64,000 nt of DNA from Bacteroidales bacterium (GTDB taxonomy: Bacteria > Bacteroidota > Bacteroidia > Bacteroidales > VadinHA17), in NCBI GenBank assembly GCA_003142255.1, contig PLLO01000011.1, positions 310,001-374,000 on the forward strand, in the 5' to 3' direction. A model generated the notes under the pieces. The model did not search any database. It was given only the letters and a program-made list of their open reading frames with translations, and was not told the DNA's origin. The position numbers were made by a program, and so were the translations under genes. Every line of letters starts with the position of its first letter. The first letter of the stretch is position 1. This document shows positions 1 through 64,000 of this stretch, one piece after another.

Positions 1-181
1 CGGGATGGATAAGCCTAATGCCCTGCTTAGCAGAAGCGTGGCAGGAATTATAGGCAAGTCGCTTATCTACACCATTCCGGGTTCTGTGAGGGCTGTGGAT
101 GAATATATGGATGAAATAGTTAAAACACTTACTCATACCATAATGATGCAGAATGGCATCGATAAACATGGTAATCAGTAG
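1..181 (+). CDS. MoaB/MogA-type molybdopterin biosynthesis protein, C-terminal fragment
   Basis: The reading frame is open from base 2 and ends at TAG 179-181; its start lies outside the window. The 59 visible residues contain SRSVAGIIGKSLIYTIPGS followed by an amphipathic helix. This matches the C-terminal block of MoaB/MogA (SRGVAGIRGKTLIVNLPGSP), which adenylylates molybdopterin in molybdenum cofactor synthesis. The stop overlaps the stop of the convergent DUF5103 gene by 7 bp. The family call rests on this one conserved block; MoaB cannot be separated from MogA with so little sequence. Confidence 0.72.
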   Translation, partial: GMDKPNALLSRSVAGIIGKSLIYTIPGSVRAVDEYMDEIVKTLTHTIMMQNGIDKHGNQ

Positions 182-1464
182 GAGAGGTGGTTCAGTGTAT
201 TGGCTGTTCCTGTTCCCAGTATTCTGTCGTAACGGCCGCGGGGATTTCTGAAATAGACTATTACCATATAATCGTTTTCAGTCTCGTAATGGCTTCCTTC
301 GAACTTTGAGGCAACTCCATCTGATTCGCCATCTTTAAGAAATACATATTCATAGTTATACCACCCCTGCTTTAACAGCATGGTGCATTCGTACTGGTTT
401 AATTCAGGATTGAACTTCATGAGGTTATTCTTGTCGAAAAGCCAGTTGTTGAGATTACCGGAAACATACATCTGCCCTCCTGTGATCATGGATGATGATG
501 GAAGTGTGAAAAAGACATTCACATAATCAGCATCAGTTTCCGGATCCTTGCCTTGCTGTGAAGCTATATAATACCTGCCATTGAAATCCTTCCAGTAAAA
601 GTATGGCTTGAACTCCCTGTTTTCCGACGGTTTCAGGAAAACATTATAATAAGGTGCACTAAAATCGATCCTGCTTATATACTCTGAAATATACCTAATG
701 CTTTTTATGTCGAAGTACCTGAATTCATTACCTCCCATGAAGATGTTTTTTTGTGATAATGAGCTGTATTTGACTTCATTGTTGCCAAAGTATTCCGGCT
801 TCAGATTCTTCTTTGCGTTGTTCCACCGGCCGTTCTGAAGCACGAAAGAATAAATATCCTTGTACGGGTCGGGGACATTTATTCCGTTCATCCCGACGGT
901 AAAATCTACCTGCTGTCTGGCGTTGTCGCCGGTGGTGAGCTGCGGCCGGTGCATGTCGATTTTTACATTCACGGCATCTTCTGTCACAATAAAGCGCATT
1001 GTCAGTACCGGCTTCTCAGGTTCATTGTAAGGATATACATAAATGATATAATTTCCGGAAACAGTGAATTTTACCCTGTCATTTGGGAACGAGACATTGT
1101 AGTGAAAGTAATCGACAGTTGTGTTGAATGAGGGGTTATAATCATCTATGGGATTCTCATAAAATCCTTCGAGATAATCGTTTGGCAATATGTCTGACTT
1201 TTTCCAGTCCTTGTCGCAATGGATAAATGAATAATAGAACGTTTCAGCCTGGTTATCAAGAAGATCAAAGTGCAAATCAATCTTCTCATCACTGTTCAGC
1301 TTCATGGCAGGAAACGACAGGTTCCATCCTTCCTTGTAAAGCTGGACAGTTTTTATCTTATCGCTGAATACTTTATCGCTATATGTTATTGTGTCCGGGT
1401 CGCTTCCTGACAAGATCCTGACAGGAAGAATTAATATGATAGGTAGGAGAAATATTCTTCTCAT
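175..1464 (-). CDS. DUF5103 protein, type IX secretion system plug-like
   Basis: A 429-residue exported protein. The start was set at ATG 1462-1464 because MRRIFLLPIILILPVRILSG is a good signal peptide; the frame stays open upstream but reads as non-coding. The body is beta-rich with aromatic repeats (FYYSFIHCDKDW, DYFHYNVSFPND, GNYIIYVYPYNEPEKPVLTMRF), which I recognise as DUF5103. Proteins of this family have been described as the plug associated with the T9SS outer-membrane translocon. The role therefore fits the T9SS-sorted protein at 11150-14689. A TATTTTTG element reading toward the gene lies at 1490-1497 without a clear -33 partner. Family assignment is fairly sure; the plug role is taken from the family. 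Confidence 0.75.
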   Translation of the reverse strand: MRRIFLLPIILILPVRILSGSDPDTITYSDKVFSDKIKTVQLYKEGWNLSFPAMKLNSDEKIDLHFDLLDNQAETFYYSFIHCDKDWKKSDILPNDYLEGFYENPIDDYNPSFNTTVDYFHYNVSFPNDRVKFTVSGNYIIYVYPYNEPEKPVLTMRFIVTEDAVNVKIDMHRPQLTTGDNARQQVDFTVGMNGINVPDPYKDIYSFVLQNGRWNNAKKNLKPEYFGNNEVKYSSLSQKNIFMGGNEFRYFDIKSIRYISEYISRIDFSAPYYNVFLKPSENREFKPYFYWKDFNGRYYIASQQGKDPETDADYVNVFFTLPSSSMITGGQMYVSGNLNNWLFDKNNLMKFNPELNQYECTMLLKQGWYNYEYVFLKDGESDGVASKFEGSHYETENDYMVIVYFRNPRGRYDRILGTGTANTLNHLSY

Positions 1465-1626
1465 GATTTTGTTTATGGAAATGTACCTGCAAAAATAGTG
1501 CAAATCTGTAATATGTACAGTGCAGAACATTTTTATCGGCATTAACTGATTGTCAGAAAGTTCATTTTACATCAACTTTAACCAACGCTCAGTTATTGTT
1601 TTTTTTATCTTATTTTTGGATGATAT

Positions 1627-2649
1627 ATGAGAATAAAGTCACAAACATGCCTGTTGTTTTTATTTCTGATTATTGCCGGTTGCAGTAATAATCAGAAAGA
1701 TTATGCAACAATAACCGGGTTTGCCCAGGGATCGACCTATAGCATGATTATTGAGAATTCAATGCATCTCGATCCTTCAGCTGTCAACAAAAAGGTGGGG
1801 GAGATACTTCATGCATTCGACATGTCACTCTCGCTCTATGTCGATTCATCAATTGTTTCGAGGGTAAACAGGAATGATACGGTTAGTTGCGATTCATTTT
1901 TTACTGAGAATTTTGAAAAATCAAGAAAGGTATGGCAACTGACCGGAGGAGCATTCGACGTAACCGTTGCACCTCTTGTAAAGGCCTGGGGATTCGGTCC
2001 TGATGGTCATAAAAACATCTCCGACATAAAACGCGACTCGCTCCTGAAACTTGTCGGAATGGAGAAGGTTGAACTCCGCGACAGAAAGATTATTAAGAGT
2101 GATCCACGGATAAGCTTGGATTTCAATGCAATAGCGCAAGGTTATTCGGTTGATGTTATTTGCAGATATTTTAGCGGTCTTGGCATTAAAAACTACCTGG
2201 TGGAAATTGGCGGCGAGGTAAGGGTAAAGGGCAAAAAAGCCGGCAAGCCATGGAGGATTGGAATTGATAAGCCTATTGATGACAATATGATTCCGGGGAG
2301 TGACCTTGAAGCTATCGTGAAATTGAAAGACGGGGCCCTTGCAACTTCCGGAAATTACAGGAAGTTTTATATTGAAAATGGCATCAAGTACTCCCATGAA
2401 ATAGATCCCAAAACAGGCAATCCGGCGAGAAATACTCTTTTGAGTGCCTCTGTTATTGCCGATGAATGTGCAATAGCCGACGGAATTGCAACAGCTTTCA
2501 TGGTAATTGGGAAAGATAAAACAATAGAGTTTCTTGCTCTTCACCCTGAGTATGAAGGATACCTTATTTATTCAGATGATAGCGGCAATTTTAAAACATG
2601 GACTTCAGAAAAACTGAAAAAATTAATCTCGGAATCCGGGAATAAATAA
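1627..2649 (+). CDS. apbE: FAD:protein FMN transferase (ApbE/Ftp), lipoprotein
   Basis: A 340-residue protein with a lipobox (LLFLFLIIAGC, acylated Cys near residue 19), so it should sit on the periplasmic face of a membrane. ApbE transfers FMN from FAD to a Thr of client flavoproteins such as the Nqr and Rnf subunits. Family blocks visible are GSTYSMII near the N-terminus, AFDVTVAPLVKAWGFGP, SLDFNAIAQGYSVD, YLVEIGGEVRVKG, ATSGNYRKFY and HEIDPKTGNPA (about residue 257), then the ADGIATAF metal-site block. Length is normal for the family. A TATTTTTG motif at 1611-1618 may be its -7 element, which would leave almost no leader. No client flavoprotein gene is adjacent. Confidence 0.93.
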   Translation: MRIKSQTCLLFLFLIIAGCSNNQKDYATITGFAQGSTYSMIIENSMHLDPSAVNKKVGEILHAFDMSLSLYVDSSIVSRVNRNDTVSCDSFFTENFEKSRKVWQLTGGAFDVTVAPLVKAWGFGPDGHKNISDIKRDSLLKLVGMEKVELRDRKIIKSDPRISLDFNAIAQGYSVDVICRYFSGLGIKNYLVEIGGEVRVKGKKAGKPWRIGIDKPIDDNMIPGSDLEAIVKLKDGALATSGNYRKFYIENGIKYSHEIDPKTGNPARNTLLSASVIADECAIADGIATAFMVIGKDKTIEFLALHPEYEGYLIYSDDSGNFKTWTSEKLKKLISESGNK

Positions 2650-2751
2650 CCTTTCTTCTACCGCATTGCACCTGCCGGTAAATCTTGTTTTTTAAACAAC
2701 TGATTGGATTAATTGTTAATTGATTAAAAGTTATATGATATCATTGGATTT

Positions 2752-5145
2752 ATGAGCAGAATCAGACAGAACAGGGAAACAATTCTTTCCGATTTCAGGC
2801 TGGCCAATCTTAGCCGTAACCTGAGCATTGTTGGCAGAAGGGAAGTACTATCCGGGAAAGCCAAATTCGGGATATTCGGAGACGGTAAGGAAATAATTCA
2901 GATCGCACTTGCAAAACAGTTCAGGAATGGCGATTGGCGTTCAGGATATTACAGGGATCAGACCTGGATGATGGCAATGGGTCTCTACGACTCACTCGAG
3001 TTTTTCCACCAGCTTTATGGCAACACCGACAAGAAAATAAATCCGGGCAGCGGAGGAAGGGTATTCAACAACCATTTTTCGGTGCCGAATATCAACCCTG
3101 ACGGTACCTGGAGGGATCTGATGAAGCAAAAAAACTCATCTTCAGATATTTCACCCACCGCAGGCCAGATGCCAAGATTGCTTGGACTTGCATATGCCTC
3201 AAAATTATTCAGGCAGAATAAGGAGCTTCACAGGTTTACCACTTTATCAGACAAGGGAAATGAAGTCGCTTTTGGCTCTATAGGAGATGCCAGTACATCA
3301 GAAGGTCATTTCTGGGAGACTATGAATGCAGCAGGTGTTCTCCAGGTGCCTATGGCAATCTCTGTTTATGATGATGGTTACGGCATTTCTGTTCCCAAAA
3401 AATACCAGACAACAAAAGAAAGCATTTCAGATATACTAAAGGGATTTGAAAGTGAACCAGACCGCCCGGGGATAATGATATTCAAGGGAAAAGGATGGGA
3501 TTACCCGGGGCTGTTAAAGCTTTACGAGGAGGGCATAGAGATCTGCAGGAGAGATCATATTCCGGTCCTGTTCCATATTGAAGAAGTAACCCAGCCCCTT
3601 GGACATTCGACTTCGGGTTCGCATGAGCGGTATAAAAGCGAAGAGAGGCTGAAATGGGAAGAAGAATATGATCCGATAAAGAAAATGAGGGAATGGATCA
3701 TTGAAAGTAAGATTGCCACTGCAGAAGAACTTGATAAGCTGGCTGCCGAGGCTGAAGGAGAAGCAAAAGAATCAAGGAAAAAAGGTTGGGAAATGTTTCA
3801 GGCGCCAATGAGGATCGAAAGGGATGCCCTGGTAAAAATCATCAGCGATCGTTCATGCAAATGCCATGAGGAGTCTAAAGAGGCTTCTGTCGATAATATC
3901 ACTGAAGAATTGGTAAAGGTCATTTCACCTATCAGGAAGGATAACTTTATGGCTGCCAGAAAGATACTTAGGAATGTATGCGAATCATGCAATAAATCGG
4001 ACAATCTTAAGGAGGAGCTGCATGGATGGCTGAAGCGTAACTATGCCGATGCGTCCCTTAGCTATGATTCGTTCCTTTATAATGAAACACCATCATCCGT
4101 GATGAATGTTAAACCGGTCTCTGTGGTCTATTCAGATAATTCTCCGGAGGTACCAGGCCGACAGATATTAAGAGACAATTTTGAAAAGCTTTTTGCCAAA
4201 TATCCGCTATTGGTGACATTCGGCGAGGACACCGGCAAGATTGGCGGTGTGAACCAGTCATTGGAAGGTTTGCAGAAGAAATTCGGCGAACTGCGCATCA
4301 CCGATACCGGCATAAGGGAAGCAACGATACTCGGACAAGGCATTGGCCTGGCACTCAGGGGTATGAGGCCAATAGCTGAAATACAATATCTCGATTACCT
4401 GATGTATGCTCTTCAGATTTTAAGCGATGACCTGGCTACTACTCATTACAGGACTGCCGGAAGAATGGTTGCACCGCTTATTATTTCAACCCGCGGACAC
4501 CGGCTCGAAGGGATCTGGCACTCCGGTTCGCCAATGAGCATGCTTATCAATTCAGTAAGGGGTGTCTACGTTTGTACTCCTCGCGATATGACCAGAGCGA
4601 CAGGATTCTATAATATGCTGCTCGAAGGAAATGACCCTGCGATTGTAATCGAACCCCTTAACGGATACAGGCTTAAGGAGAAGATGCCCGACAATCTGGG
4701 CGAATACAGGCTGGAACTTGGAGTGCCTGAAATACTTAGCACAGGATCTGATCTTACGCTTGTCACCTATGGATCCACTGTCAGGATTGCCGCTGAGGCA
4801 GTCAGGCAGCTTGCCGTACATGATATATCAGTTGAACTTATTGATGTTCAGACTCTTGTTCCGTTTGATAAAAAAGGTATTATTCTTGATTCACTGAAGA
4901 AGACAAGCAGAATATTATTTCTCGATGAGGATGTTCCGGGAGGAACTACGGCCTTTATGATGCAGGAGATCCTCGAAAAACAGGGAGGATGGAAATACCT
5001 CGACTCTCCTCCAAGAACGCTTACCGGAAAGGAACATCGGCCGGCATATACCACTGATGGTGATTATTTCTCAAAACCGAGCGCCGAAGATATTTTCGAT
5101 GCCGTGTTTACCATTATGAGGGAAGCTGAGCCGGCAAAATATTGA
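2752..5145 (+). CDS. Fused 2-oxoacid dehydrogenase E1 (alpha and beta subunits)
   Basis: A 797-residue thiamine-diphosphate enzyme in which E1 alpha (residues about 1-360) is joined by a helical, charged linker to E1 beta (about 450-797). It decarboxylates a 2-oxoacid, probably branched-chain, and passes the acyl group to lipoyl-E2. The alpha part has the TPP/Mg motif GDASTSEGHFWETMNAAGV (about residue 178) followed by DDGYGISVP. The beta part has FGEDTGKIGGVNQ, DTGIREATILGQGIGLALRGMRP, STRGHRLEGIWHSGSPM and LFLDEDVPGGTT. Fusion of the two subunits is usual for this branch in Bacteroidota. E2 and E3 genes are not in the window, so the exact oxoacid is unknown. Confidence 0.9.
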   Translation: MSRIRQNRETILSDFRLANLSRNLSIVGRREVLSGKAKFGIFGDGKEIIQIALAKQFRNGDWRSGYYRDQTWMMAMGLYDSLEFFHQLYGNTDKKINPGSGGRVFNNHFSVPNINPDGTWRDLMKQKNSSSDISPTAGQMPRLLGLAYASKLFRQNKELHRFTTLSDKGNEVAFGSIGDASTSEGHFWETMNAAGVLQVPMAISVYDDGYGISVPKKYQTTKESISDILKGFESEPDRPGIMIFKGKGWDYPGLLKLYEEGIEICRRDHIPVLFHIEEVTQPLGHSTSGSHERYKSEERLKWEEEYDPIKKMREWIIESKIATAEELDKLAAEAEGEAKESRKKGWEMFQAPMRIERDALVKIISDRSCKCHEESKEASVDNITEELVKVISPIRKDNFMAARKILRNVCESCNKSDNLKEELHGWLKRNYADASLSYDSFLYNETPSSVMNVKPVSVVYSDNSPEVPGRQILRDNFEKLFAKYPLLVTFGEDTGKIGGVNQSLEGLQKKFGELRITDTGIREATILGQGIGLALRGMRPIAEIQYLDYLMYALQILSDDLATTHYRTAGRMVAPLIISTRGHRLEGIWHSGSPMSMLINSVRGVYVCTPRDMTRATGFYNMLLEGNDPAIVIEPLNGYRLKEKMPDNLGEYRLELGVPEILSTGSDLTLVTYGSTVRIAAEAVRQLAVHDISVELIDVQTLVPFDKKGIILDSLKKTSRILFLDEDVPGGTTAFMMQEILEKQGGWKYLDSPPRTLTGKEHRPAYTTDGDYFSKPSAEDIFDAVFTIMREAEPAKY

Positions 5146-5162
5146 CGCCTGAAGGTGGGCTG

Positions 5163-6923
5163 CTATTCCGTAACTCCGATTATTTTAAGTAATTCCAGTG
5201 CAGCCTCTTTTGGTCCGCTGGTTTCATAACCCGGTATTCCCAGCCTTGTCCTCATCTGACCTACATAGATATTTTTCCTGAAGAAGGAATCAAAGAATTT
5301 TTTTGCAATTTTTTCATGAACAGCCCTGTATTCCGGGGGACCGAATATGTTTGCAAAATAGGAATGTACAAGTCCGCTTGAAGTAGTTGTACCTTTGCTC
5401 ATTACTGCCCCGCTGCGGAAAATGTTAAGAGCTGTCTCAGGGGAATCGAATCTTTCAATCACCGGGTGGTCGTTATCAATTTCCTCATAGTTGTTTGCAT
5501 AAAGGATGAAATCGATCTTGTGACCTTTAATAATATTCTCAAATGTTGTAACCGGGAACACAATGCGGGCATTGACCTGGCTTGGATTCATAATTATTGA
5601 CCTGTCAAGATGTCCGTAGGCATACCCGGGCTGAAGGTCGTCAAGACGAAGGAAAGCTCCTATTTCGGTTCCATAACCGACAGGGTTACCTTCAGCATCA
5701 AGATCAATGGACCCCATATCGTCTGCAATAATGGTTAGCTCACGGATATATTTATCACCAAGGACTCTGAATGCCTCAAGAGTCTCCGATTTTCCGGCCC
5801 CGGTATCGCCCATCATCAGGATGTTCGCCTCTTTTTTGTCCTGGAGCAGTATTTTTATCATTGCCCCGTGAAAAGGCATTCTGCCCTCCTTCATCATGAT
5901 TGAGTTATGAAGGGTAAGGATCATTTTCTTAAGATATCCGAAGTAACCGAATTCAGGTCTGTTTGGAATAGCACCCACAAACATGCCTGTAGCTTCATCT
6001 TCGAAAAAGACAGTAGGATATTTTGAAAGGTTGTCAAGAACATTCCCCGGTACTCCGTATATGAATACCGCATCGGGATTTTTTTCAAGGTCTTCATCTT
6101 CAGCCAGCTGGAAGAGGTTACAGAGTGAGAAGCCGAGCTCAAAGAATTCAATGTGGAAATAGACCATTATGAGCAATTTGCCTACACGCGCCGGAAAACA
6201 TATCCATTCATCTGAACATATCTCTACAAGATCAAGAGGATTCTGCTGTATCTTCTTGAACTGCCCTGTGCGCTTATTCATGGGCTGTTGGATGACCAGA
6301 GGAGGGTATATAAGCATCTGCCTTATAACCTGGACACAATTAAGCTTTCTGTATTTTTCGGAAGTATAACCGATCTCCTTGGGCAATGAAATAACTGCCA
6401 TTTCAGCTCCTGCAGGAACCTGCCGGTAAACACTGGGGTGGCTTCCTGTAATATTCTCCTGGATATGCCTGTAAACTGTCCTGATAAGATGAGTGAGATG
6501 TTCAATTGTCTCATTGAATGTTCTATACGGCCTCTTGTCCAGACGGTCACCTTCAGAATCGTTGATTATGAAACGATCAAAATGCCTCCAGTAATCATAG
6601 AGATTCTCGACAAAGCCATTCAGCATCTGAAGGTTCTTCAGAAAAGGTTCCGACCGGTCAAAAATATGAGGTACAACATTGTTCTCATATTTGACAAGAA
6701 GCGTCAGTGTTTTAACCAGGTCATTCACTGAATCTTCGTCTGATAATCCTCCGGGAAAAATCTCTGTCAGAGGCGACTTCTTACTTTGCAGATGGTTGAG
6801 ATAATGGTCCAGTACCATCCTGAATTTCTCGCTGGACAGCAATTCTTCCGGAGTCTCGCACATTCTTTCACGGTTGTTGAGAACAACCTTGTTGCCGATA
6901 ATTCTTAAGATACTTTTTTGCAT
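5163..6923 (-). CDS. PEPCK/HPr-kinase-like P-loop protein
   Basis: A 586-residue cytoplasmic protein. Its C-terminal half has a Walker A loop, MMGDTGAGKSETLEAFR (about residue 375), and a downstream acidic block, IIADDMGSIDLDAEGNPVGYGTEIGAFLRLDDL. These resemble the kinase fold shared by phosphoenolpyruvate carboxykinase and HPr kinase (GESGIGKSE in HprK). Large proteins of this type are often annotated simply as phosphoenolpyruvate carboxykinase. The N-terminal half is helical with no motif I recognise. True carboxykinase activity is not shown by the sequence, and a protein kinase or sensory role is possible. The gene stands alone, convergent with the E1 gene and ending 18 bp from it. Confidence 0.6.
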   Translation of the reverse strand: MQKSILRIIGNKVVLNNRERMCETPEELLSSEKFRMVLDHYLNHLQSKKSPLTEIFPGGLSDEDSVNDLVKTLTLLVKYENNVVPHIFDRSEPFLKNLQMLNGFVENLYDYWRHFDRFIINDSEGDRLDKRPYRTFNETIEHLTHLIRTVYRHIQENITGSHPSVYRQVPAGAEMAVISLPKEIGYTSEKYRKLNCVQVIRQMLIYPPLVIQQPMNKRTGQFKKIQQNPLDLVEICSDEWICFPARVGKLLIMVYFHIEFFELGFSLCNLFQLAEDEDLEKNPDAVFIYGVPGNVLDNLSKYPTVFFEDEATGMFVGAIPNRPEFGYFGYLKKMILTLHNSIMMKEGRMPFHGAMIKILLQDKKEANILMMGDTGAGKSETLEAFRVLGDKYIRELTIIADDMGSIDLDAEGNPVGYGTEIGAFLRLDDLQPGYAYGHLDRSIIMNPSQVNARIVFPVTTFENIIKGHKIDFILYANNYEEIDNDHPVIERFDSPETALNIFRSGAVMSKGTTTSSGLVHSYFANIFGPPEYRAVHEKIAKKFFDSFFRKNIYVGQMRTRLGIPGYETSGPKEAALELLKIIGVTE

Positions 6924-7040
6924 TCTTTAATTAACAATCCGGGCTAAAAATATGACAATAATCAATTGAATACTTGAATCTGCTTGATTATTTATTGATT
7001 TTTTAAAATATTTTATCAAATAATATTGCATTGAACATAT

Positions 7041-7057
7041 TTGGCACTCTTGTTGTT
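7041..7057 (+). promoter_or_regulatory. Possible sigma-54-type -24/-12 site upstream of yqgE
   Basis: TTGGCAC at 7041-7047 is followed after 5 nt by TTGTT at 7053-7057, close to the TGGCAC-N5-TTGCA consensus but with T in place of the -12 C. The implied transcript start is near 7068, 24 nt before the yqgE ATG. A sigma-54 gene and its activator are not in the window, so this is tentative. Confidence 0.25.
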
Positions 7058-7091
7058 AAAAATATGTAAATTGGCACAACATCTATACATT

Positions 7092-7682
7092 ATGGAGACG
7101 GAGCTGGATCTGTTCACAATATTACCTGAAGACAAGATACCTGAGAAAGGCAAGATACTTATTTCTGAACCCTTTCTTCCTGATACTTTCTTTAACCGGA
7201 CAATAGTCTATCTTGCTGATCATACCAGCGAGGGTTCAGTTGGTTTCATTCTAAATAAGAAGCTTGAGATAAAGGTCTGTGATGCCGTATCGGGTTTTGA
7301 TAAATGGAGGGAATACCTCTGCATGGGAGGACCTGTTGCTCCCGATACTCTTCATTATCTGCACATCCTGGGTGACATAATACCCAAAAGCGTATGGGTA
7401 AGTGAAAATATTTTCTGGGGAGGAGATATTGATGTTATCAGGAAGATGATCCGCAACGGAAAGATTACAGAATCCCAGATCAGGTTCTTCCTTGGTTATT
7501 CAGGGTGGTCGGAAGGTCAGCTTGAACGCGAGCTGATGGAAAATTCATGGGTGATAGCAAAAGTCAAACCTGATATCATACTTGATACCCCGTCAGGAAA
7601 CAGCTGGAAGAAAGTTGTAAGAAGCCTTAATAACAAGTATCGCATGTGGGCTGATTTCCCCGAATCGCCTGATATGAATTAG
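7092..7682 (+). CDS. YqgE/AlgH family protein (UPF0301)
   Basis: A 196-residue cytoplasmic protein. The start was placed at ATG 7092, giving METELDLF, because the 17 upstream codons read as non-coding. Family blocks are GKILISEPFLPDTFFNRTIV, EGSVGFILNKKLE, CMGGPVAPDTLHYLH and FFLGYSGWSEGQLERELMENSWVI, the last being the diagnostic GYAGWxxGQLExEL signature. Biochemical function is not established for this family. The stop overlaps the end of convergent holA by 4 bp. Confidence 0.92.
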   Translation: METELDLFTILPEDKIPEKGKILISEPFLPDTFFNRTIVYLADHTSEGSVGFILNKKLEIKVCDAVSGFDKWREYLCMGGPVAPDTLHYLHILGDIIPKSVWVSENIFWGGDIDVIRKMIRNGKITESQIRFFLGYSGWSEGQLERELMENSWVIAKVKPDIILDTPSGNSWKKVVRSLNNKYRMWADFPESPDMN

Positions 7683-8689
7683 AGATGCAGGATTTTGAAT
7701 ACCAGCTCTTTGAGCAGATCCCCCGGTTCGCTGCTCACATCACCATAACCCTTCGACTTCATGTCGTAAATCCTGAACAGGCTTATTACCATAACTGTCT
7801 TCGATACATTGTATTTCGACGCTGATAATTCGTAATCCTTAACAAAATACGGGTTTACCTTCAGCGCGGCGGCAACATTATTTTTTGATTTGTCGGTCAG
7901 GTAATGATAGGTGAGAAGCTTGGTGAAATAGCTGAATAGTGATGCTATGGAGAGGGTGATTGGATTATCTTTTGGATTATTTGCAAAATATTGAATAATC
8001 ATATTGGCTTTCAGAATATTTTTTTCACCTATAGCCTTCTGAAGTTCAAAATTGTTATAATCCTTGCTGATACCTATATTCTTCTCGATGAGCTCAGTTG
8101 TGATCACAGGCTTACCCTGGGGAAGGGTAATTATAAGCTTATCGAGCTCATTGGCAATCTTGTGAAGGTCGGTACCGAGGTATTCTGTGAGCATGGCGCT
8201 GGACGACGGATCGGTTTTTATGCCCTTGATCATCAGGTACCGCTCTATCCAGGCCGGAACCTGGTAATCGCGAAGCCTTGCTGATTCAAAATAGAGTGCA
8301 TGCGTTTCCAGAGCTTTGTAAAGCTTTGTTCTTTTGTCGATTGCCTTATACTTGTAATTAATTACCAATATTGTTGAGGGCATCGGTTTTTCGACATAGA
8401 TTACAATATCCTCAATTTTTTTAACGGTCTGAGCTTCCTTCACTATTACAACCTGGTGGCTGGCCATCATCGGAAACCTGCGCGATGTCTCAATTATGGC
8501 AGGAACAGTAGTATCTTCGCCATAGATGACAACCTGGTTAAAAGATTTTTCTGCCTCAGGAAGAACATTGGCTTCAATATAATCTGTTATAAGATCTATG
8601 TAATATGGCTCTTCACCGGCAAGAAAATAAACCGGCTTGAAGATCCTTTTTTTAAGGTCAGAGATTATCTCCTCATAATTTGATGCCAT
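7679..8689 (-). CDS. holA: DNA polymerase III subunit delta
   Basis: A 336-residue clamp-loader subunit that opens the beta sliding clamp during replication. Family features are KRIFKPVYFLAGEEPYYIDLITDYIE at the N-terminus (the LxGxExY block), FPMMASHQVVIVKEAQ, the helical collar region, and the C-terminal KDYELSASKYNVSKTVMVISLFRIYDMKSKGYG. As usual for delta, the P-loop is degenerate. It lies 1 bp downstream of the AMP nucleosidase gene and is probably co-transcribed with it. Length matches the Bacteroidota orthologues I know. Confidence 0.9.
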   Translation of the reverse strand: MASNYEEIISDLKKRIFKPVYFLAGEEPYYIDLITDYIEANVLPEAEKSFNQVVIYGEDTTVPAIIETSRRFPMMASHQVVIVKEAQTVKKIEDIVIYVEKPMPSTILVINYKYKAIDKRTKLYKALETHALYFESARLRDYQVPAWIERYLMIKGIKTDPSSSAMLTEYLGTDLHKIANELDKLIITLPQGKPVITTELIEKNIGISKDYNNFELQKAIGEKNILKANMIIQYFANNPKDNPITLSIASLFSYFTKLLTYHYLTDKSKNNVAAALKVNPYFVKDYELSASKYNVSKTVMVISLFRIYDMKSKGYGDVSSEPGDLLKELVFKILHL

Positions 8690-8690
8690 A

Positions 8691-9461
8691 TCAGAACCTC
8701 AGGTGTTTAACTGAAATGCCATTGTCCTTTATTTCCCTCAGCGAATCGATTCCAATCTTAAGGTGTGTGTCGACAAATTTGTCAGTTACCCTCTTGTCAC
8801 TGGCTTCAGTTTTAATACCTGTAGAGATCATCGGCTGATCCGATACCAGAAGCAAGGCTCCGGTTGGTATCTCGTTCGCAAATCCGACGGTAAAAATGGT
8901 TGCAGTCTCCATGTCAATGGCCATTGCACGCGTCTTTACCAGGTATTTCTTGAAACGGTCGTCATATTCCCAGACCCTCCTGTTAGTAGTATAAACAGTA
9001 CCGGTCCAGTATTCTTTTTTATATTTTGTTATAGTTGCCGAGATGGCACTTTGCAATTTAAACGCCGGAAGGGCGGGAACCTCATTAGGCAGGTAGTCGT
9101 TCGAAGTACCATCGCTCCTGATCGCGGCTATCGGAAGTATAAGATCACCGAGTTTATTCTTCTTCTTTAGTCCCCCGCATTTTCCGAGAAAAAGAACTGC
9201 ATTCGGGTTCACTGCGCTCAGGAGATCCATCAAAGTAGCAGCATTCGGACTTCCGAATCCGAAGTTGATAATTGTAATACCATCAGCTGTTGCACTCGGA
9301 AAGTTCTTGTTTCTTCCTTCCACTTCAACATTATTCCATTTAGCAAAGAGCTCGACATAATGCAGAAAATTGGTGAGCAGAAAATATTTGCCGAAAGTAT
9401 CAATTTTTTTTCCCGTATACCGTGGAAGCCAGTTATTAACAATTTCTTCTTTGGTTTTCAT
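8691..9461 (-). CDS. amn: AMP nucleosidase
   Basis: A 256-residue enzyme of the purine nucleoside/nucleotide phosphorylase fold. AMP nucleosidase splits AMP into adenine and ribose 5-phosphate, which regulates the adenylate pool. Recognisable blocks are ITIINFGFGSPNAATLMDLL, VLFLGKCGGLKKKNKLGDLILPIAAIR, TGTVYTTNRRVWEYDDRF and TRAMAIDMETATIFTVGFANEIPTGALLLVSD; the last contains the MExAT/DMET nucleoside-binding motif. It corresponds to the short Bacteroidota form, without the extra N-terminal domain of the E. coli enzyme. It is followed 1 bp later by holA. Confidence 0.88.
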   Translation of the reverse strand: MKTKEEIVNNWLPRYTGKKIDTFGKYFLLTNFLHYVELFAKWNNVEVEGRNKNFPSATADGITIINFGFGSPNAATLMDLLSAVNPNAVLFLGKCGGLKKKNKLGDLILPIAAIRSDGTSNDYLPNEVPALPAFKLQSAISATITKYKKEYWTGTVYTTNRRVWEYDDRFKKYLVKTRAMAIDMETATIFTVGFANEIPTGALLLVSDQPMISTGIKTEASDKRVTDKFVDTHLKIGIDSLREIKDNGISVKHLRF

Positions 9462-9502
9462 ATTTTTCAGTCAGTAAAATTTATCTCAATATATTTATAT
9501 TT

Positions 9503-9595
9503 GCCTTAGTGTTCCTTTGTGATACCCTTTGTGCTCTTTGTGGTTAAAAAAATAACCACCAGGGACACTAAGTCCGCACTAAGGGCACAAAGGAA
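9503..9595. repeat. Imperfect inverted repeat (CTTTGTGGTTA type) upstream of the HsdR_N gene
   Basis: A low-information stretch built of CTTAGTG, CTTTGTG and GTGGTTA words. GTGGTTA (9540-9546) and TAACCAC (9553-9559) form a perfect 7-bp stem around six A. Longer flanking arms pair imperfectly, for example CCTTTGTG (9514-9521) with CACAAAGG (9586-9593). Sequences of this flavour recur between genes in Bacteroidota genomes (recalled, not searched). An in-frame ATG at 9519 lies inside it, so it argues against that start. Confidence 0.5.
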
Positions 9596-9641
9596 AACCC
9601 TGATAATATTAAGTTACCGGATTCAAAAGTACAAAACAAAG

Positions 9642-10097
9642 TTGAAAGAGTTAAATCTGCCCCAATATTCCTTCAGGATAACCGGTGATGAAGACCGGGA
9701 AATGATCCTCGATCCAATCCGGAAGAAATTTGTCAGGCTCACACCTGAAGAGTGGGTACGGCAGAACTTTGTTCGCTATCTTATCGAGGAGGGAAAGTAC
9801 CCGGCCGGGCTTATTGCAGTTGAGGTAATGTCAGCCTACAATAAACTGAAGAAACGTGTTGATATACTGGTTCATGACAGGTCAGGCAAGCCCGTAATGA
9901 TAGTTGAATGCAAATCGTGGGACATAAAGCTTGACGAAAAGGTATTTGACCAGATTGTCTGTTATAATATGGGTTTCAAAGTCCCGTATATAGTTGTTAC
10001 AAACGGTATAGAACATTATGCCTGCCGGATAGATGCTGACTGGACTAAGTACGAATTCCTGCTTGTGATCCCTCTTTATGAAGATCTTCTAACTTGA
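9642..10097 (+). CDS. HsdR N-terminal (HSDR_N_2) domain protein, probable TTG start
   Basis: A 151-residue protein of the restriction-endonuclease-like fold. The core RVDILVHDRSGKPVMIVECKSWD (about residues 75-97) holds the D...ExK nuclease signature, followed by FDQIVCYNMGFKVPYIVVTNG. Members are standalone homologues of the N-terminal domain of type I restriction HsdR, and no HsdM/HsdS partner is nearby. The TTG at 9642 gives LKELNLPQYSF, matching the KELNLP start I expect for the family. The upstream in-frame ATG (9519) lies inside a repeat. It is 6 bp from the Nudix gene and probably co-transcribed with it. A real nuclease activity is unproven. Confidence 0.72.
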   Translation: MKELNLPQYSFRITGDEDREMILDPIRKKFVRLTPEEWVRQNFVRYLIEEGKYPAGLIAVEVMSAYNKLKKRVDILVHDRSGKPVMIVECKSWDIKLDEKVFDQIVCYNMGFKVPYIVVTNGIEHYACRIDADWTKYEFLLVIPLYEDLLT

Positions 10098-10103
10098 AAA
10101 TAT

Positions 10104-11105
10104 ATGATCATAGTTACCTGCGCTATAATCAGGAATGAAGATAACGAGATACTTATTGTTCAAAGGGGAGAAAATACAGATCATCCCCTTAAGTGGGAAT
10201 TTCCGGGAGGAAAGATAAATGAGGGTGAGAGCGAAGAAGAGTGCATAATCCGGGAAATAGAAGAGGAGTTGTCGATGGACATCGTCATATGCAGTCGGAT
10301 GGAGAATGTGGATTACGATTATGGAATAAAGCAGATATCTCTTATCCCGTTTGTCTGCGACACTCTCGACGATCTTCCTGTTCTTTCAGAGCACCTTGAC
10401 TTCAAATGGCTTGCTCCATCCGGACTAATGGAAGTCAACTTTTCAGAAGCCGACGTAATTGTCGCTCATAACTATCTTACAGCGCAGCTTGTTAACGATG
10501 AAATGCCGGTCCGTTCTTCTGGATCTGATGGAAACTTAACTGACGAAGAGGATCTCAGGTCGATGGTAATTTCCATGATGGGAATGAAGAATGCAGAATG
10601 GGTGGCTACCTCTGCCATAGATAATCCCGCTATTTTCAAAAAAATGCTCGAGTACTCTTATTCTGATGACAAAAAGCTGGCTTTTCATGCTTCCTGGATT
10701 CTGACAAAGGTATGCGACAAATACCCCGATATCATTTATCCTTACCTTCCCGGAATAGTTGAAAAGCTGGGAAAGATAGATAATGAGAGCGCTCAACGAT
10801 CATTCCTTCGCATAATCTCCATGAGCGAAATAAACAGGATCAGTGTCAGACACCATGGATTGCTGGCAGATCATTGTTTTGCTGCATTGAAATCCGGATT
10901 CTCTGCAATTGCAATCAAGGCATATTCGATGGAGATCCTTTATAAACTGGCTGTGATTTATCCTGAACTTGCAAATGAGCTTTCTGCGACAATTAATTTG
11001 CTCCAGGGTGAAGGCTCAGCCGGGATAATTGCAAGAGGCAAAATGGTAATGAAAAAGCTTGCGGAAATCTCAGGAAACCAGAATACCGGAAAATCTCATT
11101 TGTGA
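10104..11105 (+). CDS. Nudix hydrolase fused to a helical-repeat C-terminal domain
   Basis: A 333-residue two-part protein. Residues 1-130 form a MutT/CTP-pyrophosphohydrolase-like Nudix domain. The Nudix box runs from G36 through E42, R50-E51 and E54-E55, with Ser57 in place of the usual Gly. Such domains hydrolyse oxidised or non-canonical NTPs. Residues about 145-330 are almost entirely helical with repeated hydrophobic spacing (FHASWILTKVCDKYPDIIYPYLPGIVEKL, AYSMEILYKLAVIYPELANEL), suggestive of HEAT/ARM-like repeats. I know the second half as a separate small protein in this phylum. It follows the HsdR_N gene by 6 bp. Fusion and domain limits are clear; substrate is unknown. Confidence 0.82.
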   Translation: MIIVTCAIIRNEDNEILIVQRGENTDHPLKWEFPGGKINEGESEEECIIREIEEELSMDIVICSRMENVDYDYGIKQISLIPFVCDTLDDLPVLSEHLDFKWLAPSGLMEVNFSEADVIVAHNYLTAQLVNDEMPVRSSGSDGNLTDEEDLRSMVISMMGMKNAEWVATSAIDNPAIFKKMLEYSYSDDKKLAFHASWILTKVCDKYPDIIYPYLPGIVEKLGKIDNESAQRSFLRIISMSEINRISVRHHGLLADHCFAALKSGFSAIAIKAYSMEILYKLAVIYPELANELSATINLLQGEGSAGIIARGKMVMKKLAEISGNQNTGKSHL

Positions 11106-11149
11106 TAAAATAGTACGTTAAAGTATGAGAATGAGTATTCCTTGATTAG

Positions 11150-14100
11150 TTATTTCAGATAAATAACTTTAAGATTGCATATCTGTGATGTCCCTGACAG
11201 CCTTATAATATATATTCCTCCCTTCACCATTTCGCTTTGCGAGTTTTTGCTGCCCCAGTCAACAGAGTATGACCCTGGTTCAAAAATCTTATCTGCAAGA
11301 GTCTCCATCAACCTGCCCTGCAAGTCATAAACTTCAAGCTTGTACCTTCCAGGTCGATTGATTTCAATCCATATAGTTGTATAATCCCTGAAAGGATTTG
11401 GGAAACAGCTCAGCTTAGATCCGGCTGAAGGATTTGCATCGGTGGAAGCCACATCAGTCAGGAAGTTCCTTTCTCCCGGAGTACCTCCATCAGTTCCGGC
11501 TTTCCAGTTTTTACCTGCATTATTGTCCAAAAATGGGCTGAGCAAAGCAATTGAAGCTCCTGTTCCATTAGCATCAGTTGGCCAGGGGGAATTTGGAGTG
11601 TAGCTCACAAAGTCGATAAGATTTTTCTGGGGATCAAAAAGATTAATATCATCTCCTGAACTGCTAAGGCCAAAATTAAAATCTCCCGTTGCATTCTTTA
11701 CTTTAGGATATACCAGACTGAATGCTTTGATATCACGACAAACAACAGTGAACATGCCTGGTGAAAGAACTATGTTGGAAGTAAAAGTATAACCAGCTTC
11801 CGGACCTGAGTCGCTGATAATCCAGTTTTTAAGATTTACAGATGCGTTTCCTGCATTATAAAGCTCAACCCAGTCTTTGGAATCTTTTGCAGGGGATGAG
11901 TTATAGTTGATCTCATTTATAACTATAATATTATCACTACTGGTTGAAGAGGTAAATACAGCTCTGAATATACCTGCTGCAGCCATGTTATAACTAATTG
12001 TTCTTGAATAGTTTATCGTACCGCTTTTTTCCCACCTGACAAATTTATATCCGGGGGCCGGAATTGCAGTAAGTTTTATGGGTATATCTTTAAAGTAAAC
12101 ACTTGTAAAGGGATACTTATCCGGAATGACAGAATTTACCATGACTTTGCCTATCCCCGGACTATTTATCTCTATATATATTTCAAGAGGAACACCGAGT
12201 CCCAGAACGGATTTCAAATGATCCCTGGCATAAGCAGGCCGGAAGCTGGCATAATTCTTAATATTTATGAAATTATTCTGCCAGTTGCTGTAACTCATTC
12301 CCCAGCGAGCGAGATGATCGCTGATTTCAGGTATATATAGTTGTTTCAGCGAATCGACCGTTGCGTTTACATTTGAAGCTGAGAAGGTGGTGTTTAACCT
12401 GTCGGCATACTGATTTACAAATTCATTTCTAAAGCCGGGATTCGACATCATCCTTCTGAAAAGCAAGGTTGACCATGGAGGATTTGGCCAGCCAGGACCA
12501 TTATCGGCTAGTGCAAATTCAAGCGTGTTAAAAGTATAAGCCGAACTCTCCCAGATCGAAAATCCAAAGTCTGTGTCAAAAATGATCCATCTCCAGAGAC
12601 TGGCAGGACCATTTGTGTTCCAGTATCTGATATTATTACCGGGCCAGTCCTTGTTATTAATATATATTTCGGTAAGCTGATACTGAATATAGTTGTTTAT
12701 ATCTATTTTATTGCTGACCTGAAGGTAGTTCTGATCTGTCACTAGAGTATTCAGATTCAGGAAACTGGTCAGCTGAAGGTATGCTGCGTTGGATCCTTCA
12801 ATGATAAGTGCGTTGTTTTCAAGAAGATTTACATTATCCGGATTAACAGAATTGTTTTCAGCAATGAAATTGCTATTTACTTTTTCACGAATGTTAAGGA
12901 TTCCCCAGTATTGACCGTTTATGTAAACTATTGACGGTTGGAAAGCCATTCGTTCTATATCCATATCCCTCACCAGTGTGGATGTCAATCCATCTCTGAG
13001 TATTGCCTGATCCCAGTCATTTCCGCCATTTCTGAGAACAAGAGATTCAAATTTATTTATGGGTTTGTCCTTAAAAAACTGGTAATTGAATGATCCTTTG
13101 CCATATTCCCGGCGGGCAAAGAGTGCTAATGATTTCTGATCATGAGCCCGGGACCAGGAACCGAATATCTTAATCCCTATATCCTGGTCAATTTTCTTAG
13201 ATCCGTTAACATCATACAATTCCATGTGGGCTTTTCTTTCCCAGTCCTGCCAGAAGTTTGCTCCATAATATGGATAAACAGCTGTTGCATTCGAACCCAA
13301 AACATAGATGCCCGTATTATAATCCCATAGATTTTCAGGGTTTGTACTCAGGCATACTACTGGTAAGGTGTGATGTTTAGTGATGTAAGTATTCGTTGAA
13401 AGCGCTCCGGGTAATTTATTCGAATTCAGCGTTCTGGCCCGGACCACACAATTTTTGGAAATATTGATTTGACTTCTATAAAGCGAGTCACCTCGGGTGG
13501 GTTCGGAACCGTCAAGAGTAAAGAATATAGAGTCCGAAGGATAATCTGATGAAAGATGAAGTTCAAATCCTCCCGGGAAATAACCTCCCTTAACTGAAAA
13601 TTTCACGGTATCTCTGCTTGCAAGCGTACTGTCGCCGTCGCTGATATTGGCACTTCCGGGAGTAGGAGATGCAAAATAAAACCAGGAATTCTTTCCATCG
13701 GGTTTCCGGCCATAGGAAACATCTGCCGGAAGAGGAATCGGAGGTACAGAATCGATTATTGAAGAATCGGGATTTGAAAATATAAGTGTTTCTCCTTCGT
13801 TGCTTATCTTGAAACCAGTATGTAAATTTTTACCGGAAAGCTTAATATAGCTTGGAACATTATTAGTGTAGCCGGTACTCCTGAACCCGAGACTTAACAT
13901 CGGAATAAGGCTGAAGTCGGAAGAGCTTGTACCATTATTATGTCCCTCTATTGCAATAACATTGACGCCCTCAACCAGGATAGATCCGGGATCAGAAATT
14001 TTATAATTCTCCGGGAATCCACCACTGTACATTGTTGCTTCTCTTGAGTTTGCAGACTGGTTGTACGTGACCGTCGACCCGGCTGTTCCAAGATTGCTCC

Positions 14101-14689
14101 TGGCAACCTCATGCCCGTTGATATAAGCAACAAATCCATCATCGTAATCGATGCTCAGCACCAGTTCCGCAATATCCTGAAGATTATTTATAACGAACTC
14201 CTTACGGATAAATACGCTTAAAATATTATTCAGGAGAGTAGAGTCGTCGTTATCTCCGTAACCAAATCCACTTGGTCCCGTACTCCAGGCGGAAGCGTCG
14301 AACCCTGTATTCTTCCACGAATTTCCAATTTCGGACGAGGGTACAATATATTTCCAGTCGTCACCCTGATTGATAACCGTCTGATAACTGAGAGGAAGCT
14401 CAACCCTGTTCTTACCGGATGCAAAAATCAGAAGAAAATTATCGGGTTTAAGAGAAATAGCCGGGAAAGTCCACTTTCTAAGGTTATGTGCGTTATCAGA
14501 CAGATAATACCCGCCAAGGTTTGCCGGAAGGGCACTTGAGTTGTATAATTCAATCCAGTCGCTGTGGTCACCATCCTCATCAGTGATTCCGCTGATATTC
14601 GATGAAGAGAACTCATTGATGAGAACCTGTGAAGACACCTGAACCGTAAAGAACAGGAAAAGAATGTTTATCAGCAGACGACGCATCAA
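11150..14689 (-). CDS. Secreted lamin-tail/CotH protein with T9SS type A sorting domain
   Basis: A 1179-residue exported protein. In order: signal peptide (about 1-20), a first lamin-tail domain (VLINEFSSSNISGITDEDGDHSDWIELYNSS), a beta domain with DYDDGFVAYINGHEVAR, a chitobiase/hexosaminidase C-terminal-like segment (FFTLDGSEPTRGDSLY), a CotH kinase-like region (about 480-800, including VLRNGGNDWDQAILRDGL and WRWIIFDTDFGFS), a second lamin-tail domain (IVINEINYNSSPAKDSKDWVELYN), and a C-terminal sorting domain (FPNPFRDYTTIWIEINRPGRYKLEVYDLQGR, ending IIRLSG...LKVIYLK). It should leave the cell through T9SS. Eukaryote and spore CotH proteins are atypical protein kinases; activity here is unproven. 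Confidence 0.88.
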   Translation of the reverse strand: MMRRLLINILFLFFTVQVSSQVLINEFSSSNISGITDEDGDHSDWIELYNSSALPANLGGYYLSDNAHNLRKWTFPAISLKPDNFLLIFASGKNRVELPLSYQTVINQGDDWKYIVPSSEIGNSWKNTGFDASAWSTGPSGFGYGDNDDSTLLNNILSVFIRKEFVINNLQDIAELVLSIDYDDGFVAYINGHEVARSNLGTAGSTVTYNQSANSREATMYSGGFPENYKISDPGSILVEGVNVIAIEGHNNGTSSSDFSLIPMLSLGFRSTGYTNNVPSYIKLSGKNLHTGFKISNEGETLIFSNPDSSIIDSVPPIPLPADVSYGRKPDGKNSWFYFASPTPGSANISDGDSTLASRDTVKFSVKGGYFPGGFELHLSSDYPSDSIFFTLDGSEPTRGDSLYRSQINISKNCVVRARTLNSNKLPGALSTNTYITKHHTLPVVCLSTNPENLWDYNTGIYVLGSNATAVYPYYGANFWQDWERKAHMELYDVNGSKKIDQDIGIKIFGSWSRAHDQKSLALFARREYGKGSFNYQFFKDKPINKFESLVLRNGGNDWDQAILRDGLTSTLVRDMDIERMAFQPSIVYINGQYWGILNIREKVNSNFIAENNSVNPDNVNLLENNALIIEGSNAAYLQLTSFLNLNTLVTDQNYLQVSNKIDINNYIQYQLTEIYINNKDWPGNNIRYWNTNGPASLWRWIIFDTDFGFSIWESSAYTFNTLEFALADNGPGWPNPPWSTLLFRRMMSNPGFRNEFVNQYADRLNTTFSASNVNATVDSLKQLYIPEISDHLARWGMSYSNWQNNFINIKNYASFRPAYARDHLKSVLGLGVPLEIYIEINSPGIGKVMVNSVIPDKYPFTSVYFKDIPIKLTAIPAPGYKFVRWEKSGTINYSRTISYNMAAAGIFRAVFTSSTSSDNIIVINEINYNSSPAKDSKDWVELYNAGNASVNLKNWIISDSGPEAGYTFTSNIVLSPGMFTVVCRDIKAFSLVYPKVKNATGDFNFGLSSSGDDINLFDPQKNLIDFVSYTPNSPWPTDANGTGASIALLSPFLDNNAGKNWKAGTDGGTPGERNFLTDVASTDANPSAGSKLSCFPNPFRDYTTIWIEINRPGRYKLEVYDLQGRLMETLADKIFEPGSYSVDWGSKNSQSEMVKGGIYIIRLSGTSQICNLKVIYLK

Positions 14690-14805
14690 ATGATCTGTTT
14701 TGCTAAAAAGATGTCGCCAAAGTTAATGAATTTTAATCTCGATTATTGACACCAGAAACAATCTTCTCACTTCGATATGCAAATGAGGTTTTGTATTGAT
14801 GAGAT

Positions 14806-16182
14806 TTATTTTTTATTTTTTATAAAGGAGACAAGATCTTCAACTAATCCTTGTTTTAAAGGCAGTTCCGGCTTGGTATAGGTTTCTATGTTCTTCTGTC
14901 TGTCTGCTTCAGCTTCTTTTAATATATGATTCATATTATCAATAATTAAAAGCTTAGCATTAGGCTTTGCAGCAGAGAGTAACCTAGCATCATCGACAGA
15001 AACCTGAATATCAGTCGTTCCCTGCACGATCAGCACTGGGATTTTCAGCTTTTTTATCTCAACTGCTGGATCATATTTAATCCAGGAGATCAAATATGGC
15101 TGAACACTTGGACGGTATAAGCTTGCAAGTACAGGATTGATTTTTTTGACAGTTTTACCCATCCTCAGGGTATCAAGTATTTTGTTCGACTCTTGAAACA
15201 ATGGTTCGGGAAGCTGGTTTTTTAATTGTTTGCGGACGATCGTGTCAATCGGACTTCCGGCACCAGCTATAGAAATAAATTTGGAAACGGCAGAATGTTC
15301 AGCTGTAACAACCCCTATTAGTGAACCTTCACTGTGCCCAAGCACGATTATCTTTGAAAATCTTTTGTCCTTATGCAGAAGGTTTACCCATCCAATTGCG
15401 TCATTTATATATGTTTCAAATCTAAGATCGCTCTCGCTTGTAGAGGCAGCTCTGCTCTTTGCAATCGCACGTTTGTCATACCTCAAAGTCGAAATGCCGT
15501 ATCCGGCAAAACTATCTGCCAGCATTTTATATGTATTTGGCTTTATGCCCACTGATGAATTGCCATCCCTGTCAGTCGGGCCAGATCCTGCAATTATAAG
15601 AACCACAGGTGATTTCTTAGGTTTATCAGGTAAAGTAAGCGTACCGTATATATCTCCGGTAGATGTTTTTAATACTATTTCGGATTCATTAAATTGTGTT
15701 CCGGCTAAATTAGTATTGAGTTTGTCGTTCTTAAAAGTCACATCTTCAGAAGTATATGGGAGGGGAGGTTTTGGTTCCTGGGGCCTGTTTAGACTGAAGA
15801 CTCCGGCAAGCCTGGTGAGGTTAAGGTCGAATGTATTTCCGGCCTGTTTCCAGGTTCCCTCCACAAGAGTATCGCTTTTCAGCGTACCGTTATATTCTCC
15901 CAGAAGAAGAGGAGCTTTAATGTTCAGATCCTTGCCGTCAAATATTACCGGACCCACTTTGATTCCCTTCACCCCCTGGTCGGGACTATCCATTGTTGCT
16001 GCAAGTGAATCCTTCCCGGCTAATGTAAGATTGAATATTACCCGGAGAGAAACACCTCCGGCCGGTATTTTTCCAATCCATGAGCCTGTAATGGATTTAT
16101 AGTCGATATTGTTCTGTGCCTTTACATTTGTCGGGAAAAAAAGTGGTACGAGGCAAATAAGGATAATGATTAGCTTTTTCAT
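14806..16182 (-). CDS. Exported alpha/beta hydrolase (serine esterase/peptidase-like)
   Basis: A 458-residue protein with a clear signal peptide (MKKLIIILICLVPLFFPTNVKAQ). Residues about 25-135 form a beta-rich N-terminal domain often found before such hydrolases. The alpha/beta hydrolase core follows, with oxyanion block VVLIIAGSGPTDRDGNS, nucleophile elbow VLGHSEGSLIG (Ser about residue 290), an acidic residue in IVQGTTDIQVSVDDA, and His in IDNMNHILKEA. The substrate is unknown; esterase or peptidase are both possible. TAACTTTG at 16201-16208 reading toward the gene may be its -7 element. Confidence 0.8.
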   Translation of the reverse strand: MKKLIIILICLVPLFFPTNVKAQNNIDYKSITGSWIGKIPAGGVSLRVIFNLTLAGKDSLAATMDSPDQGVKGIKVGPVIFDGKDLNIKAPLLLGEYNGTLKSDTLVEGTWKQAGNTFDLNLTRLAGVFSLNRPQEPKPPLPYTSEDVTFKNDKLNTNLAGTQFNESEIVLKTSTGDIYGTLTLPDKPKKSPVVLIIAGSGPTDRDGNSSVGIKPNTYKMLADSFAGYGISTLRYDKRAIAKSRAASTSESDLRFETYINDAIGWVNLLHKDKRFSKIIVLGHSEGSLIGVVTAEHSAVSKFISIAGAGSPIDTIVRKQLKNQLPEPLFQESNKILDTLRMGKTVKKINPVLASLYRPSVQPYLISWIKYDPAVEIKKLKIPVLIVQGTTDIQVSVDDARLLSAAKPNAKLLIIDNMNHILKEAEADRQKNIETYTKPELPLKQGLVEDLVSFIKNKK

Positions 16183-16243
16183 TGATGATTAATTGATACC
16201 CAAAGTTAACCTAATATCGCGGAACTTCTAAGGTTCTTTTTTG

Positions 16244-16251
16244 TATTTTTG
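16244..16251 (+). promoter_or_regulatory. Possible -7 element (TATTTTTG) for the yedF-selD operon
   Basis: TATTTTTG matches the Bacteroidota -7 consensus TAnnTTTG and lies 21 nt before the yedF ATG. No convincing TTTG -33 element is seen at 19-21 nt upstream. Confidence 0.3.
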
Positions 16252-16272
16252 CGATCATTAATCTTCAAAATA

Positions 16273-16887
16273 ATGCGGATCATAGATACACAAGGACAGC
16301 AATGTCCGGCTCCAATTATAGCGACAAAGAGAGCACTTAAAGAGTCAGCTGCAGGGGACTCCTTCGAGGTTTTAACCGACAATAAAACTGCACTCGACAA
16401 CATTTCCAGATTTCTTAAAGACAATAAGACTGCATATTCAGTTATGGAAAACAGCGGTGTCTGGACCATTACTGTTACAAAGGGCAATAAGGATGTCATT
16501 TTAACAAATGCTGAAGTTTACTGCACCCCTGAAATACCTCATTTTTCTAAGGGTGATTTTATAATTGTCTTCAATTCCGATAAAATGGGAGAAGGAGATG
16601 AGGAGCTGGGGCGTCTGCTTATATCAAATTTTATTAAAGCAATAAAGGATCTTGATAAGCTCCCGGATAAAATTATCTTTTATAATAACGGAGTAAAGCT
16701 TGGAAGCATCGATTCTCCCGTTTATGAGAATCTTAAAGAGCTGGGAAGCATGGGTGTAGGCATGCTCTTCTGTGCCACCTGCACTAAGTACTATTCGCTT
16801 GAGGAAAAGATTAAGATCGGCACCCTTGGCAATATGTTTGAAATAGCCCAGGTAATGGCTTCTGCCGGAAATATTATAAAGCCATGA
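16273..16887 (+). CDS. yedF: Sulfurtransferase-like selenium metabolism protein YedF
   Basis: A 204-residue cytoplasmic protein. The start at ATG 16273 gives MRIIDTQGQQCPAP, the expected beginning. Residues 1-75 form a TusA/SirA-like domain with the CPxP motif (Cys11). The remainder is DsrE-like (FIIVFNSDKMGEGDEELGRLLISNFIKAI) and ends with a CATC motif (about residues 167-170) near TKYYSLEEKIKIG. This layout is that of the YedF family linked genomically to SelD. It is proposed to carry persulfide or selenide, but its reaction is not established. It lies 19 bp before selD, so the two are surely one operon. Confidence 0.88.
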   Translation: MRIIDTQGQQCPAPIIATKRALKESAAGDSFEVLTDNKTALDNISRFLKDNKTAYSVMENSGVWTITVTKGNKDVILTNAEVYCTPEIPHFSKGDFIIVFNSDKMGEGDEELGRLLISNFIKAIKDLDKLPDKIIFYNNGVKLGSIDSPVYENLKELGSMGVGMLFCATCTKYYSLEEKIKIGTLGNMFEIAQVMASAGNIIKP

Positions 16888-16906
16888 CTCTAACTGCCTT
16901 CAAACG

Positions 16907-17947
16907 ATGAAAATAGATCTTCTGCAAATGGTCGAAAATGGAGGATGTTCTGCCAAGATCCCCCCGCGGCAGCTTGAGGAGATACTTAAATACCTGCCAT
17001 TGCCGGAAGATCCGAATATTCTTGTAGATATTGATACTCACGACGATGCAGGCGTCTATAAGGTTAATGACGAGCTTGCTCTTGTGCTGACGACAGATTT
17101 TTTCCCACCCGTATGCAGTGATCCCTATGAGTTTGGCCAGATAGCAGCAGCCAACTCAATAAGTGATGTATATGCTATGGGCGGAACACCGGTCGTGGCG
17201 CTCAATATACTGATGTTCCCCGCTGCCCGGCTTCCGATGGAAGCTTATGCTGAGATCCTGAAAGGGGGTTCAGATATGGCATCTGAAGCAGGTTTAAGAA
17301 TAATCGGCGGACATACGATCGATGATTTTCCTCCCAAGTACGGATTGGCAGTTGTCGGCTATATTCATCCGGAAAAGATCATAACCAATGCCGGAGCCAG
17401 ACCAGGCGATTCCCTGATACTTACAAAACCAATAGGTACCGGGACAATTCTCGCCGGGCAAAGGCTTAATATGGCCGACAGAAAGGATATCGATGAAGCG
17501 CTCAGGCTGATGAAGCTTCTGAATAAATCGGGTGCTGAGGTGATGAAGAAATATGATATCAAAGGGGCAACGGATGTCACAGGTTTTGGACTTGCAGGTC
17601 ATATACTTAAAATGGCAAGGGCAAGCAAGGTCTCTGTCAGGATAAATATGAAGAAAGTCCCTCTGATCGGAAATGCTTACAAATTAATTGATGAAGGCTG
17701 TATTCCGGGCGCTGCATTCCGCAACCTGGAATATGCCGAAACTGATACTCTGTTTGCACCCGATCTGGATTATAATCTGAAAATGCTGGCTTATGATGCC
17801 CAGACTTCAGGGGGGCTGATTATTTCAGTACCACATGATCTGGAGAAAAAGATTATAGCAGAGCTTAAAGACGCAGGTCTTGAGGATAGTTCTGTTATCG
17901 GTTATGTTACTGAACCTGCGGGTAAACTAGTGCACTTAGACAACTGA
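16907..17947 (+). CDS. selD: Selenide, water dikinase
   Basis: A 346-residue enzyme making selenophosphate, the selenium donor for selenocysteine tRNA and selenouridine tRNA, from selenide and ATP. The N-terminal glycine-rich loop GGCSAK holds Cys14 and Lys17, equivalent by position to catalytic Cys17 and Lys20 of E. coli SelD. This is therefore the Cys form, not a selenocysteine form. Other blocks are [52 protein letters not shown] and [15 protein letters not shown]. Length is normal. No selA, selB or mnmH/ybbB gene is present in the window to show which product is made. Confidence 0.95.
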
Positions 17948-17964
17948 AAATATTAATTTCAAAG

Positions 17965-19125
17965 ATGGCAGAAAAACAAGATAAGCGAATGGAGATAAGC
18001 AAAAGTATTCAGGGATTGTCAAGCCTGATAGGTAATACCCCTTTGCTTGAGATAGAATTTCTTTATAAAGGCAAGCCTGGTAAGATCTACGCAAAAGCAG
18101 AACATCTGAATATGACCGGCAGCATAAAGGACAGGATGGCATTGTATATTATGCGCGAAGCTTATGCACGCAAATTAATCGAACCCGGCTTCCGGGTAAT
18201 TGAAGCAACTAGCGGCAACACTGGGATTTCATTCTCGGCAGTCTGCAGGGCTCTTGGTCACCCCGTGACTATTTTTATGCCAGATTGGATGAGTGAAGAA
18301 CGCAAGAACCTTATCCGCAGCCTTGGTGCCGATATTGTGCTTGTTAGTAAAGAGGAGGGAGGATTCCTGGGAAGCATCAAGCGTACACTGGAGATGGCTG
18401 CGGCTGATAAGAAGACTTTTCTGCCAAGGCAGTTTGAAAATAATGATAATTCGATGGCTCATTATACCACCACGGGACCAGAGATCTGGTGGCAGCTAAG
18501 GATGCATGGAAAAATAACCGATGCATTTGTTGCCGGTGTTGGTACGGGAGGAACAATAATGGGAACAGGACGCTACCTGAAAGAGATGAATCCGTCTGTC
18601 AGGCTTTACCCTCTTGAACCATCCAATTCTCCGACTATGTCAACCGGTTACAAGATAGGAGCCCATCGCATACAGGGTATTTCAGATGAATTTATTCCTG
18701 CTATTATCAAGCTCGATGAACTTGATGAGGTCGTCTCTGTCGATGACGGAGATTCGATAATAATGGCACAGAAGCTGGCAAGCGAGCTGGGAATAGCTGT
18801 GGGAATTTCATCAGGAGCGAATTTCCTGGGTGCTCTGATGAAGCTTGAAGAGTTGGGTCCCGATGCTAATATTGTTACAGTATTTTCTGACGATAATAAA
18901 AAATACCTGAGCACGGGCCTGATGAAAAAAGAGCCTGTCAAAGAAGGCTTTTTATCGACGGATGTAAAACTTAAATCATTTAGGGCGTTAAAGCGCAACT
19001 GCATAACCTGCTGTAATCCTGCTGAATGCAGGGAAGTAGTTGATCCTGAAGTAATAAAAGATATCAATTTCCCGCCCTGCTATTTACGGAGTCTGAAAGA
19101 TGGGAGCCGGAATGTGGAAAGCTGA
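17965..19125 (+). CDS. Cysteine synthase family PLP enzyme with Cys-rich C-terminal tail
   Basis: A 386-residue fold-type II PLP enzyme. PLP lysine K55 lies in [20 protein letters not shown] binds substrate, and [15 protein letters not shown] binds PLP phosphate. The family (CysK/CysM) makes cysteine from O-acetylserine or related substrates and sulfide. Residues about 330-386 exceed the usual core and carry RNCITCC, AEC and FPPC, five cysteines that could bind metal or carry persulfide. It follows selD by 17 bp. Selenide-dependent or sulfide-mobilising activity is an inference from context only. A cystathionine beta-synthase or other beta-replacement enzyme is possible. Confidence 0.82.
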
Positions 19126-19167
19126 GCTCACTCTTTTGGTTTAATCTTACTGACCGAAGCTTTAACA

Positions 19168-19185
19168 TGTAACAAAAACGTAACA
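19168..19185 (+). promoter_or_regulatory. Putative PhoB box upstream of the PiT transporter
   Basis: Two direct repeats, TGTAACA (19168-19174) and CGTAACA (19179-19185), are separated by 4 bp, an 11-bp period. Canonical Pho boxes are two 7-bp CTGTCAT-like repeats with a 4-bp spacer, so the geometry is the same. The -7 element TAATTTTG starts exactly 31 nt downstream. The same layout occurs before phoU on the other strand. Confidence 0.6.
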
Positions 19186-19216
19186 GGTATTAATTATTTA
19201 AAAGGTTAAGTGTTTG

Positions 19217-19224
19217 TAATTTTG
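19217..19224 (+). promoter_or_regulatory. -7 element (TAATTTTG) for the PiT gene
   Basis: A TAnnTTTG match 31 nt after the putative PhoB box and without a good -33 element, as expected for an activator-dependent promoter. The implied leader is about 75 nt. Confidence 0.45.
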
Positions 19225-19307
19225 TGCTCAAGAAATTGAACATAGAACCTTATTATCTGGAATATTGGACATATGAGGAGTTTACAAACTATATCACTTA
19301 ATCAGAA

Positions 19308-20294
19308 ATGACATTTTTATATATTGTAATCGGGCTCACTCTTGTATTTGATTTTATTAACGGGTTTCATGACTCCGCAAACTCAATTGCAACAGTTGTT
19401 TCAACAAAAGTTTTGTCTCCTATTGCTGCTGTAGGTCTTGCTGCCACATTTAATTTTGTGGCTTTCCTGATCTTCCCTCTTAAAGTTGCCACCACTATTG
19501 GCAAGGGTGTAATTAATCCTGAGATAATAAGTCTTCAGCTTATTGGATCAGCTGTTGTGGCTGCAATTATATGGAATCTTATTACATGGTGGATGGGACT
19601 ACCTTCAAGTTCATCCCATACTCTTGTTGGAGGCCTGGTTGGAGCCGCAGTTGTCAGTCATGGATTTGGATCTGTCGTTATTGCAGGAGTTATGAAGATA
19701 GTGATTTTCATTGTTGTTGCTCCTGCTCTAGGAATGATAATGTCATATATTATTTCAATTATTGTAATGCACATTGTGAAGAATTACTCACCAGCCGGAA
19801 TTGATCGCTGGTTCCGGAGGCTTCAGCTGCTTTCTGCATCAGCTTTCAGCCTTGGCCATGGCGGTAATGATGCTCAGAAATCAATGGGTATAATATGGGT
19901 TGCCCTTATTGCAACCAACCATGTTGCTAAAAATGCTCCCATAGCTTTATGGATTGTTCTGTCATGTCATGCTGCAATTGCACTTGGAACATTGTTCGGT
20001 GGATGGCGTATCGTCAAAACTATGGGGCAGAGAATAACGAAGCTCAGGCCTTTTGAGGGATTCTGTGCCGAAACTGCCGGTGCTCTGACACTTTTTGGGG
20101 CCACTCATTTTGGGATACCCGTTAGCACAACACACACAATAACAGGTGCCATTATGGGAGTCGGGGCAGTAAAGGGTGTTTCTGCTGTTAAATGGGGTGT
20201 TACCAGGAAGATATTCTGGGCATGGATCCTTACTATCCCGATCTCAGCACTTATTAGTGCCGGCATTTTTCTGATTTCAGGACTGTTGTTTTAA
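19308..20294 (+). CDS. Inorganic phosphate transporter, PiT family
   Basis: A 328-residue inner-membrane protein with about ten hydrophobic segments. Both PiT signature repeats are visible: the first as GFHDSANSIATVVSTKVLSP (about residue 20), the second as SLGHGGNDAQKSMGIIW (about residue 180). GIPVSTTHTITGAIMGVGAV lies in the C-terminal half. PiT proteins import phosphate, often as a metal-phosphate complex, using proton or sodium symport. It is placed at the head of the Pho block, with a putative PhoB box upstream, so it may be phosphate-regulated here. In E. coli pitA is not controlled this way. Confidence 0.93.
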   Translation: MTFLYIVIGLTLVFDFINGFHDSANSIATVVSTKVLSPIAAVGLAATFNFVAFLIFPLKVATTIGKGVINPEIISLQLIGSAVVAAIIWNLITWWMGLPSSSSHTLVGGLVGAAVVSHGFGSVVIAGVMKIVIFIVVAPALGMIMSYIISIIVMHIVKNYSPAGIDRWFRRLQLLSASAFSLGHGGNDAQKSMGIIWVALIATNHVAKNAPIALWIVLSCHAAIALGTLFGGWRIVKTMGQRITKLRPFEGFCAETAGALTLFGATHFGIPVSTTHTITGAIMGVGAVKGVSAVKWGVTRKIFWAWILTIPISALISAGIFLISGLLF

Positions 20295-20382
20295 CCGGTA
20301 CATATTTACTGCTTTATCTTGGGTCAATTTCATTCAATTGCACCTTGACACGATATTACCTCAGGTTTCCTTTTCAGCTATT

Positions 20383-20455
20383 TGTAACTAATTTGATACA
20401 ATCTCTTAATTATGTTGAAACCATTCTGTGATTATTCCTTCTGACTTTTGTAACA
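20383..20455 (+). promoter_or_regulatory. Weaker PhoB-like repeats upstream of the porin-pst operon
   Basis: GTAACT (20384-20389) and GATACA (20395-20400) are 11 bp apart. The next near-match to a -7 element, GACTTTTG (20443-20450), starts 42 nt after the second repeat, that is 31 plus one further 11-bp turn. A single GTAACA follows at 20450-20455. The phase agrees with the two stronger boxes but the repeats are poorer. Confidence 0.35.
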
Positions 20456-20489
20456 TGAAAAAAACGAAGTTAAATTAAAACCTAAAAGC

Positions 20490-21734
20490 ATGAAGAAATT
20501 TTTTACATTATTGTTTCTATCGGTAACCGGAATAACAGGATTTGCACAGACAACTGTTACGGATTCATTAAAAGAGGTGATATCAAATCACGAAGGAAAA
20601 CTTACTGCACTTGATGAAAGAGTGCTGGTTAACGAGGCAGACCTGGCTAAGCTTAATAAAATAAAGGTCTCAGGATATGTACAGGCACAGTGGGAATATT
20701 ATGGCAAGGATCTTGTAAAGACAAACGAACCGACAAATACGTTTTATATCAGAAGAGCCAGGATCAAATTCACCTATGAACCTGCCGACGGAGTAAAATT
20801 TGTTCTACAGCCTGACTTCAGCACTGGCAACCTCTCTTTAAAGGATGCTTATGCAGTAGTCAATCTTCCTTTTCTTAAAGATTGGACACTTTGGGCTGGT
20901 CAATTCAACAGACCTGATTATGAGGTAGAGTATTCATCGAGCCAGAGAGAAGTCCTTGAGCGTTCAAGACTTATCAGGGCTATTTATCCCGGTGAAAGGG
21001 AGATCGGAGCTAAACTTGAATACATTGGTTCAAAGGTGCCTCTTAAATTCCAGCTTATGGCCATGAATGGCAACTTTACAGGCGCAAATGCAAAGGATGT
21101 CGACAGCAGGAAAGACATTATGGCAAGGCTTGTATATTCTATAAAGATGCCATCTGCCGGTCTCGGAATCGACATAGGCGGTACAGGTTATTTTGGCGGT
21201 AACAAGGCTAAGACAAACCAGTATGTTCTTGAATCAAACGGAGTAGCTGACAGTGTAGCTGTCGGTGACTACCTTAAAAAACAGTGGTTTGGGGCAGAAA
21301 TACAACTGTTTGCTGATGTTCTTGGCGGGCTTGCCCTTAAGGGTGAATACATCACAGGAACCAATTCTACTCCCAGCACAATTGCTTCTACTGCAACTAT
21401 GGCTGCAAAAAAGGCCGATCCTAATAAAGTCAACAATTTCTCGGGATACTATGTTTACCTGATAAAGAATATTGGGCCGAAGAATCAATTTGTTGCAAAA
21501 TATGATTTTTATGATCCAAACACAAAACTTTCGGGTGATGCAGCCGGTTCAAACGTTTATTACAAAACACTTACTCTTGCGTGGCAGTGTTATGTGAATG
21601 ATAATATCAGAATATCTCTTAACTATGAGATGCCTCAGAACGAAAAGAGTGCTTCAGTGAAAAACATAGCCGGAACCGGCAGTACACAGTTGAACGATAA
21701 TACCCTCGGGATCAGGATCCAGGCTAAATTCTAA
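20490..21734 (+). CDS. Phosphate-selective porin O/P family protein
   Basis: A 414-residue outer-membrane barrel with signal peptide MKKFFTLLFLSVTGITGFAQ and a short coiled coil (KEVISNHEGKLTALDERVLVNEADLAKLNK) before the barrel. The barrel begins with KVSGYVQAQWEYYG and has FYIRRARIKFTYEPADGVKFVLQPDF and WAGQFNRPDYEVEYSSSQREVLERS, typical of OprO/OprP. It should pass phosphate or polyphosphate across the outer membrane to PstS. It is 38 bp upstream of pstS and therefore probably the first gene of the pst operon. Selectivity for phosphate is inferred from family and position. Confidence 0.87.
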   Translation: MKKFFTLLFLSVTGITGFAQTTVTDSLKEVISNHEGKLTALDERVLVNEADLAKLNKIKVSGYVQAQWEYYGKDLVKTNEPTNTFYIRRARIKFTYEPADGVKFVLQPDFSTGNLSLKDAYAVVNLPFLKDWTLWAGQFNRPDYEVEYSSSQREVLERSRLIRAIYPGEREIGAKLEYIGSKVPLKFQLMAMNGNFTGANAKDVDSRKDIMARLVYSIKMPSAGLGIDIGGTGYFGGNKAKTNQYVLESNGVADSVAVGDYLKKQWFGAEIQLFADVLGGLALKGEYITGTNSTPSTIASTATMAAKKADPNKVNNFSGYYVYLIKNIGPKNQFVAKYDFYDPNTKLSGDAAGSNVYYKTLTLAWQCYVNDNIRISLNYEMPQNEKSASVKNIAGTGSTQLNDNTLGIRIQAKF

Positions 21735-21772
21735 TTTATAAACAAGTATTAATAATTCTAATAATAACAGAA

Positions 21773-22603
21773 ATGAAAATTATCAATAAAATCGCCGCAA
21801 CACTGATGGTCGTGACACTATTCTCAGGTTCGGCATTAGCACAGGCTAAGATCACTGTCAAAGGATCTGATACCATGGTTATTCTGGCTCAGAAATGGGC
21901 TGAATTATATATGAAGACTAACAAAGCTTCCATTATTCAGGTTACAGGTGGAGGATCAGGAGTTGGAATCACTGCTCTTATCAACGGTACAACTGATATA
22001 GCAGATGCAAGCCGTCAAATGAAACAGACTGAAATTGAAAAGCTTAAAGCTCGCTACAATACTCTTGGAGTTGAGATTCCCTGCGCTAAGGATGGTGTGA
22101 CTATCTACCTTAATGAGGCTAATAAAGTTAATGAACTTACGCTTAAGCAGCTTAGCGATATTTACACCGGAAAGATCAGGAACTGGAAGGAACTTGGCGG
22201 CGATGATACAGAGATCAGGCTTTATGGCCGTGAAAACAGCTCGGGAACATATGTTTTCTTTCATGATGAGGTAGTTAAAGCCGACTATTCGTCGAATGTT
22301 CAGAGTCTGCCTGGTACTGCTGCTGTTGTAAATGCAGTGAAGAAGGATATTAACGGAATAGGTTATGGTGGTGCTGCATATGCTGTAGGTGTAAAACATG
22401 CTTATGTGAAAAAAGATGCAAACAGCAAAGCTTATGTGCCAACAGCTGAATCAATTGCAAAGAATTATTATCCAATAACACGCTATCTCTATATGTACCT
22501 CAGAAACAGGCCGACAGGTGAGACAAAAAAATATATTGACTGGATACTTGGTTCGGAAGGGCAGAGCATAGTTACAGAAGTTGGTTACTTCCCGGTTAAA
22601 TAG
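21773..22603 (+). CDS. pstS: Phosphate ABC transporter substrate-binding protein PstS
   Basis: A 276-residue periplasmic protein with signal peptide (about 1-23, SGSALAQA). Phosphate-binding blocks are VKGSDTMVILAQKWAE, TGGGSGVGITALINGTTDIADASR, LYGRENSSGTYVFFHDEV and INGIGYGGAAYAV. It delivers phosphate to the PstCA permease. The gene is separated from pstC by 113 bp that hold a strong hairpin, which could let pstS mRNA accumulate above the rest of the operon. Confidence 0.95.
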   Translation: MKIINKIAATLMVVTLFSGSALAQAKITVKGSDTMVILAQKWAELYMKTNKASIIQVTGGGSGVGITALINGTTDIADASRQMKQTEIEKLKARYNTLGVEIPCAKDGVTIYLNEANKVNELTLKQLSDIYTGKIRNWKELGGDDTEIRLYGRENSSGTYVFFHDEVVKADYSSNVQSLPGTAAVVNAVKKDINGIGYGGAAYAVGVKHAYVKKDANSKAYVPTAESIAKNYYPITRYLYMYLRNRPTGETKKYIDWILGSEGQSIVTEVGYFPVK

Positions 22604-22634
22604 TTGGTTTTAGGTTAGAGTAGTTTTTACCCGG

Positions 22635-22657
22635 CCTGTCAGACAGAATCTGACAGG
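22635..22657. terminator. Hairpin between pstS and pstC
   Basis: CCTGTCAGA (22635-22643) and TCTGACAGG (22649-22657) form a perfect 9-bp stem with a 5-nt loop. No T-run follows, so it is more likely an mRNA-protecting or attenuating structure than a full terminator. Similar CTGTCAG palindromes are common between Bacteroidota genes (recalled). Confidence 0.5.
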
Positions 22658-22716
22658 TCAGGTATTATAAAGAACAATAGTAAATAGTGATTTTGAAAGT
22701 TATTAAGTATAAAAAA

Positions 22717-23757
22717 ATGAATAATTCCGGTGAACCGGGAAAAATTTCTTTTGCAACAAAGAAATTCAGGTTTTCCGACTGGTTTGCTGAAAGGTTTATA
22801 AAGGTTGTGGCTTTCATGTCAATTGCCTTTGTTGCCCTGATTTTCATTTTTGTTTTTCGTGAAGCCTTTCCGGTTTTCAGAATGGATGTCATACAAAAGG
22901 TTGGGTCTGAAAACCTTGTTCAGGAGAGATATGGAGAAGAACCGTTAACTCCGGCAACAGCAAATCCGGTTTCCGGGTCTGACATTAAGGTTAGCAAACC
23001 CTCCTCAACTTTGCTTGCCAGAGTATGGATGCCGGTATCTGATAATCCGCGATATGGACTTATCCCTTTATTCTTGGGGACCTTGAAAGTCACTTTAATC
23101 GCCTTGTTATTTGCTGCTCCTATTGCAATACTTGCGGCTATTTATACTTCGATGTTCGCAAAACCAAGGATCAGGGAGGTTATCAAGCCGGTTATTGAGC
23201 TTCTGGCGGGTTTCCCCTCTGTTGTAATCGGCTTCTTCGCCCTGATGGTCCTTGCGACTGTTTTTCAGGACATCTTCGGCTATGCCAGCCGGCTTAATTC
23301 ATTTGTAGGTGGCTTTGCAATGAGTCTTGCTGCAATCCCGGTTATTTATACAATTACTGAGGACGCTTTGACTGCGGTGCCAAAAACTTATATTGAAGCC
23401 AGTCTCGGGCTCGGAGCAAGTAGACGTCAAACAGCTTTTAATGTAGTATTGCCGGCAGCTGCCCCCGGGATTTTTGCAGCCGTCATTCTCGGACTAGGGA
23501 GAATATTCGGGGAAACAATGATAGCACTTATGGCTACCGGTAATGCAGCACTGACATCAATCAATCCTTTTGAATCAGTAAGGACATTATCAGCTACTAT
23601 CGGCGCTGAGATGGCCGAGGTTGTCTTTGGCGATACCCACTACAGCGTACTTTTTTTGATAGGATCGCTTTTATTCATTTTTACGTTTATCCTGAACGCC
23701 GTCAGTGAGTTCTATTTCAAAAACCTTGTGATCAGAAGATATCAGTCTAAAAAATAA
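22717..23757 (+). CDS. pstC: Phosphate ABC transporter permease PstC
   Basis: A 346-residue inner-membrane permease. ATG 22717 was chosen over the in-frame GTG at 22687. After the first membrane segment there is a long periplasmic loop (about 60-115), then five further segments. The ABC permease EAA-like loop is EDALTAVPKTYIEASLGLGASRRQTAFNVVLPAAAPGI. Other family blocks are ELLAGFPSVVIGFFAL and LGLGRIFGETMIALMATGN. It pairs with PstA. The extended loop is a feature I associate with this phylum. Confidence 0.94.
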   Translation: MNNSGEPGKISFATKKFRFSDWFAERFIKVVAFMSIAFVALIFIFVFREAFPVFRMDVIQKVGSENLVQERYGEEPLTPATANPVSGSDIKVSKPSSTLLARVWMPVSDNPRYGLIPLFLGTLKVTLIALLFAAPIAILAAIYTSMFAKPRIREVIKPVIELLAGFPSVVIGFFALMVLATVFQDIFGYASRLNSFVGGFAMSLAAIPVIYTITEDALTAVPKTYIEASLGLGASRRQTAFNVVLPAAAPGIFAAVILGLGRIFGETMIALMATGNAALTSINPFESVRTLSATIGAEMAEVVFGDTHYSVLFLIGSLLFIFTFILNAVSEFYFKNLVIRRYQSKK

Positions 23758-23810
23758 AGTCGATAAAATTGTCTTGTTAATTAATTAACAGTAAAATAAG
23801 AGATCAGAGA

Positions 23811-24704
23811 ATGAACAGAAACCGGAAAGATATAATTATCGAAAGTCTCACAGGAATTTCCGTTCTGTTGATCATATTCATTATTGTATCAATTCTTGCC
23901 ATTACTATAAAAGGAGGGTGGCCAAACCTGACATGGAAATTCCTATCGGAATTTCCGCGGGACGGCATGACAAAAGGAGGGATATTTCCTGCAATAGTGG
24001 GAACTGCATTTATGACGCTCATCATGACGATTGCTGCAGTTCCATTTGGAGTGATAACAGCTCTTTACCTTGCTGAATACGCTAAAGAGAATTCAGTTTT
24101 CGCAAAAACAATACGCTTTGCCGTAAAGACACTTGCAGTCGTTCCTTCAATTATTTTTGGTCTTTTCGGACTGGGCTTTTTTATCGGGTTCATAGGACAG
24201 AACATGGATAAAATATTCAATGGTGGTGTCCTGAAATGGGGCCAGCCAAGTATTTTATGGGCAAGCCTTACTATGGCCCTCCTTACCTTACCGGTTGTAA
24301 TTGTTTCGGTAGAAGAGGCAATCCGCACAATTCCCGTTGAAATGAGGGAAGCGAGCCTGGCCCTTGGAGCCACCAAATGGCAGACAATAAAAAGAGTTGT
24401 ATTGCCCGGTTCCGTGACAGGTATCCTGACAGGAACGATCCTCGCAATAAGCAGAGGGGCAGGTGAAGTTGCTCCCATCCTTTTTACAGGTGCGGCATAT
24501 TATCTTGCCGATCTGCCTCATTCGCTAAGCGACCAGTTCATGTCTTTGGGATACCATATTTATATAATGTCGACACAGTCGTCAAATGTCGATGCTACTT
24601 TGCCGATTCAATTTGCAACAACATTGGTGTTGCTGCTGCTTACTTTCTCTCTTAATGCGGTTGCCGTAGTACTCAGATACAGAATAAGACAAAAAGCTAA
24701 ATAA
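23811..24704 (+). CDS. pstA: Phosphate ABC transporter permease PstA
   Basis: A 297-residue inner-membrane permease with about six membrane segments. Visible blocks are [49 protein letters not shown] and the EAA loop [41 protein letters not shown], then [19 protein letters not shown]. It forms the channel with PstC and is energised by PstB, whose gene begins 8 bp after this one ends. Confidence 0.95.
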
Positions 24705-24712
24705 AGATTTTG

Positions 24713-25471
24713 ATGGAGAATTTAAAAGTCAGAGCAATAAACCTTTCATTATTTTACGGGGATAATCAGGCTCTGAAAAATATCAGTCTTGACATTCCCG
24801 AAAAGAGAGTTACCGCATTAATCGGACCCTCAGGATGCGGGAAATCGACTTTTCTGAGGACTCTCAACAGGATGAATGATCTTATTGATAATGTCAGGAT
24901 TGAAGGTGAGGTTCTGATTGACGGTGTAAACATTTATGACAGGGATATTGATGTCGTCAATCTCAGGAAAAAAATCGGAATGATATTCCAGAAATCGAAT
25001 CCATTTGCAAAGTCGGTCTATGAAAATATCGCATTCGGACCAAGAATTAACGGAATAACCCAGAAAAGCCGGCTGGATGAAATCGTCGAGTTTTCTCTAA
25101 AACAGGCTGCAATCTGGGATGAGATGCAGGGCAGGCTGCACAACTCCGCATTAAGCCTTTCAGGCGGCCAGCAGCAGAGGATATGTATTGCCCGTTCTCT
25201 CGCTGTAAATCCTGAAATAATCCTTATGGATGAGCCCGCAAGTGCTCTTGATCCGATCTCTACCGGAAAAATCGAGGAGCTAATACATGACCTGAAGCAG
25301 AAATATACGATTATAATTGTGACTCACAATATGCAGCAAGCTGCGAGGACAAGTGATTTGACCGCTTTCTTTTACCTTGGAGAACTGGTTGAGATAAACA
25401 AAACCGAGATTATCTTTTCAAATCCAGGCAAAAAACAAACCGAAGATTATATCTCAGGTCGCTTTGGTTAG
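24713..25471 (+). CDS. pstB: Phosphate ABC transporter ATP-binding protein PstB
   Basis: A 252-residue ATPase. Walker A is GPSGCGKST, the signature motif is LSGGQQQR, and Walker B is [13 protein letters not shown], followed by the switch His in [34 protein letters not shown] is characteristic of PstB. ATG 24713 was taken as start rather than TTG 24710. The gene ends 14 bp from the end of the convergent histidine kinase. PhoU is not in this operon but follows the regulators on the opposite strand. Confidence 0.96.
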
Positions 25472-25485
25472 TAGATCCTGACCCT

Positions 25486-27249
25486 TTATTTGGGAAGTGT
25501 AAACAGGAATTCAACACCTCCACCTGTTCTTTTCCTTACAGAAATATCACCCTTGTGAAGAATAACGGCATTCTTAACTATTGCCAGTCCGAGTCCTGTA
25601 CCTCCGCTCTTTCTCGACCTTCCGGAATCGATCCTGTAAAATCTTTCAAACACCCTTGACAAATGCTCGTCAGATATACCGGCACCATCGTCAGAAAAGG
25701 TGAAATGATGGAATTCCTTGTCATTGTTATATACTGCGATCTTTACCGTTGAGTTTTCTCCTGCATAATTCACTGAGTTCTCAAGGAGGTTCTGGAATAT
25801 TGAAAGAATAAGCGACCTGTTCCCTGTAACTGTTACATCTTCAATGCTTTCAGCTACAATCTTCATCATTTTAGAGTCAATAGCTGACTTGAAATTGTTG
25901 CTAACTTCTTCAATTATTCCCCCTATGTTTACTTTTTCTACAGTAAAGCTGTTACCGGCTTCTTCAATCTTGTTAAGTACCGAGATATCATTTATAAGTG
26001 CTGTAAGCCTGTCGCTTTGTGCAAGGGCTTTCTCAAGGAAATACCTGAGCTTTTCAGGAGAGATTGTAGGATCATTAAGAAGAGTCTCAAGATAACCCTT
26101 CACAGAAGCAACAGGAGTTTTTAATTCATGAGCAATATTTGAAGTCATCTCCTGCTTTATGATTTTATTCTGCTCAGATTCAGTAATATCACTTATAATC
26201 ACTTCAAAATTATTATCATGGAACGCAACACACTGGACCCTGAAGAACTTGCCGTTCTTTCCGATCCTATAATCCATTTTAGGCAGATTTGCTGAATGAA
26301 TTGTTTCTGCTGACTTCTGATCTATAAATTCACCTACCTTCCTGAACTCTTCGATCCTGAAAAAGCCAGCTGTTGAAATTGAAAGCTCACCTGAAACGAG
26401 GTTCATAAAATGAATGAAATGGTTGTTGGCAAGTATCTTTGACTTATCTGCACCAAAGAAAGCAATACCTTCATTAAGCGCATTCAGGTGGCTGAACAGC
26501 TTTTCCTTTTCTCCGGCAAGATCGTTTTTAGCTTTGAGCAGATTGTTGTATATATCGAGGATCTCTTCACCAATTATACCAAGTTCATTCTTGGGAAACT
26601 TCTGATTAAAGTCAAACGGTTCATTGTTCCCGATTCTCACTGCAAAATCCTTCAGCTTGGTCACAGATTCAGAGAATCTATTCGTAACCAGAAGCATGAT
26701 CAGCCAGATAACAATAAACGTAAAGATTATTATCGGAACGAAATATTTCTTAGCCTTAAGGAAGTTCATGATTGTAATGTCATATACCACTGCTGCCCGG
26801 ATAAAATAGCTGCCATAATACCTGGAGTAATAATAAAACTGCTGACCTGTTGTCCCGGACTTTCTTATTGCTGTTCCGAAATCAGAATAAAGTGATTCGC
26901 TAATTTCCGGCCTTTTAAGATGATTCTCCATCGTTTTCCAGTCGTGGACAAAGCTGTCATAAAGAACAGTTCCTCTTTGATCAACTACAGTAAGCCGGAG
27001 ATTGTTCTGCGGCAGGATTTTTGAAAGGGAATCAACGAGATGATAATCACCGCTTTTATTGATCGAATTCAGCTTTATATAATTATCTACGATTTGGGTG
27101 TATTTTTCAAGCTCATCATTAAGTGTATTTATTCTGAACTCCTTCTCCCTGACATAGAGATATGAAAGAATTACCATAGTGAAAACAGCGAAAATCACGG
27201 AATAATAAAAGAAGATTACATTCCTGAATTTATGTCGATTCGTCAACAT
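25486..27249 (-). CDS. phoR: PhoR-like sensor histidine kinase
   Basis: A 587-residue membrane kinase: segment 1 at about 10-32, a periplasmic domain of about 135 residues, segment 2 at about 170-190, a HAMP-like linker, a PAS-like region (about 240-355), a HisKA domain with [21 protein letters not shown] (phospho-His about 373), and an HATPase domain with N box [11 protein letters not shown]1 DDGAGI and G2 [13 protein letters not shown]. It phosphorylates the PhoB-like regulator encoded 11 bp upstream. The large periplasmic domain is unlike E. coli PhoR, which has almost none. Assignment to phosphate rests on context. Confidence 0.88.
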
Positions 27250-27260
27250 TTAGGTAACTT

Positions 27261-27950
27261 TTATATAGTTTCAAAATAATATCCGTAACCAGTTTTGTTT
27301 TTCAGATTTTCTCCGTATTTGCCCAGCTTGGCACGTATCCTGGCAATATTTACATCAACCGTTCTGTTGGTCACGACAACATCCCTGGTCCAGATTATTT
27401 CAAGAATTTCTTCCCGCGAAAAAAGTTTTCCGGGATTCCGGATAAGAAGACTGATTATTTCAAATTCCTTTTTTGTGAGATCTATTGGCTCACCCTCAAT
27501 TACAAGTCTTTTCCTTCCCGGATCGAGCCCGATATTTCCCGAGTGGATGATTTTATTCTCTGATTTTACCGGCTTTTGGCCTCTTTTTACTACAGCCTTT
27601 ATCCTTGCTGTCAGCTCATTAATTGAAAAAGGCTTGGAAATATAGTCATCAGCGCCAAGGCTGAATCCTGTAAGAAGATCATTTTCAGTATCTTTTGCAG
27701 TAAGAAATATAATGGGCACATTGTCGTTAAGCTCCTTCCTGAGTTTATCTGCCATTTTAAAGCCTGACATCGGACCCATCATTACATCAAGAAGAAGAAG
27801 ATCAAATTCATTAAGAGGTTTCTTTAATGCCTCTTCTGCTGAATGAGCCACATCTGTTACAAACCCCTCATTATTCAGATTATATTGAAGTATCTCACAA
27901 AGATCCTCTTCATCATCAACAATCAGTATCTTTTTCCCCCTGAAATCCAT
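27261..27950 (-). CDS. phoB: PhoB-like response regulator
   Basis: A 229-residue OmpR/PhoB-type regulator. The receiver domain has acidic pair D12-D13, phospho-acceptor D55 in LLLLDVMMGPMSG, and the KPFS lysine. The winged-helix domain has IDLTKKEFEIISLLIRNPGKLFSREEILEIIWTRDVVVTNRTVDVNIARIRAKLGKYGENLKNKTGYGYYF. It should bind the GTAACA-type direct repeats described before the PiT and phoU genes. It lies between phoU (10 bp) and phoR (11 bp) in one operon. Confidence 0.92.
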   Translation of the reverse strand: MDFRGKKILIVDDEEDLCEILQYNLNNEGFVTDVAHSAEEALKKPLNEFDLLLLDVMMGPMSGFKMADKLRKELNDNVPIIFLTAKDTENDLLTGFSLGADDYISKPFSINELTARIKAVVKRGQKPVKSENKIIHSGNIGLDPGRKRLVIEGEPIDLTKKEFEIISLLIRNPGKLFSREEILEIIWTRDVVVTNRTVDVNIARIRAKLGKYGENLKNKTGYGYYFETI

Positions 27951-27960
27951 TAAATATATT

Positions 27961-28671
27961 TTAAATCAACTCATCTCCCGGATACTCACTATTCTGCCAG
28001 CTATGCCGGATATCCGTACCCTGCATAGAATAGATAGAAGCTTCAGCTATATTCGTTGCATGATCAGCAATTCTCTCAATATTAGTAATAATATTCTTAA
28101 GGTCTGCATAGCTCAGGAGCATCTCCTTGGTTTTTTTACTCACTTTCGCTTTGGAAATGCTGTTTACCAGAAGCTTACGGTTCATGTCATCAACAACCTC
28201 ATCATTCTTGATTGTCCATACCGCATAGTCCTTGTCATTATTTGAGAATGATATAAGCGATTTCTCAACCATGCTCTTGCTTGACAGCAGCATATTGAGA
28301 ACCACAGCTGACATTTCCTTATATTCGATAGTTTCCTGAATAGCCTCGATAGAATACAGTATGTTCATAACCCGGTCGCCTACGCGCTCCAGATTTATAG
28401 AGATCCGGTAAATTGACATAAGCTTGCGGATATCAGAAGCTACCGGCTGGTGCAATACAATCGAATTGATGATTTTATCACTTATTACGACTTCAAGTCT
28501 GTCTATCTTGTTCTCGTTTTCGGCAATCTCTGTCTTAAGCTTTTCAAGAGGTATATTACTATTTCCTGACATGTACTTGTCGAGCCGTGTAAGCTGCGAA
28601 AGTACAATTTCAGCCATCTCTTCAAAGCAGCTGACAATATCTTGAACTACTTCCTCAATCCTTGTTTTCAT
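27961..28671 (-). CDS. phoU: Phosphate signalling protein PhoU
   Basis: A 236-residue cytoplasmic protein of two three-helix PhoU repeats. Conserved acidic metal-binding blocks are visible as MSIYRISINLERVGDRVMNI and DLKNIITNIERIADHATNIAEA. PhoU restrains PhoR when PstSCAB senses enough phosphate. It leads the phoU-phoB-phoR operon, an arrangement that differs from E. coli pstSCAB-phoU, and it has its own putative PhoB box upstream. Confidence 0.92.
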   Translation of the reverse strand: MKTRIEEVVQDIVSCFEEMAEIVLSQLTRLDKYMSGNSNIPLEKLKTEIAENENKIDRLEVVISDKIINSIVLHQPVASDIRKLMSIYRISINLERVGDRVMNILYSIEAIQETIEYKEMSAVVLNMLLSSKSMVEKSLISFSNNDKDYAVWTIKNDEVVDDMNRKLLVNSISKAKVSKKTKEMLLSYADLKNIITNIERIADHATNIAEASIYSMQGTDIRHSWQNSEYPGDELI

Positions 28672-28774
28672 CTTTTATTTCATTATATATAACTGAAAAA
28701 CTCTGAGGAATATAGAGCAAATGTAAATTTAAATTCTATTTCCTGCCGACTATGATTATTTTATTTATCTGCTG

Positions 28775-28782
28775 CAAAGATA
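28775..28782 (-). promoter_or_regulatory. -7 element (TATCTTTG) for the phoU-phoB-phoR operon
   Basis: On the minus strand TATCTTTG matches TAnnTTTG and starts 31 nt after the putative PhoB box. No -33 element is seen at the usual distance. The implied leader is about 100 nt. Another TAnnTTTG match, TACATTTG, lies at 28718-28725. Confidence 0.45.
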
Positions 28783-28813
28783 ATTACATTAATAATTACA
28801 GTGGTGTCAAAAG

Positions 28814-28841
28814 TGTTACTTAATTGTTACAGTTTTGTCAA
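28814..28841 (-). promoter_or_regulatory. Putative PhoB box upstream of phoU
   Basis: On the plus strand the repeats read TGTTAC (28814-28819), TGTTAC (28825-28830) and TGTCAA (28836-28841), all at an 11-bp period. Reading toward phoU this is GTAACA repeated, the same orientation as before the PiT gene. The -7 element begins exactly 31 nt downstream in both cases. Confidence 0.65.
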
Positions 28842-29011
28842 TTTTCAAAATGAGGAGGCAAAGATTTATCACTACTGACCAACTAAAAGGTGAGATTCTT
28901 CGCTTCGCTCAGAATGACGAATATTTAGTGAGGTGGAGAGGAGATGGAGGTGGTTGGGAATACCCTTTTAAAACTATTTTTAGTACCTTTCACACCTGAT
29001 TCAGATTAATT
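28842..29011. other. Non-coding remainder of the phoU upstream gap, with a common repeat fragment
   Basis: The gap 28672-29011 holds the phoU promoter and PhoB box on its left. The right part contains GAGATTCTTCGCTTCGCTCA continuing to 28920, a phrase I recall as recurring between genes in many Bacteroidota genomes. No gene or convincing promoter for the downstream secreted protein was seen. Confidence 0.35.
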
Positions 29012-29701
29012 ATGAAATTTACATATTCAATCATCGCAGGATTCTTTTTATTGTTATCGGATTTATCTTTTTCCCAGACATTTATTCAGCCAAATTTCGG
29101 ACTGAAAAGTCATGAGACACTGGTAATCAACAAGGTGGAACTGACATCCACGGCTGCAACATTTTTCATGAGCATTGAGAACCGTATCGCGAACGGAAGC
29201 TTTTGCGCCGATAATAATATCTTCATTGTATATCCCGACGGAACCCGCAGCAAGCTGGTCTCTTCTGAAAATATACCAGTCTGTCCCGATACTCACAAAT
29301 TCAAAGAGCCGGGTGAGAAGCTCGGTTTTACCCTCACTTTTCCGCCTCTTAAACCGGGGACTGAATGGATAGACCTGATAGAAGATTGTTCCGATAATTG
29401 TTTTTCATTCTACGGCGTCACTCTCGACAATGACCTCAACAGGAAAATTGATGATGCTTTTTCACTTTCCGCGAATGATGAGCCGGTGAAAGCTATGATA
29501 AGCTTCATTGATATTACTGAAGCTGTCGATAAGAAAAACATTGGCATCGAGGGTTTCCTTTACATCAATATCATCAGGCTGGAAAAACAGAACGGCAACG
29601 AGGTGAAGGCTGCCCAGTGGTATAACAGGATGAAATCATCAGGAGCTCCCCGGCTCCGGCAGTATATAAAATACCTGAATGATCAGGGAATAAAGTATTA
29701 G
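29012..29701 (+). CDS. Secreted protein of unknown function
   Basis: A 229-residue protein with signal peptide MKFTYSIIAGFFLLLSDLSFSQ. I do not recognise the family. The first part is beta-rich (ETLVINKVELTSTAATFFMSIENR) and contains four cysteines in FCADN, VCPDTH, EDCSDNC, which may form disulfides outside the cytoplasm. The last 70 residues are helical and resemble a single TPR-like hairpin (EGFLYINIIRLEKQNGNEVKAAQWYNRMK). It is monocistronic and ends at a strong bidirectional terminator. Confidence 0.7.
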   Translation: MKFTYSIIAGFFLLLSDLSFSQTFIQPNFGLKSHETLVINKVELTSTAATFFMSIENRIANGSFCADNNIFIVYPDGTRSKLVSSENIPVCPDTHKFKEPGEKLGFTLTFPPLKPGTEWIDLIEDCSDNCFSFYGVTLDNDLNRKIDDAFSLSANDEPVKAMISFIDITEAVDKKNIGIEGFLYINIIRLEKQNGNEVKAAQWYNRMKSSGAPRLRQYIKYLNDQGIKY

Positions 29702-29708
29702 AACATAA

Positions 29709-29737
29709 AAAAAGGCTGATTTCAAATCAGCCTTTTT
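29709..29737. terminator. Bidirectional intrinsic terminator
   Basis: AAAAAGGCTGATTT and its exact complement AAATCAGCCTTTTT flank one base, giving a GC-containing stem with A and T runs on the two sides. It can end transcripts of both the secreted protein gene (+) and the FadL gene (-), which converge here. Confidence 0.88.
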
Positions 29738-29757
29738 CAAAAAATCAGGTTATAAAA

Positions 29758-31140
29758 CTATTTCCCGAAAGCGAAATCAAGTCCTATGCCAACAAGCCAT
29801 GTCTTCTTGTTGTACGATTCGGTCACCGGAACAGCAGGAGCAGCACCATTCCAGTAATGATTGAAACTCTTTGTACCTTCTTTGTAGAAAGTGTATTGTC
29901 CGCCAACGTTCAGGTCAATCATATCAGTAATTTGATAGCCAAATCCAGCGCCAAGAGAATTAGTGTTAGTGCTGAAACTCATATCACTTTGATAGTTGCT
30001 GTTAACGCCTGTCATCGTCGATGCCCAGCCTGCGCTTATTCTTAACTTTTCACTTAGCCCATATTCTGCACCGAGACCGAATTCTATAAAGTTTTTATCA
30101 ATCTGGTTTATATTAACATTGGGTTGACCGTCATAATCAACTTTTTTATCAAAGTAATAATTAAAACTGCCTGACAGAGTAAGCTTATTGAAAGGCTTGA
30201 AATCGACGCCAAGAGACAGAGCAGCCGGTAAATCAGCAATAGCCACTGAGTCCTGAATGAACATACCTGCAGATTTTCCGTCATTAACAGTTGTCTTAAG
30301 GTTCAGCTTCGTTTTAAACTCATACCTGAGAGAAAAATCGAACTTTTCGGATGGAGCAATGTTTACTGAAAGAATTGGTGTGAAACCTGTCCCTTTCATC
30401 ACTGCATCAGCTTCAGTATTTGATGTCATTGCAGCATAAACGGGCTGACCGATAGATGTAAAGAATGTGGGTGCTGAAATGAGGGCTGCTGTAGGATTAC
30501 CTGCATATAAAGGGTTTATCATAATGTCATTAATATGTCCTTTATAGGTATTTTTAGCACTTACTAACCTTGCCCCAACGGCTGCAGAAATCATATCGTT
30601 GAACGCATAGGATATGTTTGCCTGATAACCAAAGTACACTGAAGAACCCTGAAAGAAAATATCAGCTGAATATTTATTGGTTGTTAAACCCATTGCTGTC
30701 AGAGTAGGTAAAAGATCTGCAACTTTCATTTCAATAGATGGTAAACCAGTACTATACTTGGCGCCGCCGCCGCCGCCGATAGGATTAAATCCGGCTGAAA
30801 ATGCTATTTTCCCAGTTTTGTAGGCAACATAAACACCAGGATATATAGGTGCACTTACTTTACCGATATACTCAATCGGTTTGGTTCCTGAAAGAAATGT
30901 GTAATTGTTCCTTACAGTTTGTGTCTGTTGGATTGTCTGGTTGTTTATTGAAACATAGAAACCATTACCAAGCCTGGTCAAGCCTGCTGGATTGAAATAG
31001 ACAGCATCAATACCGGTAGAGGCATTGCGGTTTTGAAGACGTGTAAACATGGCGCTCTGGTTGTTGTTTGTAACCAGCCCGCCGGCTAACACACTACCGG
31101 AGATCAATGTCCCGGCAACAATCGTTAAAAGTTTTCTCAT
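29758..31140 (-). CDS. FadL/OmpP1-type outer-membrane transport protein
   Basis: A 460-residue barrel with signal peptide MRKLLTIVAGTLISGSVLAG. The N-terminal block NRNASTGIDAVYFNPAGLTRLGNGFYVSINNQ is the NPAxL motif of the FadL family, which imports hydrophobic molecules such as fatty acids or aromatics. Amphipathic strands and a final aromatic-ending strand (WLVGIGLDFAFGK) follow. The substrate cannot be read from sequence. A near-consensus promoter lies about 110 bp upstream. Confidence 0.88.
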   Translation of the reverse strand: MRKLLTIVAGTLISGSVLAGGLVTNNNQSAMFTRLQNRNASTGIDAVYFNPAGLTRLGNGFYVSINNQTIQQTQTVRNNYTFLSGTKPIEYIGKVSAPIYPGVYVAYKTGKIAFSAGFNPIGGGGGAKYSTGLPSIEMKVADLLPTLTAMGLTTNKYSADIFFQGSSVYFGYQANISYAFNDMISAAVGARLVSAKNTYKGHINDIMINPLYAGNPTAALISAPTFFTSIGQPVYAAMTSNTEADAVMKGTGFTPILSVNIAPSEKFDFSLRYEFKTKLNLKTTVNDGKSAGMFIQDSVAIADLPAALSLGVDFKPFNKLTLSGSFNYYFDKKVDYDGQPNVNINQIDKNFIEFGLGAEYGLSEKLRISAGWASTMTGVNSNYQSDMSFSTNTNSLGAGFGYQITDMIDLNVGGQYTFYKEGTKSFNHYWNGAAPAVPVTESYNKKTWLVGIGLDFAFGK

Positions 31141-31251
31141 AGATTAGTTTTTAAGTTTAAAATCGCGGGGCTACTTTCCTGTAAAAACAAAATTTCCCCT
31201 TTTCATTTATAAAAACATTGGTTTTAAGAACAATTCAATTGAAAACCGTTC

Positions 31252-31282
31252 CAAAAGTAAAAAATTATTTCATTCCACCAAA
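31252..31282 (-). promoter_or_regulatory. Consensus Bacteroidota promoter for the FadL gene
   Basis: On the minus strand TTTG (31279-31282), 19 nt, then TACTTTTG (31252-31259), a full match to TTTG-N19-TAnnTTTG. The leader would be about 105 nt. Confidence 0.65.
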
Positions 31283-31381
31283 TAAGTCTAAAATAGTATA
31301 TTGATTGTAAGTATATTGTGAACGCGGAGGAATATCATTCGAAAAAATTACTGAAATTAACTTTGGTGTAACGATTAAGAA

Positions 31382-31401
31382 GGCGTCGGGCGCCCGACGC
31401 C
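31382..31401. terminator. Perfect 20-bp GC palindrome after the GH remnant
   Basis: GGCGTCGGGCGCCCGACGCC is a perfect inverted repeat 3 bp beyond the stop of the truncated glycoside hydrolase. On the minus strand it is followed by TTCTT, a weak U-run. It may act as a terminator or 3' mRNA stabiliser. Confidence 0.45.
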
Positions 31402-31404
31402 AGT

Positions 31405-33792
31405 CTAATATGTTCCATGCATAATTTTAATATCTCCCATCAGTCCGTAATCTAGCAGTTGATAATCTTTCCCTGCCGGATAACTCTTTACGTTCCTGAA
31501 GTGCCATGGTGAAACAAGTCCGGGTGCCGGGTTATTGAAATGCGGTCCAAGGAGATTCTTGAGGCTCCCGATAACCTTAACGTCAATTCTATTTATGCCT
31601 GGTTTAATGAGTTGTGTAACATCGCTCTGGTATGGAGGAAAAGCAATAACAGTAGCCTGCTCACCATTGACTGTTAATTCAGCTACCGTACCTTTCCAGT
31701 TATCAAGGCTTACCAGGTAAGCCCCATCGGGATTTTCAATATTGAACTCTTTACTGTAAGTCACTCCCCATGAATAGAATGGCATTCCCTGTTCTTTCCA
31801 GCTTCCGGTTGTTAATTTATTAACAGTGGGTTCCAGAACCCACCCTTTTTCTACCGGCATTACGGAAAAGTCACCAACAATATAAACCGGTTCAATTTCA
31901 GCATTGACTTTCATAGGAGAGACATTCAGAGTAACGGTATTGTCTCCCTTCTTGACAAGATTTCCGATTCTGAAAACGCCGAACTCCCTGTCGAGCCACC
32001 ATTTTCCCTCTTCTGCCTTCACTTTATTTCCATTCACGGTAACTGTCCACAGGTAAGGCCGTTCGACAACTGCTTTGAAACCCGAAAAATCGAAATTGCC
32101 TTTTATATTGAAATGATATGTGGCTGTAAACCCGGTATTTATACCAAATGTATCACGATCCACCGTTTGGGTTTTAAATTGAACGGATGTATTCCACGGA
32201 TTCCCGTTTTTGAAGCCATAGTACTTGTAAACCTTATCAGCTGCATTGTAATTGTGCAAATCCGGCGTGGTTTCGTTTCCTAATGCAAGATCGCAGAATT
32301 CTATTGGCAGTACATTCAAAGAATCTTGACAGACTTTCATTGAAGAAGGGGTGATGATCGTGTCCTGAATAGCCGGTCCGAGTTTTGCCATCATTAGCTC
32401 CAGTTCCGTTTTTTGGATATAAAGTAACAGACTTCCTGCAGGAGGAATTGAATAGGGGACAGTTATAACGCCGTTTCCAGGGTTATATGGATCATAATCA
32501 CAACCGTTGATCTCACCAGTCAGAGTGTTTAATTCTAATACGTTCTGGCCTTTAACTCTTAGTGCACCCGTTACTGTATCGGTCATACTCGAGTTGACCA
32601 GGAAAAGAACCTGTCCATCGGCAAGCACCCTTCTCTGGTGATAAAGATTTCCTCCTGAAAATTTAGAGAAGATAATCTCGGGGCCGGTGAAATATTTTGA
32701 AATTATTTCTGAATTCAGGGCAGTCAAAGAATGGATCTTTTCGGTATTCCTTGCAAAGAAATTAATTAATTGCCTGTTCTCTGATCCATCGATAAGCGAG
32801 GGTGCTGAGAATGTAACCAGGGTTCCTCCTGCTGCTACAAACTTCTTCAGCAGCTTAAAAGTAGAAAGATCGAGGTTCTCCATCATCGGTGGAAGAACGA
32901 CTGTCGAATAAGCGCACTGACCCACAATCATTTTCCCCTTGATGACCGATCCCCTGTCTTTCATAATATTTTCTGATCCAAGATCATATTCGACCTGGCT
33001 CTTCTCGAGTTTTGTTATGAAGTCCTGAAAGGTTTGTCCTATCTCGCCTGACCTTTTGTTGCTCTTTACATAAGAATCATATAACCATGAAGATGTGGTG
33101 GGTTCCAGTATGAGTATGTCATTTACCTGTCTTCCTGACGACAGTGCCATAGAGAGCCTTGCATAGTGTTCGTTTAAATATTTGTAGTCATTCCACCATG
33201 GCTCATGGTAAGTGAAGGTTAGAGGGTAATCGTATTTTCTGGCGCCTGCAAGTGTTATATGTGCCAGGTGCTGGTTCATAAGGTTAACACCAAGGGCATA
33301 TTCCCAGTCACCGAGCCTCTTCATTTCAGCGAATGTAAGTTCCCATCCTGATCCTCCATATGTTTCGCTCAGCTTTCTTTGCCTTCCGCTCTGGTTTGCG
33401 ACGCTTGCCAGTTCTTTTACCGACCTTATATTTCCGAATTGAGCATAAACCGAAGAATCGTTGAACTGGTTGAAAAGCATGTCGATGGCAGGTTGCTGAT
33501 GCCAGGCATACATTGCCATGTTATCGCCTCCAGATCTCATGCTGGGCCACGCGTGTTCCCAGTAATGGCCTGTGAATTTAAGTCCGTTCTCCTCGCAGTA
33601 TTTGTACCATGGCTTCGACCACCGGTCAATAAACAGCTGAAGCAGTGTCTGGGTATAGTTATGCCTTACCATTTTCCAGTCACCAACCTCTTCATACAAA
33701 GAAGGAAGCTGTGTCTCCAGGTCATAATGCCATTGTTTTCTGAATAGTTCAAACAGATCAAGTGTCCAGCGGATGCCTCCAGGAGAATTACT
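31405..33792 (-). pseudogene. 5'-truncated large glycoside hydrolase (GH106-like)
   Basis: The frame is open for 795 codons from 33792, preceded by TAG at 33793-33795. Homology-like sequence runs to the stop: GGIRWTLDLFELFRKQWHYDLE precedes the first possible starts (TTG 33697-33699 or later ATG). The retained part holds TIM-barrel-like blocks (FTGHYWEHAWPSMRSGGDN, TYGGSGWELTFAEMKRLGDW, HITLAGARKYDYPLTFTYHEPWW), a GATase-like domain (AAGGTLVTFSAP) and a C-terminal jelly roll. Full-length relatives have a signal peptide and a few hundred further N-terminal residues. These are absent, since the TonB receptor gene ends 104 bp upstream. Probably non-functional. The GH family call is tentative. 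Confidence 0.68.
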
Positions 33793-33896
33793 CTAAATAT
33801 TAAAACTAGGATTTTGAATTAAGGTTGAACGATTTCATAGTAAGTTATCTTTAAACATAAGTCTGAAAGATTCTCGTGCTCACGGAAACCTGAATA

Positions 33897-36125
33897 TTAA
33901 AATTTTCCAGAAAGCCTCAGGCTGAAATTCCTCTGTGGCTGAATATCGCCCGGGCGGCCCATATATTCTGTGTTTGTTAAATTTTTGGCAGCTAATGAAA
34001 TGGTAAATTTTTCATTAAGCTTATACCCAAGATTCGCATCGACCATTGCATATCCGGTATTATGTCCCTGCCAGTATTTATTGAACCCCTGGAGAATGTT
34101 TGTTGTAAGAAATACTTCATCGATATTAAGGACTTTAGACCTGGCATATAAATTTAATCCCAGGTCAATTTTCTTCCACATGGTTTTTACTGAAAGAACC
34201 GCAGAATGTTTTCTCCTGTATTTAAGATATGTATCGGTGTTTTTATTAGTCATGGTATTAAATTCCACAGGGTAGGTGAATGTGTAGCCGCCGGAAATAA
34301 GAGTTTTAAATTCACCGAATGACCTGGCTAATGAGAACTCAAGTTCCGAACCGTAAACTCTTGATTGTTCAACGTTTGTCGCCCTAAAACCTGTTCCACC
34401 GGCGTCAGGGTAGTTTGCGAACTGAAATTCGATCATATCTTTATTCTGAAGAAAAAAGAACGAAAGATCTGCTTCGCCGGTTATTTTACCGAACATCAGA
34501 CCCTGTTTTACACCTGCTTCGGTGCTCCATCCCGATTCCGGCATGATATCGGGATTGGGAATGATTTTTATTGATCCAAGGGTAGTAGATGCAAATTTCT
34601 CTGCAATCGAGGGATAACGATATCCTTGTCCGAATGATGCCCTGATAAATGTATATTCGGCTGCCTGCCAGTTTACTCCGGCTCTGAATACAGGTACGAT
34701 CTTTTCATGTATGCTATCGAGAGAATAACTTTCAACCCGTACGCCTGCAACCGCTTTCAGTCGTTCAAAAGGCTTCACCTCAGCCTGCGTGAAGCAGGCC
34801 AGGTTAAGAGCATTATGATCGCCAAAAAAGTTTGATTTTACAGTGCTGTAGTTTTCTGATAATCCGCCGGTAATATCTATAAAGTCAGCCAGGTGATACC
34901 ATAGCTGGTACTCAGAATAAACCGATAATGCATTGCTGTTATTCTGTACACTCGCAGGGAGCCTGTTTACAGATGATTGTACCCTCATGCGCAGGTCGTG
35001 CCGGTACCTGTCGTTCTTTCTGTACGATATAAAAGGATCGAATGCGAGGAATGTGCCATGAAACTCTTTGGCAGTTGATGGTGATTGTTTTAGTGCTCCC
35101 GAGTCGGCATCCTCCCACAGGACAAAGTCCCTCTTGACATTTAATCCTGTCGAAATATTTAACCCGTAGTTGAGCCCTTCAATTTTACCATTGAAATGCT
35201 TTATTTTTAGGTTTACGCGTTCAAGAAGTTCATCGTTAAGCTTTCTATACCCCTCGTCCATCAACACGCTGGCACTTAATCCGATATCTGTCTTCCCGAA
35301 CTTCTGTAAGAATGAGAAAGAAGCACTTGAGAATTTTGTCGGTGTACTGGACCATATCCAGTTCTTATTCCGTGGCTTTCCGTAAAATCCTGCTTCTGTA
35401 AAAAACTGGACCGAAGGGACATTTGTCGCGTCAGCTGTGCGGAAATTAATCACTCCGTTAAGAGCCGATGACCCGTAAAGAACAGATGAAGCCCCTTTTA
35501 TTATCTCAACCTGCGAGAGATTTTCAAGCGGAAGAAACTGCCACTTAATACTTCCGGCATCAGCCGCGATCATCGGCAATCCGTCAATTAATGCAAGAAC
35601 CCTGCTGCCGGCGCCATAGCTGAATCCGCTTCCGCCTCTCACCGATGCCTGTCCGTCCATGACCTCTATTCCGGGTGTAGTGTTTATGAGCTCCTGCGCA
35701 TCAGTTATGTGATTATCGGAGAGGAAGCTGGTTTTAATGATATCCATCGAAACGCTAAGCTCAGCAACCTTCTGTTCAGTTTTATTGGCGCTGACCACGA
35801 TCTGATCAATTTCGCGGAGGCTCGTTTCAAGAAGGACGTTATATTCAGTGACCTCTGATTCCTTTACGTTAACTTCTTTATTAACAGATTCGTATCCGAC
35901 AAACTGAAAGGCTACCAGTAATTTCCCGGCAGATGCATTAAACTGGTATGTTCCATCAGACCCGGTTGTGGTTCCCAGGTTTTTGCCATATATTACATAG
36001 ACGCCTGAAAGCGGTTCACCTGTTTTGCTGTCCGATACCTTTCCCTTTACAGTACCATCGGGGACGGAGCCAGACAAACCAACGCTCAGAAGAATTCCGA
36101 GTGAGGTAATTATCTGGCGTATCAT
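33897..36125 (-). CDS. TonB-dependent outer-membrane receptor with CarboxypepD_reg-like domain
   Basis: A 742-residue receptor: signal peptide (about 1-20), a CarboxypepD_reg-like domain (KGKVSDSKTGEPLSGVYVIYGKNLGTTTGSDGTYQF), a plug (DAQELINTTPGIEVMDGQASVRGGSGFSYGAGSRVLALIDGLPM), then a barrel with FGQGYRYPSIAEKFA and a C-terminal strand ending RNFSLRLSGKF. It is shorter than SusC proteins (about 1000 residues) and has no SusD partner, so it resembles vitamin, metal or siderophore receptors of the BtuB/CirA type. Its start overlaps the end of the upstream lipoprotein gene by 4 bp (ATGA), indicating translational coupling. Confidence 0.92.
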   Translation of the reverse strand: MIRQIITSLGILLSVGLSGSVPDGTVKGKVSDSKTGEPLSGVYVIYGKNLGTTTGSDGTYQFNASAGKLLVAFQFVGYESVNKEVNVKESEVTEYNVLLETSLREIDQIVVSANKTEQKVAELSVSMDIIKTSFLSDNHITDAQELINTTPGIEVMDGQASVRGGSGFSYGAGSRVLALIDGLPMIAADAGSIKWQFLPLENLSQVEIIKGASSVLYGSSALNGVINFRTADATNVPSVQFFTEAGFYGKPRNKNWIWSSTPTKFSSASFSFLQKFGKTDIGLSASVLMDEGYRKLNDELLERVNLKIKHFNGKIEGLNYGLNISTGLNVKRDFVLWEDADSGALKQSPSTAKEFHGTFLAFDPFISYRKNDRYRHDLRMRVQSSVNRLPASVQNNSNALSVYSEYQLWYHLADFIDITGGLSENYSTVKSNFFGDHNALNLACFTQAEVKPFERLKAVAGVRVESYSLDSIHEKIVPVFRAGVNWQAAEYTFIRASFGQGYRYPSIAEKFASTTLGSIKIIPNPDIMPESGWSTEAGVKQGLMFGKITGEADLSFFFLQNKDMIEFQFANYPDAGGTGFRATNVEQSRVYGSELEFSLARSFGEFKTLISGGYTFTYPVEFNTMTNKNTDTYLKYRRKHSAVLSVKTMWKKIDLGLNLYARSKVLNIDEVFLTTNILQGFNKYWQGHNTGYAMVDANLGYKLNEKFTISLAAKNLTNTEYMGRPGDIQPQRNFSLRLSGKF

Positions 36126-36529
36126 TTGGCCTTGAATGTCATTCTTATATTAATAGGCTCAAGGGTATTTTTGTCAGGTACGACAGTAGTTATCTTCAGT
36201 GAGGTTATTTTAAGTTCGACAATATCACAGACAATCGGAAGAGGCATGGAATCAGTAACTATTGTAATTTCAGTTTCAGCCGGGTTAAATCTCCACAGGC
36301 CGGTATAGGACCCGAAAGTCCCTGTGCCATCCTCCCTGAATTCAGCATCACCCTTGAATTTTTCAAGCAATCCGCCTGGTCCGCTGGCATCCAGCTTATT
36401 TGCCAGCAAGCTGTCAGCTGTCCAGACTGGTGTCGTTAAAAGCTTGAATTTCTCAGATTTCTCTTGTTTGCTGCAGGCAAAAACAAAGAGGGAAAACAAG
36501 ATTATGAAAGACAAAAAGAGCTTTTTCAT
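36122..36529 (-). CDS. Small lipoprotein coupled to the TonB receptor
   Basis: A 135-residue lipoprotein with lipobox FVFACSK (Cys about 19). The body is predicted beta-rich (GDAEFREDGTGTFGSYTGLWRFNPAETEITIVTD), similar in pattern to small lipocalin-like proteins of this phylum. Its stop overlaps the receptor start by 4 bp. It may help deliver or hold the receptor ligand at the surface. No ligand can be inferred. Confidence 0.75.
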   Translation of the reverse strand: MKKLFLSFIILFSLFVFACSKQEKSEKFKLLTTPVWTADSLLANKLDASGPGGLLEKFKGDAEFREDGTGTFGSYTGLWRFNPAETEITIVTDSMPLPIVCDIVELKITSLKITTVVPDKNTLEPINIRMTFKAK

Positions 36530-36665
36530 GTCATTCAGATATTAAGTGTACAAAATATATTTAATAAACGTAGCGATTCAGATATTCACATCTTAACCTT
36601 ACCAAAGTTAGGAAAACTATTTTATAACACCCTAATACACTAACACCGTAGCACCTTAACGTGCC

Positions 36666-37460
36666 TTACTTCAGCTCCTTAATCTTTATATTCTTATAAA
36701 AGACCTGATTCCCATGATCCTGCAGAAGGATCCTGCCATCCTGGACCTCACCGAAATGCGGGGAATCCTTGAACTTGCTGGTTGCGACAAGTGCTCTCCA
36801 TGCATCATTTCCTCTTTCATATTCAACTGTAAGCTTGCCGTTGAGCCAGTGCTGAATTTTATTTCCCCTGACAATTATTTCTGCCCTGTTCCAGTTATTG
36901 GCGCCATTATCTATCTTATCTTTTTTCGGAGGTATGAGGTCATAAAGGCCTGAAAGGGTCCGGTCTCCGTCCTTCCCAAGTTTTGCATCGGGATGAAGCT
37001 TGTCGTCAAGCACCTGGTATTCACATCCTATACCGGCCAGTGAGCCGTTACTTGATTCTATATCAACGAAATACTTGATTCCGCTATTTGCGCCCGGCGT
37101 ATACTTGAAGTCGGCGACAAGATCAAAGTTCCTGTAAGTTTTAACGGTGACAATATCGCCGCCGCCACCCTTAGTTTTTGTTGCAGGGCTGACTGAAAGA
37201 ACGCCATCCTTTATTTCCCATCCGCTCTCAGGAAATTTCTTTGTTTTCGGGTTCATCCATCCATTTGACGATTTACCATCGAACAACAGATTCCATCCTT
37301 GATTCTTTTCTTTTACGGAAAGTGTGTTATCAGGAATGGTGACAGGTTTTGCCTGTTTGATTTTAATGTCTTTATTCATATTCTGTTGCTGACCGCTTAC
37401 CTGACCGGCCATAACCGGCAACAGCATCAATACTGCGAAATTCATAAATAGTTTTTTCAT
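36666..37460 (-). CDS. DUF1080 (3-keto-disaccharide hydrolase-type) secreted protein
   Basis: A 264-residue exported protein with signal peptide (MKKLFMNFAVLMLLPVMAGQVSGQ). The DUF1080 concanavalin-like fold is recognisable from NQGWNLLFDGKSSNGWMNPKT, ESGWEIKDGVLSVSP, FDLVADFKYTPGANSGIKYFVD, IGCEYQVLDD, WNRAEIIVRGNKIQHWLNGKL and the ending GRILLQDHGNQVFYKNIKIKEL. Some family members cleave 3-keto-glycosides and others may only bind carbohydrate. It lies 32 bp downstream of the GH43 gene and is likely co-transcribed with it. Confidence 0.9.
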   Translation of the reverse strand: MKKLFMNFAVLMLLPVMAGQVSGQQQNMNKDIKIKQAKPVTIPDNTLSVKEKNQGWNLLFDGKSSNGWMNPKTKKFPESGWEIKDGVLSVSPATKTKGGGGDIVTVKTYRNFDLVADFKYTPGANSGIKYFVDIESSNGSLAGIGCEYQVLDDKLHPDAKLGKDGDRTLSGLYDLIPPKKDKIDNGANNWNRAEIIVRGNKIQHWLNGKLTVEYERGNDAWRALVATSKFKDSPHFGEVQDGRILLQDHGNQVFYKNIKIKELK

Positions 37461-37492
37461 ATTCTTTTTATTAAAAGTTCAATTTAATTTAT

Positions 37493-38626
37493 CTATTTCA
37501 ACATCTTAATATCCAGTTCATTATGCCATTTTATCATCGGCAGTCCGTTCTCCCATTCAATCGGCAGCCATATATGCCGGCTGTCGGCAAGGTTTTGAGG
37601 CGTCCACCTGTCGGCCATAAAGATAAAAATATTTTTTTTTCCTGCCGGCTGAAGTACAAAAGTGCTTTGAGAGCCGAAAGTGACCTTGTTTTCTTCTTCG
37701 GTTCCGCGGCATGGATTGCCGACAGCTTTCCATTCGCCGGCAAGCTTATCGGCTGTCGCTAGTCTGCAGGGGTTAGGCCTCCATCCTGTTGTTCCTGAAG
37801 TGAACATGAAGTATTTTCCCCGGGCAAAGAAAAGCGCAGGAGCTTCGTTCGAATCTCCGGGAAGGACGCGATAATATTTCCCCGTAAAATCAAGGTAATC
37901 ATCAGTCAGTTCCGAGAAATGCAGTGTCATATTCTCCTCCGCAGAATGAATATGCCATGCCTTCCCGTCCCTGTCGACAAACAGGTTCATATCCCTGGCC
38001 ATCTGGCCGCCGGCGAAGTCGCGCCTGACAAACAACCCGTCCCTGACGGCCTGCTTCCATTCCTCTGTCCAGCTTTTAAGATCGCCATCTTTCACCGATG
38101 CATTCTTCTGCTCTTCGGTAAAATTGACAGGCCATATCCCTGCATTTGGGCGAAGGCTCCTGATGTACTTATATGGGCCTGTAACATAATCGCTTACAGC
38201 AACCCCGGTCATTGCAGCCTTATATCCTTGTCCCTTCAGTTCGTGGTGAAACCACATTACAAACTTTCCGGTCTTCTTATTGAACAGCACTTTAGGTCTT
38301 TCGATCACGCAACCAGGCTGAAGGAGACTGGCAGTATCATTTATCACTCTGAGTGCAAGACCCTCATTTTTCCAGTTAATGAGATCCTTCGATGAATAAC
38401 AGCCAACACCGTAATTTGTCCTGTCTTTCTCAGTACGCGGAAGTCTCGATTCTCCAAACCAGTACCAGGTTCCTTTGTAATTAATTATGCCTCCGCCATG
38501 GGCATTGATATGATTCCCTTCATTATCGGGCCAAACCTCTCCGGGCTTTATAAGTGTATTTGGCTTCTGGCAAAGGCCTATAAGCGATATTGAAGCAAAC
38601 GTGAAAATCAGAAGACCTTTTTTCAT
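37493..38626 (-). CDS. Glycoside hydrolase family 43 protein
   Basis: A 377-residue exported five-bladed propeller enzyme with signal peptide (about 1-19). Blocks are INAHGGGIINYKGTWYWFGESR, VGCYSSKDLINWKNEGLAL, CVIERPKVLFNKKTGKFVMWFHHE, DMNLFVDRDGKAWHIHSAEENMTLHFSELTDDYL and EAPALFFARGKYFMFTSGTTGW. The candidate general acid is the Glu of NEAPAL and a Glu/Asp pair lies in the earlier blades. GH43 enzymes remove arabinose, xylose or galactose; an activity on RG-I side chains is inferred from context. Heads the GH43-DUF1080 pair. Confidence 0.85.
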   Translation of the reverse strand: MKKGLLIFTFASISLIGLCQKPNTLIKPGEVWPDNEGNHINAHGGGIINYKGTWYWFGESRLPRTEKDRTNYGVGCYSSKDLINWKNEGLALRVINDTASLLQPGCVIERPKVLFNKKTGKFVMWFHHELKGQGYKAAMTGVAVSDYVTGPYKYIRSLRPNAGIWPVNFTEEQKNASVKDGDLKSWTEEWKQAVRDGLFVRRDFAGGQMARDMNLFVDRDGKAWHIHSAEENMTLHFSELTDDYLDFTGKYYRVLPGDSNEAPALFFARGKYFMFTSGTTGWRPNPCRLATADKLAGEWKAVGNPCRGTEEENKVTFGSQSTFVLQPAGKKNIFIFMADRWTPQNLADSRHIWLPIEWENGLPMIKWHNELDIKMLK

Positions 38627-38734
38627 AATTCTGTTAATTGACGTATCAAAATTAGAAGGTGAAAAGATATAGTTTTTTTTGATGTCTTTAATTTACTACG
38701 GAGGTACATCGTGTTCAATATAGTTAAACAAGGA

Positions 38735-38782
38735 GATACTGACCGTGAAACTCTGTGAACCCCCGTGGTTTTTAAGTGAAGT
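38735..38782. repeat. Degenerate CTCTGTGAA/CCGTGG intergenic element
   Basis: GTGAAACTCTGTGAACCCCC followed by GTGGTTTTTAA lies between the divergent GH43 and DUF4350 genes. Phrases of this kind recur in Bacteroidota intergenic DNA (recalled). The rest of the gap 38627-38896 holds only a TAATTTTG match (38647-38654, minus) and a TATTTTTG match (38868-38875, plus). Confidence 0.3.
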
Positions 38783-38896
38783 ATTAAAAAAACTTAAAAG
38801 TTTAATGTAACCCGCTGTATCAGGCGTTTTTTTAGACTAAAGCAGGAAATTCGTCATTTATGTTTCCTATTTTTGAAAGAATTAACCAAAGAAATC

Positions 38897-39694
38897 ATGA
38901 AAAACAGAAAACCCTCAGTGAGACATCTATTATTAATGGTCATATTGATCTTTTGCTATGCCTTTCAGAATTCGTCGGCCCAGAAGGTTGTCGGACTTGA
39001 TACCTGGTTTAACAAGGAGACCAATGTAAAGACCGGCAAGCCTTTCCATTATATATGGACTGACACGGAGAACAGCGGTTATTCAAGATGGGGCGAAATA
39101 TTCAAGGCAAAAGGTGCTGTACTGGCCGATATCAATAAGCCATCTTCATCAGAATTGAGTAAAATCAATATATATATAATTGTGGATCCTGACACTACAA
39201 CTGAATCAAAATCACCAAATTATATCATGCCGGAAGATATTAAGGCAATAGCGAAATGGGTTAAAAAAGGAGGTGTTCTGGCAATTCTCGCCAACGATGC
39301 TCCAAATTGCGAATTCACCCACCTTAACCAGCTGGCAAAAAAATTCGGAATGACTTTCAATCACGTTACGCTTCATCCTGTAACAGGGACAAATTTTGAG
39401 ATGGGAGCTTCGGTCAATCTTCCTGCTCATCCTCTGTTCAATGGAGTCAACAAGATCTATATTAAAGAGGTTTCCGACATAAACCTTTCAGGCACTGCCA
39501 AGGCAATACTTACCGAGAACGGTAAAGTGCTGATAGCCGAAAACAGGATTGGCAAGGGATATGTATTTGCAATCGGCGACCCATGGATCTATAATGAATA
39601 TATAGATCATGACCGCCTGCCTGAAAGTTTCCAGAACAGGAAAGCAGCAGAAAACCTTACCGATCTGTTGCTGGGGAATGCGAAGACTAAATAA
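38897..39694 (+). CDS. DUF4350 domain secreted protein
   Basis: A 265-residue exported protein. ATG 38897 is chosen; the open frame begins earlier at TTG 38873. Signal peptide spans about residues 1-29 (LLLMVILIFCYAFQNSSAQ). The rest is a GATase-1-like Rossmann fold: INIYIIVDPDT, EDIKAIAKWVKKGGVLAILANDAPNCEF and GKGYVFAIGDPWIYNEY. It is the DUF4350-like component often found beside or fused to GH88/GH105 enzymes. Its catalytic role is unknown. It heads a 3-gene run with GH105 and PL11. Confidence 0.75.
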   Translation: MKNRKPSVRHLLLMVILIFCYAFQNSSAQKVVGLDTWFNKETNVKTGKPFHYIWTDTENSGYSRWGEIFKAKGAVLADINKPSSSELSKINIYIIVDPDTTTESKSPNYIMPEDIKAIAKWVKKGGVLAILANDAPNCEFTHLNQLAKKFGMTFNHVTLHPVTGTNFEMGASVNLPAHPLFNGVNKIYIKEVSDINLSGTAKAILTENGKVLIAENRIGKGYVFAIGDPWIYNEYIDHDRLPESFQNRKAAENLTDLLLGNAKTK

Positions 39695-39740
39695 TGGGGA
39701 GAGTTTGATATTTAACTCGACAATATAACCGGTAAAAAAC

Positions 39741-40880
39741 ATGGCTAAATCCTATCGATCATTTATTTACAGCATAATCATCTTCGTTTTTCTGTCAGGA
39801 AATTTGCTTCAGTCCCAATCCATCCCCAAATCACAGACCATGGAGGCAATGGTTCTTGCCAACAAGTACTTCATGGAAAAGTGGCCGGATGTGGGGAAAG
39901 TGATTGTTACGGACAGACCCAGGCCAAGCAATATCTGGACCAGAGGCGTTTATTACGAAGGGCTTATGGCTTTTTACAAGATACATCCGGATACTTCATT
40001 ACTGAATTATGCCCTCAGGTGGGGCGAATTCCATAAATGGGGATTACGCGATGGTGTAAAAACAAGGAACGGCGATAACCAGTGCTGCGGTCAGACGTAT
40101 ATTGATCTCTACCTTATGGATAAGTCGAAAACTGAAAGGATAAATGATATCAAGGCCTCAATTGACAATATGGTCGCAACAGATAAGATTGATGACTGGA
40201 GCTGGGTTGATGCTATCCAGATGGCCATGCCCGTTTTTGCAAGACTTGGGTCAATCTATAAGGATAACAAGTACTTCGACAGGATGTATCAGATGTACAT
40301 GTTCACAAAAACAAAGCATGGCGACCATGGTCTTTTTAATCCGGTTGATCATCTGTGGTGGCGCGACAAGGATTTTGATCCGCCGTATGCAGGACCGAAT
40401 GGTCAGGATTGCTATTGGTCGAGAGGAAATGGCTGGGCTCTGGCCGCACTTGTCAGAACAATGGATTTTATGCCAGGGAAGAGCAAGTATAAAAAAGAGT
40501 TCATAACTACGTATAAAGAGATGGTTGATGCTCTTATGGCATGCCAGCGTACAGATGGTTTCTGGAATGTGAGTCTTCACGATTCAACTGATTTTGGCGG
40601 GAAAGAGCTGACCGGTACCTCGTTATTCGTTTATGGCATTGCCTGGGGGATTAATAATGGCACACTTAACAGGAAGAAATATCTGCCGGTAGTGGAAAAA
40701 GCATGGGAAGCCCTGGTTCAGGATTGCGTCCACCCGAATGGTTTCCTTGGATATGTACAGGGAACAGGGAAGCAACCTTCCGACAGTCAGCCTGTGGGGT
40801 ACGACAACGTTCCGAATTTTGAGGATTTCGGGTTGGGGTGTTTCCTCCTCGCCGGATCGGAAATGTATAAAATGAAATAA
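39741..40880 (+). CDS. Unsaturated rhamnogalacturonyl hydrolase, GH105 (YteR-like)
   Basis: A 379-residue (alpha/alpha)6-barrel enzyme with a signal-like N-terminus (FLSGNLLQSQS). Blocks are RGVYYEGLMAFYKI, DDWSWVDAIQMAMPVFARLG, LWWRDKDFDPP, YWSRGNGWALAALVRTMDFMP, TDGFWNVSLHD and ELTGTSLFVYGIAWGINNG. GH105 removes the 4,5-unsaturated galacturonate left at the non-reducing end by rhamnogalacturonan lyase. The catalytic Asp is probably in WSWVDAI. It abuts PL11 with a TAATG overlap, so the lyase and hydrolase are made together. Confidence 0.9.
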   Translation: MAKSYRSFIYSIIIFVFLSGNLLQSQSIPKSQTMEAMVLANKYFMEKWPDVGKVIVTDRPRPSNIWTRGVYYEGLMAFYKIHPDTSLLNYALRWGEFHKWGLRDGVKTRNGDNQCCGQTYIDLYLMDKSKTERINDIKASIDNMVATDKIDDWSWVDAIQMAMPVFARLGSIYKDNKYFDRMYQMYMFTKTKHGDHGLFNPVDHLWWRDKDFDPPYAGPNGQDCYWSRGNGWALAALVRTMDFMPGKSKYKKEFITTYKEMVDALMACQRTDGFWNVSLHDSTDFGGKELTGTSLFVYGIAWGINNGTLNRKKYLPVVEKAWEALVQDCVHPNGFLGYVQGTGKQPSDSQPVGYDNVPNFEDFGLGCFLLAGSEMYKMK

Positions 40881-42814
40881 TGAAAAATTTTTTCGTAATA
40901 AGTTTATTGGCACTGATTGGGTTCATTTCAGTTTTTTCAAAGAAGGAAATAAAAAATGATCATAATCGTCAGATGGAAAACCTCGACAGAGGTATCGTAG
41001 CTGTAAGAACCAGTCCCGATGATGTATTTGTCAGCTGGAGACTGCTGGAGACTGATCCGGTAGGAATAGGATTTAACCTCTACAGGGGGACAGAAAAGCT
41101 TAACAGGAAACCCCTTGCTGCTACAAATTATATTGATAAATCCACGGCAGACGAAGAATATTCAGTGAGACCTGTTATCAGGGGCAAGGAGCAGAAGGTA
41201 TCAAATTCATGTAAACCCTGGGCACAAATCTATTCGCGCATTCCGCTCAACAGACCTCCTAACGGGTTTGTCAAGGGAGAGGTAGCCATGCCGGATATGA
41301 TGCGCAACCGTCCGCCTGATTCACTTAACAGGGGTAGACGCCCGCAGGGACCTCCAACCGGATTTGAACCTGCGCAGCGCCCATCCAACCCCAGGGAATA
41401 CAGCTATTCACCGGGCGATGCCAGCGTCGCTGACCTTGACGGAGATGGCCAGTACGAGATTGTACTGAAGTGGGACCCTTCAAATGCAAGGGATAATGCC
41501 CAGGATGGATTTACCGGTAATGTGATAATCGATGCCTACAAGATTGATGGCAGGCAGCTGTGGAGAATCAACCTTGGAAAAAACATAAGAGCCGGTGCAC
41601 ATTATACGCAGTTCCTTGTATATGATTTTGATGGTGACGGTAAAGCTGAAATGGCATGCAAAACTGCCGACGGAACGATAGACGGAACCGGTAAAGTCGT
41701 GGGTGATTCTACAAAGGATTATGTAAATGAACGCGGGAGAATTCTCACAGGACCTGAATATCTTACAGTCTTTAGCGGCCTGACCGGAGAAGCCCTCAAA
41801 ACAGTTGATTACATTCCCGGACGTGGCGATATTTGTGCCTGGGGTGCCAATGAATGCAAGGGAAACAGAGTTGATCGATTCCTTGGATGCGTGGCTTTCC
41901 TTGATGGTATGCATCCAAGTTTCCTCATGGGAAGGGGTTATTACGGCAGGCTTACAATTGTGGCATGGGACTGGAGAAACGGGAACCTCACACAGCGGTG
42001 GTTCTTTGATTCCGACAAGGGTCATCCTGAATATATGGGCCAGGGTAACCATAACCTGAGTGTCGGAGATATTGACGGCGACGGGAAAGATGAGATCGTG
42101 TATGGCTCAAGTGCTTATGACGATAATGGTGAACCGATTTATACAACAGGGATGGGACATGGCGATGCAATGCATCTTTCTGATCTTGACCCCGATATAC
42201 CAGGCCTTGAGGTCTGGGCTTCCAAAGAGACCAGCGGCCTTGGAACTGTCCTTCACAGCGCTGCAACAGGAAAGATTCTTTTACAGGTACCCGGAGAGGG
42301 AGACACCGGCAGGGGCCTTGCAGCCGATATCTACCCTAACCATCGCGGCTTTGAGCTCTGGTCGTCTACCTCAAAAGGGATATGGACAGTAAAGGGAGAA
42401 AAGATTACAGATGTGGTTCCTAGTGTCAATTTCAGGATTTACTGGGACGGCGACCTTCAGGATGAATTGCTTGACAGGTCGTATATTGACGACTGGGATT
42501 ATATAAACCATAAGCCGGTAAGGCTGCTGGATGCATCGCCTTTTGGCGGCACATCCATAAATGGAACCAAGGCAACACCAGTTGTCAGCGCGGATATTCT
42601 CGGTGACTGGAGGGAGGAAGTTATTTTCAGGGGGAAGGATAATGCTTCTCTTCTCCTTTTCACAACCACCATTCCTACGCAATACAGGATGGTAACTCCA
42701 ATGCAGGACCCTGTTTACAGGATGGGGATAGCATGGCAGAATGTGGTTTATAATCAGCCTCCGCACCTGGGATATTACATCGGGGATGGTATTCCTGAGG
42801 ACAAGAAGAAGTAA
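40880..42814 (+). CDS. Rhamnogalacturonan lyase, PL11
   Basis: A 644-residue secreted beta-propeller lyase. The signal segment is MKNFFVISLLALIGFISVFS. Then come RQMENLDRGIVAVRTSPDDVFVSWRLL (FN3-like start of YesW/YesX proteins), DASVADLDGDGQYEIVLKWDPSNA, AGAHYTQFLVYDFDGDGKAEMACKTADGT, GQGNHNLSVGDIDGDGKDEIVYGS and HGDAMHLSDLDP. Repeated DxDGDG loops bind calcium. It cleaves RG-I backbone Rha-GalA bonds by beta-elimination. A Pro/Arg-rich insertion (about residues 137-173, MMRNRPP...FEPAQRPSN) replaces a normally short loop. Start overlaps the GH105 stop by 1 bp. Confidence 0.92.
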   Translation: MKNFFVISLLALIGFISVFSKKEIKNDHNRQMENLDRGIVAVRTSPDDVFVSWRLLETDPVGIGFNLYRGTEKLNRKPLAATNYIDKSTADEEYSVRPVIRGKEQKVSNSCKPWAQIYSRIPLNRPPNGFVKGEVAMPDMMRNRPPDSLNRGRRPQGPPTGFEPAQRPSNPREYSYSPGDASVADLDGDGQYEIVLKWDPSNARDNAQDGFTGNVIIDAYKIDGRQLWRINLGKNIRAGAHYTQFLVYDFDGDGKAEMACKTADGTIDGTGKVVGDSTKDYVNERGRILTGPEYLTVFSGLTGEALKTVDYIPGRGDICAWGANECKGNRVDRFLGCVAFLDGMHPSFLMGRGYYGRLTIVAWDWRNGNLTQRWFFDSDKGHPEYMGQGNHNLSVGDIDGDGKDEIVYGSSAYDDNGEPIYTTGMGHGDAMHLSDLDPDIPGLEVWASKETSGLGTVLHSAATGKILLQVPGEGDTGRGLAADIYPNHRGFELWSSTSKGIWTVKGEKITDVVPSVNFRIYWDGDLQDELLDRSYIDDWDYINHKPVRLLDASPFGGTSINGTKATPVVSADILGDWREEVIFRGKDNASLLLFTTTIPTQYRMVTPMQDPVYRMGIAWQNVVYNQPPHLGYYIGDGIPEDKKK

Positions 42815-42822
42815 GATCTTTG

Positions 42823-44982
42823 TTAGCTTAGGTCCAGGGCAATAATTTCATGATCACTGATCTGAGGAACAGAAATAATGATCTTCCCTTCATTTATTTT
42901 ATATAAAGGCTTCTCGTTTTTTACCAGCAGATGAATTCCATCTTTGTTGAATCCTTCCGGAATGCTGATGCTCACCTGTAAGTCGACAGGAATAAGTTCT
43001 CTGAATGGACCCTTCATCATCATCGGATTGGTCAGATTAACCAGATGAACAGTCATGGAATCTTTTTGTCGCCAGGCTGTTACATCAATAACACCCTGGC
43101 CTTTTACATCTGCCACCGGCTCTTCATTCAAAGCCCAAAGTACTGTATTACGCAGCAGCCTTCCATGATCTGCTGACATTATCTGCCAGAAAGACCGGTC
43201 AATGTCGCCGGGGAAATATGCAACCCGGCCTTTGCCATATTCGCGTAGGTAAAGCTCTCTTATATCTGTATCAGGTATTCGTGGATATACATCTTCCATG
43301 GGGAGATCAGGATAGGTTGGAATCAGAGTCACGGGAGAGGGAAACTCTGAAGTTGGAATCACTTTGATCCTGTAAATTGTATTAATGATCCTGTAAGCAT
43401 CTTCCAAACCTATCAAAACAGGGTGGAAACTATTGGTCAAAGGATCACTCTTCAGCCTTAAATAACTATTCTGCATCGGACCTTCCACACCTTGATCATA
43501 CGAAACGCCGAGGAGGTCAGCCAGACCAAAATCTTTTCGCTGAACTCCATTTTCATTGTATAGCGATGTTTCAAAAGTGGCAACAATACTACCACCTTCT
43601 TGGGTAAATTTTCGTAAATGATCACATTGAATATCAGACAGATCCGGAATATTTGGAAGTATGAGCAGTTTGAATGGTCTGAGGTATTCAGGATTCAGAA
43701 GTCTGGCATTCACCATCTCAAATGGTATCCGGTTTTCAATCAGAGCATGGTACATTCCTGAAGAATGATCACTGTTTCTCTGTTGCCATGGCTTGTTCCC
43801 ATAGTTAATATCCTGTTCCGAAAATACCATTCCGACACGGGCCAGGGGGAAAGTATTTCTAAGGTATTTTTCATTCCTGAAGTGGACCTGGTAGATCCTG
43901 TCAACCGTATTGAGCCATCGCCGGTCATAAAGGACACCGGAGAATTTTGTAAACCATGGACGCATTCCGTTTGCAGTTCCTTCTGCAACCCATACCCTTA
44001 TTTCTGCTTCGCTCTGAACAGAATCTTTCCACCGGTATTGCTCTTCAAATCCCACACTGAATATTCCACCAAGAGGCTTCATGCCGATTGATGCACGTAA
44101 CTCTTTGGCAACCTTTCCGTTTGACCATGGAGGGATCACACCGCTTCTTGCCTGGTGATCCGTAAATACTATGTCAGATAGCTGGCCTGTTATTACTTTA
44201 TCGGGGAATCCGTTTGGGATGAAACGTGATGAAGGTTTCCTCTTTCTGATCACGTTATCCCAGACAATCCACAATTCCCTGAGCCGTGCTGTATTCCATT
44301 CATTATATTTCTGCCAGACGGGATCGAACTGGTTTGCGGAACGGGGCAAGTCCAGCCCCGAATATTCCTTAAAATTTCGGGTGCAATGTTCACAATAGCA
44401 TATACCTTGCCCGGCCCAGCGGTTTGAGAATATGCCATCAGGCTGGTATATCTCCATTATCTCGTTGTGGACTTGTGTCATAAATTCAAAATTGTAAGGG
44501 CCAAGTGCACAGGTAACCCAGAGATCCGGATTTGCCCAGTGACGACGTTTTTCTCCATTGGCAGTCACAGCAATCCAATCAGGATGAGAATCCATTACCT
44601 GTTGCCTTGCAGCATGTGGATCAGTCCGTGCAACTATCGACATTCCCATTTTTCTGCATCCGTTAACAAGGTATCCAAACGGGTCGGAATTACCGAGCCA
44701 GTCGCTCCGGTGGTGAAGGGGAACATTTGTGGGATAATATGCCACGATGCCGCCTGCACTGAGTGTTGTGGCATCGGCATGGATCCTTTTAAAATAATCA
44801 AGCCAGAAATCAGGGTCAAACCTGCCGGGATCATTTTCAACTAGCGTAAGCTGAGCCCATCTCATCGGTTTGTCAAACCATCTGTCATTTTCCAGGATGA
44901 CAAAGTTTGAAAGGGTCGGGTAACCGGCAAGTACAAATGTGCTGCCAAGGCCGGTTGTCTTTATAAAATCTCTTCTGTGCAT
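42823..44982 (-). CDS. Exported TIM-barrel glycosidase-like protein (GHL6/beta-galactosidase trimerization type)
   Basis: A 719-residue protein with a twin-arginine-like leader, MHRRDFIKTTGLGSTFVLAG. ATG 44982 is preferred, although ATG 45027 overlaps the upstream stop by 4 bp and would add 15 residues. Residues about 40-340 resemble hypothetical glycosyl hydrolase 6 proteins (DADATTLSAGG-like start, PDGIFSNRWAGQGICYCEHC). About 390-560 is a GATase-like beta-galactosidase trimerization domain (LLILPNIPDLSDIQCDHLRKFTQEGGSIVATFETSLY). The C-terminus is a beta sandwich. Catalysis is unproven. Paired with the exported enolase-superfamily gene. Confidence 0.7.
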   Translation of the reverse strand: MHRRDFIKTTGLGSTFVLAGYPTLSNFVILENDRWFDKPMRWAQLTLVENDPGRFDPDFWLDYFKRIHADATTLSAGGIVAYYPTNVPLHHRSDWLGNSDPFGYLVNGCRKMGMSIVARTDPHAARQQVMDSHPDWIAVTANGEKRRHWANPDLWVTCALGPYNFEFMTQVHNEIMEIYQPDGIFSNRWAGQGICYCEHCTRNFKEYSGLDLPRSANQFDPVWQKYNEWNTARLRELWIVWDNVIRKRKPSSRFIPNGFPDKVITGQLSDIVFTDHQARSGVIPPWSNGKVAKELRASIGMKPLGGIFSVGFEEQYRWKDSVQSEAEIRVWVAEGTANGMRPWFTKFSGVLYDRRWLNTVDRIYQVHFRNEKYLRNTFPLARVGMVFSEQDINYGNKPWQQRNSDHSSGMYHALIENRIPFEMVNARLLNPEYLRPFKLLILPNIPDLSDIQCDHLRKFTQEGGSIVATFETSLYNENGVQRKDFGLADLLGVSYDQGVEGPMQNSYLRLKSDPLTNSFHPVLIGLEDAYRIINTIYRIKVIPTSEFPSPVTLIPTYPDLPMEDVYPRIPDTDIRELYLREYGKGRVAYFPGDIDRSFWQIMSADHGRLLRNTVLWALNEEPVADVKGQGVIDVTAWRQKDSMTVHLVNLTNPMMMKGPFRELIPVDLQVSISIPEGFNKDGIHLLVKNEKPLYKINEGKIIISVPQISDHEIIALDLS

Positions 44983-45023
44983 ATCTGTTTTATTATTGAA
45001 GCCTGAACCGGGGACGATTCTGA

Positions 45024-46304
45024 TCATCCTTTTACCACCTGGAATTTGTTTATAAATTCCGGATCGATCTCAACTCCCGAGCCTGGCCCGGTTGGAACCT
45101 GGAGCATCCCTTCAACAACTTTCAGGGGTGAAGATTTGCATTCATAAATGATATCTGTTTTCAATCCTTTGAATTCATGATATGGCAGGGCATTTGGCAA
45201 TGCTGAAACAAAATGGATCATATACAGGAATCCAAGGCCTCCTCCTGTCATATGGGTTGTACATTTCTTTCCAAATGCATGTGCCATAAGGGCGACTTTC
45301 ATGGATCGTATCATCCCGCCAAAATAGTAGGTGTCCGGCTGAAGTACCTGCAGCCCGTCATTGGCGATAAGCCATCTGAAACCATGAAGGCTGTATTCCT
45401 GTTCACCTCCTGCTACCGGAATAGAAAGAGCATCAGCTACCAGCTTTGTCTCCTCATACCAGTCAAAAGGAACGGGTTCTTCAAAAAGCTCAAAACGATA
45501 CTCCTCAAGAAGCCTGCCGACCCGGATTGCCTCTTCAGGTGAATAAAAGCCATTGGAATCAGCATAGAGAATCATTTTATCACCGAATGTTTTCCTGACC
45601 AGCGGCACTATTTCTTCTGTCCGGCCTGCAGGACCGACTGCATACATATCTTCGGTTCCGAACATCAATCCTCCTACTTTTATTTTAAGTGCTTTGGCAT
45701 TATATTCATTTACATCTCTGATAATCAAATCCATCGATTCCTTAACTGATTTTTCCCTGTATTCAGTTGCCTGATAAACAGCTACATGTGTATTTTTTAT
45801 TTCACCGATAAGCTGTCCGATGGACTTTCCTGCTATCCGTCCCAGCATATCGAGGATTGCAAATTCTATAGTTGCCAGGGGAACTCCCAGAGCCATGCCA
45901 TTTAACCTGAAGTTTAATTTATAGATATATACCTTTTCAAGGATCAGGTCCAGTTCCCTTGCATCTTTATTTATAAAAAAAGGCTGAAGCAAGTTGGTAA
46001 AGATCGGATATTGTGATCTGAGCTGACCGCTGTGACCTACAGAAATTCCTTCAGCTCCTTCTTTTGATCTTACCCTGCAGAGGAACATATCCCCGTAACG
46101 AAGTAATTCAAGAGTATCTATGATTACAGGATCAGGGAAATACTCTTTTCTGAGGATCGGTTGTTTAAGGATTTCATCAAGTCTTTCATAATCCGGATTA
46201 AGACCTGATGTCATTGTCTTCGAAACGCATGAAATGAATGGCAGCGCGGCTGCCATAGAAGAATTCCTTATAAATTTGCGACGGCTGGTTTTAAAATTTT
46301 TCAT
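45024..46304 (-). CDS. Exported enolase-superfamily (mandelate racemase type) protein
   Basis: A 426-residue protein with leader [22 protein letters not shown], a twin-arginine signal and possible lipobox, so it probably works outside the cytoplasm. The barrel shows KIKVGG, metal ligands in [11 protein letters not shown] (Asp), [10 protein letters not shown] (Glu) and [10 protein letters not shown] (Glu), and a His in THMTGGGLG. These fit mandelate racemase-type dehydratases or racemases, which abstract a proton alpha to a carboxylate, for example of aldonic acids. The reaction here is unknown. Its stop overlaps a possible start of the next gene by 4 bp. Confidence 0.83.
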
Positions 46305-46443
46305 ATAAAATAGTATGTAGGATCCATAAAATTAAGCAATTTTTATTGCAAGGCAGTACCCTGATCATAGTTCCTGCCGGACAAGCGATGGTTTTAAAAA
46401 TTATTAACTTAGAGCTGAAATAATTACCTAATCATTTGATCCC

Positions 46444-47709
46444 ATGAAGAAAGTTAATTACATTATTTTATTCTTATTTGCTGCACTGATTATCAGTTCA
46501 TGCAACAAATCACAGGTGCTTACAGAAGCTTCTCCGGAATCAGTTAACATCTCGTCGGATAGGCTTAGCAGGATAGACCATATGCTTCAGCAAAGCATCG
46601 ATAGCGGCTGGGTTGCCGGGGCGGTCGGCTTTATTGCATGTGATGGAAAGATTGTTTATAACAGAGCTTTTGGTGTCAGTGATATTGAAACGAATAAGAA
46701 GATGGTTCCGGATGACATTTTCCGGATCGCCTCCCAGACTAAAGCTATTACCAGCATCGCAGCTATGATGTTGTTTGAAGAGGGAAAATTCCTTCTCGAT
46801 GACCCGGTATCAAAATATATTCACGAGTTCAGGAACCCTAAAGTTCTTGAAACTTACAATGGAAAAGATACAACTTATACTACAATTCCTGCAAAGCGTG
46901 AGATAACGATCAGGGACCTTATGACCCATACTTCAGGCATTGATTATGCCGGTATCGGTTCACCGGCGATGAGGGCAATTTACGCAAAAGCAGATATTCC
47001 AGGTGGTTTCGGAACAGACAAAATGATATTAAGCGATAAGATGAAAGCTCTGGGCAGTATGCCTCTTGTACATCAACCTGGTGAGAGATTCACTTACGGA
47101 TTGAATGTCGATGTTCTTGGATATCTTATTGAGTTATGGTCGGGTGAGAGCCTGGATCAGTATTTCACTAAACACATCTTTGAACCTCTCGGCATGAAAG
47201 ATACCTATTTTTATATTCCTGAAACGAAGGCTTCCAGACTTGTCAAAGTGAATACGGAAGGTCCTGACCGGAAAGTTAAAGGGATTTCACAGGATTTTAT
47301 GAATTACCCGTTATTGAAAGGTACTTATTTTTCAGGAGGTGCCGGTTTAAGTTCAACAACCCGGGATTATGCAATATTTCTGCAAATGCTTCTGAACAAT
47401 GGGGAATATAACGGTAAAAGACTTCTATCCAGTCGAACTGTTGAACTGATCACTTCGAACCAGATCGGTGAACTCAACCTCAACCGTGATAAGTTTGGTC
47501 TGGGCTTTGAGATCACAACAGAATATGGACAGGCTGAACTCGGAATATCGGAAGGTTCATTCTCGTGGGGTGGCTATTTCGGTACCACTTACTGGGCTGA
47601 TCCGAAAGAAAAGCTTGTATGCCTGTTGTTTATGCAACAGAGTCCTTTAAGCCATTCTGAGATACAGAACAAATTCAAGGCAATGGTGTACCAGACACTG
47701 GAGAATTAA
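46444..47709 (+). CDS. Beta-lactamase-fold serine hydrolase, lipoprotein
   Basis: A 421-residue class C beta-lactamase/EstB-type protein with lipobox LIISSCNK (Cys about 20). Catalytic motifs are SxxK in IASQTKAIT (Ser about 98), YxN in YGLNVDVLG (about 219) and a C-terminal HxG-like region near FSWGGYFGTTYW. Such proteins are mostly esterases, peptidases or transpeptidase-like, and resistance is unlikely. It is 12 bp before the SDR gene and may share its transcript. Confidence 0.87.
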   Translation: MKKVNYIILFLFAALIISSCNKSQVLTEASPESVNISSDRLSRIDHMLQQSIDSGWVAGAVGFIACDGKIVYNRAFGVSDIETNKKMVPDDIFRIASQTKAITSIAAMMLFEEGKFLLDDPVSKYIHEFRNPKVLETYNGKDTTYTTIPAKREITIRDLMTHTSGIDYAGIGSPAMRAIYAKADIPGGFGTDKMILSDKMKALGSMPLVHQPGERFTYGLNVDVLGYLIELWSGESLDQYFTKHIFEPLGMKDTYFYIPETKASRLVKVNTEGPDRKVKGISQDFMNYPLLKGTYFSGGAGLSSTTRDYAIFLQMLLNNGEYNGKRLLSSRTVELITSNQIGELNLNRDKFGLGFEITTEYGQAELGISEGSFSWGGYFGTTYWADPKEKLVCLLFMQQSPLSHSEIQNKFKAMVYQTLEN

Positions 47710-47721
47710 AGCTCTATTTCA

Positions 47722-48507
47722 ATGAATAAGACAGCACTTATAACTGGAGCCTCCGGGGGTATAGGCCTTGAATTTGCCCGGATCCATGCATCAAAGGGCG
47801 ATAATCTTGTTCTAGTTGCCAGGAGCTCCGATAAGCTTGATGAAGTAAAGAGAGAGCTGGAGGCAGAATATAAAATTGAGGTGTATAATATCGTAAAAGA
47901 CCTCTCTGTGAAAGGTGCTGCAGCAGATGTTTTCAATGAGGTGAAAAGTAGAAATATCATTGTTGATTACCTGGTAAATAATGCCGGCTTTGGCGATTTT
48001 GGGCTCTTTGCCGGCAGCGACTGGGATAAGCAGGAGAAGATGATCAGCCTTAACATTACTGCGCTGACTCATCTTACCCGGTTGTTCCTGCCCGGAATGA
48101 TTGAGAGGGGAGAGGGAAAGATACTTAACGTGGCGTCTCTTGCATCTTTTCAGCCCGGACCGACTATGTCTGTCTATTTTGCCTCGAAAGCATTTGTCCT
48201 CAGTTTTTCAGAAGCAATAAACAATGAGGTGAGAGATAAGGGTATAAGCGTTACGGCTCTTTGCCCCGGATCGACTGAAAGCAATTTTCATGCAGTTGCA
48301 ATGAATGATCCGAACCTTGTGGAGGACCGGAAAATGCAATCTGCAAAAGAGGTTGCAGAGATCGGTTACAGGGCAATGATGAAGGGAAAGCCTGTTGTGA
48401 TCCCGGGTTTTAAGAATGCTTTTCTTGCGTTTGCCGTCAGATTTTTCCCAAGGGAATTTATTACAAAAATGGCAAGGAAGATCCAGGAGGGTAAACACCT
48501 TATTTAA
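47722..48507 (+). CDS. Short-chain dehydrogenase/reductase
   Basis: A 261-residue cytoplasmic oxidoreductase. It has TGASGGIG (residues 8-15) for NAD(P) binding, NNAGFG, the Ser of LNVASLASF and the YxxxK pair in VYFASKAFVLSFSEA. SVTALCPGSTESNF follows. It resembles DltE/YqjQ-type SDRs of unknown substrate. It does not obviously belong to pectin metabolism. Confidence 0.9.
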   Translation: MNKTALITGASGGIGLEFARIHASKGDNLVLVARSSDKLDEVKRELEAEYKIEVYNIVKDLSVKGAAADVFNEVKSRNIIVDYLVNNAGFGDFGLFAGSDWDKQEKMISLNITALTHLTRLFLPGMIERGEGKILNVASLASFQPGPTMSVYFASKAFVLSFSEAINNEVRDKGISVTALCPGSTESNFHAVAMNDPNLVEDRKMQSAKEVAEIGYRAMMKGKPVVIPGFKNAFLAFAVRFFPREFITKMARKIQEGKHLI

Positions 48508-48560
48508 GAAGAGGAAGTTAGAACGAAGAACAAACGAATAGCGAAATCAGAAGTAGACTT

Positions 48561-48595
48561 CAACATTCAACATTCGAATGTTCGTCATTCTTACT
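48561..48595. repeat. CAACATTC-type palindromic element
   Basis: AACATTCGAATGTT (48569-48582) is a perfect 14-bp palindrome within CAACATTCAACATTCG and similar words, lying in the 273-bp gap between SDR and rhlE. Words of this type recur in Bacteroidota intergenic DNA (recalled). Confidence 0.35.
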
Positions 48596-48674
48596 TCATT
48601 TCATATAAAAATCTATATAAAGTTTCATCGTCCTGTCTGTCTTATCGACACAAATTCAACACATTATATCATCA

Positions 48675-48706
48675 TTTAGTTTTATCCGTCAATTATAGTA
48701 CCTTTG
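48675..48706 (+). promoter_or_regulatory. Probable promoter of rhlE
   Basis: TTTAG (48675-48679), 19 nt, then TACCTTTG (48699-48706), one mismatch from TTTG-N19-TAnnTTTG. The leader of about 68 nt contains a C-rich stretch (AATCCCCGCCCCTAC). Such long leaders are common before cold-regulated helicases, but no fold was computed. Confidence 0.45.
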
Positions 48707-48780
48707 ACGTTTTAATTCAGGAATAATCCCCGCCCCTACAAGGCAGTTTTTATTTCCCTTTACTTATACTAATTTATTAC

Positions 48781-50016
48781 ATGAAGTTTGAATCATTGAA
48801 CATTATTGAACCTATACTTAAATCATTAAAAGAAGAGGGTTACACGATACCAACACCTATACAGGTACAGGCAATTCCAATAGTACTTAACGGGACCGAT
48901 CTTATTGGCTGTGCCCAGACAGGTACAGGAAAAACTGCCGCTTTTGCTGTGCCGATTCTTCAGATATTAAGCAAAAACAGAGCTTTTGACAGGAAAAGAA
49001 AAATCCGCAGCCTTGTCGTTACGCCGACCAGGGAGTTGGCAATACAGATTGAAGAGAGTTTTAAGGCTTATGGCCGGCATACGTCTCTCAAATGCACTGT
49101 CGTTTTCGGGGGTGTCCCTCAGAATCCGCAGGTTGCTGCTTTACAAAACGGAGTGGATATACTTGTTGCAACACCGGGCAGACTGCTCGATCTTATGAAT
49201 CAGGGATATATATCGCTGAAGGATATTGAGATATTTGTTCTCGATGAAGCCGACAGGATGCTTGACATGGGGTTCATACACGATGTAAAAAGAATCATTG
49301 CAGCACTGCCGCAAAAAAGGCAATCACTTTTTTTCTCTGCAACAATGCCTCCTGCAATTGTTAAGCTGGCAGGGTCGATTGTGTATAAACCAGTCAAAGT
49401 GGAAGTTACGCCATCAGCATCTACAGTCGATATAGTAAATCAATATGTTTATTTCACTGATAAGGTGAACAAAAGCGCTCTTCTTCTTGAGTTACTTAAG
49501 GATGAAAAGATTAAAACAGCCCTGGTATTCACCCGTACAAAATTTGGTGCAGATAAGGTAGTAAAGGTGCTTAAGAAGAAAAATATAATTGCTGAATCCA
49601 TTCATGGCAATAAAACTCAGAACACCCGCCAGCGGGCCCTTTCAAACTTTAAGGCACAGAAAACGCGTGTTCTGGTGGCAACCGATATTGCTGCCCGTGG
49701 TATCGATGTTGATGATCTTGAGTATGTTATTAATTATGAGATACCTAATATCTCAGAGACATATGTCCATCGTATCGGGAGAACAGGAAGGGCAGGAGCA
49801 AACGGAACGGCTATTTCTTTCTGCGATGCAGAGGAGATGGCGTATCTGAAAGATATTGAAAAGCTTATCACGAAAAAGATCCAAGTCATCGAGGATCATC
49901 CTTATCCTTTGCTGGATCTTCATCCTGTAAAAGCTCCAAAGCAGCAGCATCAGAATCATAACCGTCCCAAGTCATTTGCACCAAAAATCAACCGGGATAA
50001 CTGGAAGAGAAGATAG
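48781..50016 (+). CDS. rhlE: DEAD-box RNA helicase RhlE-like
   Basis: A 411-residue RNA helicase. Motifs: Q region PTPIQVQAIP, I AQTGTGKT, Ia PTRELA, II DEAD, III SAT, IV/V region TDIAARGIDV, VI HRIGRTGRAG. The tail is basic (KAPKQQHQNHNRPKSFAPKINRDNWKRR), as in RhlE proteins that act on ribosome assembly or mRNA structure. It is a housekeeping gene inside the carbohydrate region and converges with GH106. Confidence 0.94.
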   Translation: MKFESLNIIEPILKSLKEEGYTIPTPIQVQAIPIVLNGTDLIGCAQTGTGKTAAFAVPILQILSKNRAFDRKRKIRSLVVTPTRELAIQIEESFKAYGRHTSLKCTVVFGGVPQNPQVAALQNGVDILVATPGRLLDLMNQGYISLKDIEIFVLDEADRMLDMGFIHDVKRIIAALPQKRQSLFFSATMPPAIVKLAGSIVYKPVKVEVTPSASTVDIVNQYVYFTDKVNKSALLLELLKDEKIKTALVFTRTKFGADKVVKVLKKKNIIAESIHGNKTQNTRQRALSNFKAQKTRVLVATDIAARGIDVDDLEYVINYEIPNISETYVHRIGRTGRAGANGTAISFCDAEEMAYLKDIEKLITKKIQVIEDHPYPLLDLHPVKAPKQQHQNHNRPKSFAPKINRDNWKRR

Positions 50017-50032
50017 TTATACAGTTTGCACT

Positions 50033-52861
50033 TTACTTCGCAATCTTCATCGCTGTAATAGTCACCGGCCCGAGAAGCCCTGAATCCTTTGGCTGCCATG
50101 ATGAGGCATCAAAGATCCTGTTCTTCGTGTTCTGCGGCATCCTCGCATTGAAATTGACATTATAGAATTTCTTCCATTCGATATTATTCCTGTCCATATA
50201 CGAAATGCGGTTTGCCATCAGGTTTGAAACCCTTACCTCCAGTGTATTGCTCGATTTTAACTGTTTGTTATCAATAACTACTTTGAACCCGGGACCTATC
50301 AGAACAGCAATTTCTTTTCCGTTTAGCATAACCCTGGCGCTCTCATTCACCTTGCCAAGATCAAGCAGCCATGCATCAGCTTTGCCCTTCGGCTTTTTGA
50401 AAGTGATTGTATATGAGGCCGTGCCTGAGAAATTCTTTACATCATCGCCTCCGAAGAGTGTCCATGAAGATAGTTTCGAAATCTCTTTTTGGGAAGGTTT
50501 GACAGGTCCTCCTTCAGGGAAATTTACTTTCCAGTTCCCGGTCAGCTCAGTTGATCCTGAAAGCGGGTCAAAGAAGCTATATGGTTTTCCGGAAATTTCG
50601 CTGTTATAAGCTGAAAGTATCAGAGATTCGCCGGGCATGAGCCTTGCATAAACCTCTGTTGCTCCACCGGCAGATGAACGGATCTTTGCAGTTCCGAACT
50701 GCTCCGTCATCGGGTTAAAGATTGCTGCTGAAGATGCCTTTGCCTGAACGGGAAGCCACCCGTCAAAAGGTTTGTCGCTGCTGTTGTGTATGAAATAGGT
50801 GAAGCCTGTTTTTGTTTCGCGTCTTACATAGCTGATTTTGGAGTCAGCCATTGTCTCCCGCTTTATTCCGGCAAAGCTAAACAGCTGATCAAGGTCTTTT
50901 CCCATCAGTATGCTGCCTTTTCCATATGCAGACCTGACAACTTCAGGATTATTTGTCTGTGAGAAATTTATTCCGTTCTTCAGCTGGTTGAAAACTTCAT
51001 TCTTTGCATCAATATCGGCCCATCCTGCAATATTTTCAGGCATATCGCCATAGATTATTATTTTGGCACCTTTATTTACAAGCATCAGGATGTGCGTGAA
51101 GGTCTCGATAGGAATGTATTTACACCCCGGAAGCACCAGTGTCTGATAATTATTTCCTTCTGTCATCAGCTCTCCCTGGTCGGTTTCAGTATTTTTCAGC
51201 TGCAGGTCCGAAATATAGTCGAAGGAGTAACCCTTTGCCAGCATAAGATCTGCTCCGGTTTTAAAGGATGTGCCATTGAATGCAGGGCTGATCGCATCAA
51301 AATGTTCAAGCATTCCCCGGCCGTAATCTGCATACCTGTCAAAGATTGGGAAATATAGAAGTATTTGATTGTCAGGCCTTCCTGTCTGAAGAAACGACTG
51401 AACCCTGGCAATGTAATCATTAAGTCCGCGGAAGTCATTCCAGATCGGGTTAACCGGTGTCAGTTCAACAGCAGCATAGAATAGAAATCCCGGCCATGGT
51501 TCATTCTGAGGCGAGAAGCAGGTTCCATGGTATGATATATGATTTACTCCTCCAAGGAAGAACTGATCGACTGCTTTTTTTACGTCGGCAAGAGTTGAGG
51601 TGAAGTGTTCGCTGAGCCATGTTGCTGCTTCGCATGAGGTGAGATATTTCCCGGTAACATTTGATGCCGAGGATGCAAATTTAAATCTTGTAATTTCTGA
51701 TCCTTCCGTTTCAGGGATATCGGAAGCTGCGTATAGGTCAAGAATGTTTCCCGGTGAACCATGTGCCTGGTCGCGTGTCATTTTGCCCTGCCTGTGAGCC
51801 CAGCTTGTCCAGTGAGTTGTAAAGTTGTCAAGCAGCAAATCTGAAATTGTCTGCCTGTAATCGGAGAGTACCCTTGCGTTTTTTTCAGGGGTATCTTTCT
51901 GAAACAGGGCAGGCAGGTTCTGGCTCAGGTCATAACCGCGCCGGAGGTAAAACTCGTAAAACATATTGTTCGTCCAGTTCGATTGTCCAGATGCATCATC
52001 GACCTCGTAGGAATCATTGAAATAACCGTGAAGGTAGTCTACGTCATAGCCCTTGAAGGCTTCATCAAAATGTTTCAGGTAATCATTTATTGCTTGTCCC
52101 GAGAAATGATCAATCACATCTCCTTCTCCGCCGGGACCGGCACGTTCAACCTGTTTGCCATGCCATCCTTCGAAGAGAGCGTATAGAGTCCAGTTGCCAG
52201 CGGGAGCGATCCAGTCAAGAGTCTTGTCGGGCGTTACCTTAGAGGTCAGATTTATTACTTTACCTGAGTCGGAATATGCAAAAAGGCCATGAACCGGAAG
52301 CGATTTTTCAAACCTTATCTGGTCGAGGGCATAAAGCTGCAGATCTTTATTCTTTCCGACAGGATCGACAAGGTTAGAAATTTCGGGCCTTTGTCCTATA
52401 GCCCTTACAAGAGGTGCCTGGACGAACTCGATTTTTTCATTAAGCTTTTCTCCACCCTTGAGAGAATAGGTTTTATAATTGATATTCCTGCAGGCATCGG
52501 CAGGGTCCACCCACTTTCCTCCGAATGGCCATCCTGATGCGTTGGCAAGGTCAATATCGATTCCGAGCCGTTCACCCTCCTTCAGGGTATAAGTAAACAT
52601 ATCCATCCATTTGGGAGACAGGTAGTCGATGAATTTATTCTCTTCACCTTTAACTCCATAGATGACTGTAAGTTCCAGTCCTCCAAGACCTGCATCCTTG
52701 TACTTTTGCATTGCAGCTGTAAGGTCGGATTGCGAGACAATGCTGCCAGGCCACCACCAGCGTGTCCATGGTCTTGCGTTGCGTGTAATCTCAGGCCATG
52801 AAAGCTGCTGGGCGGATATAGCCTGCGAAAAGAAAAGAATCAGAATCAGAAGTTTTTTCAT
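50033..52861 (-). CDS. Alpha-L-rhamnosidase, GH106
   Basis: A 942-residue exported enzyme with signal peptide MKKLLILILFFSQAISAQQ. RPWTRWWWPGSIVSQSDLTAAMQKYKDAGLGGLELTVIYGVKG and GIDIDLANASGWPFGGKWV are the GH106 N-terminal barrel. RDQAHGSPGNILDLYAASDIPETEGSE and the block LGGVNHISYHGTCFSPQNEPWPG follow, with a C-terminal galactose-binding-like sandwich. GH106 removes alpha-L-rhamnose from RG-I fragments and other glycans by an inverting, calcium-dependent mechanism. It is the last gene of the five-gene minus-strand run and is intact, unlike the remnant at 31405-33792. Confidence 0.88.
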   Translation of the reverse strand: MKKLLILILFFSQAISAQQLSWPEITRNARPWTRWWWPGSIVSQSDLTAAMQKYKDAGLGGLELTVIYGVKGEENKFIDYLSPKWMDMFTYTLKEGERLGIDIDLANASGWPFGGKWVDPADACRNINYKTYSLKGGEKLNEKIEFVQAPLVRAIGQRPEISNLVDPVGKNKDLQLYALDQIRFEKSLPVHGLFAYSDSGKVINLTSKVTPDKTLDWIAPAGNWTLYALFEGWHGKQVERAGPGGEGDVIDHFSGQAINDYLKHFDEAFKGYDVDYLHGYFNDSYEVDDASGQSNWTNNMFYEFYLRRGYDLSQNLPALFQKDTPEKNARVLSDYRQTISDLLLDNFTTHWTSWAHRQGKMTRDQAHGSPGNILDLYAASDIPETEGSEITRFKFASSASNVTGKYLTSCEAATWLSEHFTSTLADVKKAVDQFFLGGVNHISYHGTCFSPQNEPWPGFLFYAAVELTPVNPIWNDFRGLNDYIARVQSFLQTGRPDNQILLYFPIFDRYADYGRGMLEHFDAISPAFNGTSFKTGADLMLAKGYSFDYISDLQLKNTETDQGELMTEGNNYQTLVLPGCKYIPIETFTHILMLVNKGAKIIIYGDMPENIAGWADIDAKNEVFNQLKNGINFSQTNNPEVVRSAYGKGSILMGKDLDQLFSFAGIKRETMADSKISYVRRETKTGFTYFIHNSSDKPFDGWLPVQAKASSAAIFNPMTEQFGTAKIRSSAGGATEVYARLMPGESLILSAYNSEISGKPYSFFDPLSGSTELTGNWKVNFPEGGPVKPSQKEISKLSSWTLFGGDDVKNFSGTASYTITFKKPKGKADAWLLDLGKVNESARVMLNGKEIAVLIGPGFKVVIDNKQLKSSNTLEVRVSNLMANRISYMDRNNIEWKKFYNVNFNARMPQNTKNRIFDASSWQPKDSGLLGPVTITAMKIAK

Positions 52862-52890
52862 CGATTTATATATTTTATCTCTTTTAGATC

Positions 52891-52960
52891 GCCCCCCATC
52901 CCCCCTGAAGGGGGCTAATCATAGGACTAGATCAAGCCCCCTTTAGGGGGTTGGGGGCTA
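52891..52960. repeat. C-rich inverted repeat, copy 1 (writes GH2 C-terminus)
   Basis: Left arm GCCCCCCATCCCCCCTGAAG to 52916 and right arm AGCCCCCTTTAGGGGGTTGG to 52960 are inverted relative to each other, each with its own internal palindrome. A second copy lies at 55816-55910. The right arm encodes the last residues of the GH2 protein. Such elements are common in Bacteroidota (recalled). Confidence 0.8.
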
Positions 52961-55767
52961 GAATCCGGTATTCCAAAGTAGAACCATAGTTTATGTTCTT
53001 TAAGCCCGCTCATTTCCGTCGGCTTCCCGGCAGGGCCATACACTGATGCGTCTGTTGTAAGTCCTGTTGCAAGCTTTGATCCGACCGGCGGGATGCAATC
53101 AAGAAATGATATGTCGCCCGGCGGCAGCTCAGGATATGACTTCGGACCTGTTATCCCATAAAAGTTATATAACCTGAGGAACAAACCATCGTCACCGGAG
53201 GCCATATATATCTTACCCTGGGCGGTGCTCAGCTCCATCCAGGTAAAATCTGAGAAATATCCCTTGAATTCAGGGTAGAAGAAAGGGAAAGCACCTGTCT
53301 GCGTATTATTATAAATTTTGCTCCATACATTATAGGTCGCACCCTGAAGCCTGTTCTTCCAGACACGCGACGGCCCGTCACCAAGCCATTTAGCACGGGC
53401 GACATAATTCTCAGGGAAGGAGAAGCTTATCCCTGCATACTGGTACGGGCCCGTTACCTCGAATTGATAATCGAGGCTCAGCCATCCTGAATTATGCATT
53501 ACCCATTTTGCACTGCTGAAGCTACCGCTATACATAAATTCAACACCCTTACCATCGTTTTCGTCAAAAGTCTTTACCTGGGTAACCAATGTGTTTCCGC
53601 CTGTAAAAACAGGTCCGTTATTAAACATGATATTTGAACGGTTATTATAAACTATTCGGGCAATTTTCCCTGTCTTTTTACTGAAGGTGACGGAAGTTCC
53701 ATTTGCTTTTAATGTGACTGAGGTATCTGCTTCAACGGATTCTGCCTTGGTTTCACTGGAGAGAGGGATGAAGCTTTTAATAATCTCTTCATTGTTTCTT
53801 ACCTGCCATGTCCAGCTGTAAATCTCGTTCTTATAAGGATCTTTTGCTGTAAGTATCAGTGCATCATAATTCTTCCAGTCTGAAGGGAGACCTAATTTTA
53901 TTTCGCTTTTTTCTCCGGGACCAGCATTGGGTGAAGAAACCGGAATCTCCTCGGCCTTTTTGTATCCTGGCAGCCAGTCGGTTGGTTTATAGAAGGTTAC
54001 AAGTTTATATGTGAAGGTACATTTGTTCAGATCAGTGAAGTGGAACCTGTTTTCCACGGGAATTATTCCGGTAAAATCCGGAGGCAGCTCTTTAAGTGAA
54101 ATATGAACAGGAGAGTATATTTCCCTTATTGCATAAAAGCTTCCCTCTTTCTCGCGGTGCGGACCCATGACACCGTCAGGTGCATTGACTCCGTCAGTAT
54201 CAATATAGCCGTTCATATCCGTTCTTGAGAGACCTTCGTCTATAAATGCCCACAGGAACCCGCCGGCCGATTTTTTCGATTGCCACATCAGCTCCCAGTA
54301 ATCGGACAATCCTGCTCCTCCGCCTCCATCATCCTGGCAATGGAGAAATTCAGTGGTCATATAAATAAGTGAATCATTTAAAATATTCTGAACGCTGTTA
54401 TAGGGTTCATAGTGGTTACAGTCGATGCCGTTAAACGCATTTCCCGGCCTGTGATGCGGATGGATGACATCCCTTTTTGACGGATCATAGATCAGGAACT
54501 CCTTATCAAGCTCCTTGTTTGTGCCTCCCTCGTTGCCATTATCCCAGAATATTACAGAGGGGTGGTTGACATCGCGGATGACTGTTTCCTTTACTATCTT
54601 CTTTCCGACAGGAGTATCGTACCACCTTTGCCATCCTGCTATCTCATCAAGAACATACAGGCCAAGAGAGTCGCAGATATTCAGGAAATCGACATCGGGC
54701 GGATAATGTGAACAGCGTACTGCATTCATGTTCATTTCCTTTATCAGCCTGGCATCGTTGAGGCAGAGATAATAATTAAGCGTTCGTCCGCTCTCCGGCC
54801 AGAAGCTGTGCCTGTTGACACCTTTCATCTTTATCTTGATGCCGTTAAGGTAAATACCATCACCGTGATGAACTTCTATAGTTCGGAAACCAAACTTTTC
54901 AGTGGAAGTATAAAGCACTTTCTTCCCTGATAGGAGGGAATACCTTACTGAATACAGGTCAGGTGTTTCACTGGTCCAGGTCAGGGGATTATTTATCCTG
55001 TACTTTACTGTAAGCATCGAATCTTCCTGCTGAACAGTTGATGTTGTGCTTCCTGCAATATTCCCTGATTTGTCAATTATCTCAGTGAGCAAGAGGCGTT
55101 TTCCGTTGATTTTTTCCGGGAAGACATCCATCGCAAAGGAACCATCGGCTTTTGCATTGATTGCAACCCTGCTTATATGTTCGGCAGGAAACGCTTCAAG
55201 AAAGACAGGCCTGTATATCCCTCCGAAATTCCAGTAGTCGCCATATCGTTCAGCACGGTTAACGGATTCATCGGCAGAAAGTTTGCTGACAGTTACTTCA
55301 AGAAGGTTCGTGGATCCAAAAATAAGCTTGTCGGTGATATCGTATTTGAACCTGTAGAAGGAACCCTGGTGGATATCACCTGCGTTCTTCCCGTTTATCT
55401 TCACTTCGGTATCTGTCATTGAACCGTCAAAAACAATGTTTACCGCTTGCCCTTTCCACGATGCGGGCACCGTGAAATTATATTTGTACATTCCTTTCTC
55501 GCTGGCATATTTGTATTTGGGACCGAAGGAGTAGCCGTTCCTGCCATACTCATAATTGCCGAATCCCTGCTGCTCCCAGCATGAGGGTACTTCAATTTTT
55601 GTCCAGCAGCCGCTGTTCCTCCCTTCAGTGCAGAAGAATTCCCAGGTTCTGGTGTTCTGATAGCCTTTACCGGAAAGGTAAATTACTTGTTTCTGATTAT
55701 TATCAGCACCAATCAAATTTAAAGAAAGGAATAGTGAAGTAAGGACTGAGAACAATTTGTATTTCAT
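52927..55767 (-). CDS. Beta-galactosidase-type glycoside hydrolase, GH2 (copy A)
   Basis: A 946-residue exported enzyme (signal peptide about 1-21). Jelly roll: TWEFFCTEGRNSGCWTKIEVPSCWEQQGFG. Immunoglobulin-like domain, then TIM barrel with KMKGVNRHSFWPESGRTLNYYLCLNDARLIKEMNMNAVRCSHYPPD, acid/base Glu in WDNGNEGG and nucleophile Glu likely in YMTTEFLH. A large C-terminal beta domain follows. Beta-galactosidase on RG-I galactan side chains is plausible, but GH2 also includes other activities. It is a paralogue of the protein at 60037-62784. Its last residues, SPQPPKGGLI, are encoded by a C-rich repeat, so the original C-terminus was altered. Confidence 0.88.
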   Translation of the reverse strand: MKYKLFSVLTSLFLSLNLIGADNNQKQVIYLSGKGYQNTRTWEFFCTEGRNSGCWTKIEVPSCWEQQGFGNYEYGRNGYSFGPKYKYASEKGMYKYNFTVPASWKGQAVNIVFDGSMTDTEVKINGKNAGDIHQGSFYRFKYDITDKLIFGSTNLLEVTVSKLSADESVNRAERYGDYWNFGGIYRPVFLEAFPAEHISRVAINAKADGSFAMDVFPEKINGKRLLLTEIIDKSGNIAGSTTSTVQQEDSMLTVKYRINNPLTWTSETPDLYSVRYSLLSGKKVLYTSTEKFGFRTIEVHHGDGIYLNGIKIKMKGVNRHSFWPESGRTLNYYLCLNDARLIKEMNMNAVRCSHYPPDVDFLNICDSLGLYVLDEIAGWQRWYDTPVGKKIVKETVIRDVNHPSVIFWDNGNEGGTNKELDKEFLIYDPSKRDVIHPHHRPGNAFNGIDCNHYEPYNSVQNILNDSLIYMTTEFLHCQDDGGGGAGLSDYWELMWQSKKSAGGFLWAFIDEGLSRTDMNGYIDTDGVNAPDGVMGPHREKEGSFYAIREIYSPVHISLKELPPDFTGIIPVENRFHFTDLNKCTFTYKLVTFYKPTDWLPGYKKAEEIPVSSPNAGPGEKSEIKLGLPSDWKNYDALILTAKDPYKNEIYSWTWQVRNNEEIIKSFIPLSSETKAESVEADTSVTLKANGTSVTFSKKTGKIARIVYNNRSNIMFNNGPVFTGGNTLVTQVKTFDENDGKGVEFMYSGSFSSAKWVMHNSGWLSLDYQFEVTGPYQYAGISFSFPENYVARAKWLGDGPSRVWKNRLQGATYNVWSKIYNNTQTGAFPFFYPEFKGYFSDFTWMELSTAQGKIYMASGDDGLFLRLYNFYGITGPKSYPELPPGDISFLDCIPPVGSKLATGLTTDASVYGPAGKPTEMSGLKEHKLWFYFGIPDSSPQPPKGGLI

Positions 55768-55815
55768 ATCTATTTATTTTTTTCTCTATGCGACTCAGTG
55801 TCTCCTTTTTGAATC

Positions 55816-55910
55816 GCCCCCCATCCCCCCTGAAGGGGGGCTAACTCTCTATATTTAAGTTAATTATTATAAATAATGAGGATTTAGGCCCCCTTTAGGG
55901 GGTTGGGGGC
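55816..55910. repeat. C-rich inverted repeat, copy 2 (writes CE12 C-terminus)
   Basis: Left arm 55816-55842 and right arm 55886-55910 match those of copy 1, with a longer centre (about 43 bp). The CE12 stop codon at 55895-55897 lies in the right arm. It occupies the space between GH2 and CE12. Confidence 0.8.
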
Positions 55911-57226
55911 AAAACTACTACCGGCGAATGCTGACTTAACGGAAGAGTGAAATCTTCAAAGCGATCCGGTTTTTCAGGACTAAATGAAGGTAATCCATTT
56001 ATTAAATATTTCTTTATTTCCAGGTTATTACTCCTGATTCCTTCTATAATGCATTTTGCCAGCTGGTAAGCGCCGTATGAGTTGAAATGGGTATTGTCAT
56101 TCAGTGCTTCCTTCTGGTCAGGAAACGTATTTGCAGGATAGATCACAAAGAGCTTCTTTGAATTTTCAGGCCCGAGGGTTTCATACAGGGTTTTGGTCAT
56201 TGCGTTCAGATCGATGAAAGGAACCTTAAGCTCTTCAGCAACCTTTTTTGCTGCAGCAGGGTAGTCGTCCAGTGAATTTATGATCCTCCCGTCATCTCCG
56301 AATGACCGCCTGTTTGCCGGAGATACAATTACCGGAATGCCCCCTTTCTTCCTGAATTCAGTTACAAAAAGCCTCATTCTTTCAGAATATGATTTGAATG
56401 CCCCGTCATCCGGTCCCTTTTCTTTCTGGTCGTTATGGCCGAATTCAATGAACAGGTAATCGCCCTTTTTCATCATGTTCAGTACTTTCTCCAAACGATT
56501 TGATGAGAGAAAGCTACCAAGCGAAAGTCCTGATTCTGCCTGGTTTGAAACTACTGCACCCTGTTTAAGGAACCTCGGGATCATTTGTCCCCATGATGCC
56601 CATGGATCATCATCCTGGTCGACGACAGTCGAGTTCCCTGCAAGAAATATTGTAACTGCATCATAAGCCTTTTCAATCTCGAGGGCACAAATGCATGGCC
56701 GTTTATCAGTAAACTCAAATGTCAGCTTTTTATCCCAGTCGAGCTTATTCATCTCCCTGGGTTTTCTTTTAACTTCATCATTTGTACCTGCAATCTGCGG
56801 TACGCGTATATTAATTGTTGCAACAAGAGTCTGAAATTTACCCGGTTCAGTCTTGATTTTTTCAAATATAAGTCTCCGTGATTCAGCACGAATGGTGGTC
56901 ATCGAAGGCTCCTTCAGGTCACCTGTAATAATCCTGACATTGTAATTCCCTTCAGGCAGGTTTACCGAAAAGAAGAATGGTTTTTCGCTGGTGCAGAACC
57001 CTGATGTAAGTGGTTTCTTTCCTTCACGGTCGATAGCGAAAGGAATAGTACCGAAGTCAAAGCCATATCCCGTCTCCGGCGAATATTTCTGATCAGGGGT
57101 GACCTGAATATAGTCAGGTATCTCTTTTGCAGGGTTGAATGAAAATTTGTAACTGGTTCGTTGTGCTGTAACATAACAAGTAGATCCAATAAAAAGAAAT
57201 GGGATCAATAATTTATAGTTTTTCAT
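55895..57226 (-). CDS. Rhamnogalacturonan acetylesterase, CE12 (SGNH/GDSL)
   Basis: A 443-residue exported esterase. ATG 57224-57226 is chosen (MKNYKLLIPFLFIGSTCYVTAQ); longer starts run into the GH105 stop. An N-terminal galactose-binding-like domain (about 25-190) precedes the SGNH fold: block I FLAGNSTVVDQDDDPWASWGQM with Ser, block III FIEFGHNDQK, block V NDNTHFNSYGAYQLA with Asp and His. It removes acetyl groups from galacturonate in RG-I. The final residues VVLPPTP and the stop come from a C-rich repeat. Third gene of the minus-strand operon, 10 bp after GH105. Confidence 0.9.
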   Translation of the reverse strand: MKNYKLLIPFLFIGSTCYVTAQRTSYKFSFNPAKEIPDYIQVTPDQKYSPETGYGFDFGTIPFAIDREGKKPLTSGFCTSEKPFFFSVNLPEGNYNVRIITGDLKEPSMTTIRAESRRLIFEKIKTEPGKFQTLVATINIRVPQIAGTNDEVKRKPREMNKLDWDKKLTFEFTDKRPCICALEIEKAYDAVTIFLAGNSTVVDQDDDPWASWGQMIPRFLKQGAVVSNQAESGLSLGSFLSSNRLEKVLNMMKKGDYLFIEFGHNDQKEKGPDDGAFKSYSERMRLFVTEFRKKGGIPVIVSPANRRSFGDDGRIINSLDDYPAAAKKVAEELKVPFIDLNAMTKTLYETLGPENSKKLFVIYPANTFPDQKEALNDNTHFNSYGAYQLAKCIIEGIRSNNLEIKKYLINGLPSFSPEKPDRFEDFTLPLSQHSPVVVLPPTP

Positions 57227-57236
57227 TTTTATCATT

Positions 57237-58607
57237 TTATCTGTTATTCCTCCAATCAGCGCCAAGCGGATAAAACATTACTGCAGAGTCGTTTATAACA
57301 ATCTGGTAATTCTTCATCAGCTTTAAGATCTCTGCTCCTGCCATTATCACCGGACCATAGCCATGTGCAGCCGCAACATTCACGGGACGGTTATAATAGA
57401 ATGCAGGATCGAATGCCATGCCGGTTCCCACACAGGTGCCTTCGACTTCACCCTTATCATTTACCCTGGTCTGAACAGCATTCCATCCGAGCACTACCAT
57501 CGGACCATAGGCCTGTGCGCTGATCCACCCCTTGTTGATTGCATGAGCTGCACAATAGGTGTAAATGGCTGTCGCAGAAGTCTCAAGGTATGAATCGTTA
57601 CGGTCGATAAGCTGATGCCAGAAGCCGCTGCCCGATTGATAGGCGGCCAGTCCCCTGATATGAGCCCTGAACAGATCCATAACAGCTTCCCTTGAGGGAT
57701 GATTCTCCGGAAGAACATCAAGGAGTTCACTCATGGTAAGGATAGCCCATCCGTTGCACCGGGCCCAGTAGAATTCCGGATGAGGATTCATATCCTGGAT
57801 CCAGCCATGCATATAGAGCCCTTTTTCACTGTTGAACATACGCTTTGAAAACTGGAGAACCTGTTTGCATGCATCGTCAAAATATTTCTTGTCGCCCGTC
57901 AGATTGCCCATTTGTGCAAGCGCAGGCACACTCATGTAAAGATCATCGAGCCATAATGCGTTGGGAAGAGGACGGTTACGTGCAAGAGTTCCATCTGCAA
58001 GCCTGAACTGTTTGTTTGAAATATAATCGATATAATTATCTATAAACGGTCTGAGTGTCTTGTCCTTGCTTACGTTATATGTCTTGATCATTGCTGCGCA
58101 CATCGATCCGGCGTCGTCAAGTGCCCGCGGGTCAAGGATCGGACGGACAGGAGTGATGCCTTGCTGTGTCCCCTGGTTCTTATAGTACTGTGCTACAGCT
58201 GCGATGAGGTTAATTCTCTTTGTTGTGTACCCCGTGAATTTTGCGTCACCGGTTACGTCGCCTGCCAGCAACATGGCTCCATATGCCACGCCCCACTCGT
58301 AGCTAATTAGCCTGAATACACCCGGGGCAAAGCTGGTTCCGGGAGTCATCTTCGAAAAGTCAGTTATCTCACTGTTTGTCTGACGATCGATAATTTTTGC
58401 AGGGGTTGACGAATCCAGATAAGTGAATATCCTGTCGAGGACGGCAGTCACGCTTTCAGCTTTCACCGGTCCATAAGGCACGGGGTAGTCAGGCTGAATA
58501 GCATGTAATGCAGTGTTTGAATCGGTCACTTTCTGCGTCGTTGCCTGTGAGAAGGCTGGTATGGTCAATGCTGAAATTATCAGTATGGTTAAGATATTGT
58601 TTTTCAT
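57237..58607 (-). CDS. Unsaturated rhamnogalacturonyl hydrolase-type GH105, second copy
   Basis: A 456-residue (alpha/alpha)6-barrel protein with signal peptide (about 1-20, ALTIPAFSQA). Blocks are YEWGVAYGAMLLAGDVTGDAKF, ALDDAGSMCAAMIKTYN, LWLDDLYMSVPALAQMGNLTGD, FYWARCNGWAILTMSELLDVLP, GSGFWHQLIDRNDSYLETSATAIYTYCAAHAINKGW and the ending AAAHGYGPVIMAGAEILKLMKN. The catalytic Asp is probably in LWLDDLYM. It is longer than and clearly diverged from the GH105 at 39741, suggesting a different oligosaccharide. Followed 10 bp later by CE12. Confidence 0.88.
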   Translation of the reverse strand: MKNNILTILIISALTIPAFSQATTQKVTDSNTALHAIQPDYPVPYGPVKAESVTAVLDRIFTYLDSSTPAKIIDRQTNSEITDFSKMTPGTSFAPGVFRLISYEWGVAYGAMLLAGDVTGDAKFTGYTTKRINLIAAVAQYYKNQGTQQGITPVRPILDPRALDDAGSMCAAMIKTYNVSKDKTLRPFIDNYIDYISNKQFRLADGTLARNRPLPNALWLDDLYMSVPALAQMGNLTGDKKYFDDACKQVLQFSKRMFNSEKGLYMHGWIQDMNPHPEFYWARCNGWAILTMSELLDVLPENHPSREAVMDLFRAHIRGLAAYQSGSGFWHQLIDRNDSYLETSATAIYTYCAAHAINKGWISAQAYGPMVVLGWNAVQTRVNDKGEVEGTCVGTGMAFDPAFYYNRPVNVAAAHGYGPVIMAGAEILKLMKNYQIVINDSAVMFYPLGADWRNNR

Positions 58608-58637
58608 AGTTAATTGATTTGACTGTTTCTTATTTAA

Positions 58638-58665
58638 CCCACCCCTGCCCCCTCCTTGGAGGGGA
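58638..58665. repeat. C/G-rich short palindromic repeat
   Basis: CCCCTCCTTGGAGGGG (58649-58664) is a hairpin with 7-bp stems, preceded by CCCACCCCTG. It lies in the 96-bp gap between the CBM9-like/PKD gene and GH105 and differs from the longer C-rich element. Confidence 0.6.
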
Positions 58666-58675
58666 ATAAGAAGTC

Positions 58676-58728
58676 TTACTTTTACCTTTTGCCTTTTGTC
58701 TTTTTACTTTTGTCTTTTATCTTTTTCT
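58676..58728. repeat. T-rich CTTTTGTC repeat (writes PKD protein C-terminus)
   Basis: Multiple CTTTTGTC/CTTTTGCC-like units. ACTTTTGTCTTTTATC at 58706-58721 is identical to 63985-64000 at the window's end. The stop codon and last residues of the CBM9-like/PKD gene fall inside this element. Confidence 0.75.
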
Positions 58729-59846
58729 AAACCCGTCGGCGGCGGATTTGAAAGCCCGTCATCGGACCTTATTGCCACATCCCATACCTTTGCCCGGCGC
58801 GATTTTCCATCCGGACCTTCAATATTCAGGGTAACAATAAATCTTCCCCCTTTTTCATATTTGTGAATAGGATGCTGTTCTGCTGAGGTTGTTCCGTCAC
58901 CGAAGTCCCATTTCCAGGATGTTATCTTTCCAGTGGACTTGTCCTCGAAAGCCACAACCTTCCGTTCCATATCGAGAACTTTAAATGACCACTGAGCGTC
59001 AATTTTCTTCCTGAATTCTTCTTCGAGGGGCATAAGCCTGAAAGTTCTCAGCTGTGATGCATTGCCATACATTGTATGCTTATCAGAGAGATTCCAGAAA
59101 CCATTATTGCTCCTGGCATTGACATCGTCAAAATCTATGACAGCCCAGCAGAGGCCGATATTCTTTCCTTCGCGGAGGACAGACTCGACATCCCGTTCCG
59201 GCCCTTCCGGTCCTGCATAATCAAAAGGAGTGATCCAGAATTCAAGGATCAGCTTACCGGGTTCTCCAGGCCTGAAGTTATAGGAATAAGCTGCGTTTGC
59301 GTAAGGAAGCTCCTTTATCCATGGCTGGCTTCCCCATGCAAGACACCAGTCCTGACCTTCGGCAGGAGTATAGATGTGATAGTTCTGGGCATGAACTCCA
59401 TGGTAATTAAAATACGCATCCCAGGTGTTGTTGAGATCAGGATTAGGATGAAACTGCTCGATCAGGGGGCCTCCCGACTGGTCGCCGTCAACCACTACCT
59501 CAAAGATATCGTGATGAAGATCCGTGCGGGAGAAATCCCAGTAATTATCATAAGCTTCGTACAGGAAATAAAGCTTGTTCATCCCCTTTACCCATCCGAC
59601 TTTTACCTTAACATCGAGGTTCTTTGGATCCGGTGCGGAGTGTTTCTTTTCATCGTCCCTGAGCTGATCTGTTCCTATAACGTAACTGTCCGGAACCATT
59701 GACCAATCGTCAGTGTTTCCATCGATCCTCGGAATCTTATCTGCAGGGAACTGGAATATTTTAAAAGTGCTGTCAGCCTGTGAGAAAGAGCTCAATGATA
59801 ATATTATCAGTCCCGGAATGATTAAAAGAGTTCGTGGCAATCTCAT
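58704..59846 (-). CDS. Exported CBM9-like/PKD domain protein
   Basis: A 380-residue secreted protein (signal peptide about 1-23). Residues about 30-265 look like a CBM9-type domain (DGNTDDWSMVPDSYVIG, KLYFLYEAYDNYWDFSRTDLHHDIFEVVVDGDQSGG, AGPEGPERDVESVLREGKNIGLCWAVIDFDD). Residues about 285-360 form a PKD domain (VVAFEDKSTGKITSWKWDFGDGTTSAEQHPIHKYEKGGRFIVTLNIEG). It should bind pectin-type carbohydrate at the surface. It heads the five-gene operon with GH105, CE12, GH2 and GH106. The last residues, LEKDKRQK, are encoded by a T-rich repeat. Confidence 0.82.
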   Translation of the reverse strand: MRLPRTLLIIPGLIILSLSSFSQADSTFKIFQFPADKIPRIDGNTDDWSMVPDSYVIGTDQLRDDEKKHSAPDPKNLDVKVKVGWVKGMNKLYFLYEAYDNYWDFSRTDLHHDIFEVVVDGDQSGGPLIEQFHPNPDLNNTWDAYFNYHGVHAQNYHIYTPAEGQDWCLAWGSQPWIKELPYANAAYSYNFRPGEPGKLILEFWITPFDYAGPEGPERDVESVLREGKNIGLCWAVIDFDDVNARSNNGFWNLSDKHTMYGNASQLRTFRLMPLEEEFRKKIDAQWSFKVLDMERKVVAFEDKSTGKITSWKWDFGDGTTSAEQHPIHKYEKGGRFIVTLNIEGPDGKSRRAKVWDVAIRSDDGLSNPPPTGLEKDKRQK

Positions 59847-59869
59847 GATTTATGATTCAATGTGAAAAA

Positions 59870-59899
59870 CAAATATATCATTTTCTTTGCAATGGTCAA
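59870..59899 (-). promoter_or_regulatory. Promoter of the CBM9/PKD-GH105-CE12-GH2-GH106 operon
   Basis: On the minus strand TTG (59897-59899), 19 nt, then TATATTTG (59870-59877), a good match to the Bacteroidota consensus. The leader is about 15-20 nt. The 190-bp divergent gap also holds the palindrome TGCAAATTTGCA (60004-60015) near the plus-strand GH2 start, which could be an operator. Confidence 0.6.
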
Positions 59900-60036
59900 T
59901 TGGTATCATACAATGGAAAGGTGTTCGTAATATATAGAATATCAGCTAAATAATTATCATTAAACTTATTTAACAATTCAACTGCGGGTAATTGGATTCT
60001 TTTTGCAAATTTGCATCTGTTTAAAAGTTAAGCATA

Positions 60037-62784
60037 ATGAAAAGAATATTCTTACTCTCAACAGTCATCTTCAGTTTTCTTAGCGCCTATTCACAGAAAA
60101 CTGAAACAGTCTACCTGTCAGGTACTGATAAGGACCATACTGTACAATGGGATTTTTTCTGCACCAGCGGACGCAACAGTGGAATCTGGAGCAAAATTGC
60201 CGTTCCCTCAAACTGGGAGCTTCAGGGGTACGGAGCTTATCATTATGGCAAGACCGACATGACTGCTAATGAGAAAGGTCTCTATAAATACAATTTTACT
60301 GTTCCGGTAAAATGGGAGAAGAAAAAAGTTTTCATTGTTTTTGAAGGCTCAATGACTGATACCGATGTCAAAATCAATGGCAGATCAGCAGGTCCAATTC
60401 ACCAGGGGGCATTTTACAGGTTCAAATACGACATATCTGAGCTTCTGAATTTCAAGGGGAACAATACTCTGGAGGTGACGGTCAGCAAAGAATCTGCGAA
60501 CGAGAGTGTCAACAGGGCTGAAAGGATTTCCGACTTCTGGGTCTTCGGCGGAATATTCCGTCCGGTTTACCTGGAGGCAGTTCCGGTTCAGTTCATTGAC
60601 CGTCTTGCAATAGATGCCCGGGCAGACGGCTCTTTTAATATGGATGTTTTCACAGCAGGTGCCGGGAAGGCCGGGAAGCTTGTTGCCCAGGTTCAGACTC
60701 CTGATGGCAAACCATTCGGAACCCCTATATCTATGTCGGTCGATGCTTCAGGCAAAACAACCATTAAAGGTTCATTTTCAAACCCTTCGACGTGGAACCC
60801 TGAATTTCCAAATATGTACCAGGTAGTCGTTTCAATAAATGCAGGCAAGAAACCGGTTCACCAGCTGACTCAGAAATTCGGGTTCAGGACAGTTGAGCTG
60901 AAGGAAAGCGACGGAATATATGTAAATGGCAAAAAGATAATGTTCAAAGGTGTCTGCCGCCATACTTTCTGGCCCTCATCGGGAAGAACCAGCAGCAAAC
61001 AGCTTGCTATTGATGATGTAACCCTTATGAAGGAAATGAATATGAACGCGGTAAGGATGAGCCATTATCCTCCCGACCAGTTTTTCCTCGATGTATGCGA
61101 CTCAATGGGTATGTTCGTCCTCGATGAGTTGACCGGATGGCAGAAATTCTATGATACCCCTACTGCAAAGCGTCTGGTAAAGGAGATGGTTGAACGCGAC
61201 GTTAACCATCCTTCCATAGTACTCTGGGACAACGGGAATGAAGGCGGATTCAATAAGGATGTCAGGGGCGATTATGCCCTTTATGACCCTCAGAAAAGAA
61301 CCGTTATAGAGCCATGGTCAATAATTAACGGCACAAATACAAAGCATTATCCGGGATACAAATATGTTGAGAATGCACTTAATAACGGGAAAGAGATCTT
61401 CTTCCCGACTGAATTCCTGCATGGGCTGTTTGACGGTGGTCATGGAGCCGGTCTTGAAGACGAATGGAACCTTATGCTGTCGAAACCTTTGTCAGCAGGG
61501 GCCTTTTTCTGGGTCTTTGCCGATGAAGGTGTTGAACGGAAAGACAAAAATGATTCGATTGACACTGACGGGAATCGTGCCCCCGACGGGATACTTGGGC
61601 CTTACCATGAAAAGGAGGGCAGTTTTTACACTATCAGGGAAATATGGTCGCCTGTTCAGTTCAAACCTGTTTCAATGAGCGCAGATTTCAAAGGGAAATT
61701 TGAAATTAAGAACTACTATTTATATACCAATCTCAGCAGTTGTAAATATTCATGGGATCTGGTAAAGTATGATAAATCTTTTCCATCATTCCAGGAGATA
61801 AAAAAATCGGGAACGATCAGTTCTCCTGATGTGGCACCTGGAGAGAGCGGTCAGCTTACTGCCGATCTGCCGACAGACTGGAAAAGCTACGATGTTCTCT
61901 ACCTGACAGCTGTTGACCAGTATGGAAAGCTGATCAATACATGGTCGTGGAACATTACTGGTCCTGCAGACTTCATTTCAAGAAATATTCTTCCGGGGAA
62001 CGATAAGGTTACTGCAGTTGAACACGACACCCTGCTGGTACTATCATCGGGTGGCAAAGAAGTTACATTCAGCAAAAAATCGGGATTGATAACAGGAATA
62101 AAAAGCAACGATAAAATATTATCATTCAGCAATGGACCAAGGTTTACAGGCTTTACGGCACCATTCATTTCAATGAAGAACTACAGCAATGGCGATAATT
62201 ACGTAATTGAGGAATTATTTGGAAACGGATGCCATGTAAACTGGACAATGATGCCTGGCGGATGGATAAAGCTTGATTATGACTACACCCTGACTGGTAC
62301 ATTTGATTATGCCGGCATCACTTTCTCATATCCGGAAAACCTGGTAAAAGGAGCAAAGCTGATGGCAAACGGACCATACCATGTATGGAAGAACAGGCTG
62401 AAGGGACCTGAGTTCGGTATCTTTGATAAGAAATACAATAATACCATTACCGGTGAAAGCTGGGATTATCCTGAGTTCAAGGGTTATTATTCAAACCTGT
62501 ATGCCGTAGAACTCCAGACCAGTGAGGTGCCCTTGACGGTCGTTTCTGCAACAAAAGACCTCTTCCTGCATCTCTTTACTCCCGGAGAGGCTAAGTACTC
62601 AAAAGTAGGGGTCAGGGGAGAACTGAACCCTCCATTCCCTGCAGGTAATATCTCATTCCTGCATGCAATCAGCCCGATAGGAACGAAGTTCACAAAAGCT
62701 GATGCAGAAGGACCCCAGAGCCAGAAGAATGTTTTTAATTCGGAGACTTTAAAGGGTACCTTGTACTTCAGGTTTGGTGAGTGA
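60037..62784 (+). CDS. Beta-galactosidase-type glycoside hydrolase, GH2 (copy B)
   Basis: A 915-residue exported enzyme with signal peptide MKRIFLLSTVIFSFLSAYSQ. Same domain order as copy A: jelly roll (WDFFCTSGRNSGIWSKIAVPSNWELQGYG), barrel with MFKGVCRHTFWPSSGRTSSKQLAIDDVTLMKEMNMNAVRMSHYPPD, acid/base Glu in WDNGNEGG, likely nucleophile in FPTEFLHGLFDGGHGAGL, and a large C-terminal beta domain. Unlike copy A its end (KGTLYFRFGE) shows no repeat-derived tail. It is transcribed divergently from the minus-strand operon, so the two paralogues may be expressed separately. Substrate is inferred to be a galactoside side chain. Confidence 0.88.
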   Translation: MKRIFLLSTVIFSFLSAYSQKTETVYLSGTDKDHTVQWDFFCTSGRNSGIWSKIAVPSNWELQGYGAYHYGKTDMTANEKGLYKYNFTVPVKWEKKKVFIVFEGSMTDTDVKINGRSAGPIHQGAFYRFKYDISELLNFKGNNTLEVTVSKESANESVNRAERISDFWVFGGIFRPVYLEAVPVQFIDRLAIDARADGSFNMDVFTAGAGKAGKLVAQVQTPDGKPFGTPISMSVDASGKTTIKGSFSNPSTWNPEFPNMYQVVVSINAGKKPVHQLTQKFGFRTVELKESDGIYVNGKKIMFKGVCRHTFWPSSGRTSSKQLAIDDVTLMKEMNMNAVRMSHYPPDQFFLDVCDSMGMFVLDELTGWQKFYDTPTAKRLVKEMVERDVNHPSIVLWDNGNEGGFNKDVRGDYALYDPQKRTVIEPWSIINGTNTKHYPGYKYVENALNNGKEIFFPTEFLHGLFDGGHGAGLEDEWNLMLSKPLSAGAFFWVFADEGVERKDKNDSIDTDGNRAPDGILGPYHEKEGSFYTIREIWSPVQFKPVSMSADFKGKFEIKNYYLYTNLSSCKYSWDLVKYDKSFPSFQEIKKSGTISSPDVAPGESGQLTADLPTDWKSYDVLYLTAVDQYGKLINTWSWNITGPADFISRNILPGNDKVTAVEHDTLLVLSSGGKEVTFSKKSGLITGIKSNDKILSFSNGPRFTGFTAPFISMKNYSNGDNYVIEELFGNGCHVNWTMMPGGWIKLDYDYTLTGTFDYAGITFSYPENLVKGAKLMANGPYHVWKNRLKGPEFGIFDKKYNNTITGESWDYPEFKGYYSNLYAVELQTSEVPLTVVSATKDLFLHLFTPGEAKYSKVGVRGELNPPFPAGNISFLHAISPIGTKFTKADAEGPQSQKNVFNSETLKGTLYFRFGE

Positions 62785-62794
62785 TTTAGTTGAT

Positions 62795-62813
62795 AAGTGT
62801 ACTATTTACACTT
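62795..62813. terminator. Weak hairpin between convergent GH2 and NagX-like genes
   Basis: AAGTGTA (62795-62801) and TACACTT (62807-62813) form a 7-bp AT-rich stem around a 5-nt loop. It overlaps the 3' end of the NagX-like gene. A short T run follows on the plus strand only. Confidence 0.35.
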
Positions 62814-63927
62814 TTAGAAATATTTTCTTCTTATATAAGAAATAGAGGAACATCCATGCAATTGTAACAACACCAATGGCATCAACAAGTGAAGCCCAGT
62901 TCTCAGGAAGAAATGACTCAATTCCTCCAAAGAAAAACTTGGTCGCCGACCTGAAGTTTATGATTCTTTCTGCCATGTAAATGGTAATGGGGTTCATGCC
63001 GATAACCACAAAGAAAAACGCCCATTTCCTGTAATTCCATATATCTATTACCAGGTAAAATACTGAGAATAGAAGCATGCTCAGTCCACCGACAAAGCAT
63101 ACAAATGAGCTGGTCCAGAGGTTTTTGTTGATAGGGAAGAAGATATTCCAGACCTTCCCTATTACCATCAGGAGGATGGCAGCAATGACCAAATAGAGCA
63201 CTCTCTTCAAGGGCTTGTCCTTCAGGTAGTCAGATAACAGGAATTCGCCGGTGAACATCCCAAGAAGAGCGGTTCCGATTGCGGGTATTGTGCTCAGCAA
63301 TCCTTCAGGATCGTGATTCCCCAGATATAGCTTGCCGGGCATCAGCAGTCTGTCGATATAGCTGGTGAGGTTCCCTTCCCTTGAGAAAACATCTGTCGAG
63401 CCAAGATCGTGTGCGGGAAATATCAAAAGCAGAAGCCAGTATCCGATGAGCAGAGCGCCAAACCATATAATCCTTGTATTCCGTTTTGTATTTATGAAAA
63501 TAAGGGCAGCAAACATCCAGGCAAGCCCGATCCTTCCGAGAACGCTTCCATAGCGCAGTTCACCAAGCCTGAAGTTCACGGCATTATTGTAAAGTATCCC
63601 TAAGAGAACAAGGATAAGGCCGCGGAAAATTATGTGCTTATAAATGGATGCCCTGCTATCATTCTTTTCAACTCTTTTTGCCATTGAAAATGGGAATGAA
63701 ATCCCGGCTATAAAAAGGAAGAGAGGGAAGATCATATCATAAAAATGGAATCCGTGCCACGGAACATGCTCAAGCTGTGCGGCCCACCACTGAAGAAAAG
63801 GCCATCCTGTTATTGTTGCCAGTGCAACAAAGATTCCTTCACCACCCATTATCCAGAACATATCGAATCCCCGGAGGGCATCGAGTGAGTAAAGTCGTTT
63901 GGATGGGGTCTTTGTTTCGGTTTCCAT
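62806..63927 (-). CDS. NagX/HGSNAT-like acyltransferase, DUF5009 family
   Basis: A 373-residue inner-membrane protein with about ten hydrophobic segments. RLYSLDALRGFDMFWIMGGEG is the N-terminal signature of DUF5009 and heparan-alpha-glucosaminide N-acetyltransferase-like proteins. HFYDMIFPLFLFIAGISFPFSMAKR follows, with the His/Asp region used for acetyl transfer in relatives. It may acetylate a sugar or cell-envelope glycan, but could be a transporter-like protein. Its place next to the RG-I cluster suggests sugar handling; this is inference. The upstream 73 bp end in the T-rich repeat. Confidence 0.85.
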   Translation of the reverse strand: METETKTPSKRLYSLDALRGFDMFWIMGGEGIFVALATITGWPFLQWWAAQLEHVPWHGFHFYDMIFPLFLFIAGISFPFSMAKRVEKNDSRASIYKHIIFRGLILVLLGILYNNAVNFRLGELRYGSVLGRIGLAWMFAALIFINTKRNTRIIWFGALLIGYWLLLLIFPAHDLGSTDVFSREGNLTSYIDRLLMPGKLYLGNHDPEGLLSTIPAIGTALLGMFTGEFLLSDYLKDKPLKRVLYLVIAAILLMVIGKVWNIFFPINKNLWTSSFVCFVGGLSMLLFSVFYLVIDIWNYRKWAFFFVVIGMNPITIYMAERIINFRSATKFFFGGIESFLPENWASLVDAIGVVTIAWMFLYFLYKKKIFLKV

Positions 63928-63963
63928 AGGTAATTATTTTAAACTGAACTTAAATAAGTACTT

Positions 63964-64000
63964 TTTTAAAACTTTTGTCTTGTGACTTTTGTCTTTTATC
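63964..64000. repeat. T-rich CTTTTGTC repeat at the window edge
   Basis: Contains ACTTTTGTCTTTTATC (63985-64000), identical to 58706-58721. The element runs out of the window, so its length is unknown. Confidence 0.65.

Follow-up and report, generated by a model that had tools for sequence, protein, structure and literature searches.

Tandem Pho boxes in register with the -7 element at predicted Pho-regulon promoters of Bacteroidales

Introduction

Why should two promoters in a phosphate-gene cluster of a Bacteroidales bacterium carry the same exact repeat at the same distance from their -7 elements, and how does that arrangement compare with the Pho promoters of E. coli? The rules governing promoters in Bacteroidota have been mapped only poorly, since their sigma factor recognizes a different element, the -7 box, often with no clear -33 element. 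That box has been placed at -12 to -5 (PMC9723704), a span used here to position predicted transcript starts. The Pho box has been described as two or more 7-bp direct repeats separated by 4-bp spacers, giving an 11-bp period (PMC4415409). Within the same phylum as our source, PhoB of the B. fragilis PhoRB system binds a 512-bp fragment of the pstC (pst) promoter in gel shifts, and pstC expression depends on it (PMC3547664); the passages on this promoter give no box or register, and the word "consensus" is absent from the paper's main text. A literature search, conducted mostly without subscription journals, found no published Pho-box register for Bacteroidota.

The window (the whole 64,000-nucleotide stretch analysed) encodes a PiT phosphate permease (PHO4; Pfam PF01384; 19308..20294, +), a Porin_O_P outer-membrane porin (PF07396; 20490..21734, +) located 5' of pstS, pstC, pstA and pstB (21773..25471, +; PF12849, PF00528 twice and PF00005, with gene order in relatives in support), a PhoR-like sensor kinase with HisKA and HATPase_c domains (25486..27249, -), PhoB (Response_reg and Trans_reg_C; 27261..27950, -) and PhoU (PF01895; 27961..28671, -). 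PhoB, 37% identical to its E. coli counterpart and with a DNA-binding domain matching 1gxp, is the likely regulator, predicted to bind the boxes described below; seven other OmpR-type regulators bring the Trans_reg_C proteins encoded in the genome to eight. Here we argue, from sequence, register, conservation and gene context, that the PiT, phoU and porin promoters are very probably Pho-regulon promoters carrying PhoB sites.

Results

Upstream of PiT (+), GTAACA occurs at 19169-19174 and 19180-19185 within a TGTAACA-N4-cGTAACA distal Pho box (19168..19185), which sequence, genome scan and weight matrix all support, and is followed after exactly 31 nt by a -7 element matching TAnnTTTG, TAATTTTG (19217..19224). 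Counted from the first base of that element, the two units start at -48 and -37. The phoU promoter (-) repeats this layout: GTAACA at 28830-28825 and 28819-28814 within TGTAACA-N4-aGTAACA (28814..28831, on the same three lines of evidence), then exactly 31 nt to the TAnnTTTG match TATCTTTG (28782..28775). The coordinates thus bear out the earlier note's description of both promoters, including its recognition of Pho-box geometry, the 7-bp repeat with 4-bp spacer being exact at 19168-19185 and 28831-28814. From the positions of the -7 elements, transcripts are predicted to start near 19229 (PiT) and 28770 (phoU). A -33 element usually lies 19-21 nt before the -7 box. TTTG is absent at that spacing from both promoters, as had been claimed; phoU has one about 5 nt farther upstream. 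The phoU promoter further contains proximal half-sites TTGACA (-28) and GTAATT (-17) (28794..28810, -), the latter ending 11 nt short of the -7 element, and an extra upstream half-site, TTGACA at -59 (28836..28841, -); a profile of relatives' phoU promoters (L085 left out) has a similar unit conserved at this place.

The exact 17-mer GTAACA-N5-GTAACA has just two occurrences genome-wide (3.73 Mb), one ahead of PiT and the other ahead of phoU (control 0), and with up to two mismatches it has nine matches in the window against 3.3 expected. Likewise, the full 56-bp pattern has two exact matches in the genome; the other seven all carry three mismatches and are about as numerous as those of the reversed control (6). 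By itself TAnnTTTG is uninformative, with 62 copies in the window where 53 are expected. When a weight matrix was built solely from sites in other families, it scored PiT at 31.0 bits, phoU at 30.7 and the porin promoter at 18.7; the next score in the window was 4.9, and the best among 50 simulated windows (first-order Markov) was 12.5. Its training sites are a chosen set, because L143, L154, L169, L155 (own genus) and L160, L164, L166, L173 and L186 (no phosphate link) were dropped.

The porin promoter contains five half-sites at an 11-bp period (20384..20433, +), identified from sequence and matrix: GTAACT at 20384, GATACA at 20395, TTAATT at 20406, GAAACC at 20417 and GTGATT at 20428. A -7-like element, GACTTTTG (20443..20450, +), follows 9 nt beyond the last, and relatives have (G/C)ACTTTTG or GATTTTTG at this position. 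The earlier note had placed the porin repeats one 11-bp turn farther out. That is true of the first unit, but the -48 and -37 positions are occupied as well, making this a longer array, not a shifted copy.

In 295 genomes belonging to the order, a search for the full pattern with at most one mismatch returned 49 matches, and its reversed control returned 0. Outside the source genome, 37 of 47 lay before pstS, pstC, PiT, porin, ppk, a Na/Pi cotransporter or phoB itself (L180), or in pst/pho clusters; downstream genes were assigned by Pfam for 27 of 43 ORFs and otherwise by blastp or tblastn. For the remaining ten no clear connection to phosphate emerged: they comprise two DUF5690 neighbourhoods, a phosphoesterase, two PPDK and five matches without any link, of which one falls within a coding frame. 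A scan of this genome and relatives, as the earlier note had proposed, therefore places the pattern mostly before phosphate genes, and it agrees with the claim that the repeats keep a fixed orientation and distance relative to the -7 element. These promoter counts are not independent events, because orthologous promoters are related by descent.

When spacing was left free between 16 and 46 nt, it was exactly 31 in 16 of 20 matches (14 of 18 without the source genome); the reversed control gave 9 against these 20, and single matches off the 31-nt peak therefore carry no meaning. The family holds 88 distinct exact sites, with TAnnTTTG at 31 nt in 24, at 30 in six and at 32 in two; 28 of these 32 precede phoU, PiT or phoB. 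The exact 31 nt claimed for PiT and phoU is thus also the mode in relatives, not a constant, with 1-nt variation in some of them. PhoB was found in 75 of 117 family genomes (E <= 1e-55), among them 13 of the 14 other genomes with a PiT box; in the fourteenth (G057, 88% complete) the search had no match at that cut-off.

Nor is the 31-nt stretch a bare spacer, an idea we rejected on finding a second, weaker half-site pair in many order promoters. These units appear in columns of the order matches that the search pattern left unselected: among 44 sites, after removal of the near-duplicates L143, L154 and L169, one occurs at -26 in 23 and at -15 in 27, and every other scored offset reaches at most 5; a fifth unit at -59, present in 3 of the 44, is not a general feature. 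The order set therefore has four half-sites at an 11-bp period, the last of them 9 nt ahead of the -7 element, and 31 resolves into 5+6+5+6+9. TTTG occurs between -27 and -15 in just 5 of the 44 sites; the boxes cover the place of the -35/-33 element.

Own-genus promoters fall short of this full register. Their PiT promoters keep the distal box alone: units were found at -26 in 0 of 13 and at -15 in 1 of 13, in an analysis that tried distances of 30-32 nt and a widened -7 expression. The Bacteroidota -7 consensus is weak, and a strict TAnnTTTG lies within 80 nt in just 9 of 16 family PiT sites. Four sites failed the fit: L027 and L097, which by eye have TAATATTG at 31; L092, a PiT site with no -7 element at the expected place; and one non-PiT site. 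Own-genus phoU promoters have their proximal unit at -17 (TGT at -18), 2 nt farther out than the general -15. Among 23 phoU promoters of relatives, collected by protein and not by pattern, 18 have this unit at -17 and 3 have it at -16, and a unit at -28 occurs in only 3; of the two spacings tried, 31 fits 19 and 30 fits 4. Locus L068, cut by a contig end, was left out.

Beyond the order the signal is weaker. For the rest of the class, 239 of 247 genomes were scanned; with at most one mismatch, the pattern at 31 matched 16 times, against 4 in the control on the same 239. Ten of the downstream genes were examined with Pfam: PstS, a Porin_O_P porin and a response-regulator fragment came up once each, and the other seven were a TonB-receptor plug, a phosphoesterase, a histidine phosphatase, a CarbopepD_reg_2 protein, two unrelated domains and one without a family. 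Some signal, though weaker, is thus present there. The idea that the exact GTAACA form at 31 is used throughout the phylum was rejected: a scan of 395 genomes drawn from the phylum gave six matches outside the order, none at 31 (control 3).

Discussion

The arrangement is most readily read as tandem Pho boxes with the E. coli placement, because the four-half-site register equals that of E. coli K-12 pstS, which has TGT at -16, -38 and -49 and TTACAT at -27 from the -10; phoA has TGT at -16 and -27 from the first base of its -10, the same places as the T of TGTAACA here. For both genes the distances are counted from the -10 element ordinarily assigned. The two systems share 7+4-bp direct repeats covering the -35/-33 place. 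They differ in the half-site (TGTAACA here, CTGTCAT in E. coli), in the core element (a TAnnTTTG -7 against a TATAAT-like -10) and in the own-genus PiT promoters, where the distal box stands alone; phoA, by contrast, has its clear units at the proximal place and only a weaker CTTTTCA near -38. The earlier note took the register to the -7 element to be, as far as known, not yet described in this form. For Bacteroidota nothing in the literature searched, mostly outside subscription journals, contradicts this, but the register is not peculiar to the phylum, because the pstS half-sites sit at the same distances from a -10. In B. subtilis, the PhoP box consists of TTAACA repeats at an 11-bp period. 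That half-site is nearly GTAACA and the period is the same, in another phylum with another core promoter.

Under phosphate shortage, PhoR would phosphorylate PhoB, which would bind the head-to-tail TGTAACA half-sites one 11-bp turn apart and bring RNA polymerase, with the primary sigma factor of Bacteroidota, to a -7 element that has no -33 partner. Counted from where TAnnTTTG begins, the GTAACA units of the general promoter start at -48, -37, -26 and -15 and form two tandem Pho boxes, the proximal one over the -33 place and the distal one just upstream, with the 31 nt made up of the proximal box plus 9 nt.

It is possible, if doubtful, that only the distal pair is essential, that the weak proximal units play an auxiliary part or are relics, and that PhoB acts from a position upstream of an unoccupied -33 region. 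This reading overlaps with that of tandem boxes and differs over which box works. The own-genus PiT promoters would suit it, as would the phoU promoters found by protein, where conservation is stronger in the distal pair than in the proximal unit; against this, the order pattern itself selected a strong distal pair, and proximal units persist in 23-27 of 44 order sites and, at -17 or -16, in 21 of 23 phoU promoters. Tentatively, PhoB promoters of Bacteroidales may keep the distal box fixed at 30-32 nt from the -7 element, including at own-genus PiT, which has lost the proximal box, and at phoU, where that box has moved by 2 nt. PhoB might then activate from about -60 to -44, beside the site of sigma region 4 instead of on it, by touching the divergent Bacteroidota sigma factor or the alpha subunit in a manner unlike that at E. 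coli phoA.

Use of the boxes by another OmpR-family regulator, such as a WalR/YycF-like protein, is distinctly improbable. The order distal-pair consensus TGTAAC-N5-TGTAAC does fit the WalR/YycF pattern TGTWAH-N5-TGTWAH, i.e. TGT(A/T)A(A/T/C) repeated (PMC5405149), with each of the two boxes in the window one base off it in the second unit (cGTAAC in PiT, aGTAAC in phoU, C or A for T), and the eight Trans_reg_C proteins leave other candidates. Against this, phoB lies in the same cluster, and order-wide the targets are phosphate genes, phoB included, with no cell-wall gene prominent among those examined. Chance repetition in AT-rich intergenic DNA, which can produce short repeats with two mismatches and the nine matches of the spacing-free control, has next to no likelihood given the 49 order matches against none, the sharp spacing peak, the gene context and the matrix scores relative to simulated windows, and was rejected on the genome, spacing, order and matrix scans.

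On the reading as tandem Pho boxes, the geometry between activator and core promoter seen at E. coli pstS recurs beside a core promoter of another type. Low-phosphate regulons could be predicted across an order by means of a Pho-box matrix of fixed register, and the distal-only PiT promoters pose the question of which contact between PhoB and polymerase is essential.

Conserved promoters in the window and across the order

The arrangement that the earlier note had claimed before PiT and phoU, GTAACA repeats followed by 31 nt and a -7 element, is borne out by the window sequence: GTAACA-AAAAC-GTAACA, 31 nt and TAATTTTG precede PiT (19169-19224, +), and GTAACA-ATTAA-GTAACA, 31 nt and TATCTTTG precede phoU (28830-28775, -). 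These are the only two matches to the exact 17-mer GTAACA-N5-GTAACA in the whole genome of 3,729,174 bases, with none for the reversed pattern used as a control. By Pfam, the window encodes PiT (PHO4), a Porin_O_P porin, PstS, PstC, PstA, PstB, a PhoR-like kinase, a PhoB-like response regulator and PhoU, the named relatives of which are from metagenome-assembled Bacteroidales or Bacteroidia (nine loci). Upstream of PiT (16249-19125) lie TusA/YedF-like, SelD-like and cysteine-synthase-like genes, which we take to be a possible selenium cluster.

When the spacing between the 17-mer and the -7 element TAnnTTTG was left free from 16 to 46 nt, 295 genomes of the order yielded 20 matches and the control nine; the spacing was exactly 31 nt in 16 of the 20 (two from the window's own genome), and the other four lay at 19, 20, 44 and 44 nt, two of them inside open frames of ~3 kb. 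When only a spacing of 31, with up to one mismatch, was accepted, 42 of the 295 genomes gave 49 matches versus none for the reversed pattern, which is not the behaviour of a motif occurring equally often at random sites, the outcome that the earlier note had named as counting against it. All 47 matches outside the window's own genome were examined, with downstream genes assigned by protein comparison, and 37 are at phosphate genes or clusters, in line with the scan of relatives that the note had proposed. These precede PstS (9), PstC (1), PiT (10), a porin or porin-like protein (10), polyphosphate kinase (2), a Na/Pi cotransporter (1), PhoB (1) and a small CarbopepD_reg_2 protein (3). The last three are in relatives' loci L183 (1124-1474, -), where a phoB-like gene (58% to the window's PhoB) comes directly next, L168 (1579-1920), where a porin-pstS site follows 1.7 kb downstream on the same contig, and L169 (1524-1865), a 96% relative of L168. 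Together with L206 (1564-1911), these proteins of 114-117 aa are encoded immediately downstream of a Pho box and may represent a so far overlooked part of the phosphate response.

The other ten matches comprise two with DUF5690 neighbours, one at a calcineurin-like phosphoesterase and two, from a single genus, at pyruvate phosphate dikinase; the remaining five, one of which falls inside a coding frame, have no link. DUF5690 membrane proteins adjoin Pho boxes in L146 (168-1466, -), where the protein was recognised by Pfam and the box points at the gene, and in L161, where it was recognised by eye and the gene is divergent from the box; the protein is a candidate phosphate-related transporter. 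Pyruvate phosphate dikinase is preceded by the exact box and spacing in L153 (1615-2082) and L154 (3-1442, -), from two genomes of that genus.

Among 395 genomes drawn from the phylum, the exact pattern gave six matches outside the order, none with a spacing of 31, and the control three. The one-mismatch pattern gave 16 matches, and its control 4, in 239 genomes that belong to the class but not to the order; three of the ten downstream genes scanned there encode PstS, a Porin_O_P porin and a response-regulator fragment.

Half-sites within the spacing and comparison with E. coli

The 31 nt were left unselected by the search pattern. In 44 sequences, remaining after three near-duplicates were dropped, similarity to GTAACA was scored at every offset clear of the selected repeats (threshold at least 4 of 6 positions; offsets counted from the first base of the -7 element). 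A GTAACA-like unit stands at -26 in 23 and at -15 in 27 of the 44, and at any other scored offset in at most 5; therefore 31 = 5+6+5+6+9, and the typical promoter consists of four half-sites on a single 11-bp period.

For Escherichia coli K-12, offsets were counted from the first base of the -10 elements, which we take to be TATAGT and TATTTT. The phoA promoter has half-site TGT at -16 and -27, and pstS has TGT at -16, -38 and -49 with TTACAT at -27. In the order, the commonest base at -16, -27, -38 and -49 is the T of TGTAACA (24, 30, 31 and 29 of 47), so the register is that of E. coli pstS. A -10 element starts at -12 in promoter numbering. Since the TAnnTTTG box of Flavobacterium psychrophilum covers -12 to -5 (PMC9723704), the -10 and -7 elements begin at the same place. 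The order promoters nevertheless differ from those of E. coli in both half-site and core promoter. Only 5 of the 44 sequences contain TTTG anywhere from -27 to -15, and the box thus stands in for a -33 element. On sequence grounds, the PiT and phoU repeats belong to a conserved Pho promoter of known kind.

The likely regulator

The window's PhoB shares 37% identity with E. coli PhoB, and in its DNA-binding domain it matches the E. coli PhoB chain 1gxp, identified in PMC3348028 as the PhoB-DNA complex. Of the four polymerase-contact residues given there, two (W184, V190) are retained and two (G185, D192) are not. At E <= 1e-55, 75 of the 117 family genomes have PhoB; apart from the window's own, 14 genomes carry a PiT box, and 13 of these, all but genome G057, have it. 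Because the genome encodes eight OmpR-type DNA-binding proteins, PhoB is the likely, not proven, binder of the boxes.

Earlier reports describe binding of B. fragilis PhoB to a 512-bp pst promoter fragment (PMC3547664), putative Pho boxes that marine bacteria have at plcP clusters (PMC4796936) and the low-phosphate response in Flavobacterium (PMC8115612), in the accessible text of which the words "motif" and "promoter" do not occur. No mapped Pho-box register for Bacteroidota was found in the literature searched, which omits most subscription papers; that this promoter form was not found described for the phylum is therefore weak evidence of novelty.

The porin promoter and departures within the family

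A matrix of 57 columns was built on 38 sites chosen outside the window's own family. In the window it ranks PiT (31.0), phoU (30.7) and the porin promoter (18.7) highest, followed by 4.9, and its highest score in 50 simulated windows was 12.5; because the porin ranks with PiT and phoU, its promoter is a third member. Its units stand at -59, -48, -37, -26 and -15. Full arrays in g14, a genus of the same family, precede porin-like genes that have pstS or phoB after them. In the full-array porin and phoB promoters of the family, the -7 element often starts with G/C rather than T (window 20443-20450; L061, L067, L079, L114 and L117 are examples), from which we infer that these promoters may be more PhoB-dependent.

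The exact 17-mer is present in 57 of the 117 family genomes, the window's included, and a phoU relative (E <= 1e-10) in 42. Among 88 distinct exact sites, TAnnTTTG follows within 80 nt at 31 nt in 24, 30 in six, 32 in two, 54 in four, and 33 and 53 in one each. The 32 sites at 30-32 nt precede phoU (18), PiT (9), phoB (1) and a phosphofructokinase (1), or lie at contig ends (3). A dense GTAACA/TGTTAC array on both strands was seen in L026 (~1501-1600, genome G042), with no phosphate genes recognised beside it.

Forty neighbourhoods were collected from the family. The convergent layout of the window recurs in most own-genus loci, in some of them with a pst set of lower similarity; pstB, phoU, phoB and phoR lie on one strand in g14 and one own-genus genome (L081). 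Where the contig shows the genes, the one-strand layout is seen in L071-L084, L086 and L087 (mostly g14), L048 and L049.

Of the only two spacings tried for phoU promoters, 31 fits 19 of 23 and 30 fits four. In their profile the repeats and -7 element are nearly fixed, and the flanks and -31 to -19 poorly conserved; alignment was at the -7 element, which puts the four 30-nt rows out of step and blurs the repeats. Most information is carried by G at -5. A TnAnTG block directly 5' of the -7 element (window 28792-28782, -) is strongly conserved in own-genus phoU promoters and might represent a further half-site that overlaps with the core promoter. In these promoters a single proximal unit is seen, at -17 (18 of 23) or -16 (three of 23) rather than at -15.

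Strict TAnnTTTG lies within 80 nt of nine of 16 family PiT sites, all nine at 30-32. In 13 own-genus PiT promoters, collected with a widened -7 motif at spacings of 30-32 only, the proximal unit is present at -26 in none and at -15 in one. In contrast, the clear units of E. coli phoA are proximal, with only CTTTTCA near -38; the distal-only PiT promoters are the part of this system that is out of the ordinary.
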